From: Armatimonadota bacterium | Lineage (GTDB): Bacteria; Armatimonadota; Hebobacteria; CAIYQO01 | Length of the DNA: 54,857 bases | NCBI GenBank assembly: GCA_029553475.1 | Contig: JAKPKV010000094.1 | Coordinates: 1 to 54,857 of the forward strand | Reading direction: 5' to 3' | Part shown: in pieces, positions 1 through 54,857 of the stretch | How the letters are laid out: each line of letters starts with the position of its first letter | Numbering within the stretch: position 1 is the first letter of the stretch | The notes under the pieces: model-generated | What the model saw: only the letters and a program-made list of their open reading frames with translations | The model's database searches: none | Told to the model about the DNA's origin: nothing | Program-made: the position numbers and the translations under genes

Positions 1-6
1 CATCTC

Positions 7-192
7 GTTACAACGAGGGGGGAATGCCGACAGGCATTGAAACGCGTCAATCCGGCCCTGGATGTAGGGGTGGGCTTCTTGTTACAACGAGGGGGGAATG
101 CCGACAGGCATTGAAACTTCCATTGCTATCCTCCTTCTGGATATGCGGTCGGTGAGTTACAACGAGGGGGGGAATGCCGACAGGCATTGAAA
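7..192 (+). CRISPR. CRISPR array, trailer end (3 repeats, 2 spacers)
   Basis: Three copies of a 37-base repeat lie at 7-43, 81-117 and 156-192, separated by unrelated spacers of 37 and 38 bases. The repeat starts GTTACAACGAG, has a G run, then the palindrome AATGCC-GACA-GGCATT, and ends TTGAAAC. The last copy is altered: seven Gs instead of six, and a final T instead of C. A degenerate last copy and the GAAAC end imply transcription on the + strand, with leader, older part of the array and any cas genes to the left of the window. No cas gene is visible here. Confidence 0.9.
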
Positions 193-305
193 TGTCAAGC
201 GTATTGTTACCGAGTTACCGAACATGGTAACTCGCCTTAACCTCCGCAAGATAGTTACCGCTGTGCGAAACCTTCTCTGAGTATCCATCACCCCTGACGA
301 GACCA

Positions 306-331
306 GCCACCCCCTCGTCAGAAGGGGTGGC
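306..331. terminator. GC-rich hairpin between the CRISPR array and the membrane protein gene
   Basis: GCCACCCC at 306-313 pairs perfectly with GGGGTGGC at 324-331 around a ten-base loop. It lies just past the end of the leftward gene at 362 and past the rightward CRISPR array, so it could end either transcript. There is no T run on either side, so intrinsic termination is only a possibility. Confidence 0.35.
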
Positions 332-361
332 CGATGCCAACGGGCACGAGGATAGACGCGC

Positions 362-859
362 CTACATGGCCGTCACGTCTTTGATTTCGAACTTGGTGGC
401 GCTCTCCTCCAGCACCGGGGCTTTGAATTTCCAGGTGGCGCCCGCCGCCAGGTTATTGATGTTGGCCAGGGTACTGCCGACCGTGGCGCCGCTCGCATCC
501 AGCAGGTTGATTTCGATTTGGGCATAGGTCAATTCCGCCCTGGAGACATTTTGTGCGATCCCGACGATCTCACAGACGCCATACTCACCGGTGACCCATT
601 TCGTCTCCACGATGGTGATTTTTCCGTGAAAGGTATTGGCAGCGGCCGTCGGCAGGGCCGCTGCCGGCTGGGAGGTAGGCGCGGTGGCGTCGGTGCCCGT
701 CACCACGGGCGGTTTCGCCGGGTCTTTGCCGGCATTGATCACCGCTATGACGATGACAATGGCGATGAGCCAGATCCAGACGGCGCCTTTCTTCTTTTTA
801 GGCGCCGGTCCCACCGGATCGAGTTGCTGAGGGGTCTCGATGTGTTCCTCCTTTTGCAC
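362..859 (-). CDS. Single-pass membrane protein with a FxLYD-like extracytoplasmic domain
   Basis: The product is 165 residues: a short charged N-terminus with KKKK near residue 22, one hydrophobic membrane segment at about residues 27-43, a Pro/Thr/Ala-rich linker, and a beta-rich C-terminal domain (about 75-165) with the pattern of FxLYD/DUF3426-type domains (GIAQNVS, then INLLDASGATV). Such domains sit outside the membrane and have no known catalysis. The start is uncertain. The GTG at 859 has no ribosome site before it, while a strong AAGGAGG lies inside the frame just downstream, five to six bases ahead of an ATC codon. A 40-codon frame starting with ATG at about 921, after GGAGG, overlaps it and could be a leader peptide. 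Confidence 0.6.
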   Translation of the reverse strand: MQKEEHIETPQQLDPVGPAPKKKKGAVWIWLIAIVIVIAVINAGKDPAKPPVVTGTDATAPTSQPAAALPTAAANTFHGKITIVETKWVTGEYGVCEIVGIAQNVSRAELTYAQIEINLLDASGATVGSTLANINNLAAGATWKFKAPVLEESATKFEIKDVTAM

Positions 860-999
860 GGTAGGCGCTGCCTGCCGCGAAGTTCATCTTCTCGGAACCT
901 AGCCCCTGTCGTTTGGTCATTTGTCGGCCACCTCCACGGTAAAAGATGGCCTTAGTATGCGAAAAAACCCGTCAATCTTGCCGAATTCGGTGCCAGCGC

Positions 1000-1029
1000 T
1001 TGACTTGTGAGGCGCAGACACGCTAGTCT
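1000..1029 (+). promoter_or_regulatory. Candidate promoter ahead of the integrase
   Basis: TTGACT at 1000-1005 is followed after 17 to 18 bases by CTAGTCT at 1023-1029. The -35 is good and the -10 is poor. It faces the recombinase gene that starts at 1124. No other feature is visible between 955 and 1123. Confidence 0.35.
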
Positions 1030-1123
1030 AGGGTGTAAGAAGATGAACTTCATGGAAGTTATGACGTCTGGTGATCTTTAGGATGGCGATGGTAGCCGAC
1101 TGACGGTCTCCACCCCAAGGGCG

Positions 1124-2089
1124 GTGGGACTGCAGCCCGATTCCTTTGACATTAACGACTTGTTGCGGCAAGCACGTGCCTTTGCCGCCCAGGGGCAGGC
1201 AGCCAGCACTCGCAAAGCGTATGCGGCGGACTGGGGGCATTTCGAGAACTGGTGTCATGCCGGGAACTGGCCTGCGTTGCCGGCGGCCTATGAAGTCGTC
1301 GCGCTGTATCTCACAGCGCTGACGCGTGAGGGGAAGAAACTCAATACCCTTACCCGGCGTTTAGCGGCCATCGCGTATACCCACCGTCAGGCTGCGCTGC
1401 CCTCTCCCACCAATACCCCGGTCGTCGAGGCGGTCCTCACCGGTATCCGTCGCACCTATGGATCACGCCCCCACGGCGTGGCAGCCCTCCTCACCGACGA
1501 TATCCGTGCGATGGTGCGCACGTTGCCGGATTCGCTGCTCGGTATACGTGACCGCGCCGTGATTCTCTTGGGATATGCCGTGGCATTTCGGCGGAGCGAG
1601 TTGGTCCAACTGGACGTGACCGATTTGGCACCGCGCGTGGAAGGCTTGGCCGTGACGCTCCGGCGCAGTAAAACCGACCAGGAAGGCCACGGGCGGTTGG
1701 TCGGCATCCCGTTTGGCACCTACCCTGACACCTGTCCGGTACAGGCGGTGCTGTTCTGGTTGGAGGCAGCACAGATTACTGCAGGGGCGGTCTTCCGTGG
1801 GATGAACCGGCATGGGCCGTGCATTTCCACCCGGCTCTCCGGACGGGCGGTCGCCACCATCATCAAGCGGGCGGCGGCCGCAGCGGGGCTCGATAGTACG
1901 CAGTATACCCCCCACTCACTACGCGCCGGCTATTGCACCACTGCGGCGCGGGCCGGGGTGGAAGAGCGCGTGCTCATGCAGCAGACCGGGCACACCTGTG
2001 TGGCCACCCTGCGCCGGTATGTGCGCGCCGGGTCGTTGTTTTTAGAAAACTCGGCGGTGGCGTTGGGGTTATACCGTTTGGTACTGTAA
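1124..2089 (+). CDS. Tyrosine recombinase/integrase
   Basis: A 321-residue phage-integrase-family protein. The N-terminal part (about 10-105) is a SAM-like core-binding domain (STRKAYAADWGHFENWC). The catalytic domain shows the whole active site: Arg in AFRRSEL, Lys in RRSKTDQEG, His and Arg in TPHSLRAGY, a second His in QQTGHT, and the nucleophilic Tyr in LRRYVRAG. It cuts and rejoins DNA through a 3'-phosphotyrosine. The start is GTG; length is normal. Its 3' end overlaps the convergent radical SAM gene by 21 bases. It may mobilise the island to its right, but no att core was recognised, so its target is unknown. Confidence 0.9.
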   Translation: MGLQPDSFDINDLLRQARAFAAQGQAASTRKAYAADWGHFENWCHAGNWPALPAAYEVVALYLTALTREGKKLNTLTRRLAAIAYTHRQAALPSPTNTPVVEAVLTGIRRTYGSRPHGVAALLTDDIRAMVRTLPDSLLGIRDRAVILLGYAVAFRRSELVQLDVTDLAPRVEGLAVTLRRSKTDQEGHGRLVGIPFGTYPDTCPVQAVLFWLEAAQITAGAVFRGMNRHGPCISTRLSGRAVATIIKRAAAAAGLDSTQYTPHSLRAGYCTTAARAGVEERVLMQQTGHTCVATLRRYVRAGSLFLENSAVALGLYRLVL

Positions 2090-3106
2090 ACAATCCGGGT
2101 CACGATGCACCAGGTTGAACTGTCCGTATTGAAACACGCGTTGTGCTGGGCAACCGCCGTGGCAGGTGTCCTCATACGCACAGTCGCGGCACTCACTTGG
2201 TAGCTTTCGCGCATACTCCCTCGCCTCCCTGAAGAATGCCGACCGCGTCCACACGGTTTCCAACCCGACGGCGAATACGTTCGCAAACGCGTCATCCGGG
2301 AAGACGAATCCTTTGTAGGCATCGCACGGGTAGGCGGTGCCGTCAGGGGCGATCAGCATCCGGTCGATCCCGGCACGGCAAGCTGGCACATCAACTCTCT
2401 GCAGTATACTGTAGGGACTGCCAAGGCGAATGCTGACCTGGTTGTCCGACGCCAAGCTCGTCACCATTGCACGCAGAGCCAGGTGTTGCTGACGGTTGAG
2501 TGCCAGGGAATGGCCGATACCCCGGCCATGCGGAACAAATCGCAGCAGGGAAACCCTCCGCACCCTCAGCGTCCGCATCATGTCGATCAAGGCAGGGAGC
2601 GACTCGAAATTAATTTGTGTTGGGACACAGTGGAGGGTGACATCAATGCCGACGAATTGGCATGCCTGGATAGCCGCAATCGTCGCTTCGAAGCTCCCTG
2701 GTACCTCCGTGAACGCATCATGGATGGCGGCCTCTCCAGCCTGCAGGCTGAACACCAGTGATCGCGTTCGGTGCCGAAGTTCCTCCGCGAAAGCGAAATC
2801 GAGTGGTGAAATACTTCTGTCACGAGTTACACGTGTCCCAGTGGTGTATATCGTCGTGGCGAGGTTCTCGGCGCGGATCACGTCAAGAATCGCTAACAAC
2901 TCAGGGTGCTCCAGCGGTTCTCCCCCCGATATTTCGACCTGCTTGCCATCCAGGAGCACGAACTCACGCATCACCTCCGCCACCTGCGAGGGCGACACGA
3001 AGAGTGTTCGGTCGCGTGAGGACTCCGATGAGCAGTGCACGCATCGCATGGGACACCGATCGAGGATCTCAAGTTTGAGATCGGTCAGCTGATTTGTCAC
3101 AGCCAT
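2069..3106 (-). CDS. Radical SAM/SPASM enzyme
   Basis: 345 residues. The N-terminal CX3CX2C (Cys18, Cys22, Cys25, in DRCPMRCVHC) binds the [4Fe-4S] cluster that cleaves S-adenosylmethionine, and ISGGEP follows near residue 60. The C-terminal third has SPASM-type cysteines (YPCDAYKG, ECRDCAYEDTCHGGC, DPDCLQY) for auxiliary clusters. SPASM enzymes often modify peptides or proteins, but the substrate cannot be read from the sequence. It is the last gene of the leftward block, 218 bases after the kinase gene, with its own weak promoter candidate. In phages with hypermodified thymidine, radical SAM enzymes take part in base tailoring; a similar role here is inference. Confidence 0.85.
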   Translation of the reverse strand: MAVTNQLTDLKLEILDRCPMRCVHCSSESSRDRTLFVSPSQVAEVMREFVLLDGKQVEISGGEPLEHPELLAILDVIRAENLATTIYTTGTRVTRDRSISPLDFAFAEELRHRTRSLVFSLQAGEAAIHDAFTEVPGSFEATIAAIQACQFVGIDVTLHCVPTQINFESLPALIDMMRTLRVRRVSLLRFVPHGRGIGHSLALNRQQHLALRAMVTSLASDNQVSIRLGSPYSILQRVDVPACRAGIDRMLIAPDGTAYPCDAYKGFVFPDDAFANVFAVGLETVWTRSAFFREAREYARKLPSECRDCAYEDTCHGGCPAQRVFQYGQFNLVHRDPDCLQYQTV

Positions 3107-3166
3107 ATCGCCAACCTCCCCGGATAGAGGCCACCGGCATGCCGCCGATATGATCTGAAAAACCGT

Positions 3167-3194
3167 ATTGTACCGAAATGATGAGTGCGCTCAT
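3167..3194 (-). promoter_or_regulatory. Weak promoter candidate and palindrome ahead of the radical SAM gene
   Basis: On the minus strand a TACAAT -10 sits at 3167-3172, with no convincing -35. The palindrome-like ATGAGTGCGCTCAT at 3181-3194 covers the -35 area and could bind a repressor. The rest of 3107-3324 holds no other feature I can support. Confidence 0.3.
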
Positions 3195-3324
3195 TCGTCA
3201 TACTGCTCACACTCTTCGCTCACAGTGGCACCACCGTGTGCGCCTTACCGAAGACACCCAGACCATGGCATACAACCCTACCGGATTGTTTTTGTCCCCT
3301 TCGCTGGATTCTGTCGCTTCACCC

Positions 3325-5037
3325 TCACCCTTCAGCCACGCGGACATTAAGGTTCCACTTCGGTGGAAACCAATACACAACCGGATCAAGGCAAGGACGA
3401 AAATGCTGTTTTATCCGTTTGCGATCGCCAACACCCTCCGCTTCTGGGTGTGCGACGCGCGCATACTTATCCACCTCACAAAACAGGTTTTGGCAATCAA
3501 TCAACTGCAGGGGACGTCCCCAAAGCGAGCGAAACTCCAAGCCGAGTCGCGCAAATTCCACATCCTGCCGTTCGGCCATCATGAGGATGATGTCTGCCTC
3601 GCTCATCCCACCTGTAGTGCGGAAGCACTTGCGGATTCCACTTCGGGCACCTGGTCCGGGAACCGTGAACTCCATTTCACTGAAGTCGGTCACCTCACTG
3701 TAGTTGAGGTCTGTGACGTACTGGTAAGCGAGAAAATCGCCGATCATCGGGTACGAACGGAGGAGGTCAAAGGCCTGGCGCATCCGCGGCACCTCCGCCA
3801 GGCGCTGGGGCACCTCGTCTGCGAGCATCGTCTCAATCAGCCGCAAGTAGTTGCGGTGCTTGACCGGGTCGCCGAACGTATGCCCTCCTGTTGGCATCAT
3901 GTAGGCGGCGGAAAAGATCGACCGGCCAGCGCTCATCGCTCCCTCTAATATCGTGGCATATCGCTCGAACGAATAACCGGCATAGGATATTTCGCCGACA
4001 GCCTGTTTCAGCAACTCCCAGGTTTCGACACGGTTGAAGACCTTGAATACGAGTACCCGAAAGAACACCTCGTCTGGCGACTGATCGCCTTGATAGATCA
4101 CTTCGCGAATAAGGTATTGGCTCACGCGGTCCGCAGCCCGGTAGGCGTTGGTGAATTTGAATGTTGCCAGGATCGGATCGGTCGTCCATGGCTGGGGTGC
4201 TCCCTCACAACGTCGAAAAAATATCTGCTGACGTTCTGCAGCGAAGCGCCAATATGTGTCGAACACTTCGGTCGGAACTGCCGGTGCGATACTGAAGAAG
4301 GTGAGTTGTTTTTCGTGGGCGGACAGCACGGCTGCCTGCTGACTTCTATGGCCGTCATGGGTATGAGTGCGCCTATTGCGATGCCCGGAATGACCGGCAC
4401 CTCGAGAAGGTGTCTCGCCATCGCGGAGAAATGGCTCCAGCTTAGCGATAATCTCGCCAATCTTTTCTTCTAACGTCCCGCAGTTATGGATCGTGTAAAC
4501 CTGAGAGCGTTTGGCTTCGCATTCGGCGACCGCATCATACAGGCGGCGCAGTGCGAGAAAGCGCTCGGGCACCTCGTTCGGTCGCCATGGTTTATCGGCG
4601 CGTATCAGAAAGACCGCCGCTGGATGAATATCAGCCCAGCACACGTCTTCGAGCTCGACCAGAGCGTCTAGAATGTCAGTGGGGATACCCGCGTATGCCC
4701 CATACACCCACGTCGACCACCAAAACCGATCCAGTACGACATGATGACCAGCTGCCAGTGCCGGGCGGATGCACCGCGCGATGGCGTCGATATGCGCTGC
4801 GACATGAAGGGTTTGCAAGCTGGCAGGATCAATTGAAGCGATCTGATACTGGTCATGATAGTGATGGTGCAGCGTGTAGATGTGCTCGCCCAGCGTCCCG
4901 GGCTCACGACCAGGGAAGGAAAACACCCCACATGGAATTCCACGATGACGCAGACGTGTGACCACACCAGACACGAGCGTGGTCTTCCCGACTCCGTCAG
5001 GCCCTTCGAAAACAATCAGTTTTCCGTTCTCCGACAT
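3325..5037 (-). CDS. Thymidylate-kinase-like domain fused to a 5-hmdU DNA kinase-type helical domain
   Basis: 570 residues in two parts. Residues 1 to about 205 are a P-loop nucleotide kinase of the dTMP-kinase type, with Walker A GPDGVGKTT and the DR motif in VVLDRFWWS. After a His/Arg-rich linker, residues about 230-570 match the helical domain found with 5-hydroxymethyl-dU DNA kinases and alpha-glutamyl/putrescinyl-thymine pyrophosphorylases (FFRRCEGAPQPWT, FKFTNAYRAADRVSQY, then YSFERY and TDLNYS). In phages that family phosphorylates 5-hydroxymethyluracil in DNA as a step to hypermodified thymine. Assignment is from memory of the family. The gene begins 31 bases after the TS-like gene and is very likely in the same operon. 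A nucleotide or nucleoside substrate is likely; the exact one is unknown. Confidence 0.75.
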   Translation of the reverse strand: MSENGKLIVFEGPDGVGKTTLVSGVVTRLRHRGIPCGVFSFPGREPGTLGEHIYTLHHHYHDQYQIASIDPASLQTLHVAAHIDAIARCIRPALAAGHHVVLDRFWWSTWVYGAYAGIPTDILDALVELEDVCWADIHPAAVFLIRADKPWRPNEVPERFLALRRLYDAVAECEAKRSQVYTIHNCGTLEEKIGEIIAKLEPFLRDGETPSRGAGHSGHRNRRTHTHDGHRSQQAAVLSAHEKQLTFFSIAPAVPTEVFDTYWRFAAERQQIFFRRCEGAPQPWTTDPILATFKFTNAYRAADRVSQYLIREVIYQGDQSPDEVFFRVLVFKVFNRVETWELLKQAVGEISYAGYSFERYATILEGAMSAGRSIFSAAYMMPTGGHTFGDPVKHRNYLRLIETMLADEVPQRLAEVPRMRQAFDLLRSYPMIGDFLAYQYVTDLNYSEVTDFSEMEFTVPGPGARSGIRKCFRTTGGMSEADIILMMAERQDVEFARLGLEFRSLWGRPLQLIDCQNLFCEVDKYARVAHPEAEGVGDRKRIKQHFRPCLDPVVYWFPPKWNLNVRVAEG

Positions 5038-5068
5038 GACGATACCCTTTCACCAGTTATCCGCATGG

Positions 5069-5846
5069 TTATTCAGTGCCACGCTCCACAAGCGTTGACA
5101 GCTGGGCCGATAACTGGCTAAGATCGCCTTTCCCAATAGCGCCGAGTTGAGCCACGCTGGCGACGCAGTTCATCCGCACTAAGTCCATATCCATCGCCTG
5201 CGCCATGAACTTCCCAAGGCGGCAGAGGCCGACATAGTTGCCATACGCGCGCTGGAAGAAGTGCTGGATTGCGTAAAAGCCCGTGACAACCAGCCCGGCC
5301 CCCGGCACGACCTGGAACGCCACCTGCTGCAGGCAAGGGAATCCCCGCTGGCGTTGGGCTGTGATGTCCTTTGCGGGATCGAGAATCGATGCCTGTAGTG
5401 CACTATGCCGATGGATGCCCTGCGCGTAAATATCGAGGATGTGCTCAAGCTGGTTCAGCCGGTTCTCACCGTAGGCGATCAGACGTTTGAAGTACAGGCC
5501 GTACCGATTCGCTGGACACACCTTCTTCATATACGGGAGCACCTGCGCATATCGTCGGTATAGCGTTTCACGGCTCTTGTCAGGATTCCATAAAGATAGT
5601 GGGAAGATGGTGTTGGCCACGGTGCGATGCAGCGGCTTCCCGCACAGCGTAAGTGCCTGATCCAAGGCGTGCTGGATATGGAGATCCTCATACTCGGTAA
5701 GCGTACGTCCCGACAAACCGCACACCGAAACCGCGAGCGGCGATATGCAGGTGACGCCAGGTGCATGCACAGCCAGGAGCGCGCGCCCACGCCCGCGACA
5801 GGTTCGTATCCTCAATGTAATGGGGGCTACTCGTCGTCATCATCAT
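5069..5846 (-). CDS. Thymidylate-synthase-like protein, N-terminus frameshifted
   Basis: The main frame (5069 to about 5785) has thymidylate synthase/dCMP-hydroxymethylase family features: RYGLYFKRLIAYG, NQLEHI, a candidate nucleophilic Cys in GFPCLQQVAF, and FFQRAYGNYVGL. The family transfers a one-carbon unit to C5 of a pyrimidine nucleotide. The natural start is probably the ATG at 5846, which overlaps the ImmA stop as ATGA. That frame reads MMMTTSSPHYIEDTNLSRAW and joins the main frame only if one base is added at the GCGCGC stretch near 5780. This is a recent mutation or a sequence error. A later in-frame start may still give a shortened product. With the next kinase it suggests synthesis of a modified deoxyuridine nucleotide. 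Confidence 0.7.
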
Positions 5847-6691
5847 CCTCCCAATGCCGGTCGGCCGACAAATCCACGTTTCGCAATTCGCACCACCGCA
5901 GACCAGGAGCCGTCACGTGCCATCAGGCGTTCAGAGCCGGCGCGCACCCCACGCAGAACCAGCCGATGCTCATCCTCCCGGTCAAGCATGAGACATGTGC
6001 CTTCATATGCCACCGTCGGCGGCAGGAGAATGCGGTCTCCCGTCTGCACATCAATCGCGCGACCAGCCCACAGGTGGTCAACGACAAAGAGATCATCATC
6101 ACAATCGTCACGCAGGAGCGCTGACCGAATCTGCTTCGGCTTGTGGCGCAGCAATACCTTGGCTACGTGCTCCGGGAGCACCCCCAACGCATAACACATA
6201 TGACTGATGATCGTGGTATATCCCACCCCAAACCACCCCGCCACGATGAAGGCCTGTTCCGGCCTGCACGCTTTCGGCTCCCACCCGCGGGAACGAAAGG
6301 CATGCGTGAGAGCGGTTGGCGGCATGAGCACCATCCCCGCGAAGCAATCGGCCTGAAATTCTTCAGGGTCGAAGGGGGCATTCGGCATACGGTCAGGCAG
6401 CAGTTCATCCACACAATGGCCATGTCCAAAGACATGGTGCCCGAGTTCGTGCGCGCACGTGTATGCTTGCCGTCCTGCCGGCCGTAATGACGACAGCAGG
6501 ATATGCGGCGCCTCGGTACGGATGTAGACACCCTCGAGTTTGGGAAGTTCGACCATTCGCACCTCGACACCAAGGTACTCGGCCACGTCATAGATGCAGA
6601 CCGCCTGTGCGCCACCCACGCGAGCGCGCACACGGACGTGCAAGGCTTTCTGTGTGCTGATCCGCGCCAGTTCAGCCCTACGCATATTCAT
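5843..6691 (-). CDS. ImmA/IrrE-family metallopeptidase
   Basis: 282 residues. The zinc motif HELGHH stands near residue 82 in YTCAHELGHHVFGHG, and the downstream EEFQADCFAGMVLMPP supplies the third-ligand region, as in COG2856/ImmA. Proteins of this family cleave a partner repressor and so switch on mobile elements or stress genes. The start overlaps the stop of the XRE regulator gene by one base (TGATG), which points to a functional pair. A C-terminal half of about 150 residues has no recognised domain. It lies between the regulator and the TS-like gene. Confidence 0.88.
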   Translation of the reverse strand: MNMRRAELARISTQKALHVRVRARVGGAQAVCIYDVAEYLGVEVRMVELPKLEGVYIRTEAPHILLSSLRPAGRQAYTCAHELGHHVFGHGHCVDELLPDRMPNAPFDPEEFQADCFAGMVLMPPTALTHAFRSRGWEPKACRPEQAFIVAGWFGVGYTTIISHMCYALGVLPEHVAKVLLRHKPKQIRSALLRDDCDDDLFVVDHLWAGRAIDVQTGDRILLPPTVAYEGTCLMLDREDEHRLVLRGVRAGSERLMARDGSWSAVVRIAKRGFVGRPALGG

Positions 6692-7038
6692 CAGCGTTCC
6701 CCATCCGTTTTGAGCGTCGCCAGCAGCGATAACAGGCGCTCTAGATCGTCTGGCGAGAGTTTTGCCAATTCACGCGCGGCCAGTTCAATACGAGGGTCCT
6801 GTGGCGCATCGCCCGCTGCTGCCTCGCCAGCGAGCCATGAGACGCTGACGCCGTAAATCCTCGCCAGTTCAGTCAACTCCTCGGCACTCACCTTGCGTCG
6901 TCCGGCTTCCATCTCGGAGACCGATGGCCGGTGCAGATGCAGCAATCGAGCGACCTGTCCTTGCGAAAGCCCTGCCTGCTCGCGAGCCACACGAAGGCGT
7001 TCGGCAATCTGTGCGTGGCTTTGATTCGAAGAACCCAT
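6691..7038 (-). CDS. XRE-family transcriptional regulator
   Basis: 115 residues with an N-terminal helix-turn-helix (about 10-65: RLRVAREQAGLSQGQVARLL, then RPSVSEMEAGRRKVSAEEL). The C-terminal tail with LSPDDLERLLSLLATL probably dimerises. It starts three bases after the acyl-carrier-like gene and overlaps the ImmA gene. The likely operator is the palindrome at 7335-7351 just downstream of the operon's internal promoter, so it probably represses its own transcription until ImmA cleaves it. That circuit is inferred from gene order. Confidence 0.9.
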   Translation of the reverse strand: MGSSNQSHAQIAERLRVAREQAGLSQGQVARLLHLHRPSVSEMEAGRRKVSAEELTELARIYGVSVSWLAGEAAAGDAPQDPRIELAARELAKLSPDDLERLLSLLATLKTDGER

Positions 7039-7041
7039 CGG

Positions 7042-7323
7042 CTACATCCCCTCCGTTTCTACCACGCCACATAGCCGACCGACAATTTCGTGCACAGATA
7101 ACCGTCGTCCGCTATCAGTGAACAAGTGGCCGAGTTGCTCAGCGTTGATGCCGCACATATCGGTGATGCGCACCGTCACTTCCATAGCATTCAGGCTATC
7201 GAACTCGTACAAGTCGTCGAGCGGCACGGTTTCGTCGTCAATGTCCTGGTCAGGACGGCCACTCAAGGTTTGGATCTCTTGGATGCCTTCGATCAAGGCA
7301 TCGCGAATCTGTGCTGCAGTCAT
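7042..7323 (-). CDS. Acyl-carrier-protein-like protein
   Basis: 93 residues with the four-helix carrier pattern and a DSL motif (YEFDSLNAMEVTVRI, about residues 40-54) whose Ser could carry 4'-phosphopantetheine. The family holds acyl or aminoacyl groups as thioesters. No ketosynthase, adenylation enzyme or phosphopantetheinyl transferase is nearby, so its cargo is unknown. It is the first gene after the strong internal promoter at 7354-7382 and is followed at once by the regulator gene. The match rests on a short motif and general pattern. Confidence 0.65.
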   Translation of the reverse strand: MTAAQIRDALIEGIQEIQTLSGRPDQDIDDETVPLDDLYEFDSLNAMEVTVRITDMCGINAEQLGHLFTDSGRRLSVHEIVGRLCGVVETEGM

Positions 7324-7334
7324 ATCAACCCCTA

Positions 7335-7382
7335 TCTTACGCTCGGTAAGAATATATTACCACGGCATCTGTATCGTGTCAA
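7335..7382 (-). promoter_or_regulatory. Sigma70-type promoter with palindromic operator inside the conjugation/nucleotide operon
   Basis: On the minus strand TTGACA (7377-7382) and TAATAT (7354-7359) are separated by exactly 17 bases. The perfect palindrome TCTTAC-GCTCG-GTAAGA occupies 7335-7351, right at the expected transcription start. The promoter serves the acyl-carrier, XRE, ImmA, TS-like and kinase genes. The XRE protein encoded two genes downstream is the natural candidate to bind the palindrome. Confidence 0.75.
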
Positions 7383-7417
7383 TATGGCAAAGCGCCTCCT
7401 TCTTCCTTTCCATGTCT

Positions 7418-8776
7418 TTATCCCGCACCCGAGGAAGGTGCATGCCGACTACTACCGTTCAGCTTCTGCCATACCACCGGATCCGGACAACCGCCACAAT
7501 TCGCGCGTGGCACCCGATCAAAGATCATCGGCCGCAAGTTCGCAGATTTGAATGACAGGATTGTTGTGTTGGCATTCGGCGGGTCGCCAGGAATTACGAG
7601 CTTCACTAAATCGGCGAGTGCCAGCACACCTGCCGCTAACGACAAAAACGGCAACGCCCCTGTCAATGGCGCCGCTCCCGCGCTCTCCTGCTCTTTCAGC
7701 ACACCCTGGGCACAACGCGGTGCCGCCGCCGGTTGAGGGAATCGGCATACCAGGCAGTCGTCCACCAATGGGATGTGCCGTCCGGCATACGCATCCCATT
7801 GCGAGCCTGTCGAGCCGTGGATCATAACCGGCGGGTAGTTTGCCTGCACGGCTGCACGTACCCCATGCTCATTTGCCACCGGAATCACGACGTCAAAGTT
7901 CTGCAGACTCAATTCAGGGCCGATGACATCGTTGAACCACTTGCCGATATAGCGGGACGGGACGCTGGCAGCACACAGGTAGTTATGGACCACCTCGGAC
8001 TTGGGCACGCCGATGTGCTCGATGAAAAAGAGCGGCACACGGTTCAGATTACTATAATCCACTTGATCAGGATTGATGATGCACAGGTCGGAGAAGTTGA
8101 GATTCAGGAGCGGAAGCAGGTAGGCTATCGATGCGCCGACTGCGCCTGCGCCAATCAGCAGAACACGGCCGATGTCACTTTTTTGCAGATCCGGTCCATC
8201 TATGACCGCGCCTCCGTGGTGCAAATTCCACAGTGACAGTATCGCTGTCTCACACACGTCATCGTGGCGTAATGCATGTCGTAACATATAACTGGCGCCC
8301 ATACATGCTGCCAGCGCTGGTCCAAGCGGATTTATCGAGTCATCGTCTTTGAGCTTCATGTCATCTGAGTGCCTAAGCTCGGACAGCCATCCACGGCCGC
8401 GAATACAGGAGATTGGCAGTGTTGGATGTCTGCCGAGATGAATGCGGACAGATGCGGCTACCGGCTCACATTGATCCTGGAAGATGCCATACGGATCAGC
8501 TCGTTGCGCTAGCGCGAGAGCGTTATCGACAAGCTGGTTTGTTCCCCAGCAATACAACGCTGTATGCAACGGCACATCGGGCGCTACTAGAGTTATCCGC
8601 TGACACCAGCGCGCGCTCATATTGACCAATAGGAGGAATGCAAGCTGGCCAGCAAAAGTCTGAGCCTCAACCTCATCAATACTGATCCCCAGGGACACTG
8701 CATGGAGACCGGTCGGATCCAGCCATTCGGCCGTACGGGCATCACGCTTTGTGTAGAACTCCTCTGCACTAATCAT
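7418..8776 (-). CDS. E1-like ThiF-family adenylating enzyme
   Basis: 452 residues. About 190 residues of N-terminal extension with no recognised domain precede a Rossmann ThiF/MoeB/E1 domain. That domain has the ATP loop LIGAGAVGAS (about 208) and the DYSNLNR motif (about 240-246). CLVC at 341-344 and CGGC at 427-430 form a probable structural zinc site. E1 enzymes adenylate the C-terminal glycine of a ubiquitin-like protein and pass it on as a thioester. The gene overlaps the JAB gene by four bases (ATGA) and shares an operon with a Ubl ending in GGGV. Which Cys takes the Ubl is not clear. Sulfur-carrier activation is the alternative role. Confidence 0.85.
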   Translation of the reverse strand: MISAEEFYTKRDARTAEWLDPTGLHAVSLGISIDEVEAQTFAGQLAFLLLVNMSARWCQRITLVAPDVPLHTALYCWGTNQLVDNALALAQRADPYGIFQDQCEPVAASVRIHLGRHPTLPISCIRGRGWLSELRHSDDMKLKDDDSINPLGPALAACMGASYMLRHALRHDDVCETAILSLWNLHHGGAVIDGPDLQKSDIGRVLLIGAGAVGASIAYLLPLLNLNFSDLCIINPDQVDYSNLNRVPLFFIEHIGVPKSEVVHNYLCAASVPSRYIGKWFNDVIGPELSLQNFDVVIPVANEHGVRAAVQANYPPVMIHGSTGSQWDAYAGRHIPLVDDCLVCRFPQPAAAPRCAQGVLKEQESAGAAPLTGALPFLSLAAGVLALADLVKLVIPGDPPNANTTILSFKSANLRPMIFDRVPRANCGGCPDPVVWQKLNGSSRHAPSSGAG

Positions 8777-9312
8777 CGTTCATCTCCTCGCATGTCGATC
8801 CAGTCGGGAATTATCGAGACTCGTGTGGCAATTGCACGCCCATCCAACCTGCGGAATTCACCTTGGGTATAGCAGTGAATGCCGCATTGTGTGAGTGGTA
8901 ATATGCCGTGAAGACCATAATGCGGCACAACGACCGACCAATGGCCATCCGCACGGACAATGGCCTCTTCGTCATCGATCTCTGAATGTGAGACTCCACG
9001 CCCAGGATGGCAATGGACTTGTGCCACGATGTGTAGACGGCACGCCATCAATGCCGCCATGACATCGGCATGATCGTCAGCATCGGTGCGGTAGAATCCA
9101 GGCCCTGTGACGCATTGCGGCGCAATCACCGTGACGCCAACCCGTACGGTCGGCAGGATGAATCCGGCAATATACAGCACATTCTCACGCAGGACACCAC
9201 CACTGCAGAGCGGGATACGTCGCTCCACGGTGTTAACAACCGATGATGTGAGCACCAGTCGGGGGCCATCAACGTCCCTATCCCAGTGCAGTGGCTTTGA
9301 ACGTGATCGCAT
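8773..9312 (-). CDS. JAB/JAMM (Mov34/MPN) metallopeptidase
   Basis: 179 residues with the JAMM zinc signature HxHx7SxxD: His100, His102, Ser110 and Asp113 in VHCHPGRGVSHSEIDDE. Family members remove ubiquitin-like proteins from targets or trim their C-terminus to expose GG; here that could be the final Val of the Ubl. The usual catalytic Glu two residues before GG of the first strand is not obvious, since the matching place reads CSGGVLRE, so activity should be tested. It overlaps the E2-like gene by one base and the E1 gene by four, which shows tight translational coupling. Confidence 0.88.
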   Translation of the reverse strand: MRSRSKPLHWDRDVDGPRLVLTSSVVNTVERRIPLCSGGVLRENVLYIAGFILPTVRVGVTVIAPQCVTGPGFYRTDADDHADVMAALMACRLHIVAQVHCHPGRGVSHSEIDDEEAIVRADGHWSVVVPHYGLHGILPLTQCGIHCYTQGEFRRLDGRAIATRVSIIPDWIDMRGDER

Positions 9313-9774
9313 CAGGCATTTTTCCTTCCTTTATATTCAGAATCCTCGAGAAGGTCGGCAATCAGCGCTAGCACCAACCCCAGTTCACGCCGCATCGGGT
9401 CGCCTTGTTTCCAGTCACCGAGCTGCCAGTCACCATGTGGCCCACCAAGATCACGATACGCACGCCGGCTCCAGCGCGCACAGATGAAGTTGCCGGAGTG
9501 GAAGTAGTTTTTCCCTCCTGTTGGGAAGCAGCGGCTCGTATTCCGTTCTCCAGACTCGGGATGCACCGCGTCTATCAGGGGAGGTAACTCGGGATAATGG
9601 TCGAAACGGAATTCAAAGACGTAGATTTCCTGGTCCGGGGCTTGAGATGGCTGCCCGAAGACACAAGGCATCACGATCCCACTGGAGATCCCAGCCGCGC
9701 CGCCGTGCTGATGGCGCGGCCCGCAGGAGCTCCTGGTCGACCGTAATGCGGCTAACCTCCGGATGCACCGCCAT
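9312..9774 (-). CDS. Candidate E2-like conjugating protein, interrupted by a frameshift
   Basis: The C-terminal frame (9674-9312) reads IYVFEFRFDHYPELPP and later FHSGNFICARWSRRAY, like prokaryotic E2-fold proteins in which the Cys after the HxGxxIC-type stretch is catalytic. The natural start appears to be the ATG at 9774, one base after the Ubl stop codon. From there another frame reads MAVHPEVSRITVDQELLRAA up to about residue 40, and the two join if one base changes between about 9635 and 9674. So an intact gene would encode about 153 residues. Either the gene is newly broken or one base is misread. The E2 assignment comes from pattern and position between Ubl and JAB genes. Confidence 0.55.
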
Positions 9775-9775
9775 G

Positions 9776-10042
9776 TTAGACCCCCCCACCCTGCTGGGGG
9801 ATGAGCATCAGGACGACGCCATCCTCCAGATGGTACGACACCAGGGGCCGGTCCGGCTGCAGGATCTCACGGGTCACCGCGTTGCGCAATTCGTAGTCAA
9901 CTGCCGCGAGGCCGAAGTGGTTCAGGACGGCCGTGATCACGTCAGCGACCTTGGCTGTCTTCTCGAAGTCGTTCGCCCTATAGATGAGCAAGAAAGGCTT
10001 CGTGAAGCATTTGCAGGATTGGGGCTTGTCATGGAGTACCAC
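9776..10042 (-). CDS. Ubiquitin-like (beta-grasp) protein ending in GGGV
   Basis: 88 residues from a GTG start, or about 71 from an in-frame TTG. The core LLIYRANDFEKTAKVADVI through YHLEDGVVLMLIP follows the beta-grasp pattern, and the chain ends QQGGGV. A di-glycine end, hidden by one residue, is what a JAMM peptidase would trim and an E1 activate. It heads the operon, and its stop is one base from the E2-like start. No good ribosome site precedes the GTG, so the start is uncertain. It could act as a protein tag or as a sulfur carrier. Confidence 0.7.
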   Translation of the reverse strand: MVLHDKPQSCKCFTKPFLLIYRANDFEKTAKVADVITAVLNHFGLAAVDYELRNAVTREILQPDRPLVSYHLEDGVVLMLIPQQGGGV

Positions 10043-10343
10043 TGTACTGCCATCGATGACGCCTTCATCGATGAAACGCGTGCAAAAATTCGAGCTGTCA
10101 AAAGGAAAAGAGAGCTGAAATCAGCCTGGCAGACGCAGTTGGCCAGTTTAATTACTATCCCTTCAACGAACACGGTAGATTATCTATCACAGGTATTTGG
10201 CATCTCATTATCGCCCTCGCCCACTAGGTTGGCGGTAAGCGGTGTTGGGCCGATGTCTCTCAGACTTCGGGGATCGGCTGCGAGCTCTTCGCGTAATAGT
10301 CTGGCTGCCGACAAGGCCGTAGAAATTGCAGTAGAAATAGCAA
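10043..10343. other. Intergenic region between the Ubl operon and a divergent ImmA pseudogene
   Basis: It should hold the promoter of the Ubl operon, but no clear -35/-10 pair is visible. A minus-strand TTGACA near 10095-10100 has no -10 at the right distance. On the + strand one frame stays open from the ATG at 10031 to 10423 (AFIDETRAKIRAVKRKREL, then DKAVEIAVEIAIAWENR). Its end could be the natural N-terminus of the ImmA gene beginning at 10344, shifted by one frame. Confidence 0.35.
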
Positions 10344-11085
10344 TTGCTTGGGAAAACAGAGAGCCTACTACTTCGCGCTGGAATCACCCAAGCACCAGTG
10401 GATTTGGGTATCATTGCGGATGAGCTTTACCTTTACGTACAAGAAGTTCCCCTCGATGGCATTGATGGATGCATTGTTCATAACGAGGACGTGGGCGTCA
10501 TTCTCATTAACAGCTTGGTTGAACATGAATACCGGAGACGCTTCACATTAGCGCATGAAATTGGGCATTTCATGCTGCCAGCACACATATGCTGATAGCG
10601 ATGAGAACATGGGGGATTACCGAACAATCGAAGAGAAGCAAGCCAACGTCTTCGCATCGATGTTGTTGATGCCACAGTCATTATTGCCGCAAAAGTTCGG
10701 ACACGTCCAGTCCTCCTTCGAACAGGCTGAAATGCTGAAGCAGGGATTCAAGGTGTCGTTGGCCGCTGCATTGAGACGGATGGTTCGTCTCTCTAACTGG
10801 GCGTGCGCTGTCGTCGTGACGAAAGACGGGCATCTCCAGTGGAGCGCCAGGTCAGATGAATTTGACGGATGGATCGCTGCACAGCCACATCCATTAAGCG
10901 GCGCTTCACGATTGCTGGAATCACCTGAAGGTAGCAGTCTTATCGACGAAGTTCCCGAAGACATGTGGCTCGACTCATCTTATCAGCGTGGAGCTTCTTC
11001 AGAGTGCGTGCTCCGAGAGCATAGCAGGCGTATGAGGAACGGTTATGTCTACACCCTTCTAACGCAACCTTGTGAGGATGCCTGA
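10344..11085 (+). pseudogene. Second ImmA/IrrE-family peptidase gene, frameshifted
   Basis: The first frame (10344-10595) reads RAGITQAPVDLGIIADEL, then RRRFTLAHEIGHFMLPAHIC with the zinc motif HEIGH, and stops. The second frame (about 10590-11085) goes on with DYRTIEEKQANVFASMLLMP, the usual continuation of the same fold. One base change near 10593 separates them. A stop codon just before the TTG at 10344 suggests that the N-terminus is damaged too. Base composition is lower in GC than the genes to the right. It lies divergent to the Ubl operon and may once have controlled it. Confidence 0.75.
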
Positions 11086-11181
11086 GGGATTGCCGATGTG
11101 GCCTTCCCGGTGAACGCTGACCTGCAGGTACCCTTCCCGCCATCACCCAGATCCGGTCGGCCCGCCCATAGGTCTTCACGA

Positions 11182-11838
11182 TCAGCCGCCTCGGGGGGAT
11201 TTGAGCGTGCAATGACGGGCAAGACGTCTGTCAGGCCCTGCCCAATGCCCCCTTATCGGGACCATCTGGGCGGCCCTCACCGGCACGGCCTGCGCCAGCG
11301 TCCCCGTCCCCAGCAGCGCCTGAAGGCACTCGGCGCGCTGGGCATACAGGAGCGCCTGCGCGTCCTCGGTCCCATCCTGCAGCACATCGAAGGCGGCACA
11401 GCACAGGCGGTCGACCGGTGCCGCCGCGCCGCCGCCCAGCGCGGCGTGCAGGCTGTAGATGGTCGGACGCCCCGCGTCCGTCACGGCAGAGAGTTCCCCG
11501 GCGAGCAGGCCGTGCCAGTCACCGAACTGCTGATCCGCCTCCCGCGTCAGCGGGAGATCGGCCAGCACCTGCCCCGTCGGGGTGATGACAACGGTGACGC
11601 CGTCCTGCCGATGCAGGACGGCGGTCATGCCGTCACATTTCGGGCTGACCCAGCACGGGCCAGCGTGGAGCACGGTGTCCAGCGCATCGAGCGCCAGGCT
11701 GCGGTAGGCACCGGCCACCTCGCGCTTATAGGCAGCGAGCCGGGCGGCAAGCCGGGCATCGCGCAGGGCGCCCGGCGCCGATTGGCGTCCGCTCCCCAGC
11801 GGCTGCCAGCGCGTCGCAAGGGCGGTCGGCAGGGGCAC
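11182..11838 (-). CDS. ATP-dependent DNA-ligase-like nucleotidyltransferase, probably truncated
   Basis: 218 residues. KCDG in WVSPKCDGMTAVL matches motif I (KxDG) of covalent nucleotidyltransferases, LLAGEL matches motif III and CCAAFDVL motif IIIa. Motifs IV and V are not visible before the stop. In another frame just past it (about 11200 to 11100) RLIVKTYGRADRIW could belong to the original C-terminus, so the gene is probably shortened by a frameshift. The start is GTG directly after GGAGG. It is the last gene of the amidoligase operon. Real ligase activity is unlikely in this form. Confidence 0.6.
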   Translation of the reverse strand: MPLPTALATRWQPLGSGRQSAPGALRDARLAARLAAYKREVAGAYRSLALDALDTVLHAGPCWVSPKCDGMTAVLHRQDGVTVVITPTGQVLADLPLTREADQQFGDWHGLLAGELSAVTDAGRPTIYSLHAALGGGAAAPVDRLCCAAFDVLQDGTEDAQALLYAQRAECLQALLGTGTLAQAVPVRAAQMVPIRGHWAGPDRRLARHCTLKSPRGG

Positions 11839-11851
11839 ACCTCCGGGAACG

Positions 11852-11923
11852 TCAGATCACCGGCAGCCAGATATCCGCATCGTCCTCGACCAGCAACAGC
11901 ATGCGCCTGTCATCGTTTCGCAT
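11852..11923 (-). CDS. Short open frame of 23 codons
   Basis: It starts with ATG after AGGAG at normal spacing and reads MRNDDRRMLLLVEDDADIWL before stopping. The ribosome site and the position between the amidotransferase and ligase-like genes favour translation. LLLVEDDADI resembles the first strand of response-regulator receivers, which may be chance or the stump of a longer gene. Confidence 0.3.
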   Translation of the reverse strand: MRNDDRRMLLLVEDDADIWLPVI

Positions 11924-11938
11924 CGGTGGTTCTCCTAT

Positions 11939-12781
11939 TCACGGGTCTTCGGTCGTCGACGGCCAGTCGGCACACCGCCCCCATGGGGAACGGGGTCGGG
12001 CAAGATCGTCGGTCTGCACGGTCAGCAGGGTCCCCGACGGCAGCGGCACCGGCTCCCACCCAGGGTCATCGCCAAGCGCACGGTCGAGGATCGCCGCCTC
12101 GGAGGCGTAGGCCAGGACGTCCCGGCGCGGGTGGTAGCGCACCTCCAGCGGCATGTTGCCTTTCAGCAGATGCACCTCACCTGGAGCATTGGGCGTCATC
12201 AGCACGGCGCTCATCGTGCCCTGGAGTTCGCCCATCGCTTGCAGCAAGGGCGTCATGGCGTATCCGCTCGGGGTCAGATGCCGGTGGGCGAGCTGCACGA
12301 GCAGTTCACTGTCCGCTTCGGCAATACGAGGGAGATGCCAACGCTGGAAATACGGTTCCACCTCCCTGAGGTGTCCATTATGGGTGAGCAGACTGGCCCT
12401 CGTCCGTCGTCTCCCCTGCGGCCCGCTACCCGGCGTCCCGTCGCCCATGGGCGTGACTACCAGCAATGGATGATTATTGCGATCATCCCGTGCCGATCCT
12501 CGGGTTGGCCAGCACGTGTGCCCCATCAGCACGGTCACCCGATGATCGATGCCGTCCAGCCAGTGGAGATACCGATCCGTCTGCACGAAGGCCCGCGCGG
12601 GCAATGGGCGCTTTTCCACCCGGTAGGCACCATCCTGTTTCACCCAGGCGACGCCGATGGCATGGGGGCCGCGGCGTTCAGCGAGTACGAGCAGTCTGGT
12701 GAAGGTGTCGGTCAGGACGTCGATGTCTCGCACACGACACTGCTCGCGGCACCCGGCAATAACCCCAACTAAACCGCACAT
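11939..12781 (-). CDS. Class II glutamine amidotransferase
   Basis: 280 residues from the second of two adjacent ATG codons, chosen because the Cys must follow the initiator Met (MCGLVGVIAG) to become the N-terminal nucleophile. VLMGHTCWPTRG and LLTHNGHL match the GATase II glutamine pocket and the NG-containing loop. The enzyme would release ammonia from glutamine for a partner ligase. It overlaps the DUF5049 gene by one base (TGATG). Amidotransferases of this class cluster with amidoligases in other genomes, so it probably works with the amidoligase upstream. Confidence 0.85.
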   Translation of the reverse strand: MCGLVGVIAGCREQCRVRDIDVLTDTFTRLLVLAERRGPHAIGVAWVKQDGAYRVEKRPLPARAFVQTDRYLHWLDGIDHRVTVLMGHTCWPTRGSARDDRNNHPLLVVTPMGDGTPGSGPQGRRRTRASLLTHNGHLREVEPYFQRWHLPRIAEADSELLVQLAHRHLTPSGYAMTPLLQAMGELQGTMSAVLMTPNAPGEVHLLKGNMPLEVRYHPRRDVLAYASEAAILDRALGDDPGWEPVPLPSGTLLTVQTDDLARPRSPWGRCADWPSTTEDP

Positions 12782-12990
12782 CATCGGTCTCCTTCCTCAA
12801 TCATCACGCCGTTGAAGAGCACGCGCGCATAGTCGCCCCGGTGTTCGCGCACCCACGCGGCGGTCTCATAAAAGCCCATCATCTCGGCCAACTCGATCAC
12901 CCACAGGCGGTCGAACATGTTCGTTTTCCCGCTCCGGCGGACCGCTTCCAATCCCGCATACACGGCGGCGGACACACGACTCTTAGGCAT
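12781..12990 (-). CDS. DUF5049 family protein
   Basis: 69 residues matching the small DUF5049 family along its whole length (GLEAVRRSGKTNMFDRLWVIE, then MGFYETAAWVREHRGDYARVL, each quoted in part). It is a helical, probably cytoplasmic protein with no known activity. It overlaps the end of the amidoligase gene by eight bases and the amidotransferase start by one, so the three form one translation unit. The family is typical of plasmid and integrative-element genes with amidoligases. Confidence 0.8.
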   Translation of the reverse strand: MPKSRVSAAVYAGLEAVRRSGKTNMFDRLWVIELAEMMGFYETAAWVREHRGDYARVLFNGVMIEEGDR

Positions 12991-13952
12991 GGTCGTTCTC
13001 CTCCTCGGTCACGCCCATCGGCGCCGCCGGTTTTGCGGGAGCGCCGGTGGGCGTCCGCGCACCCGTCCGGTCCGGACGATAGCCGCATTTCCAAGCCGCA
13101 TCCCCCGGCAAATTTTCAATCAGATGCCGCCGCGCCGTGCGGTACAGCTCCCCTACCAGGCCTAACCCGGACACGAGGAATACCCGGAAATCAAAGCGCG
13201 CCGAGGTGGGGTCCCCCCCGTTTGCTCGACGCCACCGCCCGCGCTGTAATGGCCCGCGCGGTGAGCGCCAGGCTCAGGATGATGGCGGCTTTGATTTTAC
13301 CGGCATGCATGACGGTGGACGGATAGGCGCGAAATTCCACCGTGCGCCGCAGCAAACAGGCACTGGCAAAATTCACCACGTGGTAGCGCTCCGGGCAATA
13401 GCGCTGGGGCTGCGGCTGGTAGGTCCCGAACACGCAGGCGTTGAACGCCTCCATCGTCGTGGGGCAGCGGCGCCGGAGCCGATCCAGGAAGGCCGGGTCG
13501 AGCGGCTTGCAGTAGCGCGCCATCCGCACCGCCGTCACGCCGAAGGCGGCGTAAATCAAGTCTTCATACCGCCACACCAGTTTCGCCAGCCGGGTGAGCG
13601 CCTGCGGCGTCAACGCGGGATGACTCACATGGACGTGCAACCCTGCTGACGGGCTCTGGCGCCCGCCCGCCGCCCGCCCGGCCCGGACCACGGACTGGAA
13701 GATCGGAAGATCATCCCAGCCCAACACCGGCGTCACCACCTCCGCCCTGAGCGCCGGCCCTACCTCGGTGAGCGAATTATCCGCCACCACCGGCCACACT
13801 CGCCCATCGTCCGCCTGAATGGTGAACGGATCGTAGCAGGTGGGATCCCCCACATGCGTCACCGTGCCGCCCACCACCGACTGCACTGCCCACGCGACGC
13901 GCTCCCGCGTCGCGCCCACGCACCCGAAGGCGAGCTCTTGCAGCGTAACCAT
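12983..13952 (-). CDS. Amidoligase-family protein with a frameshift at a C7 run
   Basis: The ATG at 13952 follows AAAGGAG and gives MVTLQELAFG. AGLHVHVSHP, RYHVVNFAS and RTVEFRAYPS are typical of amidoligase_2 (glutamine-synthetase-like ATP-dependent amide-bond ligases). The frame runs into a stop at 13191. If the C run at 13213-13219 (seven Cs) had six, it would read on as KRGDPTSARFDFRVFL and then LVGELYRTARRHLIENLPGD, to a stop at 12983, overlapping DUF5049. The continuation looks like the usual C-terminus of this family. Either a homopolymer error or an ON/OFF tract explains it. The substrate is unknown; gamma-glutamylamide chemistry is the family theme. Confidence 0.75.
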
Positions 13953-14136
13953 GACCGCTCCTTTCTGCTCGCAATACCAATCATGCGTTCGCCACCCCAT
14001 TCATGCAATGAATTCGCGAACCAGTCAAGCGGAAGGGGCGGCATTCCAGAGAGAAAACGCAGACACGTCCCTGCCGTTGGCAGCACCATGCCGCACGGCG
14101 GTGTGTCGCGCTGCGGGTGGAGACCCACCATCCCGA

Positions 14137-14720
14137 TCAGGGCGCTTCCAGGCCTGTGCTCGTCACGTTGGCATGGCTGTAGGTCGCAGTGCCGTCATCG
14201 CGCAGGCCATCGGTCTTCCCGGCCTCGAAGAGGTGATTGCCGGTGATGACGTTCTGCTGGCCGGCTGTGATATGGATGCCGTATTGTACTTGATCGAGAT
14301 ATGCGCCCATCATGTAGCGGCGGATGAGCTTGCCGGTCACCAGACACCGGTCAGCCAGGCTGAGCTTCACGTTGGCATAGATGTTGTCGGCACTGGTGCC
14401 GTTATGCGAGATGATGTTGCCGGTCACGGTGATGCGGGCACAGCCGCCATCCAGGAGCAGGCCATGCTGGGCGTTATACATAGATGCGGTTATTGCCGAT
14501 GACCATCTCCCCTATCGCTGAACAGCGCATCCCGCCTCCCCTTCATTCCGCAGGATGAGCTGATCGGTGCCGTCCAGGAGGAGCACCTGCCCGCCGGCGC
14601 CGACATGTCCGAGGGACGCATCGGCGGCATCATGCGTATGGCCGGCATCCGCCGTGGCCGCGAGCCTGGCATCGGTCTCGCTTTCGGTGACGTACGGTCA
14701 GACCGTGTCGGAGAGGAGGG
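14137..14720 (-). pseudogene. Parallel beta-helix, tail-fibre-like protein, broken
   Basis: Frame one (14481-14137) has right-handed beta-helix repeats (ITVTGNIISHNGTSADNIYA, later YGIHITAGQQNVITGNHLF). Upstream pieces in other frames fit the same protein: VIGNNRIY just before 14481, and DARLAATADAGHTHDAADAS, then GQVLLLDGTDQLILRNEG at about 14690-14530. These resemble the stalk of phage tail or surface proteins. At least two frameshifts separate the parts, so the gene is probably dead. It faces left, toward the amidoligase operon. Confidence 0.55.
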
Positions 14721-14800
14721 ATCACCAGAGCCATGGCTCCGATTACTGCTGCTCATTGAACCATTGGTGAGACAACCATTAAGTATCTTCATGATAGACA

Positions 14801-15178
14801 TCATGATCGTCCTTCTCCCCCCTGACACTCTGCGCATCCCACTGCCGCGAGTTGCGCGTCCCAAGCCAATGGCAAGGGCTGATGCAACCGCTCGAGCGTC
14901 AGGGTCGCCGGAATACGCCCGGCGACTATGGCCTCAATGAGCGGGGGGGCCAACGTCGCCAGCCGCAGGAGCCGGCAGACGTAGGACGCCTCCAGCCCCA
15001 CCGCCGCCGCCAAGGCACCCATCGTGGCGTAGCGCCCCTCCAGCAGCCCCTGGTCCCATTGCACCGCGCGCGCAATTGCGACGAGCAGGGGTGGATATGC
15101 CGGTGCGGCGCGTTGGGTGCGGGCACGCGGCGCGTCGACGGTGCGCTCGCGCACGTCCAGGGAAATGGTGATCGTCAC
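14801..15178 (-). CDS. Recombinase-associated helix-turn-helix protein
   Basis: 125 residues from a GTG at 15178. The middle (IARAVQWDQGLLEGRYATMG, AAAVGLEASYVCRLLRLATL, LIEAIVAGRIPATLTLERL) is the HTH pattern of the small proteins that regularly follow large serine recombinases in mobile elements. It starts 16 bases after the recombinase stop. It likely binds DNA as a control or accessory factor; no direct role is established. Confidence 0.75.
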   Translation of the reverse strand: MTITISLDVRERTVDAPRARTQRAAPAYPPLLVAIARAVQWDQGLLEGRYATMGALAAAVGLEASYVCRLLRLATLAPPLIEAIVAGRIPATLTLERLHQPLPLAWDAQLAAVGCAECQGGEGRS

Positions 15179-15194
15179 GGGCGACTGTGTCCGC

Positions 15195-16531
15195 TTAGTC
15201 TCCCGCGAGCCACGATGCCTGCAACACCGTCGGCAACGCGTCGACATTCATCTCCAACTCCAGGTGATCCGGATAGACGATGACCGCCGAGAGCAGATAC
15301 GGCATCAGTTTGCTGCACCGCCGGATAGAGCCCCATATCCGATCGAGGTGTTGGAGGGCGCAGAGCACCGCGTAGCGCTGGGCAGGCGCCGTGGTGTCAT
15401 CCAACTGGGCGAGCAACTGATCGGGCTGCTGCATCAGCGCGCGGAGTTGCGTCAGCACTGCTGCCTCAACGGTCCGGGCCGGAATGGTTCGGACTGCACA
15501 CGTCTGATCCCCATGCCGCTGGGCGGTGGAGCAGACATAATACCGATAGGCACGGTGGTCTTTGCGACTGCTGGAGGGGCTCATCGCACAGCCACACCGG
15601 CCGCAGCGCAGCACCCCGCGCAGGAGCGCCACCTGCCGGTGCCCCACCGACTGGGAGCGGGCATCGGTCCGCGTGGCGTCTGGCAACAGCGCTTGTGCCG
15701 CCTCCCACACCGCGTCCTCGATAATGGCCGCATGCTGACCGGGATAGGTCTGGCCCCCCGTCACCACCACTCCTCGGTACAGCGCATTCGTGAGCACCCG
15801 CCGGACATACGCCTTACACCAGGGACGGGCGGGATGTGCTCTCCCTCGCCGTGAGGTAAACGCCTTCGTCTGGTAGCCCTGGGCGTTCACGGCGTGCATG
15901 ACGGCGGTCACCGAGCGCAGGCGGAGGAATGTTGAAAAAATCTCGCGCACCACCGCCGCTTCCGTGGGATTCACCACCAGGCGGTGGGTGCCGGGGTCAA
16001 TATCATAGCCATACGGCGGATACCCCCCACAAACAAGCCCTTTTTCCGCGAGGCGGTCATCTTATCGCGGGTGCGCTCGCTGATCATCTCCCGCTCGAAC
16101 TGGGCGAAACTCAAGAGGATATGGAGCGTCAACCGTCCCATAGGACTCGAGGGGTCGAAGTCCTGGGTGGTGGCAATAAAGCTCACATGGTGCCGCTCAA
16201 ACAGACTGATCAGGCGGGCAAAGTCCAGGAGGGAGCGGGAGATGCGATCCACCTTATAGACGAGCACGCAATCAATCGCGCCGCGGGTGATCTCCGCCAC
16301 CAGCCGCTGCAGCGCAGGCCGCTCGAGCGAACTGCCCGAAAAGCCCCCATCCTCATAGGTCTCTGACACGGCGTGCCAGCCGAGATGCCGGCGCTGGGCA
16401 ATGTAGGCGAGGGCGGCTTCGCGCTGGGCATCGAGCGAGGTAAAGGCCGCGTCCAAGCCCTCATCAGTCGATTTGCGGCAGTAGATCGCACAGCGCACGC
16501 TGGGTAGCGGCGCAGGATGGGCGTGTGTCAT
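15195..16531 (-). CDS. Large serine recombinase, frameshifted at a homopolymer
   Basis: The resolvase domain (AIYCRKSTDEGL with catalytic Ser, then YKVDRISRSLLDF, then QFEREMISERTRDKM) starts at the ATG 16531, which overlaps the DUF2924 stop as ATGA. At six Gs (16023-16028 as Cs on the + strand) the frame slips. One more G would give GGYPPYGYDIDPGTHRLVVN and join the second frame (15977-15195), with the recombinase domain, a zinc ribbon (LRCGRCGCAM and YYVCS) and the C-terminus. Restored length is about 445 residues. Such enzymes integrate or excise elements. As written it is inactive, unless the tract varies or the base count is wrong. Confidence 0.82.
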
Positions 16532-17015
16532 TGCGCCTCCTCCTGGTCCACGGTCGCCACCCGAAAGAACGCCGGCCCACTGCAGTGACTGCCGGTAATG
16601 GCGCGCGCCACGGCGGTCAACGAGGGATACAGCCATCCAGCGTAGACAAACCCCGTCGGGCTCACCTCGACCCGGTACATCTGTCCGTGCCAGCGGCGGA
16701 GGAGCTGCGTGCCCACCACCGGCAGGCGCGTGCGCTCCGCCGTAGGGCGACTCGCGGGATGGGGGCACTGCTGGGCGATGGTCGCCAGCGTCGCGCGGGT
16801 GGCAGCCGACAGGCCGCCAGAGACGAGTTCCTGCACGCGGTAGGCTAATCGGCGAATCAGATAGCGTTTGTTGTAGTGGGAACAGGCGTGCCTATGAGCA
16901 GCTGCCACCGCTCCGAAAGCTCAGCCATGGACAGGGTCGGCAGTTCGGCCAGTTGGTGGAGAAGCCGGGAGCGGGCGGTTGGCATGCCCGCATCCAGCAG
17001 CTTGGACGGATCCAT
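16528..17015 (-). CDS. DUF2924 protein, frameshifted
   Basis: The ATG at 17015 follows AAAGGAG and reads MDPSKLLDAGMPTARSRLLH and on to ELSERWQLLIGTPVP. The frame then changes near 16875, where one extra C would join it to HYNKRYLIRRLAYRVQEL. The C-terminal domain (GTQLLRRWHGQMYRV, GFVYAGWLYPSLTAVARAIT, SGPAFF) is the clear DUF2924 signature. Genes of this family regularly precede large serine recombinases, as here with a four-base overlap. Function is unknown; a part in recombination control is inferred from context. Confidence 0.8.
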
Positions 17016-17363
17016 GTGTCGTAACTCCTTTCACCGAAATCGGTCAACACATGAACGCTCGTTCTCCCCGATAAGTCAAGTCGCCGTCCAGAGGGTTATG
17101 TCTGCTCCTCCTCATCGCTCGTGGGCAGTAATCCCTTCCCCCTGCGTACGACGATCACATCAGCGGAGGGCTTCTCCGCAGATCGAGCACGGTCGCAACC
17201 TGATCGACGGGGAGTGGTGGCCCATAGGCGGGAATTTGCCGCGCCCGGGGGAACACTTGCGCATCCGGTGGTGACGCAGGCGTTGTGGGAGCCGACGGTG
17301 AAGCCGGGCGCGCGGGTGAGGGGCGAGACGCTCCACGATGGGACACTGGCGGTCGTGTGGGCG
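17016..17363. other. No gene recognised
   Basis: Open frames on the minus strand here are low-complexity Pro/Arg/Ser translations with no family resemblance. Part may be the shifted 3' end of the gene at 17364-17603, because a 12-G run lies at that gene's end. Confidence 0.4.
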
Positions 17364-17603
17364 CTACCGCTGGCGGGGGGGGGGGGTGATGCCGAGTTGT
17401 GCCGCAATCGTCGTGGCGCTGTGCCCGGCCTCCGTGAGGTCAGCGACGGCCCGGAGGTGGGAGGACACAGGCCGATCGGGCGGGGGAAGATACAGGAGCG
17501 TGCGCTGTCCACGAAAGGCATGCTGCAGGAGGTGGAGCAGATGCGGATCAAGGATCTGCGCGGCATTCACCATGCGGGTGGGTGGCTGATGGCGTTTCGG
17601 CAT
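17364..17603 (-). CDS. Mor-like HTH protein ending at a G12 tract
   Basis: 79 residues. LLYLPPPDRPVSSHLRAVAD followed by LTEAGHSATTIAAQLGIT has the strand-then-HTH layout of the Mor transcription activator family (phage Mu middle-operon regulators). The frame ends eight codons after the HTH, right at a run of twelve Cs on this strand (17375-17386 on +). A change of one base there would give longer, proline-rich tails. It overlaps the 3' end of a related gene. The true C-terminus is not certain. Confidence 0.45.
   Translation of the reverse strand: MPKRHQPPTRMVNAAQILDPHLLHLLQHAFRGQRTLLYLPPPDRPVSSHLRAVADLTEAGHSATTIAAQLGITPPPRQR
17375..17386. repeat. G12 homopolymer
   Basis: Twelve consecutive Gs on the + strand, the longest such run in the window, inside the end of the Mor-like gene. 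Runs of this length slip often in replication and also in sequencing. Confidence 0.95.
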
Positions 17604-17881
17604 GGGCTTAGCCTTCCCACGGGTGCTGAGCGCGCGTTGCGCTCAGCCGCGAGCACCATCCGCACATAGCGAGGGGTGCATGGCACCAGTGCGGCAATTT
17701 CCTTCATCGATCGACCATAGGCATGCAAAACGAGGATTTTGTAGCGTCGTCCCTATGGTGTCGTCCGGTCCGCGAGCGGAATATAGAGCCAGACCCCTTG
17801 CACATAGTGCTAGATCTGCTGCACCATCGCGCGGGGGAGCTTATCGACTGCCCGAAAATGCCGGCGTGGACGTGAGGCCAT
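17567..17881 (-). pseudogene. Mor-like activator gene with two in-frame TAG codons
   Basis: From an ATG at 17881 after AAAGGAG, one frame runs 104 codons to TGA: MASRPRRHFRAVDKLPRAMV, then GVWLYIPLADRTTP, then RRYKILVLHAYGRSMKEIAA and CTPRYVRMVLAAER. The YIP segment followed by HTH fits the Mor family. TAG codons stand at 17810-17812 and 17753-17755 (after QQI and after RTTP). Both could be CAG by one C-to-T change. It is either a pseudogene or a reading that needs amber suppression; I favour a pseudogene. Confidence 0.5.
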
Positions 17882-18209
17882 CGCACGCTCCTTTCTGCTG
17901 CCATCCGGTCTAACGCACCTCTGACATTCTAGCATACGCCAAATGCCAGGTCAATGTGACGAAACACGCCGGAAAATGGAAATCTCTGGCATCCCACTTT
18001 CCTCTACAATTCCCAGCAATTTCGCTAGAAGCGCCAATCGTCTCCCGTCCTGATCAATCAGAGAGAAACGGGGCGATCAGAGAGGAAATGAACTCAAAAT
18101 AGTCGGGCGCCGTCCAGAGGGTGGGCAAAACTGATTCGGGATTTTTACGCGGAAAGTGCCAAAAACTCGAGGCGAGTTTTATGCAGAGAGAGAAGTTCAT
18201 GGTAAATAG
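17882..18209. other. Intergenic, nothing recognised
   Basis: The stretch between the Mor-like gene and the tRNA has lower GC. It contains a short direct repeat (ATCAGAGAG twice, at about 18055-18085). No gene, att duplicate of the tRNA end or convincing promoter was seen. Confidence 0.4.
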
Positions 18210-18285
18210 TGGCTGCCCGGGGAGGATTCGAACCTCCAACCTTAGGATCCAAAGTCCTCTGCGCTGCCAGTTGCGCCACCGGGCA
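18210..18285 (-). tRNA. tRNA-Gln(TTG)
   Basis: The minus strand folds as a full cloverleaf. The acceptor TGCCCGG pairs with CCGGGCA, discriminator G, and CCA is encoded. The D arm is GCGC/GCGC, the anticodon loop CTTTGGA has anticodon TTG (Gln, codon CAA), and the T arm is GGAGG-TTCGAAT-CCTCC. The first anticodon-stem pair is G-A, a mismatch. The 3' end faces the accessory region to the left, the usual side for integration. Confidence 0.95.
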
Positions 18286-18435
18286 GGGTCAGGTGCGGAG
18301 TAAGTATAGCTGAGTCGGCCATGCCGGTCAATGCGCGCGCTTTTGCAACTGCGCGTGGATTACCCGCGAAAGCTGTCGCAGCATGCCTTACGCAGCCTGC
18401 GCTTCGTTGCGAACGCGCGAACTCGCCTGTATTCC

Positions 18436-18840
18436 CTAGCCCCGCATCGCCACGTGCCCCCGGTCCAGCGTCCGATACTGGATCGCCTCCACCACGTGCG
18501 GCACGCCGATCTGCTCCGTGGCGTCGATATCGGCGATGGTGCGGGCGAGTTTGAGAATGCGGTCGTAGGCGCGGGCGGAGAGGTGGAGTTGGTCAATGGC
18601 GGATATCCCGCGGGCGCATCTGCGCGTTGCTGGTGACGGGGGCGCCGGTAAAGCGGGCGAGCTGGCGCTCGCGCGCGCGCACCGACGCGGATGCCTCTCC
18701 CTGGCGGGTGGACAGCAGCTCGTCGTGGCGCAGACGCGGCACCTCGATGTGAATATCCAGCCGGTTGAGGATGGGGCCGCTGATGCGCGCCTGGTACTTG
18801 GGATACCTGCTGGTGGCTGCAGGCGCAGGCGCGGGCGTTA
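18436..18840 (-). pseudogene. comM C-terminal remnant
   Basis: Pieces match the C-terminal end of the intact comM at 19276-20805. CACSHQQVS comes first, then in another frame [27 protein letters not shown] and [11 protein letters not shown] deletion of about 16 codons and a frame change follow, then [20 protein letters not shown] and [16 protein letters not shown]. It is very GC-rich like the chromosomal genes, unlike the intact copy. It is probably what is left of the resident comM. Confidence 0.85.
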
Positions 18841-18995
18841 TCACCTCAAACGCCGCATCGCTAGTAGCGGCGTTGCCCTTTTGTCGTCTTGCCTGGGGGG
18901 GGAGGGCGTCCTCCATTGTCGCCTGGGAGCCCAGCACGGCCGAGCCGGCATGACGCTCTATCCCCCAGAGCCTTGACTTCCTCGGAGCTCTTCCG

Positions 18996-19200
18996 TTGAG
19001 CCGCACTCTCCTGGAGCAGCCGCTCGGTGAGAAGAGCGTGCGCGTTTCGCCACGCTATGGGATGGGTCCGCAAGCCTTGGCGCGGAAGTTGGGGGTTGAC
19101 CCCTGTACGGTCGCGCGGTGGGGAAAAGGAAAAGGATGGCCGAAAGTCGACATGATCGCCAGCAGGCTCACCGCCTGCATCGTTAGAGGGGAAAGCCCGC
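18996..19200 (+). pseudogene. Helix-turn-helix gene remnant
   Basis: Within one frame, QALARKLGVDPCTVARWGKG, preceded by LGEKSVRVSPRYGMG, matches an XRE-type HTH (LGEKIR..., VA..LGVD..TV..WE.G). The rest of the frame has no similarity. It is probably a fragment of a small DNA-binding protein gene. Confidence 0.4.
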
Positions 19201-19275
19201 AGGATAGGAGTAGATGGGGAGGGGCGTCGTGCTGGCAGGAGGGATACGCGCTCGCGGTGCCGAACGTTCTGTCTC

Positions 19276-20805
19276 ATGCTTGCTCAGGTTGATTCCGCCG
19301 CTGTGCTCGGCATCGATGCCTATGTGGTGAACGTGGAGGTGGCCGCGGCGCCCGGGGTCGCGAGTTTCGCCATCGTCGGGCTACCGGATACCGCCGTGCG
19401 CGAAGCAGCGGAGCGCGTGCGGACGGCGCTGCGCAGTTCCCAATATAAATTCCCGACGAATGCACGGCTCGTCGTCAATCTGGCACCGGCTGATGTGCGT
19501 AAAGAAGGGCCGGGCTTCGATCTTCCCATCGCGTTAGGCCTCCTCATGGCTTCAGGACAAATTGAGCGAGGGGATATCGCCCAATGCATTGTAGTCGGAG
19601 AACTCTCGCTGGACGGTTCCGTGCGCACGGTGTCCGGGGTGCTTCCCATTGCCCTGGCGGCGAAAGCTCAGGGAAAAACGGCGGTGATTGTGCCAGAGGC
19701 CAATGCGGCCGAGGCGGCGGTCGTTGAGGGATTAACCGTCTATCCGGTTTGTTCCCTCGCGGAAACGGTGAACTTGTTTCTTCGACCGCATGAGCGCACG
19801 GCGTATCCGAGTCGAACAGACGCCTGGTCACCGGATCACGTGGTGTTTGATGTCGATTTATCGGAAGTGAAGGGGCAAATGCATGTCAAACGCGCGCTGG
19901 AGGTGGCAGCCGCCGGCGGGCATAACCTGTTGATGATCGGGCCGCCAGGGAGCGGAAAAACACTCCTAGCAAAACGCTGTGCAACCATCCTGCCGCCTCT
20001 TACACTGTCGGAAGCGCTGGAAATCACCAAAATCTATTCTATCGCGGGCCTGTTGCCCGGTGATTCCGGCCTGATGCAGCACCGACCGTTTCGTGCACCG
20101 CATCACACCATCAGCAGTGCCGGACTGGCCGGCGGCGGGAGTATTCCGCGTCCTGGAGAGATTAGCCTCGCGCATCATGGCGTGCTCTTTCTGGATGAGT
20201 TTCCGGAATTTGATCGCCGAGTGTTGGAAGTCTTACGGCAACCGCTGGAAGACGGCATCGTGACCATCTCCCGCGCCGCCGCCAATTTTAGCTACCCGGC
20301 TCGGCTTCAGTTGATCGCTGCCGCCAATCCGTGTCACTGCGGATTCCTGGGTGACTCCCTGCGCTCTTGTTCCTGCTCGTCAGCCCAGATTGCGAAATAC
20401 CGCGCTCGCGTCAGTGGCCCCATTCTGGATCGCCTCGATATTCATATCGAGGTGCCGCGCTTGCGGCACGAAGAATTACTCACAAACCAAACGAGTGAGT
20501 CATCGTCCGCGGTTCGGGAACGCGTCTCGCGTGCCCGCACCCTGCAGCTCCAGCGTTTTGCCGGCATCCCTGTACTCAACAATGCCCAGATGCGGCCGAA
20601 AGACATGCGTCAGTTCTGCCCCCTCAGCCATGAGGTGCAAGCCTTGCTTCGTAGTGCTATCGATCAACTGCATTTGTCCGCACGGGCCTATGACCGGATT
20701 CTGAAGCTGGCCCGCACGATCGCTGATCTGGACCAGAGTGCATCAATCGCTGTGCCGCATATCGCCGAGGCTATCCAATATCGGAGTTTGGATCGAGGAA
20801 AATGA
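19276..20805 (+). CDS. comM: ComM/YifB-family AAA+ ATPase (Mg-chelatase-like)
   Basis: 509 residues, full length. The N-terminal Lon-protease-S5-like domain (about 20-140: VVNLAPADVRKEGPGFDLPI) is followed by the Mg-chelatase AAA+ module with Walker A GPPGSGKT and Walker B GVLFLDEF. Zinc-type cysteines lie in NPCHCGF and CSCSSAQ. The C-terminal helical domain ends VPHIAEAIQYRSLDRG. ComM is a hexameric helicase that helps branch migration in natural transformation. The gene is intact but less GC-rich than the chromosome, and a decayed comM of chromosomal composition lies beside it, so this copy was probably acquired. Confidence 0.95.
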   Translation: MLAQVDSAAVLGIDAYVVNVEVAAAPGVASFAIVGLPDTAVREAAERVRTALRSSQYKFPTNARLVVNLAPADVRKEGPGFDLPIALGLLMASGQIERGDIAQCIVVGELSLDGSVRTVSGVLPIALAAKAQGKTAVIVPEANAAEAAVVEGLTVYPVCSLAETVNLFLRPHERTAYPSRTDAWSPDHVVFDVDLSEVKGQMHVKRALEVAAAGGHNLLMIGPPGSGKTLLAKRCATILPPLTLSEALEITKIYSIAGLLPGDSGLMQHRPFRAPHHTISSAGLAGGGSIPRPGEISLAHHGVLFLDEFPEFDRRVLEVLRQPLEDGIVTISRAAANFSYPARLQLIAAANPCHCGFLGDSLRSCSCSSAQIAKYRARVSGPILDRLDIHIEVPRLRHEELLTNQTSESSSAVRERVSRARTLQLQRFAGIPVLNNAQMRPKDMRQFCPLSHEVQALLRSAIDQLHLSARAYDRILKLARTIADLDQSASIAVPHIAEAIQYRSLDRGK

Positions 20806-20869
20806 TCGCGCAGCACTGACGATGGTATGCTGACCCGACGCTGACGGTGCTGATGACGCAAAGGTGTAA

Positions 20870-21237
20870 GTGATCATCGTGGATATTACGTTCGATAGTC
20901 TCGAATCCTTTCCATGTGCAAACCATTCGGCGGTAATTCCATAAACCTGCGCCAGTGGCCGGCTATACGTGATAGCGGTGGGATTTACGTCGAGTGCGAG
21001 GATCCGCACCGGCTGCACCTCGTGCACAGCCTCAAAGACGGATTGAGCGGAGCCGCACGCCAATGACAGAATCCGCGCTTCGCCATCCCTTGCGATGGCT
21101 TCTTGGACAGCCTTGCGGAGTTGATCAACGACGAAGAGGTGTCGGTTCCGTAGCGCCTGGGCTGACTGGACATTCATCCAAAATGCTTCGAGGAGACCGA
21201 ATATCCCTCGCCGGCTGCCGGGTTGCCACTCATCCAC
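20870..21237 (-). pseudogene. SAM-dependent methyltransferase N-terminal fragment
   Basis: About 120 residues fit the start of a class I methyltransferase: ALRNRHLFVVDQLRKAVQEA, then motif I ILSLACGSAQS, then ILALDVNPTAI for the adenosine-binding Asp. Similarity is lost after YGITAEWFAHGK, and the frame runs on into comM antisense. The 3' part of the gene is missing, presumably through the rearrangement that brought in comM. Confidence 0.6.
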
Positions 21238-21368
21238 CGCTTTCAGGGCCGGCCACCGCGCGGCGCCGAGCCAGGCCGGAAGCCATCACCGAGACGGCTC
21301 GGACAATTTCTCAGAGTGTGTTTACAACGTTGCACGCATTGTCTTCTGGACTTTGATCTGCTCCCGGC

Positions 21369-21500
21369 ATGGCACGGATGCCCTACCCTGGTGATCTCTC
21401 AGATGCCGCGTGGGCCGTCCTCGCTCCGCTCCTTCCACCGGCCAAACCGGGGGGGGGCAGACGCTCCATCAGGCACTCTACCGGCCCGTCCGTCGGCACG
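21369..21500 (+). mobile_element. IS5-family transposase N-terminal remnant
   Basis: MPYPGDLSDAAWAVLAPLLP followed by PAKPGG is the start of IS5-type (DUF4096) transposases. The frame loses similarity at the run of seven Gs near 21450. No catalytic domain remains. Confidence 0.7.
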
Positions 21501-21559
21501 CCGGACGGGCGCCGCCCCCGCGTGCGGCGGGCCTCGAGCACCCAGCGGTGAAGGCCACC

Positions 21560-22015
21560 GCAAAAGGGGGCCGCACGAGGCGTTGCGGGCGCACCACGCG
21601 ACTCGCACCTCGCGGGCGGGCTGGAGTGATGAGTTCCGGATCGGTTTGCTGGGCACCGTGTGCGGGAGCCTCACGCCGCGCGGGATGCAGGTGCGCCACC
21701 TGCTGGAATTGTCACGGGACTGGTATGGGGTAGCGGTCGCCGTGGTGCCGAAAAGCGGCGTCCTAGCAGCCCAGTGGATGGGCGGATTAAGCGGGGAGGC
21801 GTTTCTGCCGGTGCTCCGGGATTGGCACGCAGCCGAGAGGGATGTCCTGGTCTGGGATGGCTTGCTAGGCCATCGAGGGCTGCAAGCCCTCAAGACGCCG
21901 CTGCCGACCATCCTGCAACCAGCCGCCTCGCCGGAGTGAAATCCGACCGCGCGTCCGGATTGCCTACCAGTGCCCGTGGCACACCGGCATCAGGCCCACC
22001 CATTTCTTCACGTCG
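21560..22015 (+). mobile_element. IS630-family transposase C-terminal remnant
   Basis: The frame ending at 21939 has the IS630 DDE core: SDEFRIGLLGTV (first Asp), then ERDVLVWDGLLGHRG (second Asp) and LQPAASPE (the usual PPYSPELNP), after which TGA breaks it. The N-terminal HTH half is missing; IS5 sequence stands in its place, so the two remnants seem to be joined by insertion or recombination. It abuts the truncated gene at 22028. Confidence 0.65.
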
Positions 22016-22027
22016 GCGGCGTTGCCT

Positions 22028-22393
22028 TTAGTTGGTGTCGTTGCCGGCCATGGACAGGCCGATGGTCACTTCCTTGTCGGTGGGGAGATTGGTGAAGGTA
22101 CCGGCGAACCAGTTGTGGGCCGGCGAGGCGAGTTTCACGATGACGTAGTGCGGATGGATCTGGTCCACGACGTCCAGGTTAAAACCGTCCTGGGGGGTGA
22201 GGGCGATGGGCGGGGGGTCCGGGGGGCGTGGCGGCACTGCCTCCTGGGCGGATGCATACAACATCCCCGCCAGCAGCACGCCCAGGAGCAGGATGAATAC
22301 CGCTCCCATCGCCGGTGCCGCATTCCGTGCCCCTCTGATGGTTTCAAGTAAAAGTGCTTGTTTCGCAATTAACGGTATCATGCCACTCGCCAA
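22028..22393 (-). pseudogene. Membrane-anchored protein gene, 3' truncated
   Basis: 121 residues: a membrane segment at about residues 28-48 (GAVFILLLGVLLAGMLY), then a Pro-rich linker and the start of a beta-type domain (HYVIVKLASPAHNWFAGTFT, then VTIGLSMAGNDT). The frame stops at 22028, but a one-base change lets it continue as KGNAADVKKWVGLMPV before meeting the IS630 remnant near 21970. So the gene was probably longer, and its 3' end was lost to the insertion. I do not recognise the domain with certainty. Confidence 0.5.
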
Positions 22394-22529
22394 TCCGTCT
22401 AGCCGTGCTCCGTCACATGTTCACCACCCTGTCACGGCGACATGCTCAGCGCCATAGCTGATCCGCCCGATTACGATAACGCCCCGACGTTGCCGCCGGG
22501 GCGTTCGTTCTTGCGCGAGAACCGCGGTT

Positions 22530-23663
22530 TTACTTCAGCATTGCCTCGCAATCCTGGAGCAGTTTTTTCGTGAAGCCGGGGTTATGCACGCCCAGGCTGT
22601 GGTCGCCGTAGATGTACTTGAAATTCCACATGGCGCCGGTGTAATTGTTGAGCATCGCCACGTCCGCGGGCGTGCGGTCGCCCGCGGCTTTGGCGTAGAT
22701 GGCCGCGAGGTTTTTGTTCACGAAATACTGCTGCAGCAGGCCGTCCGCAGCTTTCCCATTCGTGTCGAAGGTAGCCGGATCCGCGGCATCGGTGCCGCCG
22801 ATCTGTTTCATCTTCTCCACGACCCCCGCCTGCATGAAGGCCGCGGAGCGGCCGCCGTGGCAGGACGCGCAGTTCGTACGACTGGTGTCGAGATTCGGCT
22901 TGCTCCACGCGGTGGTGTTGGCATCGTAGCGGCCATGGAACACCTTATTCGTCGCCGGATTCTTCTCGGGCGTGTGGCAGTCCAGGCAGCCGTTGGGCAG
23001 CGTGGCGTGCGGGCCAGGCATCGCCTTCGGGATGTTGTAGCCGTTGCGGCCATACACGAACGCCGCACCGGTGTGGTGCGGGCCGCGGATGGTCGTGTTG
23101 GCGCCGGCATTCTTCAACTCAGGATAGTCCGCGGTGATCAGCTCTTCCGGACCCGCCAGGTTGTTATACGGGCGACCGCCGTGGCAGGCGGCGCAGGTCT
23201 GCGCCGACGGCGGTTTGCGCGTGATGTCGGCGGCTTTCAGCGATTTGACGTGCAGGCCGCCGGGACCGTGGCAGCTCTCGCAGCCGATGCCGTTCAGATG
23301 GGCCGGCACGGCGGCGGGATCAATACTCCCGTCCGCGTTGAACGGCAGCCGCTCCGGGCCGGTGACGTGGCAATTGGCGCAGTTCGCGGCCAGCGTATGG
23401 CGCGTCGCGGGATTATTGCCCTTCGTCGTCTGCATGTATTCCGCATACGTGCCGGCGTGACAATCCTGGCATTTCGCCATGCCGACGTATGCGGCCGTGC
23501 TGGCCTGCGCCCAGGCGCTGGCGCCCGGCGCGAGTGCGGTGGCGCCTCCGCCGCCGCCGCAGCCGGCAAGGGAGAGCGCCGCCACGGCGACGATTCCCAG
23601 GGCCACGGCGTACAGCAGCACGCCGTTCGCCACGTGCGAGGTGGCTGTGCGAAGACGAGACAT
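22530..23663 (-). CDS. Six-haem c-type cytochrome lipoprotein
   Basis: 377 residues with a lipoprotein signal (ALSLAGCGGGG, Cys at about 34) and six CXXCH sites: CQDCH, CANCH, CESCH, CAACH, CLDCH and CASCH. The arrangement resembles cytochrome c554-like multihaem proteins. As a lipoprotein after a decahaem cytochrome and an outer-membrane barrel it is a good candidate for the outermost electron carrier of an extracellular electron-transfer conduit. It starts 63 bases after the barrel gene, with AGGGGG before the ATG. Confidence 0.9.
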   Translation of the reverse strand: MSRLRTATSHVANGVLLYAVALGIVAVAALSLAGCGGGGGATALAPGASAWAQASTAAYVGMAKCQDCHAGTYAEYMQTTKGNNPATRHTLAANCANCHVTGPERLPFNADGSIDPAAVPAHLNGIGCESCHGPGGLHVKSLKAADITRKPPSAQTCAACHGGRPYNNLAGPEELITADYPELKNAGANTTIRGPHHTGAAFVYGRNGYNIPKAMPGPHATLPNGCLDCHTPEKNPATNKVFHGRYDANTTAWSKPNLDTSRTNCASCHGGRSAAFMQAGVVEKMKQIGGTDAADPATFDTNGKAADGLLQQYFVNKNLAAIYAKAAGDRTPADVAMLNNYTGAMWNFKYIYGDHSLGVHNPGFTKKLLQDCEAMLK

Positions 23664-23726
23664 GATGTGTGTTCCCCCTTGGCAGGTGTGGTCGTGATCG
23701 GCAGGCGCCCGCCGTACTCTCTTCCG

Positions 23727-25322
23727 TCACAACTCGCGCGTATAGCGGATTTCCGCGTAATCCGCGTCGTAGGCCTCCGTCGGCGCGCCGGCATCATCGT
23801 AATTGTCCCGCGCGAGCCGCAGCGCCAGCGTGCCGTTCCCCTTGAGTGCGACGTGCGCGCCGAATCCGAGTATGCGCTGATCGCTGGCCAGCCGCCCCCC
23901 GGTATCTACATTGGTGAACGATGCGTCCAGCGAGACGCTCGGCGACACCTGCAGGCTCATCCCCGTCACCAAGCTGCGGTCGTTCATCGCGGCGGGGCCG
24001 TCAGAGGCGCCCGCGCCGTGATACGCGTAGGATTGCGACAGGTAGGTGGCAGACAGCGTCAGGGCCTCGCGCGGGACCCACCAGATATTCACGCTGCGGT
24101 CAATGAGCGTGCTCTCCGTGGTGAACTCCGCGTTTTCCCACCCGTACCGCTGCCAGCCGGCGGAGATGCCCCACCGCCAGCCGGGCGTACAGGCGATCTC
24201 GACGCGCTGGCGGCTGCGCCGCGTCCACAGCACCGCAGTGCCGACAGGTTGATCGAGCGCGTCGAATTCCATCGGCAGGTCGGACGCATCCCGATACTCC
24301 ACCCCGGCTTTCAGGCGCAGCGCGCGCGCGGGGCGCGTCGTCACGGAGAGGAAGTAGTCCCGGAGGCGGCTGTGATAGCGCAGCGTCTGCGGATCATTGA
24401 TATACGCCACCGCGCGCGCGCCATATCCCGCCGTCACCCGCGTGCGGGCGAGGCCGGTGTAGTGCGCGCGGAGCTGCCCATGCAGGTCGCGCTCCGCGAA
24501 ACCGTTGCGGGTGATGGCGCCGTCCAGATTATCATACCCAACCAGGCCATCCAGCGACAGTGACGGCGTCAGCGCGCGCGTGGCATGCACGCTGGCCTGG
24601 GTGCGCTTCGGCGTGCCGGGATTGCCGTCCAGCGTCATACGCGTCAGGGTGGCGGTGGCGTCAATGGCCGTCCGCTCACGCGTGATCGGCGCGAAGCGGA
24701 ACTGCAGCACCTGATTATCGCCGCCGAAGGCGAGCCCATCGCGGAATACCAGGCTCTCGTGCGCGTATCCCGCGCCCACCAGCAGGCCGCCAACCGGCAG
24801 AATATAGTCAATGCCCGGACGGGAGTAGGTCCAGTCGTCCACCGTGTCGCGGCCCGGCGTGGATAGCCGCAGCTCCCGATTGGCGAGCAGCAGCGTGCCG
24901 CTGCCCAGGCGCAGCATCGCCTCGCCCGCCGTATCTTTTCGCAAAATGGGCGCGCCGGCGGCGGTGAAGTCGTTGAAGTAGCGCGACAGCACCTGGTCCG
25001 CGTCCACCGACAGCGTTGCCGGGCTGCCCAGCAGCCACAGGCGGTTGCGCTGATAATCCTCATCGAGATAGGGAAAGTCGAGGTGCAGCGCCTGGCCGGA
25101 AGACCACAGCGCCGAGAGCGTCGCCCCCGGCACCAGCCCGTCCGGCGCTTCCGCATAGTGATCGGCACGCCGGATATTGCCCTCAACACGCACGCTGATG
25201 CCGGATATGCTCAGCGACGTGCCGTCAACCGACACCGCCGGCGCGTCCGGCGCGTCCTGCGCGCACGCGCATGCCGCCAGCAGCATGAGCGCGAGCAGGA
25301 TACGGGATCGTAACGCAGGCAT
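23727..25322 (-). CDS. MtrB/PioB-like outer-membrane beta-barrel
   Basis: 531 residues from the ATG at 25322, which follows GGAGG directly (the frame is open up to 25349). The signal peptide ILLALMLLAACACAQ is followed by many alternating amphipathic strands and the C-terminal end AEIRYTREL, typical for 20-plus-strand porins. In Mtr/Pio systems such a barrel sheathes a decahaem cytochrome and lets electrons cross the outer membrane. It follows the decahaem gene by about 30 bases. No metal or haem motif is visible in it. Similarity to MtrB is by architecture and context. Confidence 0.75.
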   Translation of the reverse strand: MPALRSRILLALMLLAACACAQDAPDAPAVSVDGTSLSISGISVRVEGNIRRADHYAEAPDGLVPGATLSALWSSGQALHLDFPYLDEDYQRNRLWLLGSPATLSVDADQVLSRYFNDFTAAGAPILRKDTAGEAMLRLGSGTLLLANRELRLSTPGRDTVDDWTYSRPGIDYILPVGGLLVGAGYAHESLVFRDGLAFGGDNQVLQFRFAPITRERTAIDATATLTRMTLDGNPGTPKRTQASVHATRALTPSLSLDGLVGYDNLDGAITRNGFAERDLHGQLRAHYTGLARTRVTAGYGARAVAYINDPQTLRYHSRLRDYFLSVTTRPARALRLKAGVEYRDASDLPMEFDALDQPVGTAVLWTRRSRQRVEIACTPGWRWGISAGWQRYGWENAEFTTESTLIDRSVNIWWVPREALTLSATYLSQSYAYHGAGASDGPAAMNDRSLVTGMSLQVSPSVSLDASFTNVDTGGRLASDQRILGFGAHVALKGNGTLALRLARDNYDDAGAPTEAYDADYAEIRYTREL

Positions 25323-25352
25323 CTTTCCTCCGACACGACGGTTCGGCATAGA

Positions 25353-26318
25353 TTACTCCGTCAGCAGCAGCGCGTTGGTATTCGAGCCATGGACGGCGCG
25401 ATGGCAGCTCTGGCAGACGCGGCCCGGGAAATGCGCGGCCTTGTTGCCGTGGCACTGTAGGCATAACCCGCGCCCCGTCAGCTTCAAGAGCGCGCGATGC
25501 GGCGAGCCATGCGGCCGGTGGCAATCCAGGCAGCCGTCACTCAGCCCCTTCACCTCCGCGTGTGCATAGAGATGCGGGCGGGCCTGGCGGGCATGGCACT
25601 TGGCGCAGGTATCGCGGGTGAGCTTGTCATCTCTGGGCGCGTGCGGATCGTGACAGTCGGCGCAGGACACGACGCCCTCGCGCAGCGGGTGGTGGCTGGG
25701 CAGCGAGAATTCGCCGCGCAGCGTCCGGTGGCAGGACAGGCACGTTTCGGCGGAGGGCGCGCGCTGCAGCGTCGCGTGCGGTTGCGGCCGCGCTTTCTGC
25801 TGCGCCATCGGCGCGGCGCCCGGCGTTTTCGCCCGCGTCGGCGCCGTGAGCTCCGGCGTCATGTGGCACTGCCGGCAGCCCACGCCGTGCGTCCGATGCT
25901 CGCTCATGCGCCACTTCGCGGCGGAGATTTTGGCCTGGTGGCAGCTCAGGCAGCCGTCGCCGGTCGCCGCCGCCAGCTTGAGCGGCGCCGCGCTTTCGGC
26001 GGAAGGATTTTCCGCGTGCAGCGAGCCGGGGCCGTGGCATCCCTCGCACAGGTGCCCCTTGCCCACCGCCTCCAGCTTCGCCAGCGCCAGACCGTGGAAA
26101 TTCGTCCGCAACTGCGCAGTGATCTCCGCGTCATGGCAGGCCTGGCACATCTCGCTGCCCACGGCCGCCGCTTTCGCCGGCGCCGCCGCCGGCGGGGTCG
26201 CCGGCTCCTGTGAATGCACCGCGTTGGCGCGCCCGTCGAGCACGATTACGGCGCCCGCGATCGCGAAGATCAGCACGCCCAGGGTGAGTCGCTGTATGAG
26301 CGCATGTCGTTGCCGCAT
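25353..26318 (-). CDS. Decahaem periplasmic c-type cytochrome (MtrA/DmsE-like)
   Basis: 321 residues with a Sec signal (LTLGVLIFAIAGAVIVL, cut after GRANA) and exactly ten CXXCH motifs: CQACH, CEGCH, CLSCH, CRQCH, CLSCH, CADCH, CAKCH, CLDCH, CLQCH and CQSCH. Number, size and spacing are those of MtrA/PioA/DmsE proteins, which plug the barrel and carry electrons across the outer membrane. The ATG follows AAAGGAG, 19 bases after the hemA stop, so haem synthesis and cytochrome genes are likely co-transcribed. Confidence 0.92.
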   Translation of the reverse strand: MRQRHALIQRLTLGVLIFAIAGAVIVLDGRANAVHSQEPATPPAAAPAKAAAVGSEMCQACHDAEITAQLRTNFHGLALAKLEAVGKGHLCEGCHGPGSLHAENPSAESAAPLKLAAATGDGCLSCHQAKISAAKWRMSEHRTHGVGCRQCHMTPELTAPTRAKTPGAAPMAQQKARPQPHATLQRAPSAETCLSCHRTLRGEFSLPSHHPLREGVVSCADCHDPHAPRDDKLTRDTCAKCHARQARPHLYAHAEVKGLSDGCLDCHRPHGSPHRALLKLTGRGLCLQCHGNKAAHFPGRVCQSCHRAVHGSNTNALLLTE

Positions 26319-26337
26319 TGACGCGATCTCCTTTGCG

Positions 26338-27708
26338 TCACGCTTCCAGTTCGAGCAATCGGCGTATCATCGCCATCTGCTGCGGCGCGTCACCGCCGCC
26401 GCCGCACGTCTGCATGGCGTCCAGCGATGCCCGCAAAATCCCCCGCGCCAGCTCGCGCGTCCGCGCGTCCACCATTTCCCGGGCGGCGCCATCCGCCGCC
26501 CCCAGCTCGGCGGCCAGGGTGGCCGCGATCTCCGCCCGCAACGTTTCTATCTGCCGCTGCAAATCCGCGACGACGGCGATGGCGCGCCGGCAGGAGAGCC
26601 ACTTGCCGAACGCTCGCGCTTCGGCGGCAATGATTTCGTCAGCGGCGATGAGCTTGGCCTGGCGCTGCTCCTGGGTGGCCCGCGCCGCGCCGCACAGCGC
26701 GTCAATATTCAGCAATTGTACGGTGGGCACCTCCGCCACCGCGGTCTCGACATCGCGCGGCACGGCGATATCCACGACCAGCAGCGGGCGCCCGCCGCGC
26801 GCGGTCATGGCGTCTTCGACCATCGCGCGCGTGAGCACCGGCTCCGGGCTGGCGGTGCAGCAGATGACCAGATCCACCTCCGCGAGACGCGACGGAAACG
26901 CGGTCAACGGCAGCGCCGTGCCGCCGGCGACGCGCGTCAACCGCGCGGCCCGCTCCAGCGTGCGGTTCGCCACCATCACCCGCCTGACGCCCTTGCTGAC
27001 CAGGGAATGCACCGTCAATTCGGCGGTGTCACCCGCGCCCACCACCATGACGGACACGTCCGACAGCTCCGCGAAGGCGCGCTTGCAGGCGGCGACCGCG
27101 GTCGAGGCGACGGAGATGCCGCCATCGTAGCGGGCCTGGGTGCGCGCGCGCTTTTGGGCGGCCAGCGCTTTTTCCGTCAGCCGCTGCAGGATCGTCCCCG
27201 CCGCGCCGGCGCGGCGCGCCGCCGCGGACGCCTGCTTGAGCTGGTTGACGATCTCCGCCTCGCCCAACACCATGGAATCCAGCCCCGCGGCCACCCGGAA
27301 CAGGTGCCGGGCGGCATCCTCGCCGGCATGCCAATACAGGCTGTCCGCGTATTCGCCGCCATCCGCGCGGCTCTGCGCGGCGAAGAGCGCCTGCATCAGC
27401 CCGCGCCAGTCCTCCGTCGTCGCGATCACCGCGTAGCATTCGGTGCGGTTGCAGGTGGAGAGGATACACGCTTCGTGCACGGCGGGATGCGCGGTCAACG
27501 CCCGCAGCGCGGCGGATAGCCCCTCGCCGGCCAGGGCGAACTTTTCCCGCAGCGCCACGGAGGCCGTGCGATAACTCAAGCCTACCATCGCCAGCATCTG
27601 GTGTTCACGCAATCCCGCGAGCAGCGTGAGGCTCGGCGAGGTGTCGGACGCTATCTGATCCCATTCCGCAAGTGCGAACATCGTGGCTGACTCATCTGCG
27701 CGGCGCAT
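26338..27708 (-). CDS. hemA: Glutamyl-tRNA reductase, paralogue 1
   Basis: 456 residues from 27708, or 419 from the internal ATG at 27597 (MLAMVGLSYRTASVALREKF), which matches the usual family start better. ILSTCNRTECYAV holds the catalytic Cys, DSMVLGEAEI the glutamate-binding loop, and VMVVGAGDTAEL the NADPH fold; a helical dimerisation tail follows. It reduces glutamyl-tRNA to glutamate-1-semialdehyde, the first step of tetrapyrrole synthesis. A second hemA lies at 32635. This copy stands directly ahead of the decahaem gene and may be a dedicated haem supplier. The N-terminal 37 residues look unlike the family. Confidence 0.93.
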   Translation of the reverse strand: MRRADESATMFALAEWDQIASDTSPSLTLLAGLREHQMLAMVGLSYRTASVALREKFALAGEGLSAALRALTAHPAVHEACILSTCNRTECYAVIATTEDWRGLMQALFAAQSRADGGEYADSLYWHAGEDAARHLFRVAAGLDSMVLGEAEIVNQLKQASAAARRAGAAGTILQRLTEKALAAQKRARTQARYDGGISVASTAVAACKRAFAELSDVSVMVVGAGDTAELTVHSLVSKGVRRVMVANRTLERAARLTRVAGGTALPLTAFPSRLAEVDLVICCTASPEPVLTRAMVEDAMTARGGRPLLVVDIAVPRDVETAVAEVPTVQLLNIDALCGAARATQEQRQAKLIAADEIIAAEARAFGKWLSCRRAIAVVADLQRQIETLRAEIAATLAAELGAADGAAREMVDARTRELARGILRASLDAMQTCGGGGDAPQQMAMIRRLLELEA

Positions 27709-27897
27709 CGGTTGCCGCTTAGCGACTATCGCTTATTCGTGATGGCCGGCGGCCGGCGCGCGTCATGCGGGGTCCCGCCATGACGGGGTGCGGGTGGACG
27801 CCGGCACGCCGCCCGCGGCTTGCTGACACGTGGGGTAAATTTACCATTTTATTCAATTATTGGCAACCGTTTCCACCGGGATTTTACGCGGGCGCGC

Positions 27898-27979
27898 GGG
27901 AAAATTTTCGCGCCGCCCGGCGATGTCTTCCGCGCCGGGAAAAATTTCCGCCTCGCCGGGGAATGTCTTCCGCGCGCCG
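27898..27979. repeat. Two imperfect tandem units of about 40 bases between hemB and hemA
   Basis: Two units share GGGAAAATTTTCGC / GGGAAAAATTTCCGC at their start and ATGTCTTCCGCGC at their end (27898-27936 and 27937-27979). Further ATTTTACGCGGGCG-type sequence precedes them. They lie in the 286-base gap between hemB and hemA. They could form a processing or regulatory structure in the transcript; nothing proves it. Confidence 0.55.
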
Positions 27980-27994
27980 GCAGCCGGGCGCGCA

Positions 27995-28972
27995 TCACCG
28001 GCGCGCCAGCCAGGCGGCCACATCCGGCGCGTGATAGGTGAGTATGAGGTCGGCGCCGGCGCGCTTGATCGCCACCAGCACCTCCATGACCGCCCGCTCC
28101 AGCTCCAGCCAGCCGCGCTCCGCCGCCGCCATCAGCATGCTGTATTCGCCGCTGACGTGATAGGCGGCAATGGGCACGTCGAACTCGGCGCGCGCGTCGG
28201 CGATGATGTCCAGGTAGGCGAGCGCGGGCTTCACCATCAGGATATCCGCGCCCTCGTCGGCATCCGCCGCCAGCTCGCGCAGCGCCTCGCGGCGGTTCGG
28301 CGGGTCCAGCTGATACCCGCGCCGGTCGCCGAATTGCGGCGCCGAGCCCGCCGCTTCCCGAAACGGCCCGTAAAACGCCGAGGCGTATTTCGCGGCATAG
28401 CTCATGATCGGCGTGTTGAGAAAATCCGCGGCGTCCAGCGCGTCGCGGATGGCGCCGACACGCCCGTCCATCATGTCCGACGGCGCGATGATATCCGCCC
28501 CCGCCTGCGCGTGGGACACCGCCACCTCCGCCAGCCGGTGCAGCGTCAGGTCGTTGCACACCTCGCCGTCGGGGGACACGATGCCGCAGTGGCCATGACT
28601 GGTATACTCGCACAGGCAGACGTCGGTGATGACGCACAGCTCCGGCAGTGCCCGCTTGAGCGCCGCGCAGGCGCGCTGCACCGCGCCGCCCGCCGCCGAC
28701 GCCTCCGAGCCGCGCGCGTCTTTCTCCTCCGGGATGCCGAACAGCAGCACCGCCGGAATACCGAGGTCGGCGAGGCGGCGGCATTCTTCAACCAGCACGT
28801 CCACCGTCCAGCGGTATTGCCCGGGCAGCGAACCGATCGGTTCTTTCCCCCCGCTGCCCGGCAGCACGAACATCGGGTAGATCAGCGCGTCAACGGACAC
28901 CCGCGTCTCCCGCACCATGCGGCGAATGGTCGCGCTGCGCCGCAGGCGCCGTCCACGGAAAAAATCACTCAT
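27995..28972 (-). CDS. hemB: Delta-aminolevulinic acid dehydratase (porphobilinogen synthase)
   Basis: 325 residues, normal length. [14 protein letters not shown] carries the three-Cys zinc site, and the two Schiff-base lysines are in SYAAKYAS and DILMVKPA. The enzyme joins two aminolevulinates to porphobilinogen in the cytoplasm. Its start overlaps the cobA-hemD stop by four bases (ATGA), so the two are translated together. Confidence 0.97.
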
Positions 28973-30474
28973 GCTGCTGTCCTCTCTGCAAAATACTGCT
29001 CCAACGCCGCCACCAGGGCGGGCACGGCAGCGGAGGCCGCCTCGATATCCACGCGCAGTCCCGCCGCGCGCGCGGCCTGCGCCGTCACCGGCCCGATGCA
29101 GGCAATCACCGGCCCGTCCACGGGGCCGGGCACCAGCGCGCGGAAATGCCGCACCGTGGAGGCGCTGGTGAAGGTGATGGCGTCAAGCGCCGAGAGATCG
29201 GGCGCCTCGCCGGTTTCCGCGACCGTGCGATACACCGGGACGATCTCGACGTCCGCGCCGCGCGCGCGCAAGGTATCCGGCAGCACGTCGCGCGCGTCCG
29301 CCGCGCGGGCGATCACGATCCGCTTCCCCGCGGGCGCGGGAAACCCCTCCGCCAGCGACTCCGCGACGAAACGCTCGGCCTGGTACGCGACGTGCAGATG
29401 GTGCCGGCGCACCGATTCCGCGGTGGCCGGCCCGATGGCGGCGATCTGCGCGCCGCCCAGCGCGCGAATATCGCCGCCCCGCGCCGCCACCTGCTCCAGC
29501 AGCGCCGGCAGGCCGTTGGCGGACGTGAACACCAGCCAGTCCGCCCCGCGCAGCCGCGCCAGGAGATGCGCCGCGGGCGGCAGCGTCTCCTGGCGAATCA
29601 CCGGCGTTTCCACCGGCACCGCGCCCGCGGCCGCCAGCAATGCGGAGAGCGCGCTGGCCTGCGCGCGCGCGCGCGTGACCAGGATGCGCTTGCCGAACAA
29701 CGGGCGGGTGTCGAACCACGCCAGCGCCGCGCGGAGCGTGACCACCTCCCCCACGACGGTGATCACCGGCGAGCGCAGCCCCGCGTCGCTCACGCGGTCG
29801 GCAAGATCGGCCAGCGTGCCGGTCACCACGCGCTGGCTCGGCGTGGTGCCGCTCTGGATGGCCGCCGCGGGGGTGGTCGCGGGGCGCCCGTGGGCGACGA
29901 GCTGCCGCGCGATGTCCGGCAGGGTGGACAGCCCCATCAGGAAAACCAGCGTATCCGCGCCGTGGGCGATGCCCGCCCAGTCCAGCGCCGCTGCCGACTT
30001 CTCCGCGCCCTCGTGGCCGGTAATCACCGCGAAGGAGGACGCGCAGCGGCGGTCCGTCACCGGGATGCCGGCGTAGGCCGGCACGGCGATCGCCGAGGTG
30101 ATGCCCGGCACCAGCACGAAGGGGATGCCGCGCTCGCGCAGGTAGGCGGCCTCTTCCCCACCCCGCCCAAAGACGAAGGGATCCCCGCCTTTCAACCGGC
30201 AGACGCGCTTCCCGCGCCGGGCCTGCGCCGCCAGCGCCGCGTTGATCTCGTCCTGGGTCAGCGTGTGCGCGGACGCCGCTTTGCCGACGTAGATGCGCTC
30301 GGCATCCGCCCGCGCCAGCGCCAGCAGCGCCGGGTTCGCCAGTCGGTCGTGCACGATGACGTCGGCCTGCGCGATCGCCTCCGCGCCTGCGCGCGTCAAT
30401 AACCCCGGGTCGCCCGGCCCGGCGCCGACGAGGTAGACGGTGCCCGGCGCGACGGATGACGATGAATCGGTCAT
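28969..30474 (-). CDS. cobA-hemD: Fused uroporphyrinogen-III C-methyltransferase and uroporphyrinogen-III synthase
   Basis: 501 residues. Residues about 10-250 are the SAM-dependent methyltransferase ([14 protein letters not shown], then [16 protein letters not shown] and [17 protein letters not shown]). Residues about 260-500 are uroporphyrinogen-III synthase ([12 protein letters not shown], then [11 protein letters not shown] and [12 protein letters not shown]). The fusion makes uroporphyrinogen III and then precorrin-2, so it feeds both haem and sirohaem/cobalamin-type products. It starts after AGGAG, divergently from hemL. Confidence 0.95.
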
Positions 30475-30536
30475 GCTGCATCTCCTATACCACTATAATG
30501 ACTTCGCCGAACGCTTGTCCAGTGACGGAGCCGGCC

Positions 30537-30565
30537 TTGACGGAATGTTTGCCATGTTCATCATA
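30537..30565 (+). promoter_or_regulatory. Promoter of the hemL operon
   Basis: TTGACG at 30537-30542 is followed after 17 bases by ATCATA at 30560-30565 (TCATAA at 18). The transcript would start about 50 bases ahead of hemL. On the other strand, TATAGT at about 30492-30497 could be the -10 of cobA-hemD, so the 145-base gap is a divergent control region. Confidence 0.55.
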
Positions 30566-30619
30566 AATCCGTCATAATACCGGGGGCATGTGAGCAACGG
30601 CCACCCCAGGAGAGCAGTC

Positions 30620-31905
<1,286 letters not shown>

Positions 31906-31909
<4 letters not shown>

Positions 31910-32574
31910 GCGACGTGCCGTCCGACATCCCGGCCTACTACCCGCTCTTCCTCGACGTGCGCGGCAAACGCTGCCTGGTGGTGGGCGCCGGCACCGTCGC
32001 CCTCCGCAAGGTCGAAGGTCTGCGGGAAGCCGGCGCGGAGGTCCTCGTCGTCGCCCCGGATGGCGTGCCGATGCCGGCGGGGGTCACCTGGCATCGCCGC
32101 CCTTTTCGGGAGACGGATGTTGACGGCGCCTGGCTCGTCATCGCCGCCACCGCTGACCGCGCGGTGAACGCCGCCGTCGCCCGCGCTGCCGATGCCCGCC
32201 GCATCTGGGTGAATGTGGCGGATATGCCGGACGAGAGCACGGCGATCATGCCCGCGGTGGTGCGGCGCGGCGCGCTCTGCATCGCCCTGTCCACCGCCGG
32301 CTCCAGCCCCGCCTTCATCCGGAGGCTGCGCCTCCGCCTTGAGGAAGAATTCGGGCCGGAATACGGCGACCTGCTCGCGCTGTTGCGCGCGCTGCGCCGA
32401 AGCTGGGAGCCGCGGGCGAAAGCCGCCGGCCTGCCGGATGCCGCCCGCCGCGAAGCCTGGGAACGCGTGCTGGAGCTGCCCCTCCTCGACTGGATTCGCG
32501 CCGGCGACCGTCAGAACGCCGGCGATGCGGCCGCGCGGGTGCTTGAGCGAGCGCTCGCCGAACGCCTCACGTAG
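31906..32574 (+). CDS. Precorrin-2 dehydrogenase (SirC/CysG N-terminal type)
   Basis: 222 residues with an N-terminal NAD-binding fold (CLVVGAGTVALRKVEGL), VNVADMPDES with the conserved Asp, and the STAGSSPAFIRRLRLRLEE substrate-binding segment, quoted in part. The enzyme oxidises precorrin-2 to sirohydrochlorin; some relatives also insert iron. With cobA-hemD it provides the sirohaem branch. It overlaps hemL by four bases. Confidence 0.93.
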
Positions 32575-32634
32575 GATCGGCATTTTCGGGTATATGTTTC
32601 GGGTGATGCCGCAACACCACTGTCGAACAGGTAT

Positions 32635-33909
32635 TTGGCTATGATTGTGCTCGTCGGATTGAACCATACCACGGCGCCGCTGACTATTCGTGAACGGCTC
32701 TATGTCAGGCACGCGACCCAGGGGCGGTTGCTGCATGCGTTGTGCGCGCTTCCCGGCGTGGATGAGGCCGTGGTGCTCTCGACCTGCAATCGCACCGAAG
32801 TCTACGCGGTCGCCAGTGATCTGACCGCGCTGGTGAATGCGCTGGCCGACTGGGCCGGCATCGGACACGATGCCCTGCTCGCCCACCTCTACCTCTCCCA
32901 GGGCACCGAAGTCGCGCGCCACCTCTTCCGCGTCGCCGCCGGTCTGGATTCGCTCGTGGTGGGTGAGACGCAGATCCTCGGGCAAGTGGCCGACGCTTTG
33001 GCGATGGCGGCGGAATATCAGGCCGCCGGTCGCCACCTCTCCCCGCTCTTTCAGCACGCCGTCGCCGCCGGCAAGCGCGCACGGGCGGAAACCAGCATCA
33101 GTGACGGGACCTTCTCCATCGGCGGTATCGCCGTGGAGTTGGCGCGCTCGCTCTTCACCGACCTTGCCGGGCGCTCCGTGCTCGTGCTGGGCGCCGGGAA
33201 GATGTCCGAGCTGTCGGCGAAACACCTCGCCGCCCATGGCGCCGCGCCCATTTACGTGGCGAACCGCACGCCGGACCATGCGCGCGCGATGGCGGAGAAT
33301 CTCGGCGCCGCGATCATCGCCTTCACCGAATTGACGGCGAAGCTGGGGGAAGTGGATATCGTGCTCAGCTCCACCGGCGCCCCGCACATCGTGCTGCCGT
33401 CCGAGACGGTCGAGCGCGCCATGCGGGAGCGTCCCGACCGCCCGCTCTTCCTGATTGATATCGCCGTACCGCGCGATATTGACCCGGCCGTCGCCGACAT
33501 CCCCAACGTCCACCTCTACAACATTGACGATCTGGACGCGGTGGCGGAGCGCTGCTGCCGGATGCGGCAGGACGAAATGCCCGGCGTCGAGGTGATCGTC
33601 AGCGAGGAAGTGGAGCGCTGGCGGCAGCGGCAGGCCGGCCTGGACGCCGCGCCGGTGATCTGCGCGCTGCGTGATGCCTTTGAGGCGACGCGCCAGGCAG
33701 AGCTCGCGCGCATGGCCGGCACGCTGGCCACGCTCTCGCCGGAACAGCGCGCCGCCGTGGACCTGCTCACCACCTCACTGGTGAATAAACTCCTCCACAC
33801 CCCGACGGTGCACCTGAAAGCCCTGCTCTCGCGCGAGCGGCAGGCGCTGCCACTGGTCTGCGAGCTTTTCAATCTCTCCGTCGCCGCTGACGAGGAGGAC
33901 GACGCATGA
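32635..33909 (+). CDS. hemA: Glutamyl-tRNA reductase, paralogue 2
   Basis: 424 residues, the usual length. MIVLVGLNHTTAPLTIRERL (reading from the second codon) is a classic start. LSTCNRTEVYAV holds the catalytic Cys, DSLVVGETQILGQV the substrate loop, and VLVLGAGKMSEL the NADPH site. It catalyses the same first step as the copy at 26338, but sits with hemL and hemC and is probably the housekeeping enzyme. It overlaps hemC by four bases. Confidence 0.97.
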   Translation: MAMIVLVGLNHTTAPLTIRERLYVRHATQGRLLHALCALPGVDEAVVLSTCNRTEVYAVASDLTALVNALADWAGIGHDALLAHLYLSQGTEVARHLFRVAAGLDSLVVGETQILGQVADALAMAAEYQAAGRHLSPLFQHAVAAGKRARAETSISDGTFSIGGIAVELARSLFTDLAGRSVLVLGAGKMSELSAKHLAAHGAAPIYVANRTPDHARAMAENLGAAIIAFTELTAKLGEVDIVLSSTGAPHIVLPSETVERAMRERPDRPLFLIDIAVPRDIDPAVADIPNVHLYNIDDLDAVAERCCRMRQDEMPGVEVIVSEEVERWRQRQAGLDAAPVICALRDAFEATRQAELARMAGTLATLSPEQRAAVDLLTTSLVNKLLHTPTVHLKALLSRERQALPLVCELFNLSVAADEEDDA

Positions 33910-34820
33910 CTCACCCGATCCGCCTGGGCAGTCGCGGCAGCACGCTGGCGCTCACGCAGAGTAACGGGGTCGCCGACGCGTTGGCGCGCCGGGGCCATCC
34001 CTGCGCGATCATCATCATCCGCACCACCGGCGACCGCCTGGCGGAACAGCCGATCGAGGCCCTGCCCGGCAAAGGCGTCTTCGTCAACGAGATCGAGCAG
34101 GCGCTCCGTGACCGCGCGGTGGACCTGGCCGTGCACAGCATGAAAGACCTGCCGGGCGATATGCCCGCCGGGCTCACCATCGCCGCCGCCCCGCCGCGCG
34201 AAGATACCCGCGATGTCCTCGTCGGCCCGCTGCAGTCGCCGGTGACGCTGGCATCGCTGCCGGCCGGCGCGCGCCTGGGCACCTCCAGCCTCCGCCGCAA
34301 AGCGCAGATTCTCGCGCTACGCCCCGACCTCACCGTGCTGGATATGCGCGGCAACGTGGATACCCGCCTGCGCAAGCTGGACGACGGGCACTATGACGCC
34401 ATCGTGCTGGCCGCCGCCGGCCTTCACCGGTTGGGGCTGGCCGCGCGCATTCACGAGTACCTCCCCTCCCCCGCCGTGCTTCCCGCCGCCGGTCAGGGCG
34501 CGCTGGCCCTCCAGACCCGTGCCGACGACGCCGCGCTCATCGCGGCGCTGGCGCCGCTCAATGACGACGCCACCATGCGCGCGGCCCGCGCCGAACGCAC
34601 CGTGCTGGCGGAGCTGGGCGGCGGCTGCGCGATCCCGTTGGGCGTGCTGGCCACCGTGGAGGGGCCGCGCCTCACCCTCTCCGCCGCGCTCTGCCATCCC
34701 GCCGGGGGAGAGATCGTCCGCGAGCAGATGACCGCCGACGAGACGCCCGAAGCCGTCGGGCGCGCAATGGCGGCACGCCTCCGCGCCCGCGCCGCCCACT
34801 TCCTGGCGGACCTGCGGTAA
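33906..34820 (+). CDS. hemC: Porphobilinogen deaminase (hydroxymethylbilane synthase)
   Basis: 304 residues. RLGSRGSTLALTQS at the start, VHSMKDLPGDMP, LGTSSLRRKAQ with substrate-binding Arg residues, and the Cys in ELGGGCAIPLGV that carries the dipyrromethane cofactor are all visible. It links four porphobilinogens into hydroxymethylbilane for the HemD domain encoded on the other strand. It is the last gene of the hemL operon. Confidence 0.97.
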   Translation: MTHPIRLGSRGSTLALTQSNGVADALARRGHPCAIIIIRTTGDRLAEQPIEALPGKGVFVNEIEQALRDRAVDLAVHSMKDLPGDMPAGLTIAAAPPREDTRDVLVGPLQSPVTLASLPAGARLGTSSLRRKAQILALRPDLTVLDMRGNVDTRLRKLDDGHYDAIVLAAAGLHRLGLAARIHEYLPSPAVLPAAGQGALALQTRADDAALIAALAPLNDDATMRAARAERTVLAELGGGCAIPLGVLATVEGPRLTLSAALCHPAGGEIVREQMTADETPEAVGRAMAARLRARAAHFLADLR

Positions 34821-34884
34821 AATTCCCGCGCCAGTGATCGTCCGGGGCCTTCTTGTGCACCTCCCCGTGCCCGTGTTCTGCCCC

Positions 34885-35482
34885 CGGCGTATGCCTCTTC
34901 GTTCGTAGTAGCGCCGCAGCCGCAGCAAGGCGCGTCCGCCTCTGCACCCCGGTAACATCAAAACTCGTTCGTAGTCAGGCACGCAGCGCAGCGGAGTGCC
35001 GTCACACTGGGGACTGTCCCTCTGAACGCCGTGACCCGTTGATCCACAGGGGCTGCACCGGGACTGTCCCCATTGGGCGTGCAACCGCCAGCAAACTCGC
35101 ATGGCACTCCCCCCCCTTCACTAAAGCTACAGGGTGTAGTGGGTTGTCACGTTGTAGCTTGTCTCGTCCATCGTAGGGAACGCCCTCCTGCCTGCCCCGA
35201 TGAAATCGTGGGTGGCGTTCCGGTGTTCATTTTGTCGAGCCGCCCGCGGTCACCAGTTGGCCCTCGCCCGCATCGGCTCAACCCTGCGGCGACCCGGAGC
35301 GCCACGGCGGGCGCTCCCTACGATGGAAGAGGCAAGGTACATCGTGACGACCCACTACACTACGGGGGACAAGCCGCGCCGCTGCATGCTTGACTACGAA
35401 CGGGATGTGCGTGTCTGCAACCGTCAGCACCCCCGCACGCTACTCCGCTCCGCTGCGTCGCTGACTACGAACGGGATGGGTT
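34885..35482. repeat. Repeat-rich, MITE-like segment with inverted repeats
   Basis: This gene-free stretch contains an imperfect inverted repeat of about 59 bases (35126-35184 against 35309-35367, matching at about four of five positions and best in the inner 50), around a 124-base centre. A second family, CGTTCGTAGT(C)A followed by a GCAGCG-rich stretch, occurs forward near 34890 and 34963 and inverted near 35390 and 35460. Short GGGACTGTCCC-type motifs recur at about 35000-35070. No transposase is present. It looks like a small non-autonomous element, or several, between hemC and the amidohydrolase genes. Confidence 0.6.
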
Positions 35483-35653
35483 GATTGCCTTGCCTGAAAG
35501 ATGGCTTCCCCCGTTTGGCGAAAATGCAGAAAATTGTGGGGTAACCGCCCATCGGCATCATACGCGAACACCCCACCCTCTCCCACATCCTCACGAACGG
35601 GGAGGGATCGGCGGTGAGATGACGAAGCTACTTCTGTGCAGGAGGGATCTCCC

Positions 35654-36400
35654 GTGCAGTGGTTTGATTGTCACGCCGAATTCGGGCGGCGCGTGGTGCC
35701 CAATCCCATCCAGTGCCCCACCGCCGGGGCGCTCGCGCAGCTCCTCGGCGCAATCGGCGTGGGTCAGGCGTTAGTCACCCACGCCGCGCACTACGAACAG
35801 CACCCGGCCGTCGGCAACGCCCGCGTCATCGCGGAAACGCGGGAATATCCGTCACTGGCGCCGACATGGGCCATCCTGCCCCCACACACCGAAGAGATGG
35901 GCACGGTGGATGCCTTCCTGTCCGCGATGGCCGCCGCCGGAGTACGGGCGCTCTGGGCGTATCCGGAAAAACACCGCTATCTGCTGGATATGACCACCCT
36001 CGGCCCGCTCATCGACGCGCTCATCCCCCGCCGCGTCCCCCTCTTCGTGAAGGTGGAAGGCGAGCGCTGGCAGCCCATCGCCGATCTGTTGCGCGACGCG
36101 CCGGGCTTGCGGCTGGTCTGCGTGACCACGGCACTGTGGGGTGATGATCGCTTCTTCCGCCCGCTGCTGGCGCGTTACCCGGATTTGCTGCTGGCAACGA
36201 GCACGCTGTTCGTCGAGGGGCAGCTTCCCCCGCTGGTGGAACGCTATGGCGCACACCGCCTGCTGTATGGCAGCAGCTTCCCCGATCGCCAGCCGGGCGC
36301 CAGCCTTTTGCCGCTGCTGCACTGCGGTCTGCCGGAAGCCGCCATCGCCGCCATCGCCGGCGGGAATCTCCGGCTGCTGCTCGCGGAGGCGCGGATATGA
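35654..36400 (+). CDS. Amidohydrolase-2-like protein lacking the HxH metal motif
   Basis: 248 residues from the GTG at 35654, eight bases after AGGAGG. The fold pattern follows amidohydrolase_2 TIM barrels: WFDCHAEFG at the first strand, LFVKVEG, then GAHRLLYGSSFPDRQPG near the end. But the first-strand HxH is reduced to one His (DCH), and the usual late Asp (GSD/GTD) reads GSS. It is probably inactive or changed in metal use, and may act as the partner of the next protein, which has an intact site and overlaps it by four bases. Confidence 0.65.
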   Translation: MQWFDCHAEFGRRVVPNPIQCPTAGALAQLLGAIGVGQALVTHAAHYEQHPAVGNARVIAETREYPSLAPTWAILPPHTEEMGTVDAFLSAMAAAGVRALWAYPEKHRYLLDMTTLGPLIDALIPRRVPLFVKVEGERWQPIADLLRDAPGLRLVCVTTALWGDDRFFRPLLARYPDLLLATSTLFVEGQLPPLVERYGAHRLLYGSSFPDRQPGASLLPLLHCGLPEAAIAAIAGGNLRLLLAEARI

Positions 36401-37194
36401 GCCGCATGACCCCGCTGGTGGAAGCCTTTCTCGCCCAGGGCAAGCTCGCCGCATGCCCCATCTACGATCTGCACACCCATCCCGACCGCTTCGCCGGCAT
36501 CTACTTCCCCGCCCCGGACGTGGACGGCATCCTGCGCACCATGGACCGCTGCGGGGTGGCGAAGATCGCCATCGCCCCGCATGCCGCCTTGCTCGCGCCG
36601 GTGGAGGGCAACGATCTCACCTTCGCCATGCTGGCGGCGCATCCGGACCGCTTCCTCGGGTACCTGGTCTTCAATCCCCACTATCCGGAGACCCTGGACG
36701 CGCTGCTGGCGCGGTCGCTGGAGACGCCCGGCATCGTCGGCTTCAAAATTCACCCCGCCATGCACGATTATCCGCTCACCGGCGCGGCGTATCAGCCGCT
36801 CTTCGCCTGGGCGAATACACACCGCCAGCTCGTGCTCGCCCACACCTGGGCCGATCCGCGCTGCGACGCCGTCGCCTGCCGGACGATTGCCGAGCAGTAT
36901 CCGGCGATGCTCTTCCTCCTCGGCCACTCCTGCTGGGGTGATTTCCCGCGCGCCATCGCGCTGGCCGCCGCACTGCCGAACGTCTACCTGGAGCTCACCG
37001 CCGCCGAACACGTCCCCGGCTTCATCGAACAGGCCGTGCGCGGCGCCGGCGCGGAAAAGCTCATCTTCGGCACCGATCTCCCCTGGTTCAACCCGCACTA
37101 CACCCTGGGCTGCGTCCTCTTCGCCGACATCGAGGACGCCGACCGCCACGCCATCCTCCACGGAAACGCCGAGCGCATCCTGGAGGTGTTGTGA
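36397..37194 (+). CDS. Amidohydrolase-2 family metal-dependent hydrolase
   Basis: 265 residues. IYDLHTHPDRF gives the HxH metal ligands, GFKIHPAMHDY the Lys/His strand, LVLAHTW and LLGHSCWG further His ligands, and LIFGTDLPW the catalytic Asp. It is a cytoplasmic TIM-barrel hydrolase or decarboxylase; the substrate cannot be predicted. The four-base overlap with the degenerate paralogue upstream suggests a heteromeric pair. Confidence 0.85.
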   Translation: MSRMTPLVEAFLAQGKLAACPIYDLHTHPDRFAGIYFPAPDVDGILRTMDRCGVAKIAIAPHAALLAPVEGNDLTFAMLAAHPDRFLGYLVFNPHYPETLDALLARSLETPGIVGFKIHPAMHDYPLTGAAYQPLFAWANTHRQLVLAHTWADPRCDAVACRTIAEQYPAMLFLLGHSCWGDFPRAIALAAALPNVYLELTAAEHVPGFIEQAVRGAGAEKLIFGTDLPWFNPHYTLGCVLFADIEDADRHAILHGNAERILEVL

Positions 37195-37257
37195 CATCTC
37201 CGCGCGGTGGTGTAACTACGGATACAGCTTTTCACTCTCCGCGCTCTCCGCGGCGCG

Positions 37258-37965
37258 CTACAGCAACCCGAGCTCGGCGAACTTCGCGTCGGCAAAGTCG
37301 CCCCAGCCGGCGTTGGCCTGCGGGTTGGCGGGACTGGGATGGAGCAGGCGGTCAATAGGGATAGCGAGTCCGGCGAGGGCGGCGAGCAGGCGCGCTTCGG
37401 CGAAGCCGCCGATGCCGATGGCGACCCGGGGCCGCATGATCGCGACGATGGCGCGGAGGGCGCGGTCGCAGGCGGCGTACAGGGCGGCGGTTTCCGCCGC
37501 CGGCAGTTTATCGGGCGTGCGGTTCTTCCCGCTCTCTTCCATGAAGACCAGCGGGCAGTAATTCGCCACGAAGCAGCGGGCGAAGAACGCCTCCGGCGTG
37601 CCCCAGCGGTCGCGCGCCCACCCCCACAGCCGCATGCCGCTCACCTCGCGCCGCGTGCTCGCAAAGCCCTCCACGGGCCGTTTGGGGTGTTCGCGCGCCG
37701 GCTTGCCCACCGGCGCCTCGATGCCCATCCACTCGCGCACCATCACCGGGTCGCCGAATGGCACCCCCGTCTGCGCCATGCCAAATGGGCCGGGATTCAT
37801 CCCCAAGAGCAGCACCTCGCGCGTGCCCTGTCCGAATCGCCGCAGGTATTGCTCGTGCGGCGCCCACGCGTAATCCAGCGGGTTATAGATGTAGGCGGTG
37901 GGCGCCGCGAAGGGAAGCGCGTCCACGTCAGCCGCCAGCCGTTTCGTGATGGCGATAATCTCCAT
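37258..37965 (-). CDS. SMUG1-type uracil-DNA glycosylase
   Basis: 235 residues. LLLGMNPGPFGMAQTGVPFG is the SMUG1 active-site signature and LLHPSPANPQAN the DNA-intercalating loop; MRLWGWARDRWG also fits the family. SMUG1 removes uracil and 5-hydroxymethyluracil from DNA. It starts eight bases after the U32 gene in a small leftward operon. It is of note in a genome whose mobile island carries enzymes that could make modified deoxyuridine. Confidence 0.88.
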   Translation of the reverse strand: MEIIAITKRLAADVDALPFAAPTAYIYNPLDYAWAPHEQYLRRFGQGTREVLLLGMNPGPFGMAQTGVPFGDPVMVREWMGIEAPVGKPAREHPKRPVEGFASTRREVSGMRLWGWARDRWGTPEAFFARCFVANYCPLVFMEESGKNRTPDKLPAAETAALYAACDRALRAIVAIMRPRVAIGIGGFAEARLLAALAGLAIPIDRLLHPSPANPQANAGWGDFADAKFAELGLL

Positions 37966-37973
37966 GGGTCATC

Positions 37974-39788
37974 CTATTCCGCGAGATAGACGTCCATCTC
38001 GCAGCGATCGCAGGCAAATCGCAGCTCCAGGCGATTGCCTTCCCTATCGGTAAGATAGAGCGGCGAGGCGCATTGCGCCCCGTGCCGCGGACAGCGGCGC
38101 AGCTGATGGCGGAGACAGTAGCGCGCCGTCATCACCGCGCGGCCGCGCAGGTCCACCATGCCGGTCTCCGCCGCGGGCTCGATCTCCGTGACGCCGTGAC
38201 GGCGATAAAACGCCGCCGCCGTGCTGTTCAGCACGTTGCCGGTGAAGGTCAGCGCTGACTCCGGGAAAGGGATAGCATTGCGGAGCGCCCCACCCTGCCG
38301 CACCGGACGTCGCTGCTCTCGTTCGGCGGCCAGTGCCGCCAGCGCATCGCGTCGCAGGCCGTTCAACACCGCCACCGGCAAAAAGAGCGGTCGCGTGAGC
38401 GCAATGACCCCGGCACAGGCGAACAGCGTGCCGCCGGTCTTGCGAAGCTGCTTTTCGATCTTCGCCAGCGCCGTCTCCGGCTGTTTCGCCGGCACTTTTT
38501 CGCACCGCCGCAGCATCTCCGCGCGGTTGCCATCCTCATCCACCGCCGACAACGCCACCCCAGCTTCCGTCTCGCGCAGGAGAAACTGCACGGCGATGGT
38601 GCGCGCCGTCCGCGTCTTCGCCAGCCGCGTCAGGAACGCGTGGTCGTGGTTGCGGTACAGCACGATACCCGCGCTCAGGCGATCGAGCGTTGCCAGCAGC
38701 AGCAGGTCGCCGACGACGCCGTTCACGGTGGTGCCGCGCAAAACGCCGGCGTCGTCGAAAAAGCACAGGCCATCGCCTGGATGCAGCACAGCCGCGCGCT
38801 CCACGCGCGCGCCGCGCGGCGTGATCGCCGTCACCGGCCCGATGCGCTCTCCCACCATCTTCGGGGTATCGAGGGCGGCGGTGGACTCAGTACGTCCCGC
38901 AATACCGTAGCTGCAGAAACCGCGGTTGAAGGTCTTCGCCGGGTCCGGCGTGAAATCGTAGACGCTGGTGCCGGATGAGCTGCGCCGCATGCCGAAACGC
39001 GGCAGCAGGTCATCCAGCGCCCGCCGGTAATGCGCCACGACATTGGTCACGTAGGCCCGGTCCTTCAAACGCCCCTCGATCTTGAAGGCGCAGATGCCGG
39101 CGTCGAGCAGATCGGCGAGATGATCGGTGAGGTTCAGGTCGCGCAGCGAGAGCAGGTGTTTATGGCGGGCAAGGACGGCGCCGTCGGCGTCGGTGAGGGT
39201 GTAGGATTTCCGACACGGCTGGGCGCACTGGCCGCGGTTGCCGCTGCGCCCGCCCCGCGCGTAGCTGAGATAGCACTGCCCGCTGTAGCCGACGCACAGC
39301 GCGCCATGGACGAACGCCTCCAGCTCGATGCTGGTGCGCGCGCGGATGGCGCGCATCTCCTCCAGCGACAATTCGCGCGCGAGGATGGCGCGCTGGATGC
39401 CCACGCCTTCCAAAAAAGCGACGCGCGCCGGCGTGTGGTTATGCATCTGCGTGCTGGCGATGAGCGGGAGGGGCGGGAGATCGAGCGCGAGCAGGCCGGC
39501 GTCCTGGATGATAATGCCGTCCACGCCGAGGTGATACAGCCGCGCGATGAGGCGCTGCGCCGCCGGCAGCTCCTCGTCGGTGAGCAGCGTGTTGACGGTG
39601 ACGTAGACGCGCGCCCAGTAGGCGTGGGCCGCGCGCGTCAGCGCCTCGATATCGGCCAGCGCGTTGCCCGCCGCCTCGCGCGCGCCAAAACGCCCGGCGC
39701 CGAGATACACGGCGTCGGCGCCGGCGGCGATGGCCGCCATGCCGCAGGCCAGGTCTCTCGCGGGAGCGAGGAGTTCGATGGCGGTCAC
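37974..39788 (-). CDS. U32-family peptidase-like protein (RlhA/YegQ type)
   Basis: 604 residues from a GTG at 39788 that overlaps the Nudix stop (GTGA) and follows GGAGG. The N-terminal TIM-barrel part reads IELLAPARDLACGMAAI and DAVYLGAGRFGAR. The cysteine cluster YSGQCYLSYARGGRSGNRGQ, then CAQPC, is that of the U32 proteins that hydroxylate rRNA or tRNA (RlhA, TrhP) with a [4Fe-4S] cluster. A long C-terminal region (about 330-600) with four more Cys near the end (CLRHQLRRCPRHGAQC) fits the larger RlhA-type members. Earlier naming as a collagenase is not well supported. Confidence 0.85.
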   Translation of the reverse strand: MTAIELLAPARDLACGMAAIAAGADAVYLGAGRFGAREAAGNALADIEALTRAAHAYWARVYVTVNTLLTDEELPAAQRLIARLYHLGVDGIIIQDAGLLALDLPPLPLIASTQMHNHTPARVAFLEGVGIQRAILARELSLEEMRAIRARTSIELEAFVHGALCVGYSGQCYLSYARGGRSGNRGQCAQPCRKSYTLTDADGAVLARHKHLLSLRDLNLTDHLADLLDAGICAFKIEGRLKDRAYVTNVVAHYRRALDDLLPRFGMRRSSSGTSVYDFTPDPAKTFNRGFCSYGIAGRTESTAALDTPKMVGERIGPVTAITPRGARVERAAVLHPGDGLCFFDDAGVLRGTTVNGVVGDLLLLATLDRLSAGIVLYRNHDHAFLTRLAKTRTARTIAVQFLLRETEAGVALSAVDEDGNRAEMLRRCEKVPAKQPETALAKIEKQLRKTGGTLFACAGVIALTRPLFLPVAVLNGLRRDALAALAAEREQRRPVRQGGALRNAIPFPESALTFTGNVLNSTAAAFYRRHGVTEIEPAAETGMVDLRGRAVMTARYCLRHQLRRCPRHGAQCASPLYLTDREGNRLELRFACDRCEMDVYLAE

Positions 39789-40204
39789 GGCTGCCTCCAC
39801 GGCAGCAGGCCACGTTGGATGAGGTCGGGGAAGATGTGATTGACGAGGATGGGCGAGAGCCGGCTCCCGTCGTCATCCGGCCCGAACCAGACCAGCTCGG
39901 CAATTTCCGCTGCGGCCACCGGATCACCGCGCAATTCGCCGCCGTAGAGCTGAATCTCCACCGTCTGCACGATGGCGGGGTCAGCGGAGGCCGCGCGGTC
40001 CTCATACGTGCCAAGGTAACGCGCGTTCGCCAGCGTCACGTCGCCCAACTCCTCGCGCAGCTCGCGTCCCAGGCAGGCCATCGCCGATTCGCCGGCTTCG
40101 AGACGCCCGCCGGGGAGGATCAACGCCGCCAGTGTCCGCTTCCGACAGAGCAGCACGCGCGCCCCGCGCCGGGTGAACAGCCCGATTTTGTGGATATCCG
40201 CCAT
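39785..40204 (-). CDS. Nudix hydrolase
   Basis: 139 residues from the ATG at 40204. The Nudix box GX5EX7REUXEEXGU is intact in GRLEAGESAMACLGRELREE followed by LGDV. Members cleave nucleoside diphosphates linked to other moieties, often as housecleaning. A TATAAT lies so close to the start codon that the mRNA would be nearly leaderless. It is followed by the U32 and SMUG1 genes in one operon. Confidence 0.88.
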   Translation of the reverse strand: MADIHKIGLFTRRGARVLLCRKRTLAALILPGGRLEAGESAMACLGRELREELGDVTLANARYLGTYEDRAASADPAIVQTVEIQLYGGELRGDPVAAAEIAELVWFGPDDDGSRLSPILVNHIFPDLIQRGLLPWRQP

Positions 40205-40605
40205 ATGGAAGCTATTATACCGGATGCGGCGGCGCGTGCCGAGAATCTTCCGGCTGCCTGCGTATCCTTGGCCCAATACCAATATACGTAGATCGTCTCC
40301 CGCCTTGCTTTGCCAGGATCATCACCAGGATTCAGCTCCAGTTCCAGCGGAAACTGCTTCACCAGCCGCTACGTCTTCGGCCGGCTCTGCGACCATCAGC
40401 GACCGATGCCGCCGGCAATGAAACGCCGCATGAGGAGAGGGCAGAAGCGGGGCATGAGGGGAGACAGCCGACTCATGGCAGGGCCGCATCGTGCAGTGGA
40501 ACAGGCGTGCTGAACCACGACGGTGACGGAACGGTCATGATCGGCACGCGTGGCGTGTCGGGCACGGACGGGTCTCAACGTAACCGTGTACGCAGGGTGT
40601 CTTCG
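40205..40605. other. Gene-free stretch with the Nudix promoter
   Basis: On the minus strand TATAAT occupies 40214-40219, placing the transcript start two to four bases ahead of the ATG at 40204. A minus-strand frame ending at 40120 (MKQFPLELELNPGDDPG, YVYWYWAKDTQ) has no family match and overlaps the Nudix start, so I do not call it. Nothing else is recognisable up to the terminator at 40606. Confidence 0.45.
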
Positions 40606-40647
40606 GACGGGCGCGCCCCACCCGCGAGCGGGTGGGGCGCGCCCGTC
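40606..40647. terminator. Strong hairpin after the RRM gene
   Basis: A perfect 20-base stem (GACGGGCGCGCCCCACCCGC at 40606-40625 with its complement at 40628-40647) and a two-base loop lies just downstream of the leftward RRM gene. There is no long T tract, but stem strength and position fit a terminator. Confidence 0.75.
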
Positions 40648-40653
40648 ATCAGC

Positions 40654-40983
40654 TTACCAGCCGCGGGAGCGACCGCCGCCGCCGCCGCCGCCGTAGCCGC
40701 GACCGCCGCCGCCGCCACCGCCGAAGCCGCGCTCTTCGCGCGGGCGGGCTTCATTCACGGTGAGCGGGCGCCCGCCGACTTCTTTGCCGTTCAGCGCCGT
40801 TGCCGCCGCCTTCGCCTCATCGTCGGAACCCATCTCCACAAAGCCGAAGCCTTTGCTCCGACCGGTGGCACGGTCCATGATCACCTCCGCGCTGGCGACC
40901 GTGCCGAACTGGGAGAAGAGCTGCTCCAGATCGCCACTGTCAGTGGAGTAGCTCAGGTTTCCCACATACAACTTCTTGCCCAT
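40654..40983 (-). CDS. RRM RNA-binding protein with Gly-rich tail
   Basis: 109 residues. One RRM domain (1-80) has RNP2 LYVGNL and RNP1 KGFGFVEM, then a tail of [10 protein letters not shown] repeats. Such small bacterial RRM proteins bind single-stranded RNA and often rise in the cold. The ATG follows AAAGGAG. It is monocistronic, with a long upstream gap and its own terminator. About 290 bases upstream (40984-41271) hold no gene and may contain a long leader. Confidence 0.93.
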
Positions 40984-41271
40984 CGTAACCTTTCTCCTTT
41001 ACAGACTGCCGATTCGCGGGCGCGTCGTCGCAACCTCGCGTCGGCCTGATGCGGCGGACGGCGGAACCTCTGGGATGACAGGCATCCTCGCTTCTCCCGG
41101 CAATCCAACCGACTACACTGTATCATCAAACTCGCGACTGCGCAAGCAACCCGCCGCAACAGCCGGCCTGCGCCCGCGATAGGCATGACGCCACGATGTC
41201 TGTACCCGCCCGCACTGGCGCAGTCCGGACGGGAGCGCGATAAACGACGGCACTGTTGGGCGATGCAGACA

Positions 41272-41307
41272 AACCGCGGGGCACGGCCGCTGCCGTGCCC
41301 CGCGGTT
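41272..41307. terminator. Hairpin after the pyruvate:ferredoxin oxidoreductase genes
   Basis: AACCGCGGGGCACGGC (41272-41287) pairs perfectly with GCCGTGCCCCGCGGTT (41292-41307) around a four-base loop. It starts 24 bases after the stop of the leftward gene and is a good terminator candidate without a clear T run. Confidence 0.75.
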
Positions 41308-41330
41308 GCGTGGTGCTGACGCGGTGCGGA

Positions 41331-43571
41331 CTAGAGGATCTCGTGCTCCGCGCGCGCCTTCAACCGTGCCCAGCGGATATCCACTTCCTCTTGAATCTGC
41401 GCGGCGATGTGCGCGCACCGATCGGCCGCCAGATGCGCGAAGGCGCTGCCCATGATGCGCAGGGCATCGGTGACGGGCGCCTTTTCACCGCGCGCGTCGG
41501 GATCGTAGCTCAGGCGGGTGACGCCGTTGTCGATCTCGTAGAGCGGATGGATGCACGCCTTCACCACCGTATCCACGATCTCCGTGCCGCGGCTCGGATC
41601 CGACCCCCAGTTCAGCGGGCACACCGAAAAGAGCTTGCCGAAGGCGAAGTGCCCGGCGCGTACCGCCGCCTGCGCCTTGCGCGCTTTCGCGATCATGTCG
41701 AGGTGGTGGCTCTCGGCCGCGTGGAACAGGTAGCTGGCCCCGGTGCCGCGCAGGATTTCGACGATATCTTTGTGATGCGTCTGCTTCCCGATCTGGCACG
41801 CGCCGATATTGGCGTTGGAGTTGCGCTGCCCGAAGATGCCGGTGTAGCACATCTGCCCGCCGGTGTTCATGTAGCCCTTGTTGTCGTATTCCAGGAAGAT
41901 CATCGGATCGTCACGCAGGGCGGAGCCGATGAGCTGGTCCATGCCGATGTCGTCGCCGCCGTCGCCGGAGACGCAGACGAAGGTGATCTCCTCATCGGGG
42001 ATGAGGCCCTTCGCGCGGAAGCGATGGTACATCTCGATCACGCCGGATGCCGTGGAGGAGGCGTTATGGAACAGATTGTGGATATACGGCACCTTGAAGG
42101 CGGTGAACGGATACCCGGTGGTCACCACCATGCCGCAGCCGGTGTTGAACAGCAGCACCACCTGCCCGTCAATGCCGCGCAGGAACAGGTTCAGGTTCGT
42201 GAAGATGCCGCAGCCCGGACAGGCGGAGTGCTTGTCCACGCGGGTGGGCATCTTCGACAGCTCGCGGAGCTGCTTCACGTCCGGGCGGCTGTCGCCGTAC
42301 TGCGCGTTGAGCGTCGTCTGCTCGGTGGTCAGCACGTCCATCGTCACCGGCGGCTGATAGTCGGCATCACCGGCCCAGGCGCCCCAATAGCGCCCTTCCA
42401 GCGTCTTCGCGCTCGCGTCTACCTCCGGCCAGCTCAGCGCCAGCTCGAACAGCGGGCGCGCATCCTCGTCGGGCCGGAAGTTCAGCCCGCCGATGCCGTA
42501 GACGCGGCTGATGACCTCGGTGTCTTTCCCCGCGTGATGCAGGGCGGCGGCCACCTCGTTCTCCAGGTAGTTGCCGGCGCCGTACTGCGACACGCGCTCG
42601 GCGACGACCAGCCGCTTCAGGCCGCCCACGGCGGCCACGATTTCCTTCGCCGGGTAGGGGCGCAGCACGTACGGCTCGATGAGCTTCACCGCCGTGCCCT
42701 CCGCCTTCAGCTCGTCTACCACCACTTTCGCGGCCTCGGCGGCGGAGTTCAGCACCAGCATGCCGGCTTCCGCGTCATCGTCGCCGTAGGTGCCGACGAA
42801 ATCATAGCGGCGGCCGGCCACCTCGGCGAACTCGGCGAAGATCTGCGGCAGCAGCGCATACGCCTGCGCCATCTTCCGCTCCATGTGCACCTTGGTGTTG
42901 ATCACGTCATCGTTCATGTACGGGCCGAAGGTCGTCGGCTCGTCCATATCCAGCACGGTGCGGCGCTTCGGCTTCGGGCCGACGAACGCCGCCACGTCCT
43001 GCGGGTCCGCGAAGACGCTGATGCGGCGGTTAGCATGGCTGGTATGGAAGCCGTCATACGCCACGATGGCCGGCAGGCCCACCGCCTCCGCCACCTTGAT
43101 GGCGATGATGTTCATGTCATACACGGCCTGCACGTTCGGCGCCATGAAGATGAGCCAGCCGTAGCCCAGCGCCGCGGCGAGGTCCGAGTGGCCGTTCTTG
43201 ATGTTGAGCGGCGCGGAGACTTCGCGGCAGGACAGGTTGAGCACCATGGGCAGGCCCATGCCGGAGATGGCGGGCATCTCTTCGGCCTTCAGCAGCAGCC
43301 CCTGGGCGGAGGTGACGTCCACCACGCGGCCGCCGGCGAGCGCCATGCCCGCGCAGATGCCGATGGCCGCCAGCTCGCTGGTGCCGATGACGAAGCTCAC
43401 GTCCGCGCGCCCGTCGGCGTTGGCCCTGTTGATGAGCTCGCCGACTTCCGACGACGGGGTGATCGGGTAGTACCCTTCCCCGTCGAACCCGATATGCATA
43501 ATCGCCTCGGCGGCCGCATCATTGCCGTTGCCGAGGAACATCGTCTGTTTCGCTTTCGCCATTACGCTCAT
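41331..43571 (-). CDS. porAB: Pyruvate:ferredoxin oxidoreductase, fused alpha and beta subunits
   Basis: 746 residues. The first about 420 are the alpha part (AIMHIGFDGEGYYPITPSSE, then TSELAAIGICAGMALAGG and GLKRLVVAERVSQYGAGN). The rest is the beta part: SACPGCGIF for the [4Fe-4S] cluster, VSGDGGDDIGM and YDNKGYMNTGGQ for thiamine pyrophosphate and Mg. The enzyme turns pyruvate and CoA into acetyl-CoA, CO2 and reduced ferredoxin. It overlaps the gamma-delta gene by four bases. Alpha-beta fusion is less common than separate genes. A related 2-oxoacid substrate is possible. Confidence 0.88.
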   Translation of the reverse strand: MSVMAKAKQTMFLGNGNDAAAEAIMHIGFDGEGYYPITPSSEVGELINRANADGRADVSFVIGTSELAAIGICAGMALAGGRVVDVTSAQGLLLKAEEMPAISGMGLPMVLNLSCREVSAPLNIKNGHSDLAAALGYGWLIFMAPNVQAVYDMNIIAIKVAEAVGLPAIVAYDGFHTSHANRRISVFADPQDVAAFVGPKPKRRTVLDMDEPTTFGPYMNDDVINTKVHMERKMAQAYALLPQIFAEFAEVAGRRYDFVGTYGDDDAEAGMLVLNSAAEAAKVVVDELKAEGTAVKLIEPYVLRPYPAKEIVAAVGGLKRLVVAERVSQYGAGNYLENEVAAALHHAGKDTEVISRVYGIGGLNFRPDEDARPLFELALSWPEVDASAKTLEGRYWGAWAGDADYQPPVTMDVLTTEQTTLNAQYGDSRPDVKQLRELSKMPTRVDKHSACPGCGIFTNLNLFLRGIDGQVVLLFNTGCGMVVTTGYPFTAFKVPYIHNLFHNASSTASGVIEMYHRFRAKGLIPDEEITFVCVSGDGGDDIGMDQLIGSALRDDPMIFLEYDNKGYMNTGGQMCYTGIFGQRNSNANIGACQIGKQTHHKDIVEILRGTGASYLFHAAESHHLDMIAKARKAQAAVRAGHFAFGKLFSVCPLNWGSDPSRGTEIVDTVVKACIHPLYEIDNGVTRLSYDPDARGEKAPVTDALRIMGSAFAHLAADRCAHIAAQIQEEVDIRWARLKARAEHEIL

Positions 43572-44512
43572 GCTTCCACCTCTTTAAGGGCAGGGTTCGT
43601 CAGCGCCTTGCCTCGCTTGGTCTCCGGGCACACCGCGACGCAGCGCATGCAGCCCTTGCAGTACGTGAGATCAATGCCCACCATCTTGCCGTCTTCCCAG
43701 TGGATGGCGCCGGGGTCCGCGCAGACGACGAGGCACTTCGCGCAGTCAATGCAGAGCTCGCGGGCATACGCCGGCGGCTCGTTGAAGCGCACGTGGGCAT
43801 TGTTCTTGCCGACCGTGCTGTGCGCGGCGGTGTCAATGGCGCCGCCGTCCAGCATGTTGTCGTAGCCCAGCTTGCCGCGCACTTCCGCGGGCGGCGCCAG
43901 CGGATAGCGGCCGTCCGCCGCGAAGGTCCGGCTGAAGGAGTGCGCCACCGCCTGCTCGTACGCGGCGAGGTTCGCTTTCACCGCGCGCGGCCAGGTGTCT
44001 TCGATCGCGTGCTTGATGGCGTCCTCGGGGAAGCCGAGCACGTGGGCGAGCATCGCCATCATCGGCATGTTCAGGCGCGAGCCGGTCTCCTCCGCGATGC
44101 GCATGGCGTCGAGGGTGTAGATCGTGCCGCTGTGCAGCTGCAGCATCGCGCGAATCTCATCGGCGCTCTTCGTGGTGTTCACGATCACCGTCGCGTTCTC
44201 CTGCAGGCCGCGGTTCAGTCCCTGGGTGAGGATCAGCTCTTCGCGGAACACCACCAGGATGTGCGGCCGGTTGTTCGGACCGCTTTCCAGCACCGGCGTC
44301 CCGAAGTAGCAGAACTTCAGCGACACGTCTGTCGGCGTGCCCTTCTTCTCACTGCCGTAGCGCGCGTCGTAAGCGCCATCGAGGTCCAAATACTTGGCAC
44401 CCAGCTTGAACAGCAGCTTGGCCGCCATATTGGCCCCGTCGCCCCCGATGGCGCACAGGAGGCAATTGGTGAAGCCCCTGCTGTCCTGGTACGGTAACTG
44501 ATAGGTGGACAT
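43568..44512 (-). CDS. porGD: Pyruvate:ferredoxin oxidoreductase, fused gamma and delta subunits
   Basis: 314 residues. The gamma part (about 15-200: CAIGGDGANMAAKLLFKLG, then TYGSE-like ARYGSEKKGTP) is followed by a ferredoxin-type delta part with two [4Fe-4S] motifs, CIDCAKCLVVCADP and CKGCMRCVAVCPE. The clusters hand electrons from the porAB centre to ferredoxin. It is the first gene of the two-gene operon, with a clear promoter upstream. Confidence 0.9.
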   Translation of the reverse strand: MSTYQLPYQDSRGFTNCLLCAIGGDGANMAAKLLFKLGAKYLDLDGAYDARYGSEKKGTPTDVSLKFCYFGTPVLESGPNNRPHILVVFREELILTQGLNRGLQENATVIVNTTKSADEIRAMLQLHSGTIYTLDAMRIAEETGSRLNMPMMAMLAHVLGFPEDAIKHAIEDTWPRAVKANLAAYEQAVAHSFSRTFAADGRYPLAPPAEVRGKLGYDNMLDGGAIDTAAHSTVGKNNAHVRFNEPPAYARELCIDCAKCLVVCADPGAIHWEDGKMVGIDLTYCKGCMRCVAVCPETKRGKALTNPALKEVEA

Positions 44513-44564
44513 TCGTCACTCTCCGTCGTGGGGATGTGTCCCCGAGTCTCGCACAAACCGAGGA

Positions 44565-44593
44565 ATTGTAACATATTTCACGATTTGTTCCAA
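44565..44593 (-). promoter_or_regulatory. Promoter of the porGD-porAB operon
   Basis: On the minus strand TTGGAA (44588-44593) and TACAAT (44565-44570) are separated by 17 bases, about 50 bases ahead of the start codon. The AT-rich box stands out in the GC-rich surroundings. The remainder of the gap to 44871 shows only a GC-rich palindromic stretch (about 44640-44675) and no gene. Confidence 0.7.
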
Positions 44594-44871
44594 CCCATGC
44601 ACACAGAAAGACGGCGATGGCCTTGACGGGCGACCAACACGCCGCCGCCGGCTGCCGGCGGCCTGGCGGCGGCGCGCATCACCGCCCACGATCATACCCG
44701 GCGGGAGAAATTGTGCGAGGAAGCGCTAAGAAAGCCGTAAACAGCATGGAATGATAGAGTATGCGCGCTCGCCCGCGCGCGCTGGTGTTCCGCGCGCGGA
44801 GTGGTAGGAGCGGCGGGAGACGACGCCGAAGGCCTTCGCTGTTGTCTCGCGCGTGGCGCGCGTGGAGTGGT

Positions 44872-47175
44872 ATGACACAGGACCTGGAGAACGGGGGCGA
44901 GCCGGTGTCCGGCGAGATGCCGGCGATACTGGCGGGTTGGCTTCCGGCCTTGGATTCCATCGCGGACGGCGCGGTCGTGCTCCATCCGGACGGTCGCGTG
45001 CGCTACCTGTCGTCGCGCGCGGAGCAGCTCCTCGGCTTTGCCCAGCATGAGATACTCGGGCAGACGATTCGCGATTTCCCGGTCACCATGACCACGCGTG
45101 ACGGCCGGTCGCTGCCGGACGAGGCCTTTCCCTCCCGCCAGATCACCCTGACCGGCCACGCGATCCGCGATTTCGAGCTGAGCCTGACGCGGCGCAATGG
45201 CTCCCGCGTGACGCTGGCGATGAGCGCCGCGCCGATCCTGAGCCCGGACGGCGCCGTCGCGTTCATCCTCGTGACCCTCACTGACCGCACCCTCGCCTAT
45301 CAGGCGGCCCAGAACCTCCAGGCCACTGAGCGCTACATCACCAACATCTTCACGCATATTCAGGACGGCATCTCCATCCTCGACGCGAACCTGACCGTCC
45401 TGGTCGCCAATCCGGCCATGGAGCGCTGGAACGCCGCGCGCGCGCCTTTGGTCGGCAAACGGTGTTATCAGGCGTATCACGGCCAGACCCTCCCCTGCGA
45501 GCATTGTCCCTCCCTGCGCACGCTGCGGACCGGCGAGTCCGCGCAGGCGATCGTGCCGCTGCGTGACGGCGGCGGGCAGGTGAACGGCTGGGTTGAGCTC
45601 TTCACCTTCCCGCTGCGCGACGACGCGTCCGATCAGGTGATCGGGGTGATCGAATACGTGCGCGACATCACCGACCGCGTGCGGGCGGAAGGCGCGCTAC
45701 GCGACGCCCGCGCGGAAGAACGCCAGCTCATCGCGCGGCTGCGCGCGCTGCATGACGTGCGGAACGCCCTCGTCGAGACCGCGACGCCGGATGACCTCTT
45801 CCGCCACGCCGTGGAGCTCGGTCACCACCGCCTCGGCTTCGCGCGCATCGCCATCTGGCTCCTGGACCCGAACGCGCCCGGCTCCGTCATCGGCACCTAT
45901 GGCCTGGATGAGCGCGGCGCGCTGCGCGACGAGCGCCACCTGCGCGTGCCGCTCTCCCCGGACAGCATGATGGGACGCCGGCATGCCGAGCAGCAGTGCG
46001 CCCGCATCAGCGACGATGACGCCGAGCCGGCCGATCACCCGGCGCGCGCCGTCGGTCGCGGTACGCACCTGCTCGCGCCCATCCGGGATGCCGAAGAGAT
46101 CATCGGCTTCCTGAGCGTGGATGACGCGCGCGCCGCCGGGCCCGTGCGGGACGGCGCGCGCGAGCTGGCGGAGCTGTATGCCTCCGTCCTCGGCTATCGC
46201 TATACCCGGATGCGCGCGATCACTGAGCTGCGGCAGAGCGAACGCCGCTATCGCATCCTCGCGGAACACGTCAGCGACCTGATCTGGTCCATCGACATGG
46301 AGGGGCGCATCACCTACGTCAGTCCGTCCATCGCGCGGATGACCGGGTTCACCCCGGAGGAGGTCGTCGGCCATACCCTCACCGACGTGCTCGCCCCGGC
46401 CTCGCGCGACCGCGCCATGCGCGCGTTAGCGGAAGAGGTCGAAAAAGAGCACGCGGCGGAGGACCCGAATCGGTCGCGCGTGCTGGAGCTCGAGCTCCGC
46501 TGCAAAGACGGCGCGATGATCTGGACCGAAGTCACCGCCAACTTCCTGCGCGATGACACGGGCCATCCCACCGGACTGCTCGGCGTCATGCGCGATATCA
46601 CCGCGCGAAAACAGGCGGAATCGCGCCTCAGTTACCTCGCCTATTACGATGCGCTCACCGGCCTCCCCAACCGCCTGCTGTTGCAGGACCGCCTGAATCG
46701 CGCGCTGGCGCGCGTCCAGCGCGAGCAGATTCTCGTCGCCGTCATGCTCATGGACCTCGACCGTTTCAAGGAGGTCAACGATACCTGCGGGCACATCGCG
46801 GGTGATGACTTGCTGGTGCAGGTCGCGCGCCGTCTGAACGGCTGCGTCCGTGATAGCGATACGGTGGCGCGCCTCAGCGGCGATGAATTCGTCCTCGTGC
46901 TGCCGGCGATCGGCTCGCGCGAGAATGCCATGATGACCGTGCAGCGCGTGCTGACCGCCTTCCAGCAGCCGTTGACGGTCGCCGGCCGCGCCCTCGACAT
47001 CACCCCGAGCCTGGGCATCTGCTTCGCGCCCGACGACGGCGCGACCGTCGAAGCGCTGCTGCAGCGCGCTGACCTGGCCATGTATGCCGCGAAAGCCCGG
47101 GGACGCAACGCCTGCGTCACCTATGCCCCCGAACTCGCCGACCAGGCGACGCAGATGCGCACGCAGCGGCCCTGA
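44872..47175 (+). CDS. Diguanylate cyclase with PAS and GAF sensor domains
   Basis: 767 residues from the ATG at 44872 (GGAG five bases upstream). In order: PAS (about 15-130), a second PAS with a Cys-rich CYQAYHGQTLPCEHC segment (about 135-270), GAF (about 290-430), PAS with PAC (about 455-580) and GGDEF (about 600-760). The active loop reads RLSGDEF, an accepted variant. Five residues before it, RDSD forms the product-inhibition I-site. It is soluble, with no membrane segment, so it likely senses a cytoplasmic signal and makes c-di-GMP. It stands alone. Confidence 0.9.
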   Translation: MTQDLENGGEPVSGEMPAILAGWLPALDSIADGAVVLHPDGRVRYLSSRAEQLLGFAQHEILGQTIRDFPVTMTTRDGRSLPDEAFPSRQITLTGHAIRDFELSLTRRNGSRVTLAMSAAPILSPDGAVAFILVTLTDRTLAYQAAQNLQATERYITNIFTHIQDGISILDANLTVLVANPAMERWNAARAPLVGKRCYQAYHGQTLPCEHCPSLRTLRTGESAQAIVPLRDGGGQVNGWVELFTFPLRDDASDQVIGVIEYVRDITDRVRAEGALRDARAEERQLIARLRALHDVRNALVETATPDDLFRHAVELGHHRLGFARIAIWLLDPNAPGSVIGTYGLDERGALRDERHLRVPLSPDSMMGRRHAEQQCARISDDDAEPADHPARAVGRGTHLLAPIRDAEEIIGFLSVDDARAAGPVRDGARELAELYASVLGYRYTRMRAITELRQSERRYRILAEHVSDLIWSIDMEGRITYVSPSIARMTGFTPEEVVGHTLTDVLAPASRDRAMRALAEEVEKEHAAEDPNRSRVLELELRCKDGAMIWTEVTANFLRDDTGHPTGLLGVMRDITARKQAESRLSYLAYYDALTGLPNRLLLQDRLNRALARVQREQILVAVMLMDLDRFKEVNDTCGHIAGDDLLVQVARRLNGCVRDSDTVARLSGDEFVLVLPAIGSRENAMMTVQRVLTAFQQPLTVAGRALDITPSLGICFAPDDGATVEALLQRADLAMYAAKARGRNACVTYAPELADQATQMRTQRP

Positions 47176-47224
47176 AAAACTGTCCGAGCCGTCTCGGCGC
47201 GTGCCCGCCGCTCCGACGGGGCAT

Positions 47225-47288
47225 GAGGTCACCTCTCCGCTCGCTCCCCCTCCCCGCTTAGGGGAGGGGGCCGGGGGGAGAGGTGACC
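47225..47288. repeat. Palindromic intergenic repeat
   Basis: GAGGTCACCTCTCC on the left and GGAGAGGTGACC on the right enclose the inner stem CCCCCTCCCC-GCTTA-GGGGAGGGGG. It lies between convergent genes and could end both transcripts. Palindromes of this type are often repeated through genomes; a weaker relative (CCCTCTCCC, then GGGGAGGG) occurs at about 35575-35606. Confidence 0.6.
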
Positions 47289-47311
47289 CCCGCCGGAAAC
47301 GCCCCCTACCG

Positions 47312-49780
47312 TCATGCCGCGGGATGCTGTTCCCCCTCGACGTACAGCCGCGCGACGATGCGCCCCTCCTCGACATCCACGATGATGGTATCGCCGTCGC
47401 GAAAAGTCCTGTCCAGCAGTCCGCGCGAAATCTGGTTTTCCACCTGGCGCTGTATCACGCGCCGCAGCGGCCGCGCCCCGTAGGCGGGATCGTAGCCTTC
47501 CTCGGCCAGCCGCGTCCGTCCCGCCTCAGTCAGTCGGACGGTGATCCCGCGCTCGGAGAGATTCGCCCGCACGTGCCCGATCATCAGGTCCACGATGCGC
47601 CCCATATCCGCCAGCGACAGCGGCAGGAAAACCACCACTTCGTCAATGCGGTTGAGCAGCTCCGGGCGGAAGAGATTCTTCAGCTCGCCCAGCGCGCGGT
47701 TCTGCATCGTCTCGTAGCTCTGCTCGGTCACCGCCGGTTCGTTGCTCACCGCAAAACCGATGCGCGTGCCCCGCTCGCCCAGCACGTGCTGGCTGCCCAC
47801 GTTGCTCGTCATGATGATGATGGTGTTGCGGAAATCCGCCGTACGGCCCATGTTGTCCGTCAGCCGCCCGTCCTCCAGAATCTGCAGCAGGATGTTCAGC
47901 ACGTCCGGGTGCGCCTTCTCGATCTCGTCGAGGAGGATCACCCGGTACGGCCGCCGCCGCACCGCCTCCGTCAACTGGCCGCCTTCCTCGTAGCCCACGT
48001 ACCCCGGCGGCGCGCCGATGAGGCGGGAGACGGTGTGCTTCTCCATATATTCCGACATGTCAATGCGCACCATCGCCTCTTCATCTTCGAACAGATACGC
48101 GGCCAGCGCGCGCGCCAGCTCCGTTTTCCCCACCCCCGTGGGCCCCATGAAGACGAAGGAGCCGATGGGCCGCTTCGGATCTTTCAGCCCGGCGCGGGCG
48201 CGGCGGATCGCCTCGGAGACGGCGTGCACCGCATGCGCCTGGTCAATCAGCCGGCGATGCAGCTCCTCCTCCATATTGAGCAGCCGGTGGGCCTCTTCCT
48301 CGAACATGCGCGCCACCGGGATGCCGGTCATGCTGGCGATGAGCGCGGCGATATCCTCCGCTGTCACCACGGACTCCACCTGCGGACGGGCCTCTTCTTT
48401 CTCCGCGATCTCCGCGCGCAGCCGGGCGATCTGCTGCTGGAAGCGCGCCGCGCCTTCGTAATCCTGGCGCAGCGCCGCGTCGTTGCGCTGATTTTCCAGC
48501 TCCAGCGCCCGCGCTTCCAGCTCGCGCACGTCGCCGGGGATGAGCAGCGCCTCGATGTGCCGCCGCGCCCCCGCCTCGTCCATCAGGTCAATGGCTTTGT
48601 CCGGCAGGAAACGGCCGGCGATGTAGCGCGCGGACAGCTTCACCGCGGCCTCCAGCGCCTCATCCGTATAACTCACCGCGTGGTGCTGCTCGTAGCGTTC
48701 GCGCAGCCCGCGCAGGATGGCTATCGCCTCCTCGATATTCGGCTCCTCGACGTAGACCGGCTGGAATCGCCGCTCCAGCGCCGGATCCTTCTCGATGTGC
48801 TTGCGGTACTCATCCAGCGTGGTGGCGCCCACGCATTGCAGCTCGCCGCGCGCCAGCGCCGGCTTCAGCATGGTGGAGGCGTCAATCGCCCCCTCGGCCG
48901 CGCCCGCGCCCACCACGGTGTGCAGCTCGTCAATGAAGAGGATGATCTCGCCCTGCGCGGCGCGGATTTCATCCATCACCGCCTTCAGGCGCTCTTCGAA
49001 CTCGCCGCGGAATTTCGAGCCCGCCACCATGCTGGAGAGGTCCAGCGAGATGACGCGCTTATTCTTCAAGGTCTGCGGCACGCGCGCCGCGATGATCGCC
49101 TGCGCCAGCCCCTCGACAATCGCCGTCTTCCCCACCCCCGGCTCGCCGATGAGCGCCGGGTTGTTCTTCGTGCGGCGGGAGAGGATTTCGATCACCCGGC
49201 GCACTTCGTCGTCGCGCCCGATCACCGGGTCGAGTTTCCCCTCGCGGGCGAGCTGCGTCAGGTCGCGGCTGTATTTGGCCAACGCCTGGTACGTGCCCTC
49301 CGCGCCCGGCTCGGTGATGCGCTGGCTGCCGCGCACCGCCGCGAGCGCGCGCTCCACCGCCTCCCGGGTGACGCCCAGATCGCGCAGCAGGTGCGCGGCG
49401 TCGGACGCCCCCTCCTCGATGATGCCGAGCAGGATGTGCTCGGTCGCCACGTAGTCGTCGCCCATGCGCTGCGCGATGGCCGGGCTGAGCTCGCCCAGCA
49501 CGATTTGCGTGGCCGGCGTCGGATAGACCTGCGCCTGCCGCCCGCCGCCCTGCACCTTCGGCATGCGCTCCAGCGAGCGTTTCACCGCGTCGGCCAGCCG
49601 CGCGGCATCCACCTTCATCTCCGCCAGCAGCTTCGGCGCCGTCCCCTCCGGCTGCTCCAGCAGCGCCAGCAGCAGGTGGTCGGTATCGAGCTGCATATGC
49701 TGGAAGCGCTGCATGATCGCTTGCGAGATCATCAAGGCTTCCTGCGCCTTTTCCGTGAATTTATCAAAACCATTCGCCAT
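47312..49780 (-). CDS. clpC: ClpC-type AAA+ unfoldase
   Basis: 822 residues from the ATG at 49780 after GGAGG. It has two N-terminal Clp-N repeats (about 5-150), AAA+ 1 with GEPGVGKT, a UVR-type helical segment ([15 protein letters not shown], about 440) rather than the long ClpB coil, and AAA+ 2 with [14 protein letters not shown]. This is the ClpC layout. ClpC unfolds proteins and feeds them to ClpP; no clpP is in the window. It is last in the leftward heat-shock cluster, 17 bases after hspR. Confidence 0.93.
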
Positions 49781-49797
49781 GATCGGTCCCCTCCACG

Positions 49798-50133
49798 TTA
49801 CCACTCCTGCGTAATCCGCTTCAAACGCCGTTTCGCCTGCGCGCGCACGCGCTCCACCTCCCCCTGCAGCTCCTCGATGCGGTCGAGCAGGCGCAGGATC
49901 ACCTCGATCCCCGCCAGATTCACCCCCAGGTCGTTTTTCAAGCGCTGAATCTGGCGCAACCGTTCAATATCCGCCTCGCAGAACATGCGGATATGCCCGC
50001 GCCGCTGCGGGCGAATCAAGCCCATGCGCTCGTATAACCGCAGCGTCTGCGGGTGAATCTCCAGCATCTCCGCGATAATACTGATGGTAAATCGCGGCTC
50101 CCAACACGTCGCCCGTCGTTCCTCATCTGCCAT
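49798..50133 (-). CDS. hspR: HspR heat-shock repressor (MerR family)
   Basis: 111 residues. ISIIAEMLEIHPQTLRLYER followed by MGLIRPQRR is the MerR-type winged HTH as in HspR, and a C-terminal coiled coil (about 75-110) follows. HspR binds HAIR inverted repeats and represses dnaK-type operons, with DnaK as co-repressor. A HAIR-like site overlaps the dnaK promoter at 54312-54341, so the cluster is probably autoregulated. Confidence 0.92.
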   Translation of the reverse strand: MADEERRATCWEPRFTISIIAEMLEIHPQTLRLYERMGLIRPQRRGHIRMFCEADIERLRQIQRLKNDLGVNLAGIEVILRLLDRIEELQGEVERVRAQAKRRLKRITQEW

Positions 50134-50155
50134 ACGTCGTCCCTCCTCCCCGGCC

Positions 50156-51199
50156 TCATGGCTCCGCGCGCGGGTTCTCCGGCCGCAGCCGTCCGAGCTC
50201 CTCGATGAGCGCGCGCTCGCGCGGCGTCAGCTCCTTCGGCACCATCACGCGCACCGCCACGTACAGGTCGCCGGCGCCCTCGCCGCGCAGGCGGGGCATC
50301 CCCTTGCCGCGCAGGCGCAGCTTCTGCCCGGAGGAGGTGCCCGCCGGCACGCGCGCCGTCAGCCGGCCGCCGTCCAGCGTGGTCACCGGCACCTCGGCGC
50401 CCAGTGCCGCTTCGGGGAAGGAGACCGCCACGTCGGTATACAGATCGTCGCCTTTGCGCTCGAAGCGCGGGTGCGGCTGGATGTGCGGGATGAGATACAG
50501 GTCGCCCGCCGGCCCGCCGCCGATGCCCGGTCCGCCCTGGCCGGCCACGCGCACCTTCGCGCCGTCGGCCACGCCGCGGGGGATTTTCACCGTCAGCCGC
50601 TTCGGCCGTTCCACCGCCCCCGCGCCGCCGCAGGTGGGGCAGACGCGCTGCTGCGTCATCCCCCGCCCGCCGCAGGTGGGGCACGTCTCCTGCGTCACCA
50701 GGGCAATCGTCCGCTCGGTGCCGTGGAACGCCTCTTCCAGCGTGATGTCTACCGCGTGCTGCAACTCCTCGCCACGTTCACGCTGCTGGCGCCGCCCGCG
50801 GCCGGCACGGCCGCCCAGCAGTCCGCCCAGCAGATCGCCCAGATCGAACTGCCCCGTCTCCTCCGGGTTCACGAAAACCTGCTGCCACTCGCCCCCGCCC
50901 GCGCCGCCGCCCGGTCCCGCGCCGGCGCCCGGACCGGGGCCATAGCCGAACGGCCCGTCGCCGGCGTGCCGCCAGCCCTCGCCCAGGTGGCCGAATTTGT
51001 CATATTTCTTCCGCATCTCCGGACTCGACAGCACCTCGTAGGCTTCCGCCACGTCCTTGAAGCGCGCCTCCGCCGCCGCGTCCCCCGGGTTCACGTCGGG
51101 GTGGTACTTGCGCGCCAGCTTCCGGTAGGCGGACTTGATGTCCTTGTCCGTCGCCGTGCGCGCCACGCCGAGTATGCTGTAATAGTCCTTGGTTGGCAT
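50156..51199 (-). CDS. dnaJ: DnaJ-family co-chaperone with a reduced zinc finger
   Basis: 347 residues. The J domain (1-70) has the HPD motif in YHPDVNPG, followed by a Gly-rich segment, and the C-terminal client-binding domains end normally. Only two CxxCxGxG repeats are present (CPTCGGRG and CPTCGGAG, about 165-190) instead of four, so one zinc centre is likely. It stimulates DnaK ATP hydrolysis. It lies 22 bases before hspR. Confidence 0.93.
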
Positions 51200-51214
51200 T
51201 TGGCGACCACCCCC

Positions 51215-51252
51215 TTTCGATTTTGGATCTTAGATTTTGGATTTTGGAGCCT
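51215..51252. repeat. Left inverted repeat of the four-helix-bundle cassette
   Basis: An AT-rich stretch built of GATTTTGGAT-type words (ATTTTGGATCTTAGATTTTG, then GATTTTGGAGCC) overlaps the 3' end of the four-helix-bundle gene. It is repeated in inverse orientation at 51718-51752. Confidence 0.8.
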
Positions 51253-51649
51253 GTTGGCGATCACGTTTCTGTTCCGCCTCAAGCTCAAGCCGTTTGCGCA
51301 GCGTTTTAATTGATGCAACGAGCATGGCGAGAATTTCATCATACTCCCTGTAAAGCGGCGCGATCTCGCTTTCCTGGATGTAGCCGCCTTCAACGAGCAA
51401 CTCCATCCAGTAAAGCGTTTCGTCTGCTTCTTCTTCCGCATCGCCGAGTTTGCTGATGACATCAGGCAGCGACTTCCCCCGGCATGATGCCCGATAGTTT
51501 TCGCCAACGGATGTCCCACAGCGTGCGAGTTGCCGCGCAATCACCGAAACCGTCATCCGTTTCGTCGGCAGCCGCTCAACGAGCGCCAACACTTCCAGCG
51601 CCGCTCGCTTCGTCCGCCGTTTGAACTCCCGCTCATCCATCTCTGCCAT
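51230..51649 (-). CDS. Four-helix-bundle (S23/IVP-like) protein
   Basis: 139 residues of the small four-helix-bundle family first seen in 23S rRNA intervening sequences: LVERLPTKRMTVSVIARQLA, then GTSVGENYRASCRGKS, EEEADETLYWMELL and EYDEILAMLVASIKTLRKRL. Relatives include the accessory protein of diversity-generating retroelements; function is otherwise unknown. The last codons (APKSKI) lie in the left inverted repeat, as expected if gene and repeat travel together. It splits the heat-shock cluster between hsp20 and dnaJ. GC is lower than in its neighbours. Confidence 0.9.
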   Translation of the reverse strand: MAEMDEREFKRRTKRAALEVLALVERLPTKRMTVSVIARQLARCGTSVGENYRASCRGKSLPDVISKLGDAEEEADETLYWMELLVEGGYIQESEIAPLYREYDEILAMLVASIKTLRKRLELEAEQKRDRQQAPKSKI

Positions 51650-51717
51650 CCATTTCCGTCATGCTACACGCCTCATGCCCATGCACAACTCCTCGGCATC
51701 CATTTGCTCTTTCGTCC

Positions 51718-51752
51718 GAAAGCTCCAAAATCCAAAATCTAAAATCCAAAAG
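51718..51752. repeat. Right inverted repeat of the four-helix-bundle cassette
   Basis: AGCTCCAAAATCCAAAATCT followed by AAAATCCAAAAG is the inverse of the repeat at 51215-51252 with about 90 percent match. The two repeats bound a cassette of about 535 bases. Confidence 0.8.
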
Positions 51753-51789
51753 AAGCGTGTGGCCGGGAAGCTTCCCGGCCACACGCTTC
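51752..51789. terminator. Perfect palindrome after hsp20
   Basis: A 38-base perfect palindrome (arms GAAGCGTGTGGCCGGGAAG and its complement) starts four bases downstream of the leftward hsp20 stop. It likely stops or attenuates the dnaK-hsp20 transcript before the inserted cassette. Confidence 0.75.
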
Positions 51790-51793
51790 CGCG

Positions 51794-52276
51794 TCACTTC
51801 GCGTCCAGCTCTCGCTCCGGCTCCGTCTGCACTTCCACTTTCACCTGTTTCGGCTTCACCGATTCGGCTTTCGGGAGGGTGATTTCCAGCACGCCGTGCT
51901 GATACGACGCGCGCACCCCGCCCTGCTCCACCGGGATGCCGAGGGTGAAGGAGCGCTGGAAGGCGCCATAGGCCCGTTCGATGCGCACGTAATGCTTCGC
52001 GGCGGACCCCTCCTCCTCGCGCGCCAGCGTGCGCGCGCCCTTCACCGTCAGCGTGTCGCCGACGAGCTGGATGTCAATCTCCTCCGGCGTGACGCCCGGC
52101 ACCTCCATCTCCAGCACGATGGCGGCGTCCGTCTCGTGGATATCCACGGCCGGCGCCCAGGCGCGGGTGGTCATCGGTTCGTTGCCGGCATGCGTCAGGC
52201 TCTGCTCGAAGAGCCGGTTCACCTGCTCGCGCAGCTGCGCCATGTCGGCAAAAGGGTCCCAACGGATCAGACTCAT
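51794..52276 (-). CDS. hsp20: Hsp20/alpha-crystallin small heat-shock protein
   Basis: 160 residues. The alpha-crystallin domain spans about 40-140 (AVDIHETDAAIVLEMEVPGV, then YQHGVLEITLPKAE, where GVLEITLPK is the signature), with the N-terminal SLIRWDPFADM common in bacterial Hsp20. It holds unfolding proteins for DnaK. The ATG follows AAAGGAGG. It is 72 bases after dnaK and shares its promoter. Confidence 0.95.
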   Translation of the reverse strand: MSLIRWDPFADMAQLREQVNRLFEQSLTHAGNEPMTTRAWAPAVDIHETDAAIVLEMEVPGVTPEEIDIQLVGDTLTVKGARTLAREEEGSAAKHYVRIERAYGAFQRSFTLGIPVEQGGVRASYQHGVLEITLPKAESVKPKQVKVEVQTEPERELDAK

Positions 52277-52348
52277 AGTGTTCCTCCTTTCACAGACAGG
52301 ACGTGGTATAGATTCGGGGATTCCGGGAACCCCCGCCGTCCAGCACGG

Positions 52349-54250
52349 TTACTGCCCCTCTTTATACTCGGCGTCAATCACGTCGTCGCCGCCCGGCGGC
52401 GCGCCCGCCGGTCCGGCCTCCGGACCGGCGTCCGGGCCGGGCTGCCCCGCGCCCGCCGCCTCATACATCCGCTGCGAGACGCGCATCATGCGATCCTGCA
52501 GCGCCTGCATCGCCGCGCGCGTGGCGGCGATATCCTCGCCGTTCATCGCCGCGCGGACGTCCCGCACTCCATCTTCCAGGCCGCTTTTTTCCTCCGCGGT
52601 CAGCTTGTCGCCCAGTTCGGTGATCTGCTTTTCCACCTGGTAGGCGATGGTATCGGCCGCGTTGCGCGTCTCCGCCAGCTCCTTGCGGCGCCGGTCCTCC
52701 TCGGCGTGCGCCTGCGCCTCGTCCACCATGCGCTCCACCTCGGCGTGGTCCAGCGTGCCGGAGCCGGTGATGGAGATGCTCTGCTCGCGCCCGGTGGCCT
52801 GATCCTTCGCCCGCACGTGCACGATGCCGTTCACGTCAATGTCGAAGGTCACGTCAATTTTGGGCACGCCGCGCGGCGCCGGCGGAATGCCCGTCAGGTC
52901 GAACTGGCCGAGCAGCCGGTTCTCGCGGGCGATTTCGCGCTCGCCCTGGAAGACCATGATATGCACTTCCGGCTGGAAGTCGGAGTAGGTGGTGAACGTC
53001 TCCGTCTTCGTGGTCGGAATCGTCGTGTTGCGCTGGATGAGGCGGGTGAAAATGCCCCCCGCCGTCTCGATGCCCAGCGACAGCGGGGTCACGTCGAGCA
53101 GCACGATGTCGGAGCGCTCGCCGGCGAGCACCGAGGCCTGGATGGCCGCGCCCACCGCCACCACTTCGTCCGGGTTCACCCCGCGGTGCGGCTCCTTGCC
53201 CACCAGCGTGCGCGCCAGCTCGATGACCATCGGCATGCGCGTGGAGCCGCCGACCATGATGACTTCGTCCAGATCGCCCGGCTGCAGGCCGGCATCCTTC
53301 AGCGCGCTGTGGAACGGCCCCACCATGCGCTCGACCAGATCGCGCGTCAGATCCTCGAATTTCGCGCGGGTGAGCGTCATGTCCAGGTGTTTCGGGCCGT
53401 TCTGATCGGCGGTGATGAAGGGGAGGTTGATCGTCGTCTGCACCATGCTGGAGAGCTCGATCTTCGCCTTCTCCGCCGCCTCGCGCAGCCGCTGCAGCGC
53501 CTGGCGGTCCTTGCGCAGGTCAATGCCCTGCTCGCGCTGGAACTCGTCCGCCAGCCAGTTCACGATGCGCTCGTCCCAGTCGTCGCCGCCCAGGTGGGTG
53601 TCGCCGTTGGTGGACTTCACCTCGAAGACGCCGTCGCCGACCTCCAGCACGGACACGTCGAAGGTGCCGCCGCCCAGGTCCCACACCAGCACGGTCTCGT
53701 CCTTCTTCCGGTCGAGGCCGTAGGCCAACGAGGCCGCCGTCGGCTCGTTGATGATGCGCAGCACCTTGAGACCGGCGACCTCGCCGGCGGTCTTCGTCGC
53801 GTTGCGCTGGGCGTCGTTGAAGTAGGCGGGCACGGTGATCACCGCCGCCTCCACCGGCTGGCCCAGATACGTCTCCGCGTCCGCTTTCAGTTTTTGCAGC
53901 ACCATCGCGGAGATCTCCTCCGGCGTATACTGCCGGCCCTGGATATCCACCACCGCCAGGTTGCCGGTGCCCGGCACCACCTGGTAGGGCACGATGGCGC
54001 GCTCGGAGGACACCTCTTCATAGCGGCGGCCGACAAAACGCTTGATCGAGAAGACCGTGTTTTCCGGATTGATCGTCGCCTGGCGCTTCGCCGGCTGGCC
54101 CACCAGCCGCTCCCCGGCTTTCGTGAAGGCCACCACCGACGGCGTCAACCGGCTGCCCTCCGTATTCGTGATGACCGTCGGCTCCCCCCCCTCCATCACC
54201 GCGACGACGGAGTTCGTCGTGCCCAAGTCAATACCGATCACTTTTCCCAT
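52349..54250 (-). CDS. dnaK: Chaperone DnaK (Hsp70)
   Basis: 633 residues, full length. [17 protein letters not shown] and [17 protein letters not shown] are the phosphate-binding loops; [11 protein letters not shown] is the adenosine motif. The substrate domain has [14 protein letters not shown], and a C-terminal lid ends in a Gly/Pro-rich tail [12 protein letters not shown]. It refolds proteins with DnaJ; the nucleotide exchange factor grpE is not in the window. It is the first gene of the heat-shock cluster. Confidence 0.98.
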
Positions 54251-54311
54251 CCCTTTTCCCTCCCGGGGCGGCGGTCTCTGCTTCGCCCACCAACCCCATC
54301 ATGCTGGAGAC

Positions 54312-54341
54312 ATCATATAACTTGAGTCATTACTTGTCAAG
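54312..54341 (-). promoter_or_regulatory. dnaK promoter overlapped by a HAIR-type operator
   Basis: On the minus strand TTGACA (54335-54340) and TATGAT (54312-54317) have an exact 17-base spacer. CTTGAGT at 54321-54327 and TGTCAAG at 54335-54341, seven bases apart, match the HspR HAIR consensus CTTGAGT-N7-ACTCAAG except for two bases of the right half. The operator covers the -35 and most of the spacer, so bound HspR would block RNA polymerase. Confidence 0.85.
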
Positions 54342-54531
54342 TACCTTGCGTAAAAAAATCCTACAAAATGTCTTTCCCGCCCCGCCGGGAGGCCAACCAC
54401 GCGCCCCGCCGACTCCGCTCCCCCACCTTCCGCATCCTGCGCTCTGCCATCGCTTGCGCCCCGCAACCACCGAAAGGACTTTTCCCCGCCCCCTCCGAAT
54501 AGCTCTGCTAACTCTTCACGCGAGGTGTCCC

Positions 54532-54777
54532 CATGCACGGCACGCTGTCTCTCAACGGTACCTGGGCGCTGTATCACGCTGAAGGCGATCATCGCCTGCA
54601 CGTCCGCCATTACGCCGCGGACACGCTGCGCGGCGGGCGCGCGCTCTCCGCCCCCGTCCCCGCGCCCGTGCACCAGGTGCTGCTGGACGCCGGCCTGCTG
54701 GAGGAGCTGAATGTCGGGCTGAATTCGCTGAAGGCGCGCTGGGTGGAGGAGCGCTTTTGGATTTATCGTCATACCTA
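54532..54777 (+). pseudogene. GH2 beta-mannosidase-like N-terminal fragment
   Basis: 81 codons. SLNGTWALYH, PVPAPVHQVLLDAGLLEE and LKARWVEERFWIYR follow the sugar-binding start of GH2 beta-mannosidases, which normally have over 800 residues. The frame stops at 54775-54777 directly after IYRHT, where the base composition also changes. So the gene was probably cut by an insertion, or the window holds a junction. Confidence 0.6.
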
Positions 54778-54857
54778 AAACCGCTTACTGTCAACTCCTT
54801 TGACAAACCGGTAGCATAACTTTCGGTCTTCCCCGTTACCAGGTCCAATTTTGTAAC
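54778..54857. other. AT-richer terminal stretch, possible end of an inserted element
   Basis: The last 80 bases are clearly lower in GC than the gene they interrupt and contain TGTCAA-CTCCT-TTGACA, an inverted repeat whose right half could be an outward -35. No transposase start is visible before the window ends, so identity stays open. Confidence 0.35.

Follow-up and report, generated by a model that had tools for sequence, protein, structure and literature searches.

The locus described here raises the question of whether genes that follow one another closely on the same strand make up one biochemical system, or are merely neighbours. They occupy positions 2069–10042 of the window, by which we mean the whole 54,857-nt stretch that was analysed (contig JAKPKV010000094.1 of GCA_029553475.1, a draft assembly of an Armatimonadota bacterium in 194 contigs). 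A preliminary description had placed ten leftward genes here, and read them as a single block in which a ubiquitin-like (Ubl) conjugation pathway is joined to nucleotide-modifying enzymes. All ten were found as ORFs at the positions claimed, and profile searches, including those against PADLOC, agree with most of the family calls; the joined reading did not survive. The locus is composed of two neighbouring modules that are not a single machine: Module A (about 7.4–11.1 kb) comprises a divergent ImmA gene and the Ubl-E2-JAMM-E1 genes, and Module B (2.1–7.3 kb) runs ACP-XRE-ImmA-TS-TMPK::5-hmdU-kinase-radical SAM. We put the probability that these are two independent, separately controlled modules beside a tyrosine integrase, working through the mechanisms proposed below, at roughly 0.62. 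The mobile-element setting suggested previously looks right: the integrase gene is adjacent (1124–2089, + strand), and the GC content is 0.55–0.61 across the first 11 kb versus 0.64–0.73 past 22 kb of the window. No att-like direct repeats of 13 bp or more were found between the end of the integrase and the tRNA-Gln side.

The Ubl of Module A (9776–10042, − strand) is a single domain ending in GGGV; its true start is probably internal, near position 9990. Searched against the PDB, the profile of its family finds ubiquitins (1.8e-6), and the orthologue in a related locus, L111, matches PF00240 (1.8e-4). The E2-like protein (9312–9774, − strand) has its N-terminal part in another frame, with a break near 9640; within its 120-residue ORF, Cys65 and His80 are conserved. 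As a single sequence it has no match in the PDB or Pfam, and its profile gives weak matches there to E2 variants and BilB (E 0.3–0.9); its relatives match the PADLOC BilB profile (1e-5 and 4e-4), with both the Cys and the His invariant. We call it an E2 because of these BilB matches, the conserved Cys and the operon context. The JAMM/JAB peptidase (8773–9312, − strand) retains an intact E-HxH-S-D motif and matches both Prok-JAB and the PADLOC BilC profile (1.2e-11), and the E1 (7418–8776, − strand) is of the ThiF type (3e-14) with a BilD-like N-terminal region (PADLOC BilD, 4.5e-15); Cys355 is its presumed catalytic residue. As had been noted, the four genes overlap or nearly touch, the E2 and JAMM genes sharing 1 base and the JAMM and E1 genes 4 bases. 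Their reading as a ubiquitin-type conjugation operon is supported, the operon being Bil-like. Divergent from the operon (about 10031–11085, + strand), and overlooked in the preliminary description, is a further part of this module, a broken gene for an ImmA-family peptidase that is split over frames: PF06114 positions 3–55 are matched in one frame and 63–122 in another. It aligns at 44% over 72 residues with the divergent ImmA of L111, and in two further loci (L107, from Mesorhizobium, and L110, from Mycolicibacterium) ImmA/XRE genes are likewise divergent from the Ubl operon.

Module B starts with an acyl-carrier-like protein (ACP; 7042–7323, − strand), which matches the PP-binding profile (2.1e-5) and conserves the phosphopantetheine Ser (DSL). 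There is no enzyme for loading it within the operon; a holo-ACP synthase (AcpS) lies nearby in 20 related Module B loci. An XRE repressor (6691–7038, − strand) and an ImmA/M78 peptidase with an intact HExxH motif (5843–6691, − strand) follow, and match the PADLOC capH (6.8e-17) and capP (2.3e-14) profiles, respectively. The fourth gene encodes a divergent protein of the thymidylate synthase (TS) superfamily (5069–5846, − strand; TIGR03283, 1.5e-9), the first 23 or so residues of which are in another frame, with a break near 5773. That the N-termini of both this protein and the E2-like protein are out of frame, relative to their homologues, had also been overlooked. The predicted structure of an intact TS relative (from locus L028) has the TS fold and matches TSs and hydroxymethylases; the TS-like protein has the catalytic Cys. 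In the fifth gene (3325–5037, − strand), a dTMP-kinase-like P-loop domain (Thymidylate_kin, 5e-14) is fused to a 5-hmdU DNA kinase helical domain (HMUDK_hel, PF18723, 1.8e-114); the predicted HMUDK model superposes on the 5-hmdU DNA kinase of phage SP10 with a TM-score of 0.80, and the helical domain's matches to DNA glycosylases in the PDB are weak (best E 0.33, TM about 0.3) and were set aside. The last gene (2069–3106, − strand) encodes a radical SAM/SPASM enzyme, full-length relatives of which, at 28–35% identity, fill the equivalent slot of other loci. Its identification as a viperin was rejected: the PADLOC pVip matches (1e-10) are weaker than the PqqE-like ones, and a SPASM domain is present. 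The family matches agree with the enzyme set of thymidine hypermodification type, the carrier protein and the XRE/ImmA switch that had been recognized from the DNA.

The E1 and ACP genes are separated by a gap of 94 bp, which holds a promoter match (TTGACA-17-TAATAT, 7330–7382, − strand) overlapped by a GTAAG/CTTAC operator at 7336–7360. The operator sequence has this one site only in the window, and an operator of the GTAAG-N5-CTTAC type lies ahead of the ACP gene, near its start, in 47 of 63 loci, with 0 expected. Module B begins at its own predicted promoter and operator; the ACP, XRE and ImmA genes are part of the nucleotide module and not of the Ubl module. A single composite system was the original proposal; in such a system, the Ubl would be attached to one of the proteins of the nucleotide pathway. 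The shared strand, the tight spacing and the lack of any gene between E1 and ACP speak in its favour. It is not supported, because the halves do not combine elsewhere: Ubl-module genes are absent from the vicinity of Module B at all 86 other Module B loci, a Module A-type E1 was found in none of 50 whole genomes carrying Module B (using an E1 profile that does recover G000 and G119), and Module B lies beside none of six other Ubl operons. Each half recurs, but never together with the other in our sample, which is the outcome that the preliminary description had named as refuting its reading. Given this, and the conserved promoter and operator between the halves, we rejected the composite system; it is largely refuted and has a very small chance of being correct, and the separateness of the two modules is close to certain.

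In the six other loci, the Ubl-E2-JAMM-E1 operon stands alone, the hosts being alphaproteobacteria, mycobacteria, haloarchaea and one genome of the same phylum; a scan of viral contigs with a single E1 sequence gave no match. We propose that the JAMM protease would cut the single-domain Ubl back to its Gly end, that the ThiF-type E1 would adenylate it, and that the E2 would then transfer it onto target proteins, with expression probably under the control of the divergent ImmA peptidase. Judged from its sequences, Module A very probably does conjugate Ubl to targets, and it looks like an inducible defence module.

Module B is very widespread: the order ACP>XRE>ImmA>TS>(TMPK)HMUDK is unbroken in 60 of 87 loci from about 16 phyla, and its tree requires at least 29 changes of phylum. 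The slot after the kinase is exchangeable, being filled by a canonical TS, MazG or a radical SAM enzyme. Operons with an intact Module B include those of Nostoc (L017) and Sinorhizobium (L018). No Nmad2 match lies near the window genes; roughly 16 of the sister loci do have Nmad2, and most of these lack the ACP. Matches to dCTP-deaminase-like neighbours fell partly in antisense frames and were set aside. In the literature that we searched, we found no published description of the ACP-containing operon or of its operator.

For Module B, we envisage that the XRE repressor would occupy the GTAAG/CTTAC operator over the −10 box until a DNA-damage (ssDNA) signal switches on the ImmA peptidase, which would cleave the repressor and turn on the operon in a CapH/CapP-like manner. 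The TS-superfamily enzyme and the dTMP-kinase-like domain could then produce a 5-substituted deoxyuridine nucleotide and phosphorylate it; the 5-hydroxymethyl group, whether in the nucleotide or in DNA, would receive its phosphate from the HMUDK domain; and a group bound to the carrier protein, the radical SAM enzyme or both would finish the modification. Most likely, the altered nucleotide or base would block or mark invading DNA. What the analysis shows are the families and folds, the conservation of active-site residues, of the operon and of its operator, the exchange of slot genes and the separateness of the modules; the substrates, the activation signal and the anti-phage role are ones that we infer. 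Module B probably acts on thymine-type nucleotides or DNA; a defensive role is favoured less firmly. It, too, looks like an inducible defence module. The fullest version of this scheme is tentative: a damage-inducible, undescribed immune pathway in some sixteen phyla, in which an ACP-delivered group would be placed on 5-hydroxymethyl-dU activated by the 5-hmdU kinase, and the resulting hypermodified thymine would poison or mark invading DNA, alongside an independent single-Ubl Module A common to bacteria and haloarchaea.

Two other functions for Module B have to be weighed against defence. It might serve anti-restriction, a stressed or transferring mobile element hypermodifying its own DNA much as phages do: phages shield their DNA by 5-hmdU kinase and TS-hydroxymethylase chemistry (PMC6449724), and Module B is found on conjugative plasmids and on one viral contig (L113). 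However, it is also common on chromosomal contigs across its phyla, control of the CapH/CapP type is typical for immune operons (PMC13373217), 16 sister loci contain TIR proteins, and related domains have been validated as anti-phage (PMC13092281); we consider anti-restriction unlikely. Less likely still is that the product is a small-molecule nucleoside, antibiotic-like, or a signalling nucleotide, with DNA left unaltered. ACPs, holo-ACP synthases and radical SAM enzymes are common in natural-product pathways, and the highest TM-scores of the TS model are against MilA, the CMP hydroxymethylase of a nucleoside antibiotic pathway; but genes for transport, adenylation or glycosylation are not a recurring feature of Module B neighbourhoods, and the HMUDK domain is one of phage enzymes that act on DNA.

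Whichever function applies, the frame breaks in the E2, TS-like and divergent ImmA genes mean that the window copy may be decaying or inactive. That neither module is functional here, the island being a decaying remnant, has somewhat less than an even chance: a serine recombinase at 15195–16768 is split as well, and DnaK, ClpB and similar long chromosomal genes are intact, but the frames of the E1, JAMM, kinase fusion, radical SAM, ACP, XRE and ImmA genes are open, and in a draft assembly the breaks may be single-base errors. It is doubtful that both copies in this genome are fully working.

Under the two-module reading, Module A widens Bil-like conjugation to a single-Ubl form that is also carried on haloarchaeal plasmids. 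Module B forms a well-defined unit that lends itself to testing, with a fixed gene order, a fixed operator that offers a sequence handle for finding further members, and an exchangeable third enzyme; its enzyme set is familiar chiefly from phages whose DNA is disguised. Should it be defensive, it would represent bacterial immunity through thymine-hypermodification chemistry, with the carrier protein as a new player.

Among known systems, Module A is close to Bil (BilABCD), the bacterial ISG15-like anti-phage conjugation system, which is defined in part by attachment of its Ubl to a phage structural protein and by protection against phage. Module A has in common with Bil the Ubl-E2-JAMM-E1 order and the BilB, BilC and BilD profile matches noted above (that to BilB through relatives of the E2). 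However, BilA carries two tandem Ubl domains, whereas the Ubl in the window and in six relatives has only one (86–103 residues), and the published Cys-Glu-His-His motif of BilB (C-x5-E-x-H-x4-H; PMC11354881) is replaced in the Module A E2 by an invariant Cys and a later His-x-x-Trp alone. Ubl-type (Bub) operons are often regulated by an adjacent CapW or CapH+CapP (219 of 544; PMC13373217), and Module A has its divergent ImmA. The XRE/ImmA pair of Module B is homologous to the damage-responsive CapH-CapP pairs and has an operator over the promoter, cleavage being proposed by analogy; unlike those pairs, it consists of genes 2 and 3 inside the operon that it presumably controls. The TS-superfamily enzyme, dNMP kinase and 5-hmdU kinase helical domain are common to phage thymidine hypermodification, including the P-loop fusion seen in phage SP10, and the 5-hmdU DNA kinase that marks such pathways is predicted in Module B by both profile and model. 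In contrast to the phage pathways, Module B is bacterial and self-regulated, possesses a carrier protein and XRE/ImmA, and has a variable slot for a radical SAM enzyme, MazG or a second TS. The DefensePredictor systems (PMC13092281), a recent validation in E. coli of TS and 5-hmdU kinase domains as anti-phage, share with Module B the TS, dNMP-kinase and 5-hmdU-kinase domains, which Module B has together and which may form one operon in those systems too. They have NMAD where Module B has ACP-XRE-ImmA, and the text consulted makes no mention of the operator or the slot exchange.

All ten leftward genes that the preliminary description placed between 2069 and 10042, and proposed as one joined system, were found at those coordinates, and the gene families named are essentially right, as judged from profile searches and, for Ubl and E2, via relatives. 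The JAMM protein matches Prok-JAB and PADLOC BilC (1.2e-11), the E1 protein ThiF (3e-14) and BilD (4.5e-15), the ACP the PP-binding profile (2.1e-5), the XRE and ImmA proteins PADLOC capH (6.8e-17) and capP (2.3e-14), respectively, and the TS-like protein TIGR03283 (1.5e-9). The 570-aa kinase comprises Thymidylate_kin (5e-14; TMPK) followed by HMUDK_hel (1.8e-114; the 5-hmdU DNA kinase helical domain, HMUDK), and the final gene of the block encodes a radical SAM protein with SPASM. Ubl and E2 were not assignable by single-sequence searches with the window proteins by themselves; the assignments hold because of matches made through relatives: the Ubl profile matches polyubiquitin (1.8e-6) and ubiquilin in a PDB search, a Ubl orthologue matches Pfam ubiquitin (1.8e-4), and E2 orthologues match PADLOC BilB (1e-5 and 4e-4).

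The proposal that both halves form one system was not borne out, as they do not co-occur in the loci or genomes examined; the suggested check for recurrence of the gene order found them apart, never together, in other loci. Within reach of the profiles used, relatives of Ubl, E2, JAMM and E1 lie near none of the 86 other HMUDK loci. A profile search for E1 was negative, for profile-reachable relatives, in all 50 whole genomes carrying Module B (in the window, the ACP–XRE–ImmA–TS–TMPK::HMUDK–radical SAM genes); the same profile does find E1 in genomes G000 and G119. Conversely, Module B lies beside none of six other Ubl operons. On this finite sample, Module B and the Ubl–E2–JAMM–E1 genes with their divergent ImmA (Module A) are not one system.

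When 84,980 species genomes were scanned with the kinase alignment, at least 550 relatives emerged, and 80 loci were retained from these; adding the plasmid and same-phylum loci, and counting the window, the HMUDK set comprises 87. The order ACP–XRE–ImmA–TS–(TMPK)–HMUDK is unbroken in 60 of these, with TMPK fused in 34, separate in 2 and absent from 24. Module B loci span about 16 phyla and include conjugative plasmids of Nostoc and Sinorhizobium. A quick HMUDK-domain tree needs at least 29 changes of phylum label, so the operon moves between lineages. Conserved features are the phosphopantetheine Ser of the ACP, HExxH of ImmA, FPC of TS, the P-loop and LDRFWWS of TMPK, and LIDCQNLFCE of HMUDK. 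The entire ACP–XRE–ImmA–TS–TMPK::HMUDK–radical SAM cassette is also seen on a viral-classed contig (L113; IMGVR_UViG_3300018033_000004, 5583–9700).

Partners were found by clustering the neighbour genes of the HMUDK loci. The gene after HMUDK usually encodes a canonical TS (with PCN, RSND and PYN motifs), MazG or a radical SAM protein (34, 32 and 9 of 86 rows, respectively), the last being the case in the window, and the state of this slot changes at least eight times on the tree. A canonical TS is present in 35/54 loci with TMPK versus 1/33 without. Twenty loci, every one with MazG, have a holo-ACP synthase gene nearby, evidence in favour of a genuine carrier protein in Module B; the host's own AcpS is encoded elsewhere in the genome. 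Sister loci without ACP–XRE–ImmA often have Nmad2 and TIR proteins in their place. There, TMPK/HMUDK or MazG is linked with Nmad2 and with TIR-domain proteins, in some cases also with uracil-DNA glycosylase (L020, NZ_AP023248.1, 9435–14508; L037, L047, L052, L055, L066 and L067), an arrangement that looks like a second defence subtype using the same chemistry.

The 94-bp gap between the E1 and ACP genes contains TTGACA-17-TAATAT (10/12 matches, plus a TG extension); promoter-like matches are not commoner in the region than in shuffles. Overlapping it are CTTAC-N5-GTAAG and GTAAG-N5-CTTAC (one mismatch), sites that are unique in the window (expected 0.22 and 0.15). This operator occurs near the ACP start in 47 of the 63 ACP-bearing loci, where shuffles expect none, and only six matches lie away from an ACP start in 1.16 Mb; in 35 of the 63, a half-site accompanies a −35 box of the TTGA type. 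No operator copy precedes the Ubl gene in the window. The natural reading is that the gap holds an XRE-controlled promoter serving Module B alone, with XRE presumably binding the predicted operator.

The model of the HMUDK domain (pLDDT 93) matches the 5-hmdU DNA kinase of phage SP10 (TM 0.80, 2.8 Å); such phage kinases phosphorylate hmdU in DNA for later tailoring (PMC6449724; PMC6457204). The phrog_800 family covers the entire P-loop and helical fusion (residues 3–555 of the kinase). PHROGs labels it 'terminase small subunit' despite this match; it is probably a misnamed 5-hmdU kinase family. Structure prediction, advised earlier for the TS-like protein, gave a TS fold: for an intact relative, the predicted structure (pLDDT 91.5) retrieves TS folds, and its top query-normalised TM-scores are to the CMP hydroxymethylase MilA. 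Since ThyX is the genome's housekeeping enzyme and canonical ThyA was not found in the genome, the TS-like protein serves as an accessory enzyme.

We propose that the XRE repressor of Module B would sit on the operator and that, following DNA damage, ImmA would cleave it and relieve repression, by analogy with CapH–CapP (PMC13373217). The TS and TMPK domains would synthesize and phosphorylate a 5-substituted dU nucleotide, HMUDK would phosphorylate the hydroxymethyl group, and the carrier protein, plus the radical SAM enzyme in the window, may be used for more tailoring. The main rival reading is that Module B protects a mobile element's own DNA. We favour a defensive role, because the control is of the CapH/CapP type, because TIR proteins occur in the sister loci, and because PMC13092281 names thymidylate synthase and 5-hydroxymethyluracil kinase as newly validated in E. 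coli anti-phage systems; a figure legend there also lists dNMP kinase and NMAD.

The contig belongs to the host: the DnaK it encodes and that of a genome from the same family share 84% identity. The mobile-looking setting described previously is upheld by a GC content of 0.55–0.61 in the first 11 kb versus 0.64–0.73 past 22 kb, and by a tyrosine integrase (1124–2089, +), likely the island's mobility gene, which directly adjoins the radical SAM gene, their tails overlapping by 21 bases. ARAGORN reports a tRNA-Ala at 21807–21900 (−), possibly a false call, with an odd length (94 bases) and anticodon (AGC). Several genes are frame-broken: the N-terminal region of the E2-like gene lies in another frame, directly after the Ubl stop (z 2.3–3.9 versus three relatives), as do the first ~23 residues of the TS-like gene (z 13.8, relatives compared), and the divergent ImmA gene (~10031–11085, +) is split, with Pfam M78 positions 3–55 and 63–122 in two frames. 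Relatives carry intact copies. As DnaK and ClpB, long chromosomal genes of the same contig, are open frames, the breaks may represent decay, draft errors being the alternative. A serine recombinase (15195–16768, −) seemingly occupies two overlapping frames, resembling the other broken island genes.

For Module A, an E1 query and a separate E2 query returned the same five plasmid records (Halomarina, Mesorhizobium huakuii, Haloferacaceae XH8, Natrinema zhouii and Mycolicibacterium chubuense), all five with the four-gene Ubl–E2–JAMM–E1 operon. The same-phylum genome G119 also has it; within the phylum it is rare (2/291 genomes, the window's counted). The JAMM active site (E/H/H/S/D), the E1 residues GxGxxG, N, R, CxxC and C355 (presumed catalytic), and the Cys and His of E2 are conserved, and the Ubl ends in GV in five of seven aligned sequences. 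A divergent ImmA gene lies upstream in L107 (Mesorhizobium), L110 (Mycolicibacterium) and L111, joined by XRE in the first two; the window's broken ImmA matches that of L111 (44% over 72 aa) and, on this sequence similarity, is taken as its counterpart. Because the divergent ImmA belongs with the Ubl operon, Module A is the unit located at ~7.4–11.1 kb of the window. Its sequences suggest that it would perform classical Ubl conjugation, with JAMM responsible for both processing and removal. Module A lacks the second Ubl domain of BilA, and its E2 the CEHH motif of BilB (PMC11354881), but it is like the anti-phage Bil system in gene order and homology; among the bacterial ubiquitination-like (Bub) operons, 219 of 544 have CapW or CapH with CapP (PMC13373217).

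Follow-up and report, generated by a model that had tools for sequence, protein, structure and literature searches.

A thymidylate synthase-like enzyme and a kinase–HMUDK_hel protein form the core of a widespread, predicted inducible bacterial operon that probably acts against phages

Introduction

Why would a bacterium whose genome holds ThyX and two other Tmk proteins, and no ThyA, carry side by side a thymidylate synthase (TS)-like enzyme and a dTMP kinase fused to a helical domain of the phage 5-hmdU kinase type? This question is raised by positions 3,325 to 5,846 of the window, that is, the whole stretch of 54,857 nucleotides from an Armatimonadota bacterium that was analysed here. As the host already has ThyX and the two Tmk proteins, it does not rely on the pair for dTMP, and a housekeeping function is not what the pair serves. 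Phages are known to hypermodify thymidine and thereby evade host nucleases, and the presence of the same types of enzyme in a bacterial operon with a damage-type switch suggests that thymidine chemistry may be turned against phages by their hosts. A sequence-only reading of the window had proposed that the two genes make and phosphorylate a C5-substituted deoxyuridine, either as free nucleotide or in DNA; here the two proteins, the genes around them and their relatives are described.

A nucleotide kinase fused to an HMUDK_hel domain

The gene at 3325..5037 (minus strand) encodes a protein of 570 aa, in which a thymidylate-kinase-fold domain (residues 1–205; 4423..5037, minus strand) and an HMUDK_hel domain (residues 256–534; 3436..4272, minus strand) are joined in one chain. 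Within the former, PF02223 matches residues 10–149 (52.9 bits; cut-off 27), the P-loop is intact (GPDGVGKTT), a DRF motif is present and the structural model is close to Aquifex TMK (Z 23.6); the cut-off of the Tmk equivalog TIGR00041 was missed (58.9 versus 83.25 bits), while that of the superfamily PF02223 was passed. The latter matches PF18723 almost end to end (model positions 1–280 of 281) at 382.3 bits (E 1.8e-114), far above the cut-off of 25. The fusion, the intact P-loop and the assignment of the C-terminal half, all of which had been proposed from the letters alone, are borne out by these matches.

When the whole 570-aa chain was compared with viral proteins by structure, the best match was the 5-hmdU DNA kinase from Bacillus phage SP10 (F8WQ30; Foldseek, E 2.5e-19), with both halves aligned; this enzyme and its phage relatives likewise consist of a P-loop kinase half and a C-terminal HMUDK_hel half, the layout found in the window protein. 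When the whole protein was searched by fold against the PDB, the listed matches all came from the kinase half, and no solved PDB relative of HMUDK_hel was found by sequence. In phages, the target of 5hmdU DNA kinase is the hydroxymethyl group of 5hmdU within DNA, to which a phosphate is added (PMC7653180). In the gene-level phage comparison, where phage SBSphiC served as stand-in for SP10, an SBSphiC ORF with the same two-part plan adjoins a ThyA-like gene, and its P-loop half is unmatched by the HMM of the bacterial TMK-type kinase, but Foldseek aligns both halves of the window protein with the SP10 enzyme. As the plan is shared but the kinase halves are apparently of different families, there are two options for the bacterial protein, which may act as a nucleotide kinase whose partner domain reads DNA, or as a DNA-base kinase; since its kinase half falls within the dTMP-kinase family, to which the P-loop half of SP10-type phage proteins apparently does not belong, phosphorylation of a DNA base cannot be assumed. 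A possible relationship of HMUDK_hel to HhH DNA glycosylases was considered for the similar motifs (YPxIGxFLAYQ and GPG), but found no support from hhalign, whose probability of 1.4% did not exceed that of unrelated controls.

A divergent TS-like enzyme

The TS-like gene (5069..5840, minus strand) is broken in the window. The ORF at 5069..5815 (248 aa) is open only from a TTG at 5815, while the conserved N-terminus MTTSSPHYIEDTNLSRAWARA, about 20 codons that start from an ATG at 5840 and read ...IEExNLSxAWxRA... in relatives, lies in a different frame. The gene is not readable straight from 5846: its frame breaks at about 5778–5790, inside a run of GC dinucleotides. Most relatives are unbroken there, and since the break is not conserved it is not programmed but either an assembly error or real decay, so that the window copy may be inactive or misassembled; intact copies are present in other genomes.

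No Pfam match was obtained for the window protein or for any of 37 relatives (for ThyA PF00303, 0 of 37 TS-like sequences at E 1e-3). All 37 sequences matched the NCBIfam model TIGR03283 (archaeal-type thymidylate synthase), against which the window protein scores 37.7 bits, far under the cut-off of 174.6. To judge from these profile searches, the TS-like proteins are a divergent clade undetected by Pfam models. An AlphaFold model built from 37 homologues (pLDDT 94.5; pTM 0.92) has the TS fold, with the CMP hydroxymethylase MilA as top PDB match (Z 15.6, 3.2 Å, 197 residues) and ThyA enzymes next (Z about 14–15). With TIGR03283 thymidylate synthases and MilA the TS-like proteins share fold, core and the nucleophile of the 'PC' motif; differences are the low TIGR03283 score of the window protein, the missing Pfam match and the altered residues described below.

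The candidate nucleophile of the 'PC' motif, C151, is invariant in 37/37 sequences (P150 in 36/37), as are both residues of the Gly-Asn pair that reads uracil in TS, its Asn being N183; Y98, R101, D140 and Y171 are fixed in 37/37 as well. When the TS-like profile was aligned to one of the ThyA-like proteins encoded in these loci (hhalign 90.6%, E 1.3e-6), Cys fell on Cys and Asn on Asn. The Asp and Arg of the ThyA RSND motif contact folate and phosphate, respectively; this motif is lost in the TS-like proteins, where the aligned columns hold Asp in 1/37 and Arg in 8/37, and Arg or Lys stands at the position of a Gly that is invariant in the ThyA-like proteins. Because the folate-contacting Asp is lost in 36 of the 37, the cofactor and the transferred group are uncertain, and the TS-like enzyme may not be a folate-dependent hydroxymethylase. 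As far as the analysis reached, neither of the two findings named beforehand as refuting the proposal was made: the C-terminal half matches the HMUDK_hel family, and the modelled TS-like protein has the fold, the catalytic Cys and the uracil-type Asn. Given the full HMUDK_hel domain, the TS fold with its Cys and Asn and the structural match to SP10, the proposal that a C5-substituted deoxyuridine is made and phosphorylated is a fair reading, with its cofactor and added group left uncertain.

Operon composition and variants

A scan of GTDB genomes returned 62 relatives of the kinase protein, and ORF clustering and profile scans gave the gene content of 63 loci with HMUDK_hel, which are spread over about ten phyla. 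A TS-like gene was found in 40 of the 63. Within these 40 loci, an M78 peptidase (36), an HTH repressor (35) and a small carrier protein (ACP; 29) are the most frequent companions, followed by a thymidylate-kinase domain, either linked or fused (24), MazG-MazG_C (17), a classical ThyA-like gene (16), a DCD-like protein (12), AcpS (11) and a radical-SAM/SPASM gene (7). The order is ACP, HTH, M78, TS-like, (DCD) and (kinase-)HMUDK_hel, and the operon ends with a ThyA-like gene, a radical-SAM gene, or MazG plus AcpS; HMUDK_hel often stands without a fused kinase in the bacterial loci. The distance matrices of the TS-like and HMUDK_hel proteins are correlated (r 0.81; a value reached in 0 of 2,000 permutations), and the two proteins co-evolve. 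Rather than the mere pair seen at first, the TS-like and kinase–HMUDK_hel genes are the core of a multi-gene inducible operon.

The window operon is of the radical-SAM variant. Its last, variant-specific gene, at 2069..3106 (minus strand), encodes a radical-SAM/SPASM protein (PF04055 and PF13186) and is separated from the kinase gene by a gap of 218 bp; relatives follow HMUDK_hel in six other loci, and also in a prophage-like contig (L074). ThyA-like and radical-SAM genes are mutually absent (0 of 7 together), which is modest evidence in view of shared ancestry. A search of the host genome for a MazG_C partner, run without a positive control, found none.

At the other end of the operon lies a small acyl/peptidyl carrier protein of 93 aa (7042..7323, minus strand), which bears the attachment motif FDSL and matches PF00550 at 25.1 bits (cut-off 20.8). 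The phosphopantetheine-attachment Ser is aligned in 27/27 relatives, and some operons encode their own phosphopantetheinyl transferase, with acpS being annotated on a Rhizobium plasmid. The conserved Ser and these operon-borne transferases make it very likely that a loaded carrier is functional; the window operon itself holds no enzyme for ACP loading or acyl transfer.

HMUDK_hel also occurs, together with MazG-MazG_C, in a second context formed by TIR-SLOG, ThsB-type TIR and Nmad2 genes. These 'nucleotide-centric' conflict systems have HMUDK_hel and MazG-MazG_C in common with the ACP operon, but in pure form they are without the TS-like gene, the carrier protein and the operator described below. 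Three loci (L003, L013 and L040) contain parts of both modules.

A CapH/CapP-type switch and a cross-phylum operator

Between the ACP and TS-like genes lie an XRE-type, CapH-like repressor (6691..7038, minus strand; PF13560; PADLOC capH, E 6.8e-17) and a CapP-like M78 (ImmA/IrrE) metallopeptidase with the motif HELGH (5843..6691, minus strand; PF06114, 46.3 bits; PADLOC capP, E 2.3e-14). An HTH repressor and an HExxH-bearing M78 peptidase beside an immune-type operon is the CapH+CapP layout, as known from CBASS and other immune operons, which adjoin such a pair. CapP responds to ssDNA by cleaving CapH, and adjacent immune operons are under the control of the two proteins (PMC13373217). The arrangement here differs in that the two genes are inside the operon, behind ACP, and come with an operator that is conserved across phyla.

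A promoter-like site (TTGACA-17-TAATAT, with TG before the −10 element) is located at 7354..7382 (minus strand), ahead of the ACP gene. Promoter-like sites occur in the region in a number expected by chance, this one being among the two best-scoring and directly before the first gene. Behind it and upstream of the ACP gene lies a putative operator, the palindrome CTTAC-N5-GTAAG (7336..7350, minus strand), which is the sole operator-type site in the window even when one mismatch is tolerated, against a chance expectation of 0.22. GTAAG-N5-CTTAC or its mirror CTTAC-N5-GTAAG was found upstream of 31 of 43 operons from many phyla, the window included; in 736 kb of loci, such palindromes fall almost exclusively within operon upstream regions, and they often consist of three half-sites at five-base spacing. 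The palindrome was absent from the examined operons without ACP and from the TIR/Nmad2 context, and a scan of viral contigs for the operator by itself gave two matches, neither of them with any operon gene. The HTH protein presumably pairs with this operator.

Mobility and distribution

Copies of the operon are carried by plasmids, including conjugative plasmids with the complete set, and by viral-type contigs, one of which (L074) holds a radical-SAM-type operon beside genes of phage-structural type. A pattern search of 2.9 million viral contigs picked up TS-like relatives in no more than 3, and a collection of 50,697 phage records yielded none; HMUDK_hel is present in 493 phage records. In the tree of the TS-like proteins, phyla are intermingled, with 15 label changes among 11 groups, and genomes of the host's own genus and family are without both the TS-like and the kinase–HMUDK_hel genes; the distribution is sporadic.

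Proposed working and alternatives

The damage switch, the mobility and the C5-deoxyuridine enzymes together make inducible defence the best explanation. We assign a probability of about 0.58 to the reading that this is a widespread, horizontally moving, damage-inducible operon which makes and phosphorylates a C5-modified deoxyuridine, most likely against phages; that is, it probably makes or installs an altered thymidine to block viruses. The CapH-like repressor would sit on the GTAAG-N5-CTTAC operator and keep the promoter shut, until ssDNA that arises in infected or damaged cells switches on the CapP-like peptidase and the repressor is cut. Through its Cys, the TS-like enzyme would then place a one-carbon group, probably hydroxymethyl, onto C5 of dUMP, and the thymidylate-kinase domain would phosphorylate the product, either at the 5′ phosphate, which would feed it into the dNTP pool, or at the base hydroxyl, the site used in phage SP10. 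The HMUDK_hel domain may recognize the modified base, probably in DNA. A further group could be supplied or installed by the carrier protein, which AcpS (encoded by some relatives) would load, and by the radical-SAM enzyme, in whose place ThyA-like or MazG enzymes would act in other operons. As a result, the altered nucleotide or base would stop phage DNA replication or mark phage DNA. In a narrower and tentative form, which we regard as doubtful, a carrier-delivered group on the C5 of a deoxyuridine made by the TS-like enzyme and activated by the kinase–HMUDK_hel protein would let the host, in response to damage, hypermodify phage DNA or nucleotides; if true, such carrier-based immune hypermodification would be the phage strategy reversed. 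Gene order, operator, the TS clade with its fixed Cys and Asn, and the ACP allow direct tests of which nucleotide is made, which group is carried and whether DNA or the pool is the target.

The same enzymes might instead protect their own carrier, by hypermodifying host DNA, or that of the mobile element on which they ride, against nucleases as thymidine-hypermodifying phages do. That HMUDK_hel is clustered with ThyA-like, kinase and MazG-like genes in the phages Det7, Montesquieu, LysYB1 and SBSphiC speaks for this, as do the plasmids and the phage-like contig that carry the operon. A protective mark, however, is expected to be constant, whereas a repressor of cleavable type and the conserved operator belong to most of the operons; conserved nuclease partners are lacking, and the TS-like relatives are close to absent from the viral contigs and phage records searched. 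Self-modification is thus considered unlikely. Lower still is placed the view that the kinase–HMUDK_hel protein is itself the effector, poisoning phages by phosphorylating 5-hmdU in their DNA while its partner enzymes adjust the supply of nucleotides: its top viral structural match is indeed a 5-hmdU DNA kinase, and known phages with hmdU-derived bases are targets that it could meet, but the co-inheritance of the TS-like enzyme (r 0.81) points to a system that produces its substrate itself.

Biosynthesis of a small molecule, in which a secondary metabolite of modified nucleoside or nucleotide type would be assembled on the carrier protein, would fit with MilA as the closest fold and with ACP, AcpS and a radical-SAM enzyme, which are typical of such pathways. 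Yet no conserved genes for export, resistance, adenylation or other tailoring were among the clusters found, and CapH/CapP-type control and mobile carriers typify defence, for which reason this reading is rated as improbable, below the two before it. An ordinary supply of dTMP, with thymidylate synthase and dTMP kinase each present in one more copy, is what the PGAP names on plasmids ('thymidylate synthase' and 'nucleotide kinase domain-containing protein') would imply; with ThyX and two other Tmk proteins in the host, altered TS active-site residues in the TS-like enzyme, and an HMUDK_hel half, an operator and regulators that would all be superfluous, it is hardly credible.

Relation to known defence systems

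Anti-phage activity of such enzymes is not itself new. E. coli units with a 5-hydroxymethyluracil kinase and a thymidylate synthase were reported in the DefensePredictor study (Science 2026) to reduce phage plating; the study predicts further ones with aGPT-Pplase, MazG, MazG-C, dUTPase and NMAD domains, credits a 2015 bioinformatic study and gives no mechanism for the TS/5hmdUk units (PMC13092281). The enzyme types described there (5hmdUk, TS, dNMPk and NMAD) are those seen here; no acyl carrier protein is named in the text (PMC13092281), and the domains listed (TS, dNMP kinase, 5hmdU kinase and NMAD) are closer to the TIR/Nmad2 context, for example L006, than to the ACP operon. A blastn search of E. 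coli genomes with two relatives found no homologue, a result that says little at such divergence. In view of that anti-phage result, novelty lies in the operon class and not in the idea that such enzymes defend. New here is this class, with its ACP, CapH/CapP pair, divergent TS clade, alternative last gene and operator; no report of the ACP, the TS-like clade, the radical-SAM variant or the operator was found in the literature, and parts of the operon may have been described bioinformatically before.

Genes around the operon in the window

The operon is flanked on one side by a tyrosine integrase (1124..2089) and on the other by a Bil-like Ubl/E2/JAB/E1 set (7418–10042). The latter genes were considered as part of the operon and rejected, as they accompany it in no other locus; they are taken as a separate Bil-like system. 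The SMUG1-type glycosylase to which the sequence-only reading had pointed at 37.3–38.0 kb does belong to the UDG superfamily (37258..37965, minus strand; PF03167). It lies 32 kb from the operon, no relative of it is near the operon in any other locus, and its suggested link to the pair was dropped. In the same island as the operon, a second broken gene was observed, an M78 peptidase split between 10344–10595 and 10555–11085.

Putative operator and genomic setting of the operon

Upstream of the acyl carrier protein (ACP) gene, the palindrome GTAAG-N5-CTTAC/CTTAC-N5-GTAAG was found in the window (7336-7350) and at 30 further loci, frequently with three half-sites. From its sequence, it is a putative operator, and the palindrome recurs across phyla.

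The HMUDK_hel/TS-like operon is adjoined by a tyrosine recombinase gene (1124-2089, +; PF00589, 64.8 bits), which points to the operon region being a mobile island. A second M78 peptidase on this island is split into two frames (10344-10595 and 10555-11085, +; ORF pieces within 10344-11085), representing the second frame break there. Beside the operon lies a Bil-like ubiquitin-type operon (7418-10042, -) that consists of a Ubl-like gene (9776-10042, -), a possible E2 (9312-9674, -), a JAB (8773-9312, -; PADLOC BilC, 1.2e-11) and an E1 (7418-8776, -; PADLOC BilD, 4.5e-15); none of the remaining loci carrying the HMUDK_hel/TS-like operon harbours such a set.

Other arrangements were also observed. 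Two TS-like genes share one operon, which is devoid of ACP, in Paenibacillus koleovorans (L037:3184-3912 and L037:4641-5384). Another HMUDK_hel-based system, at loci L028, L030-L032, L051, L053 and L054, features a TIR-SLOG_LD2 protein, a ThsB-type TIR, Nmad2 and MazG-MazG_C.

Elsewhere in the window, a UDG-superfamily gene (37258-37965, -; PF03167, 37.2 bits) is located 32 kb away from the HMUDK_hel/TS-like operon, and no linkage between the two was found at the other loci. Among the tRNA candidates, tRNA-Ala(agc) (21807-21900, -) was called by ARAGORN without Rfam confirmation, and the sole one confirmed is tRNA-Gln (18210-18285).
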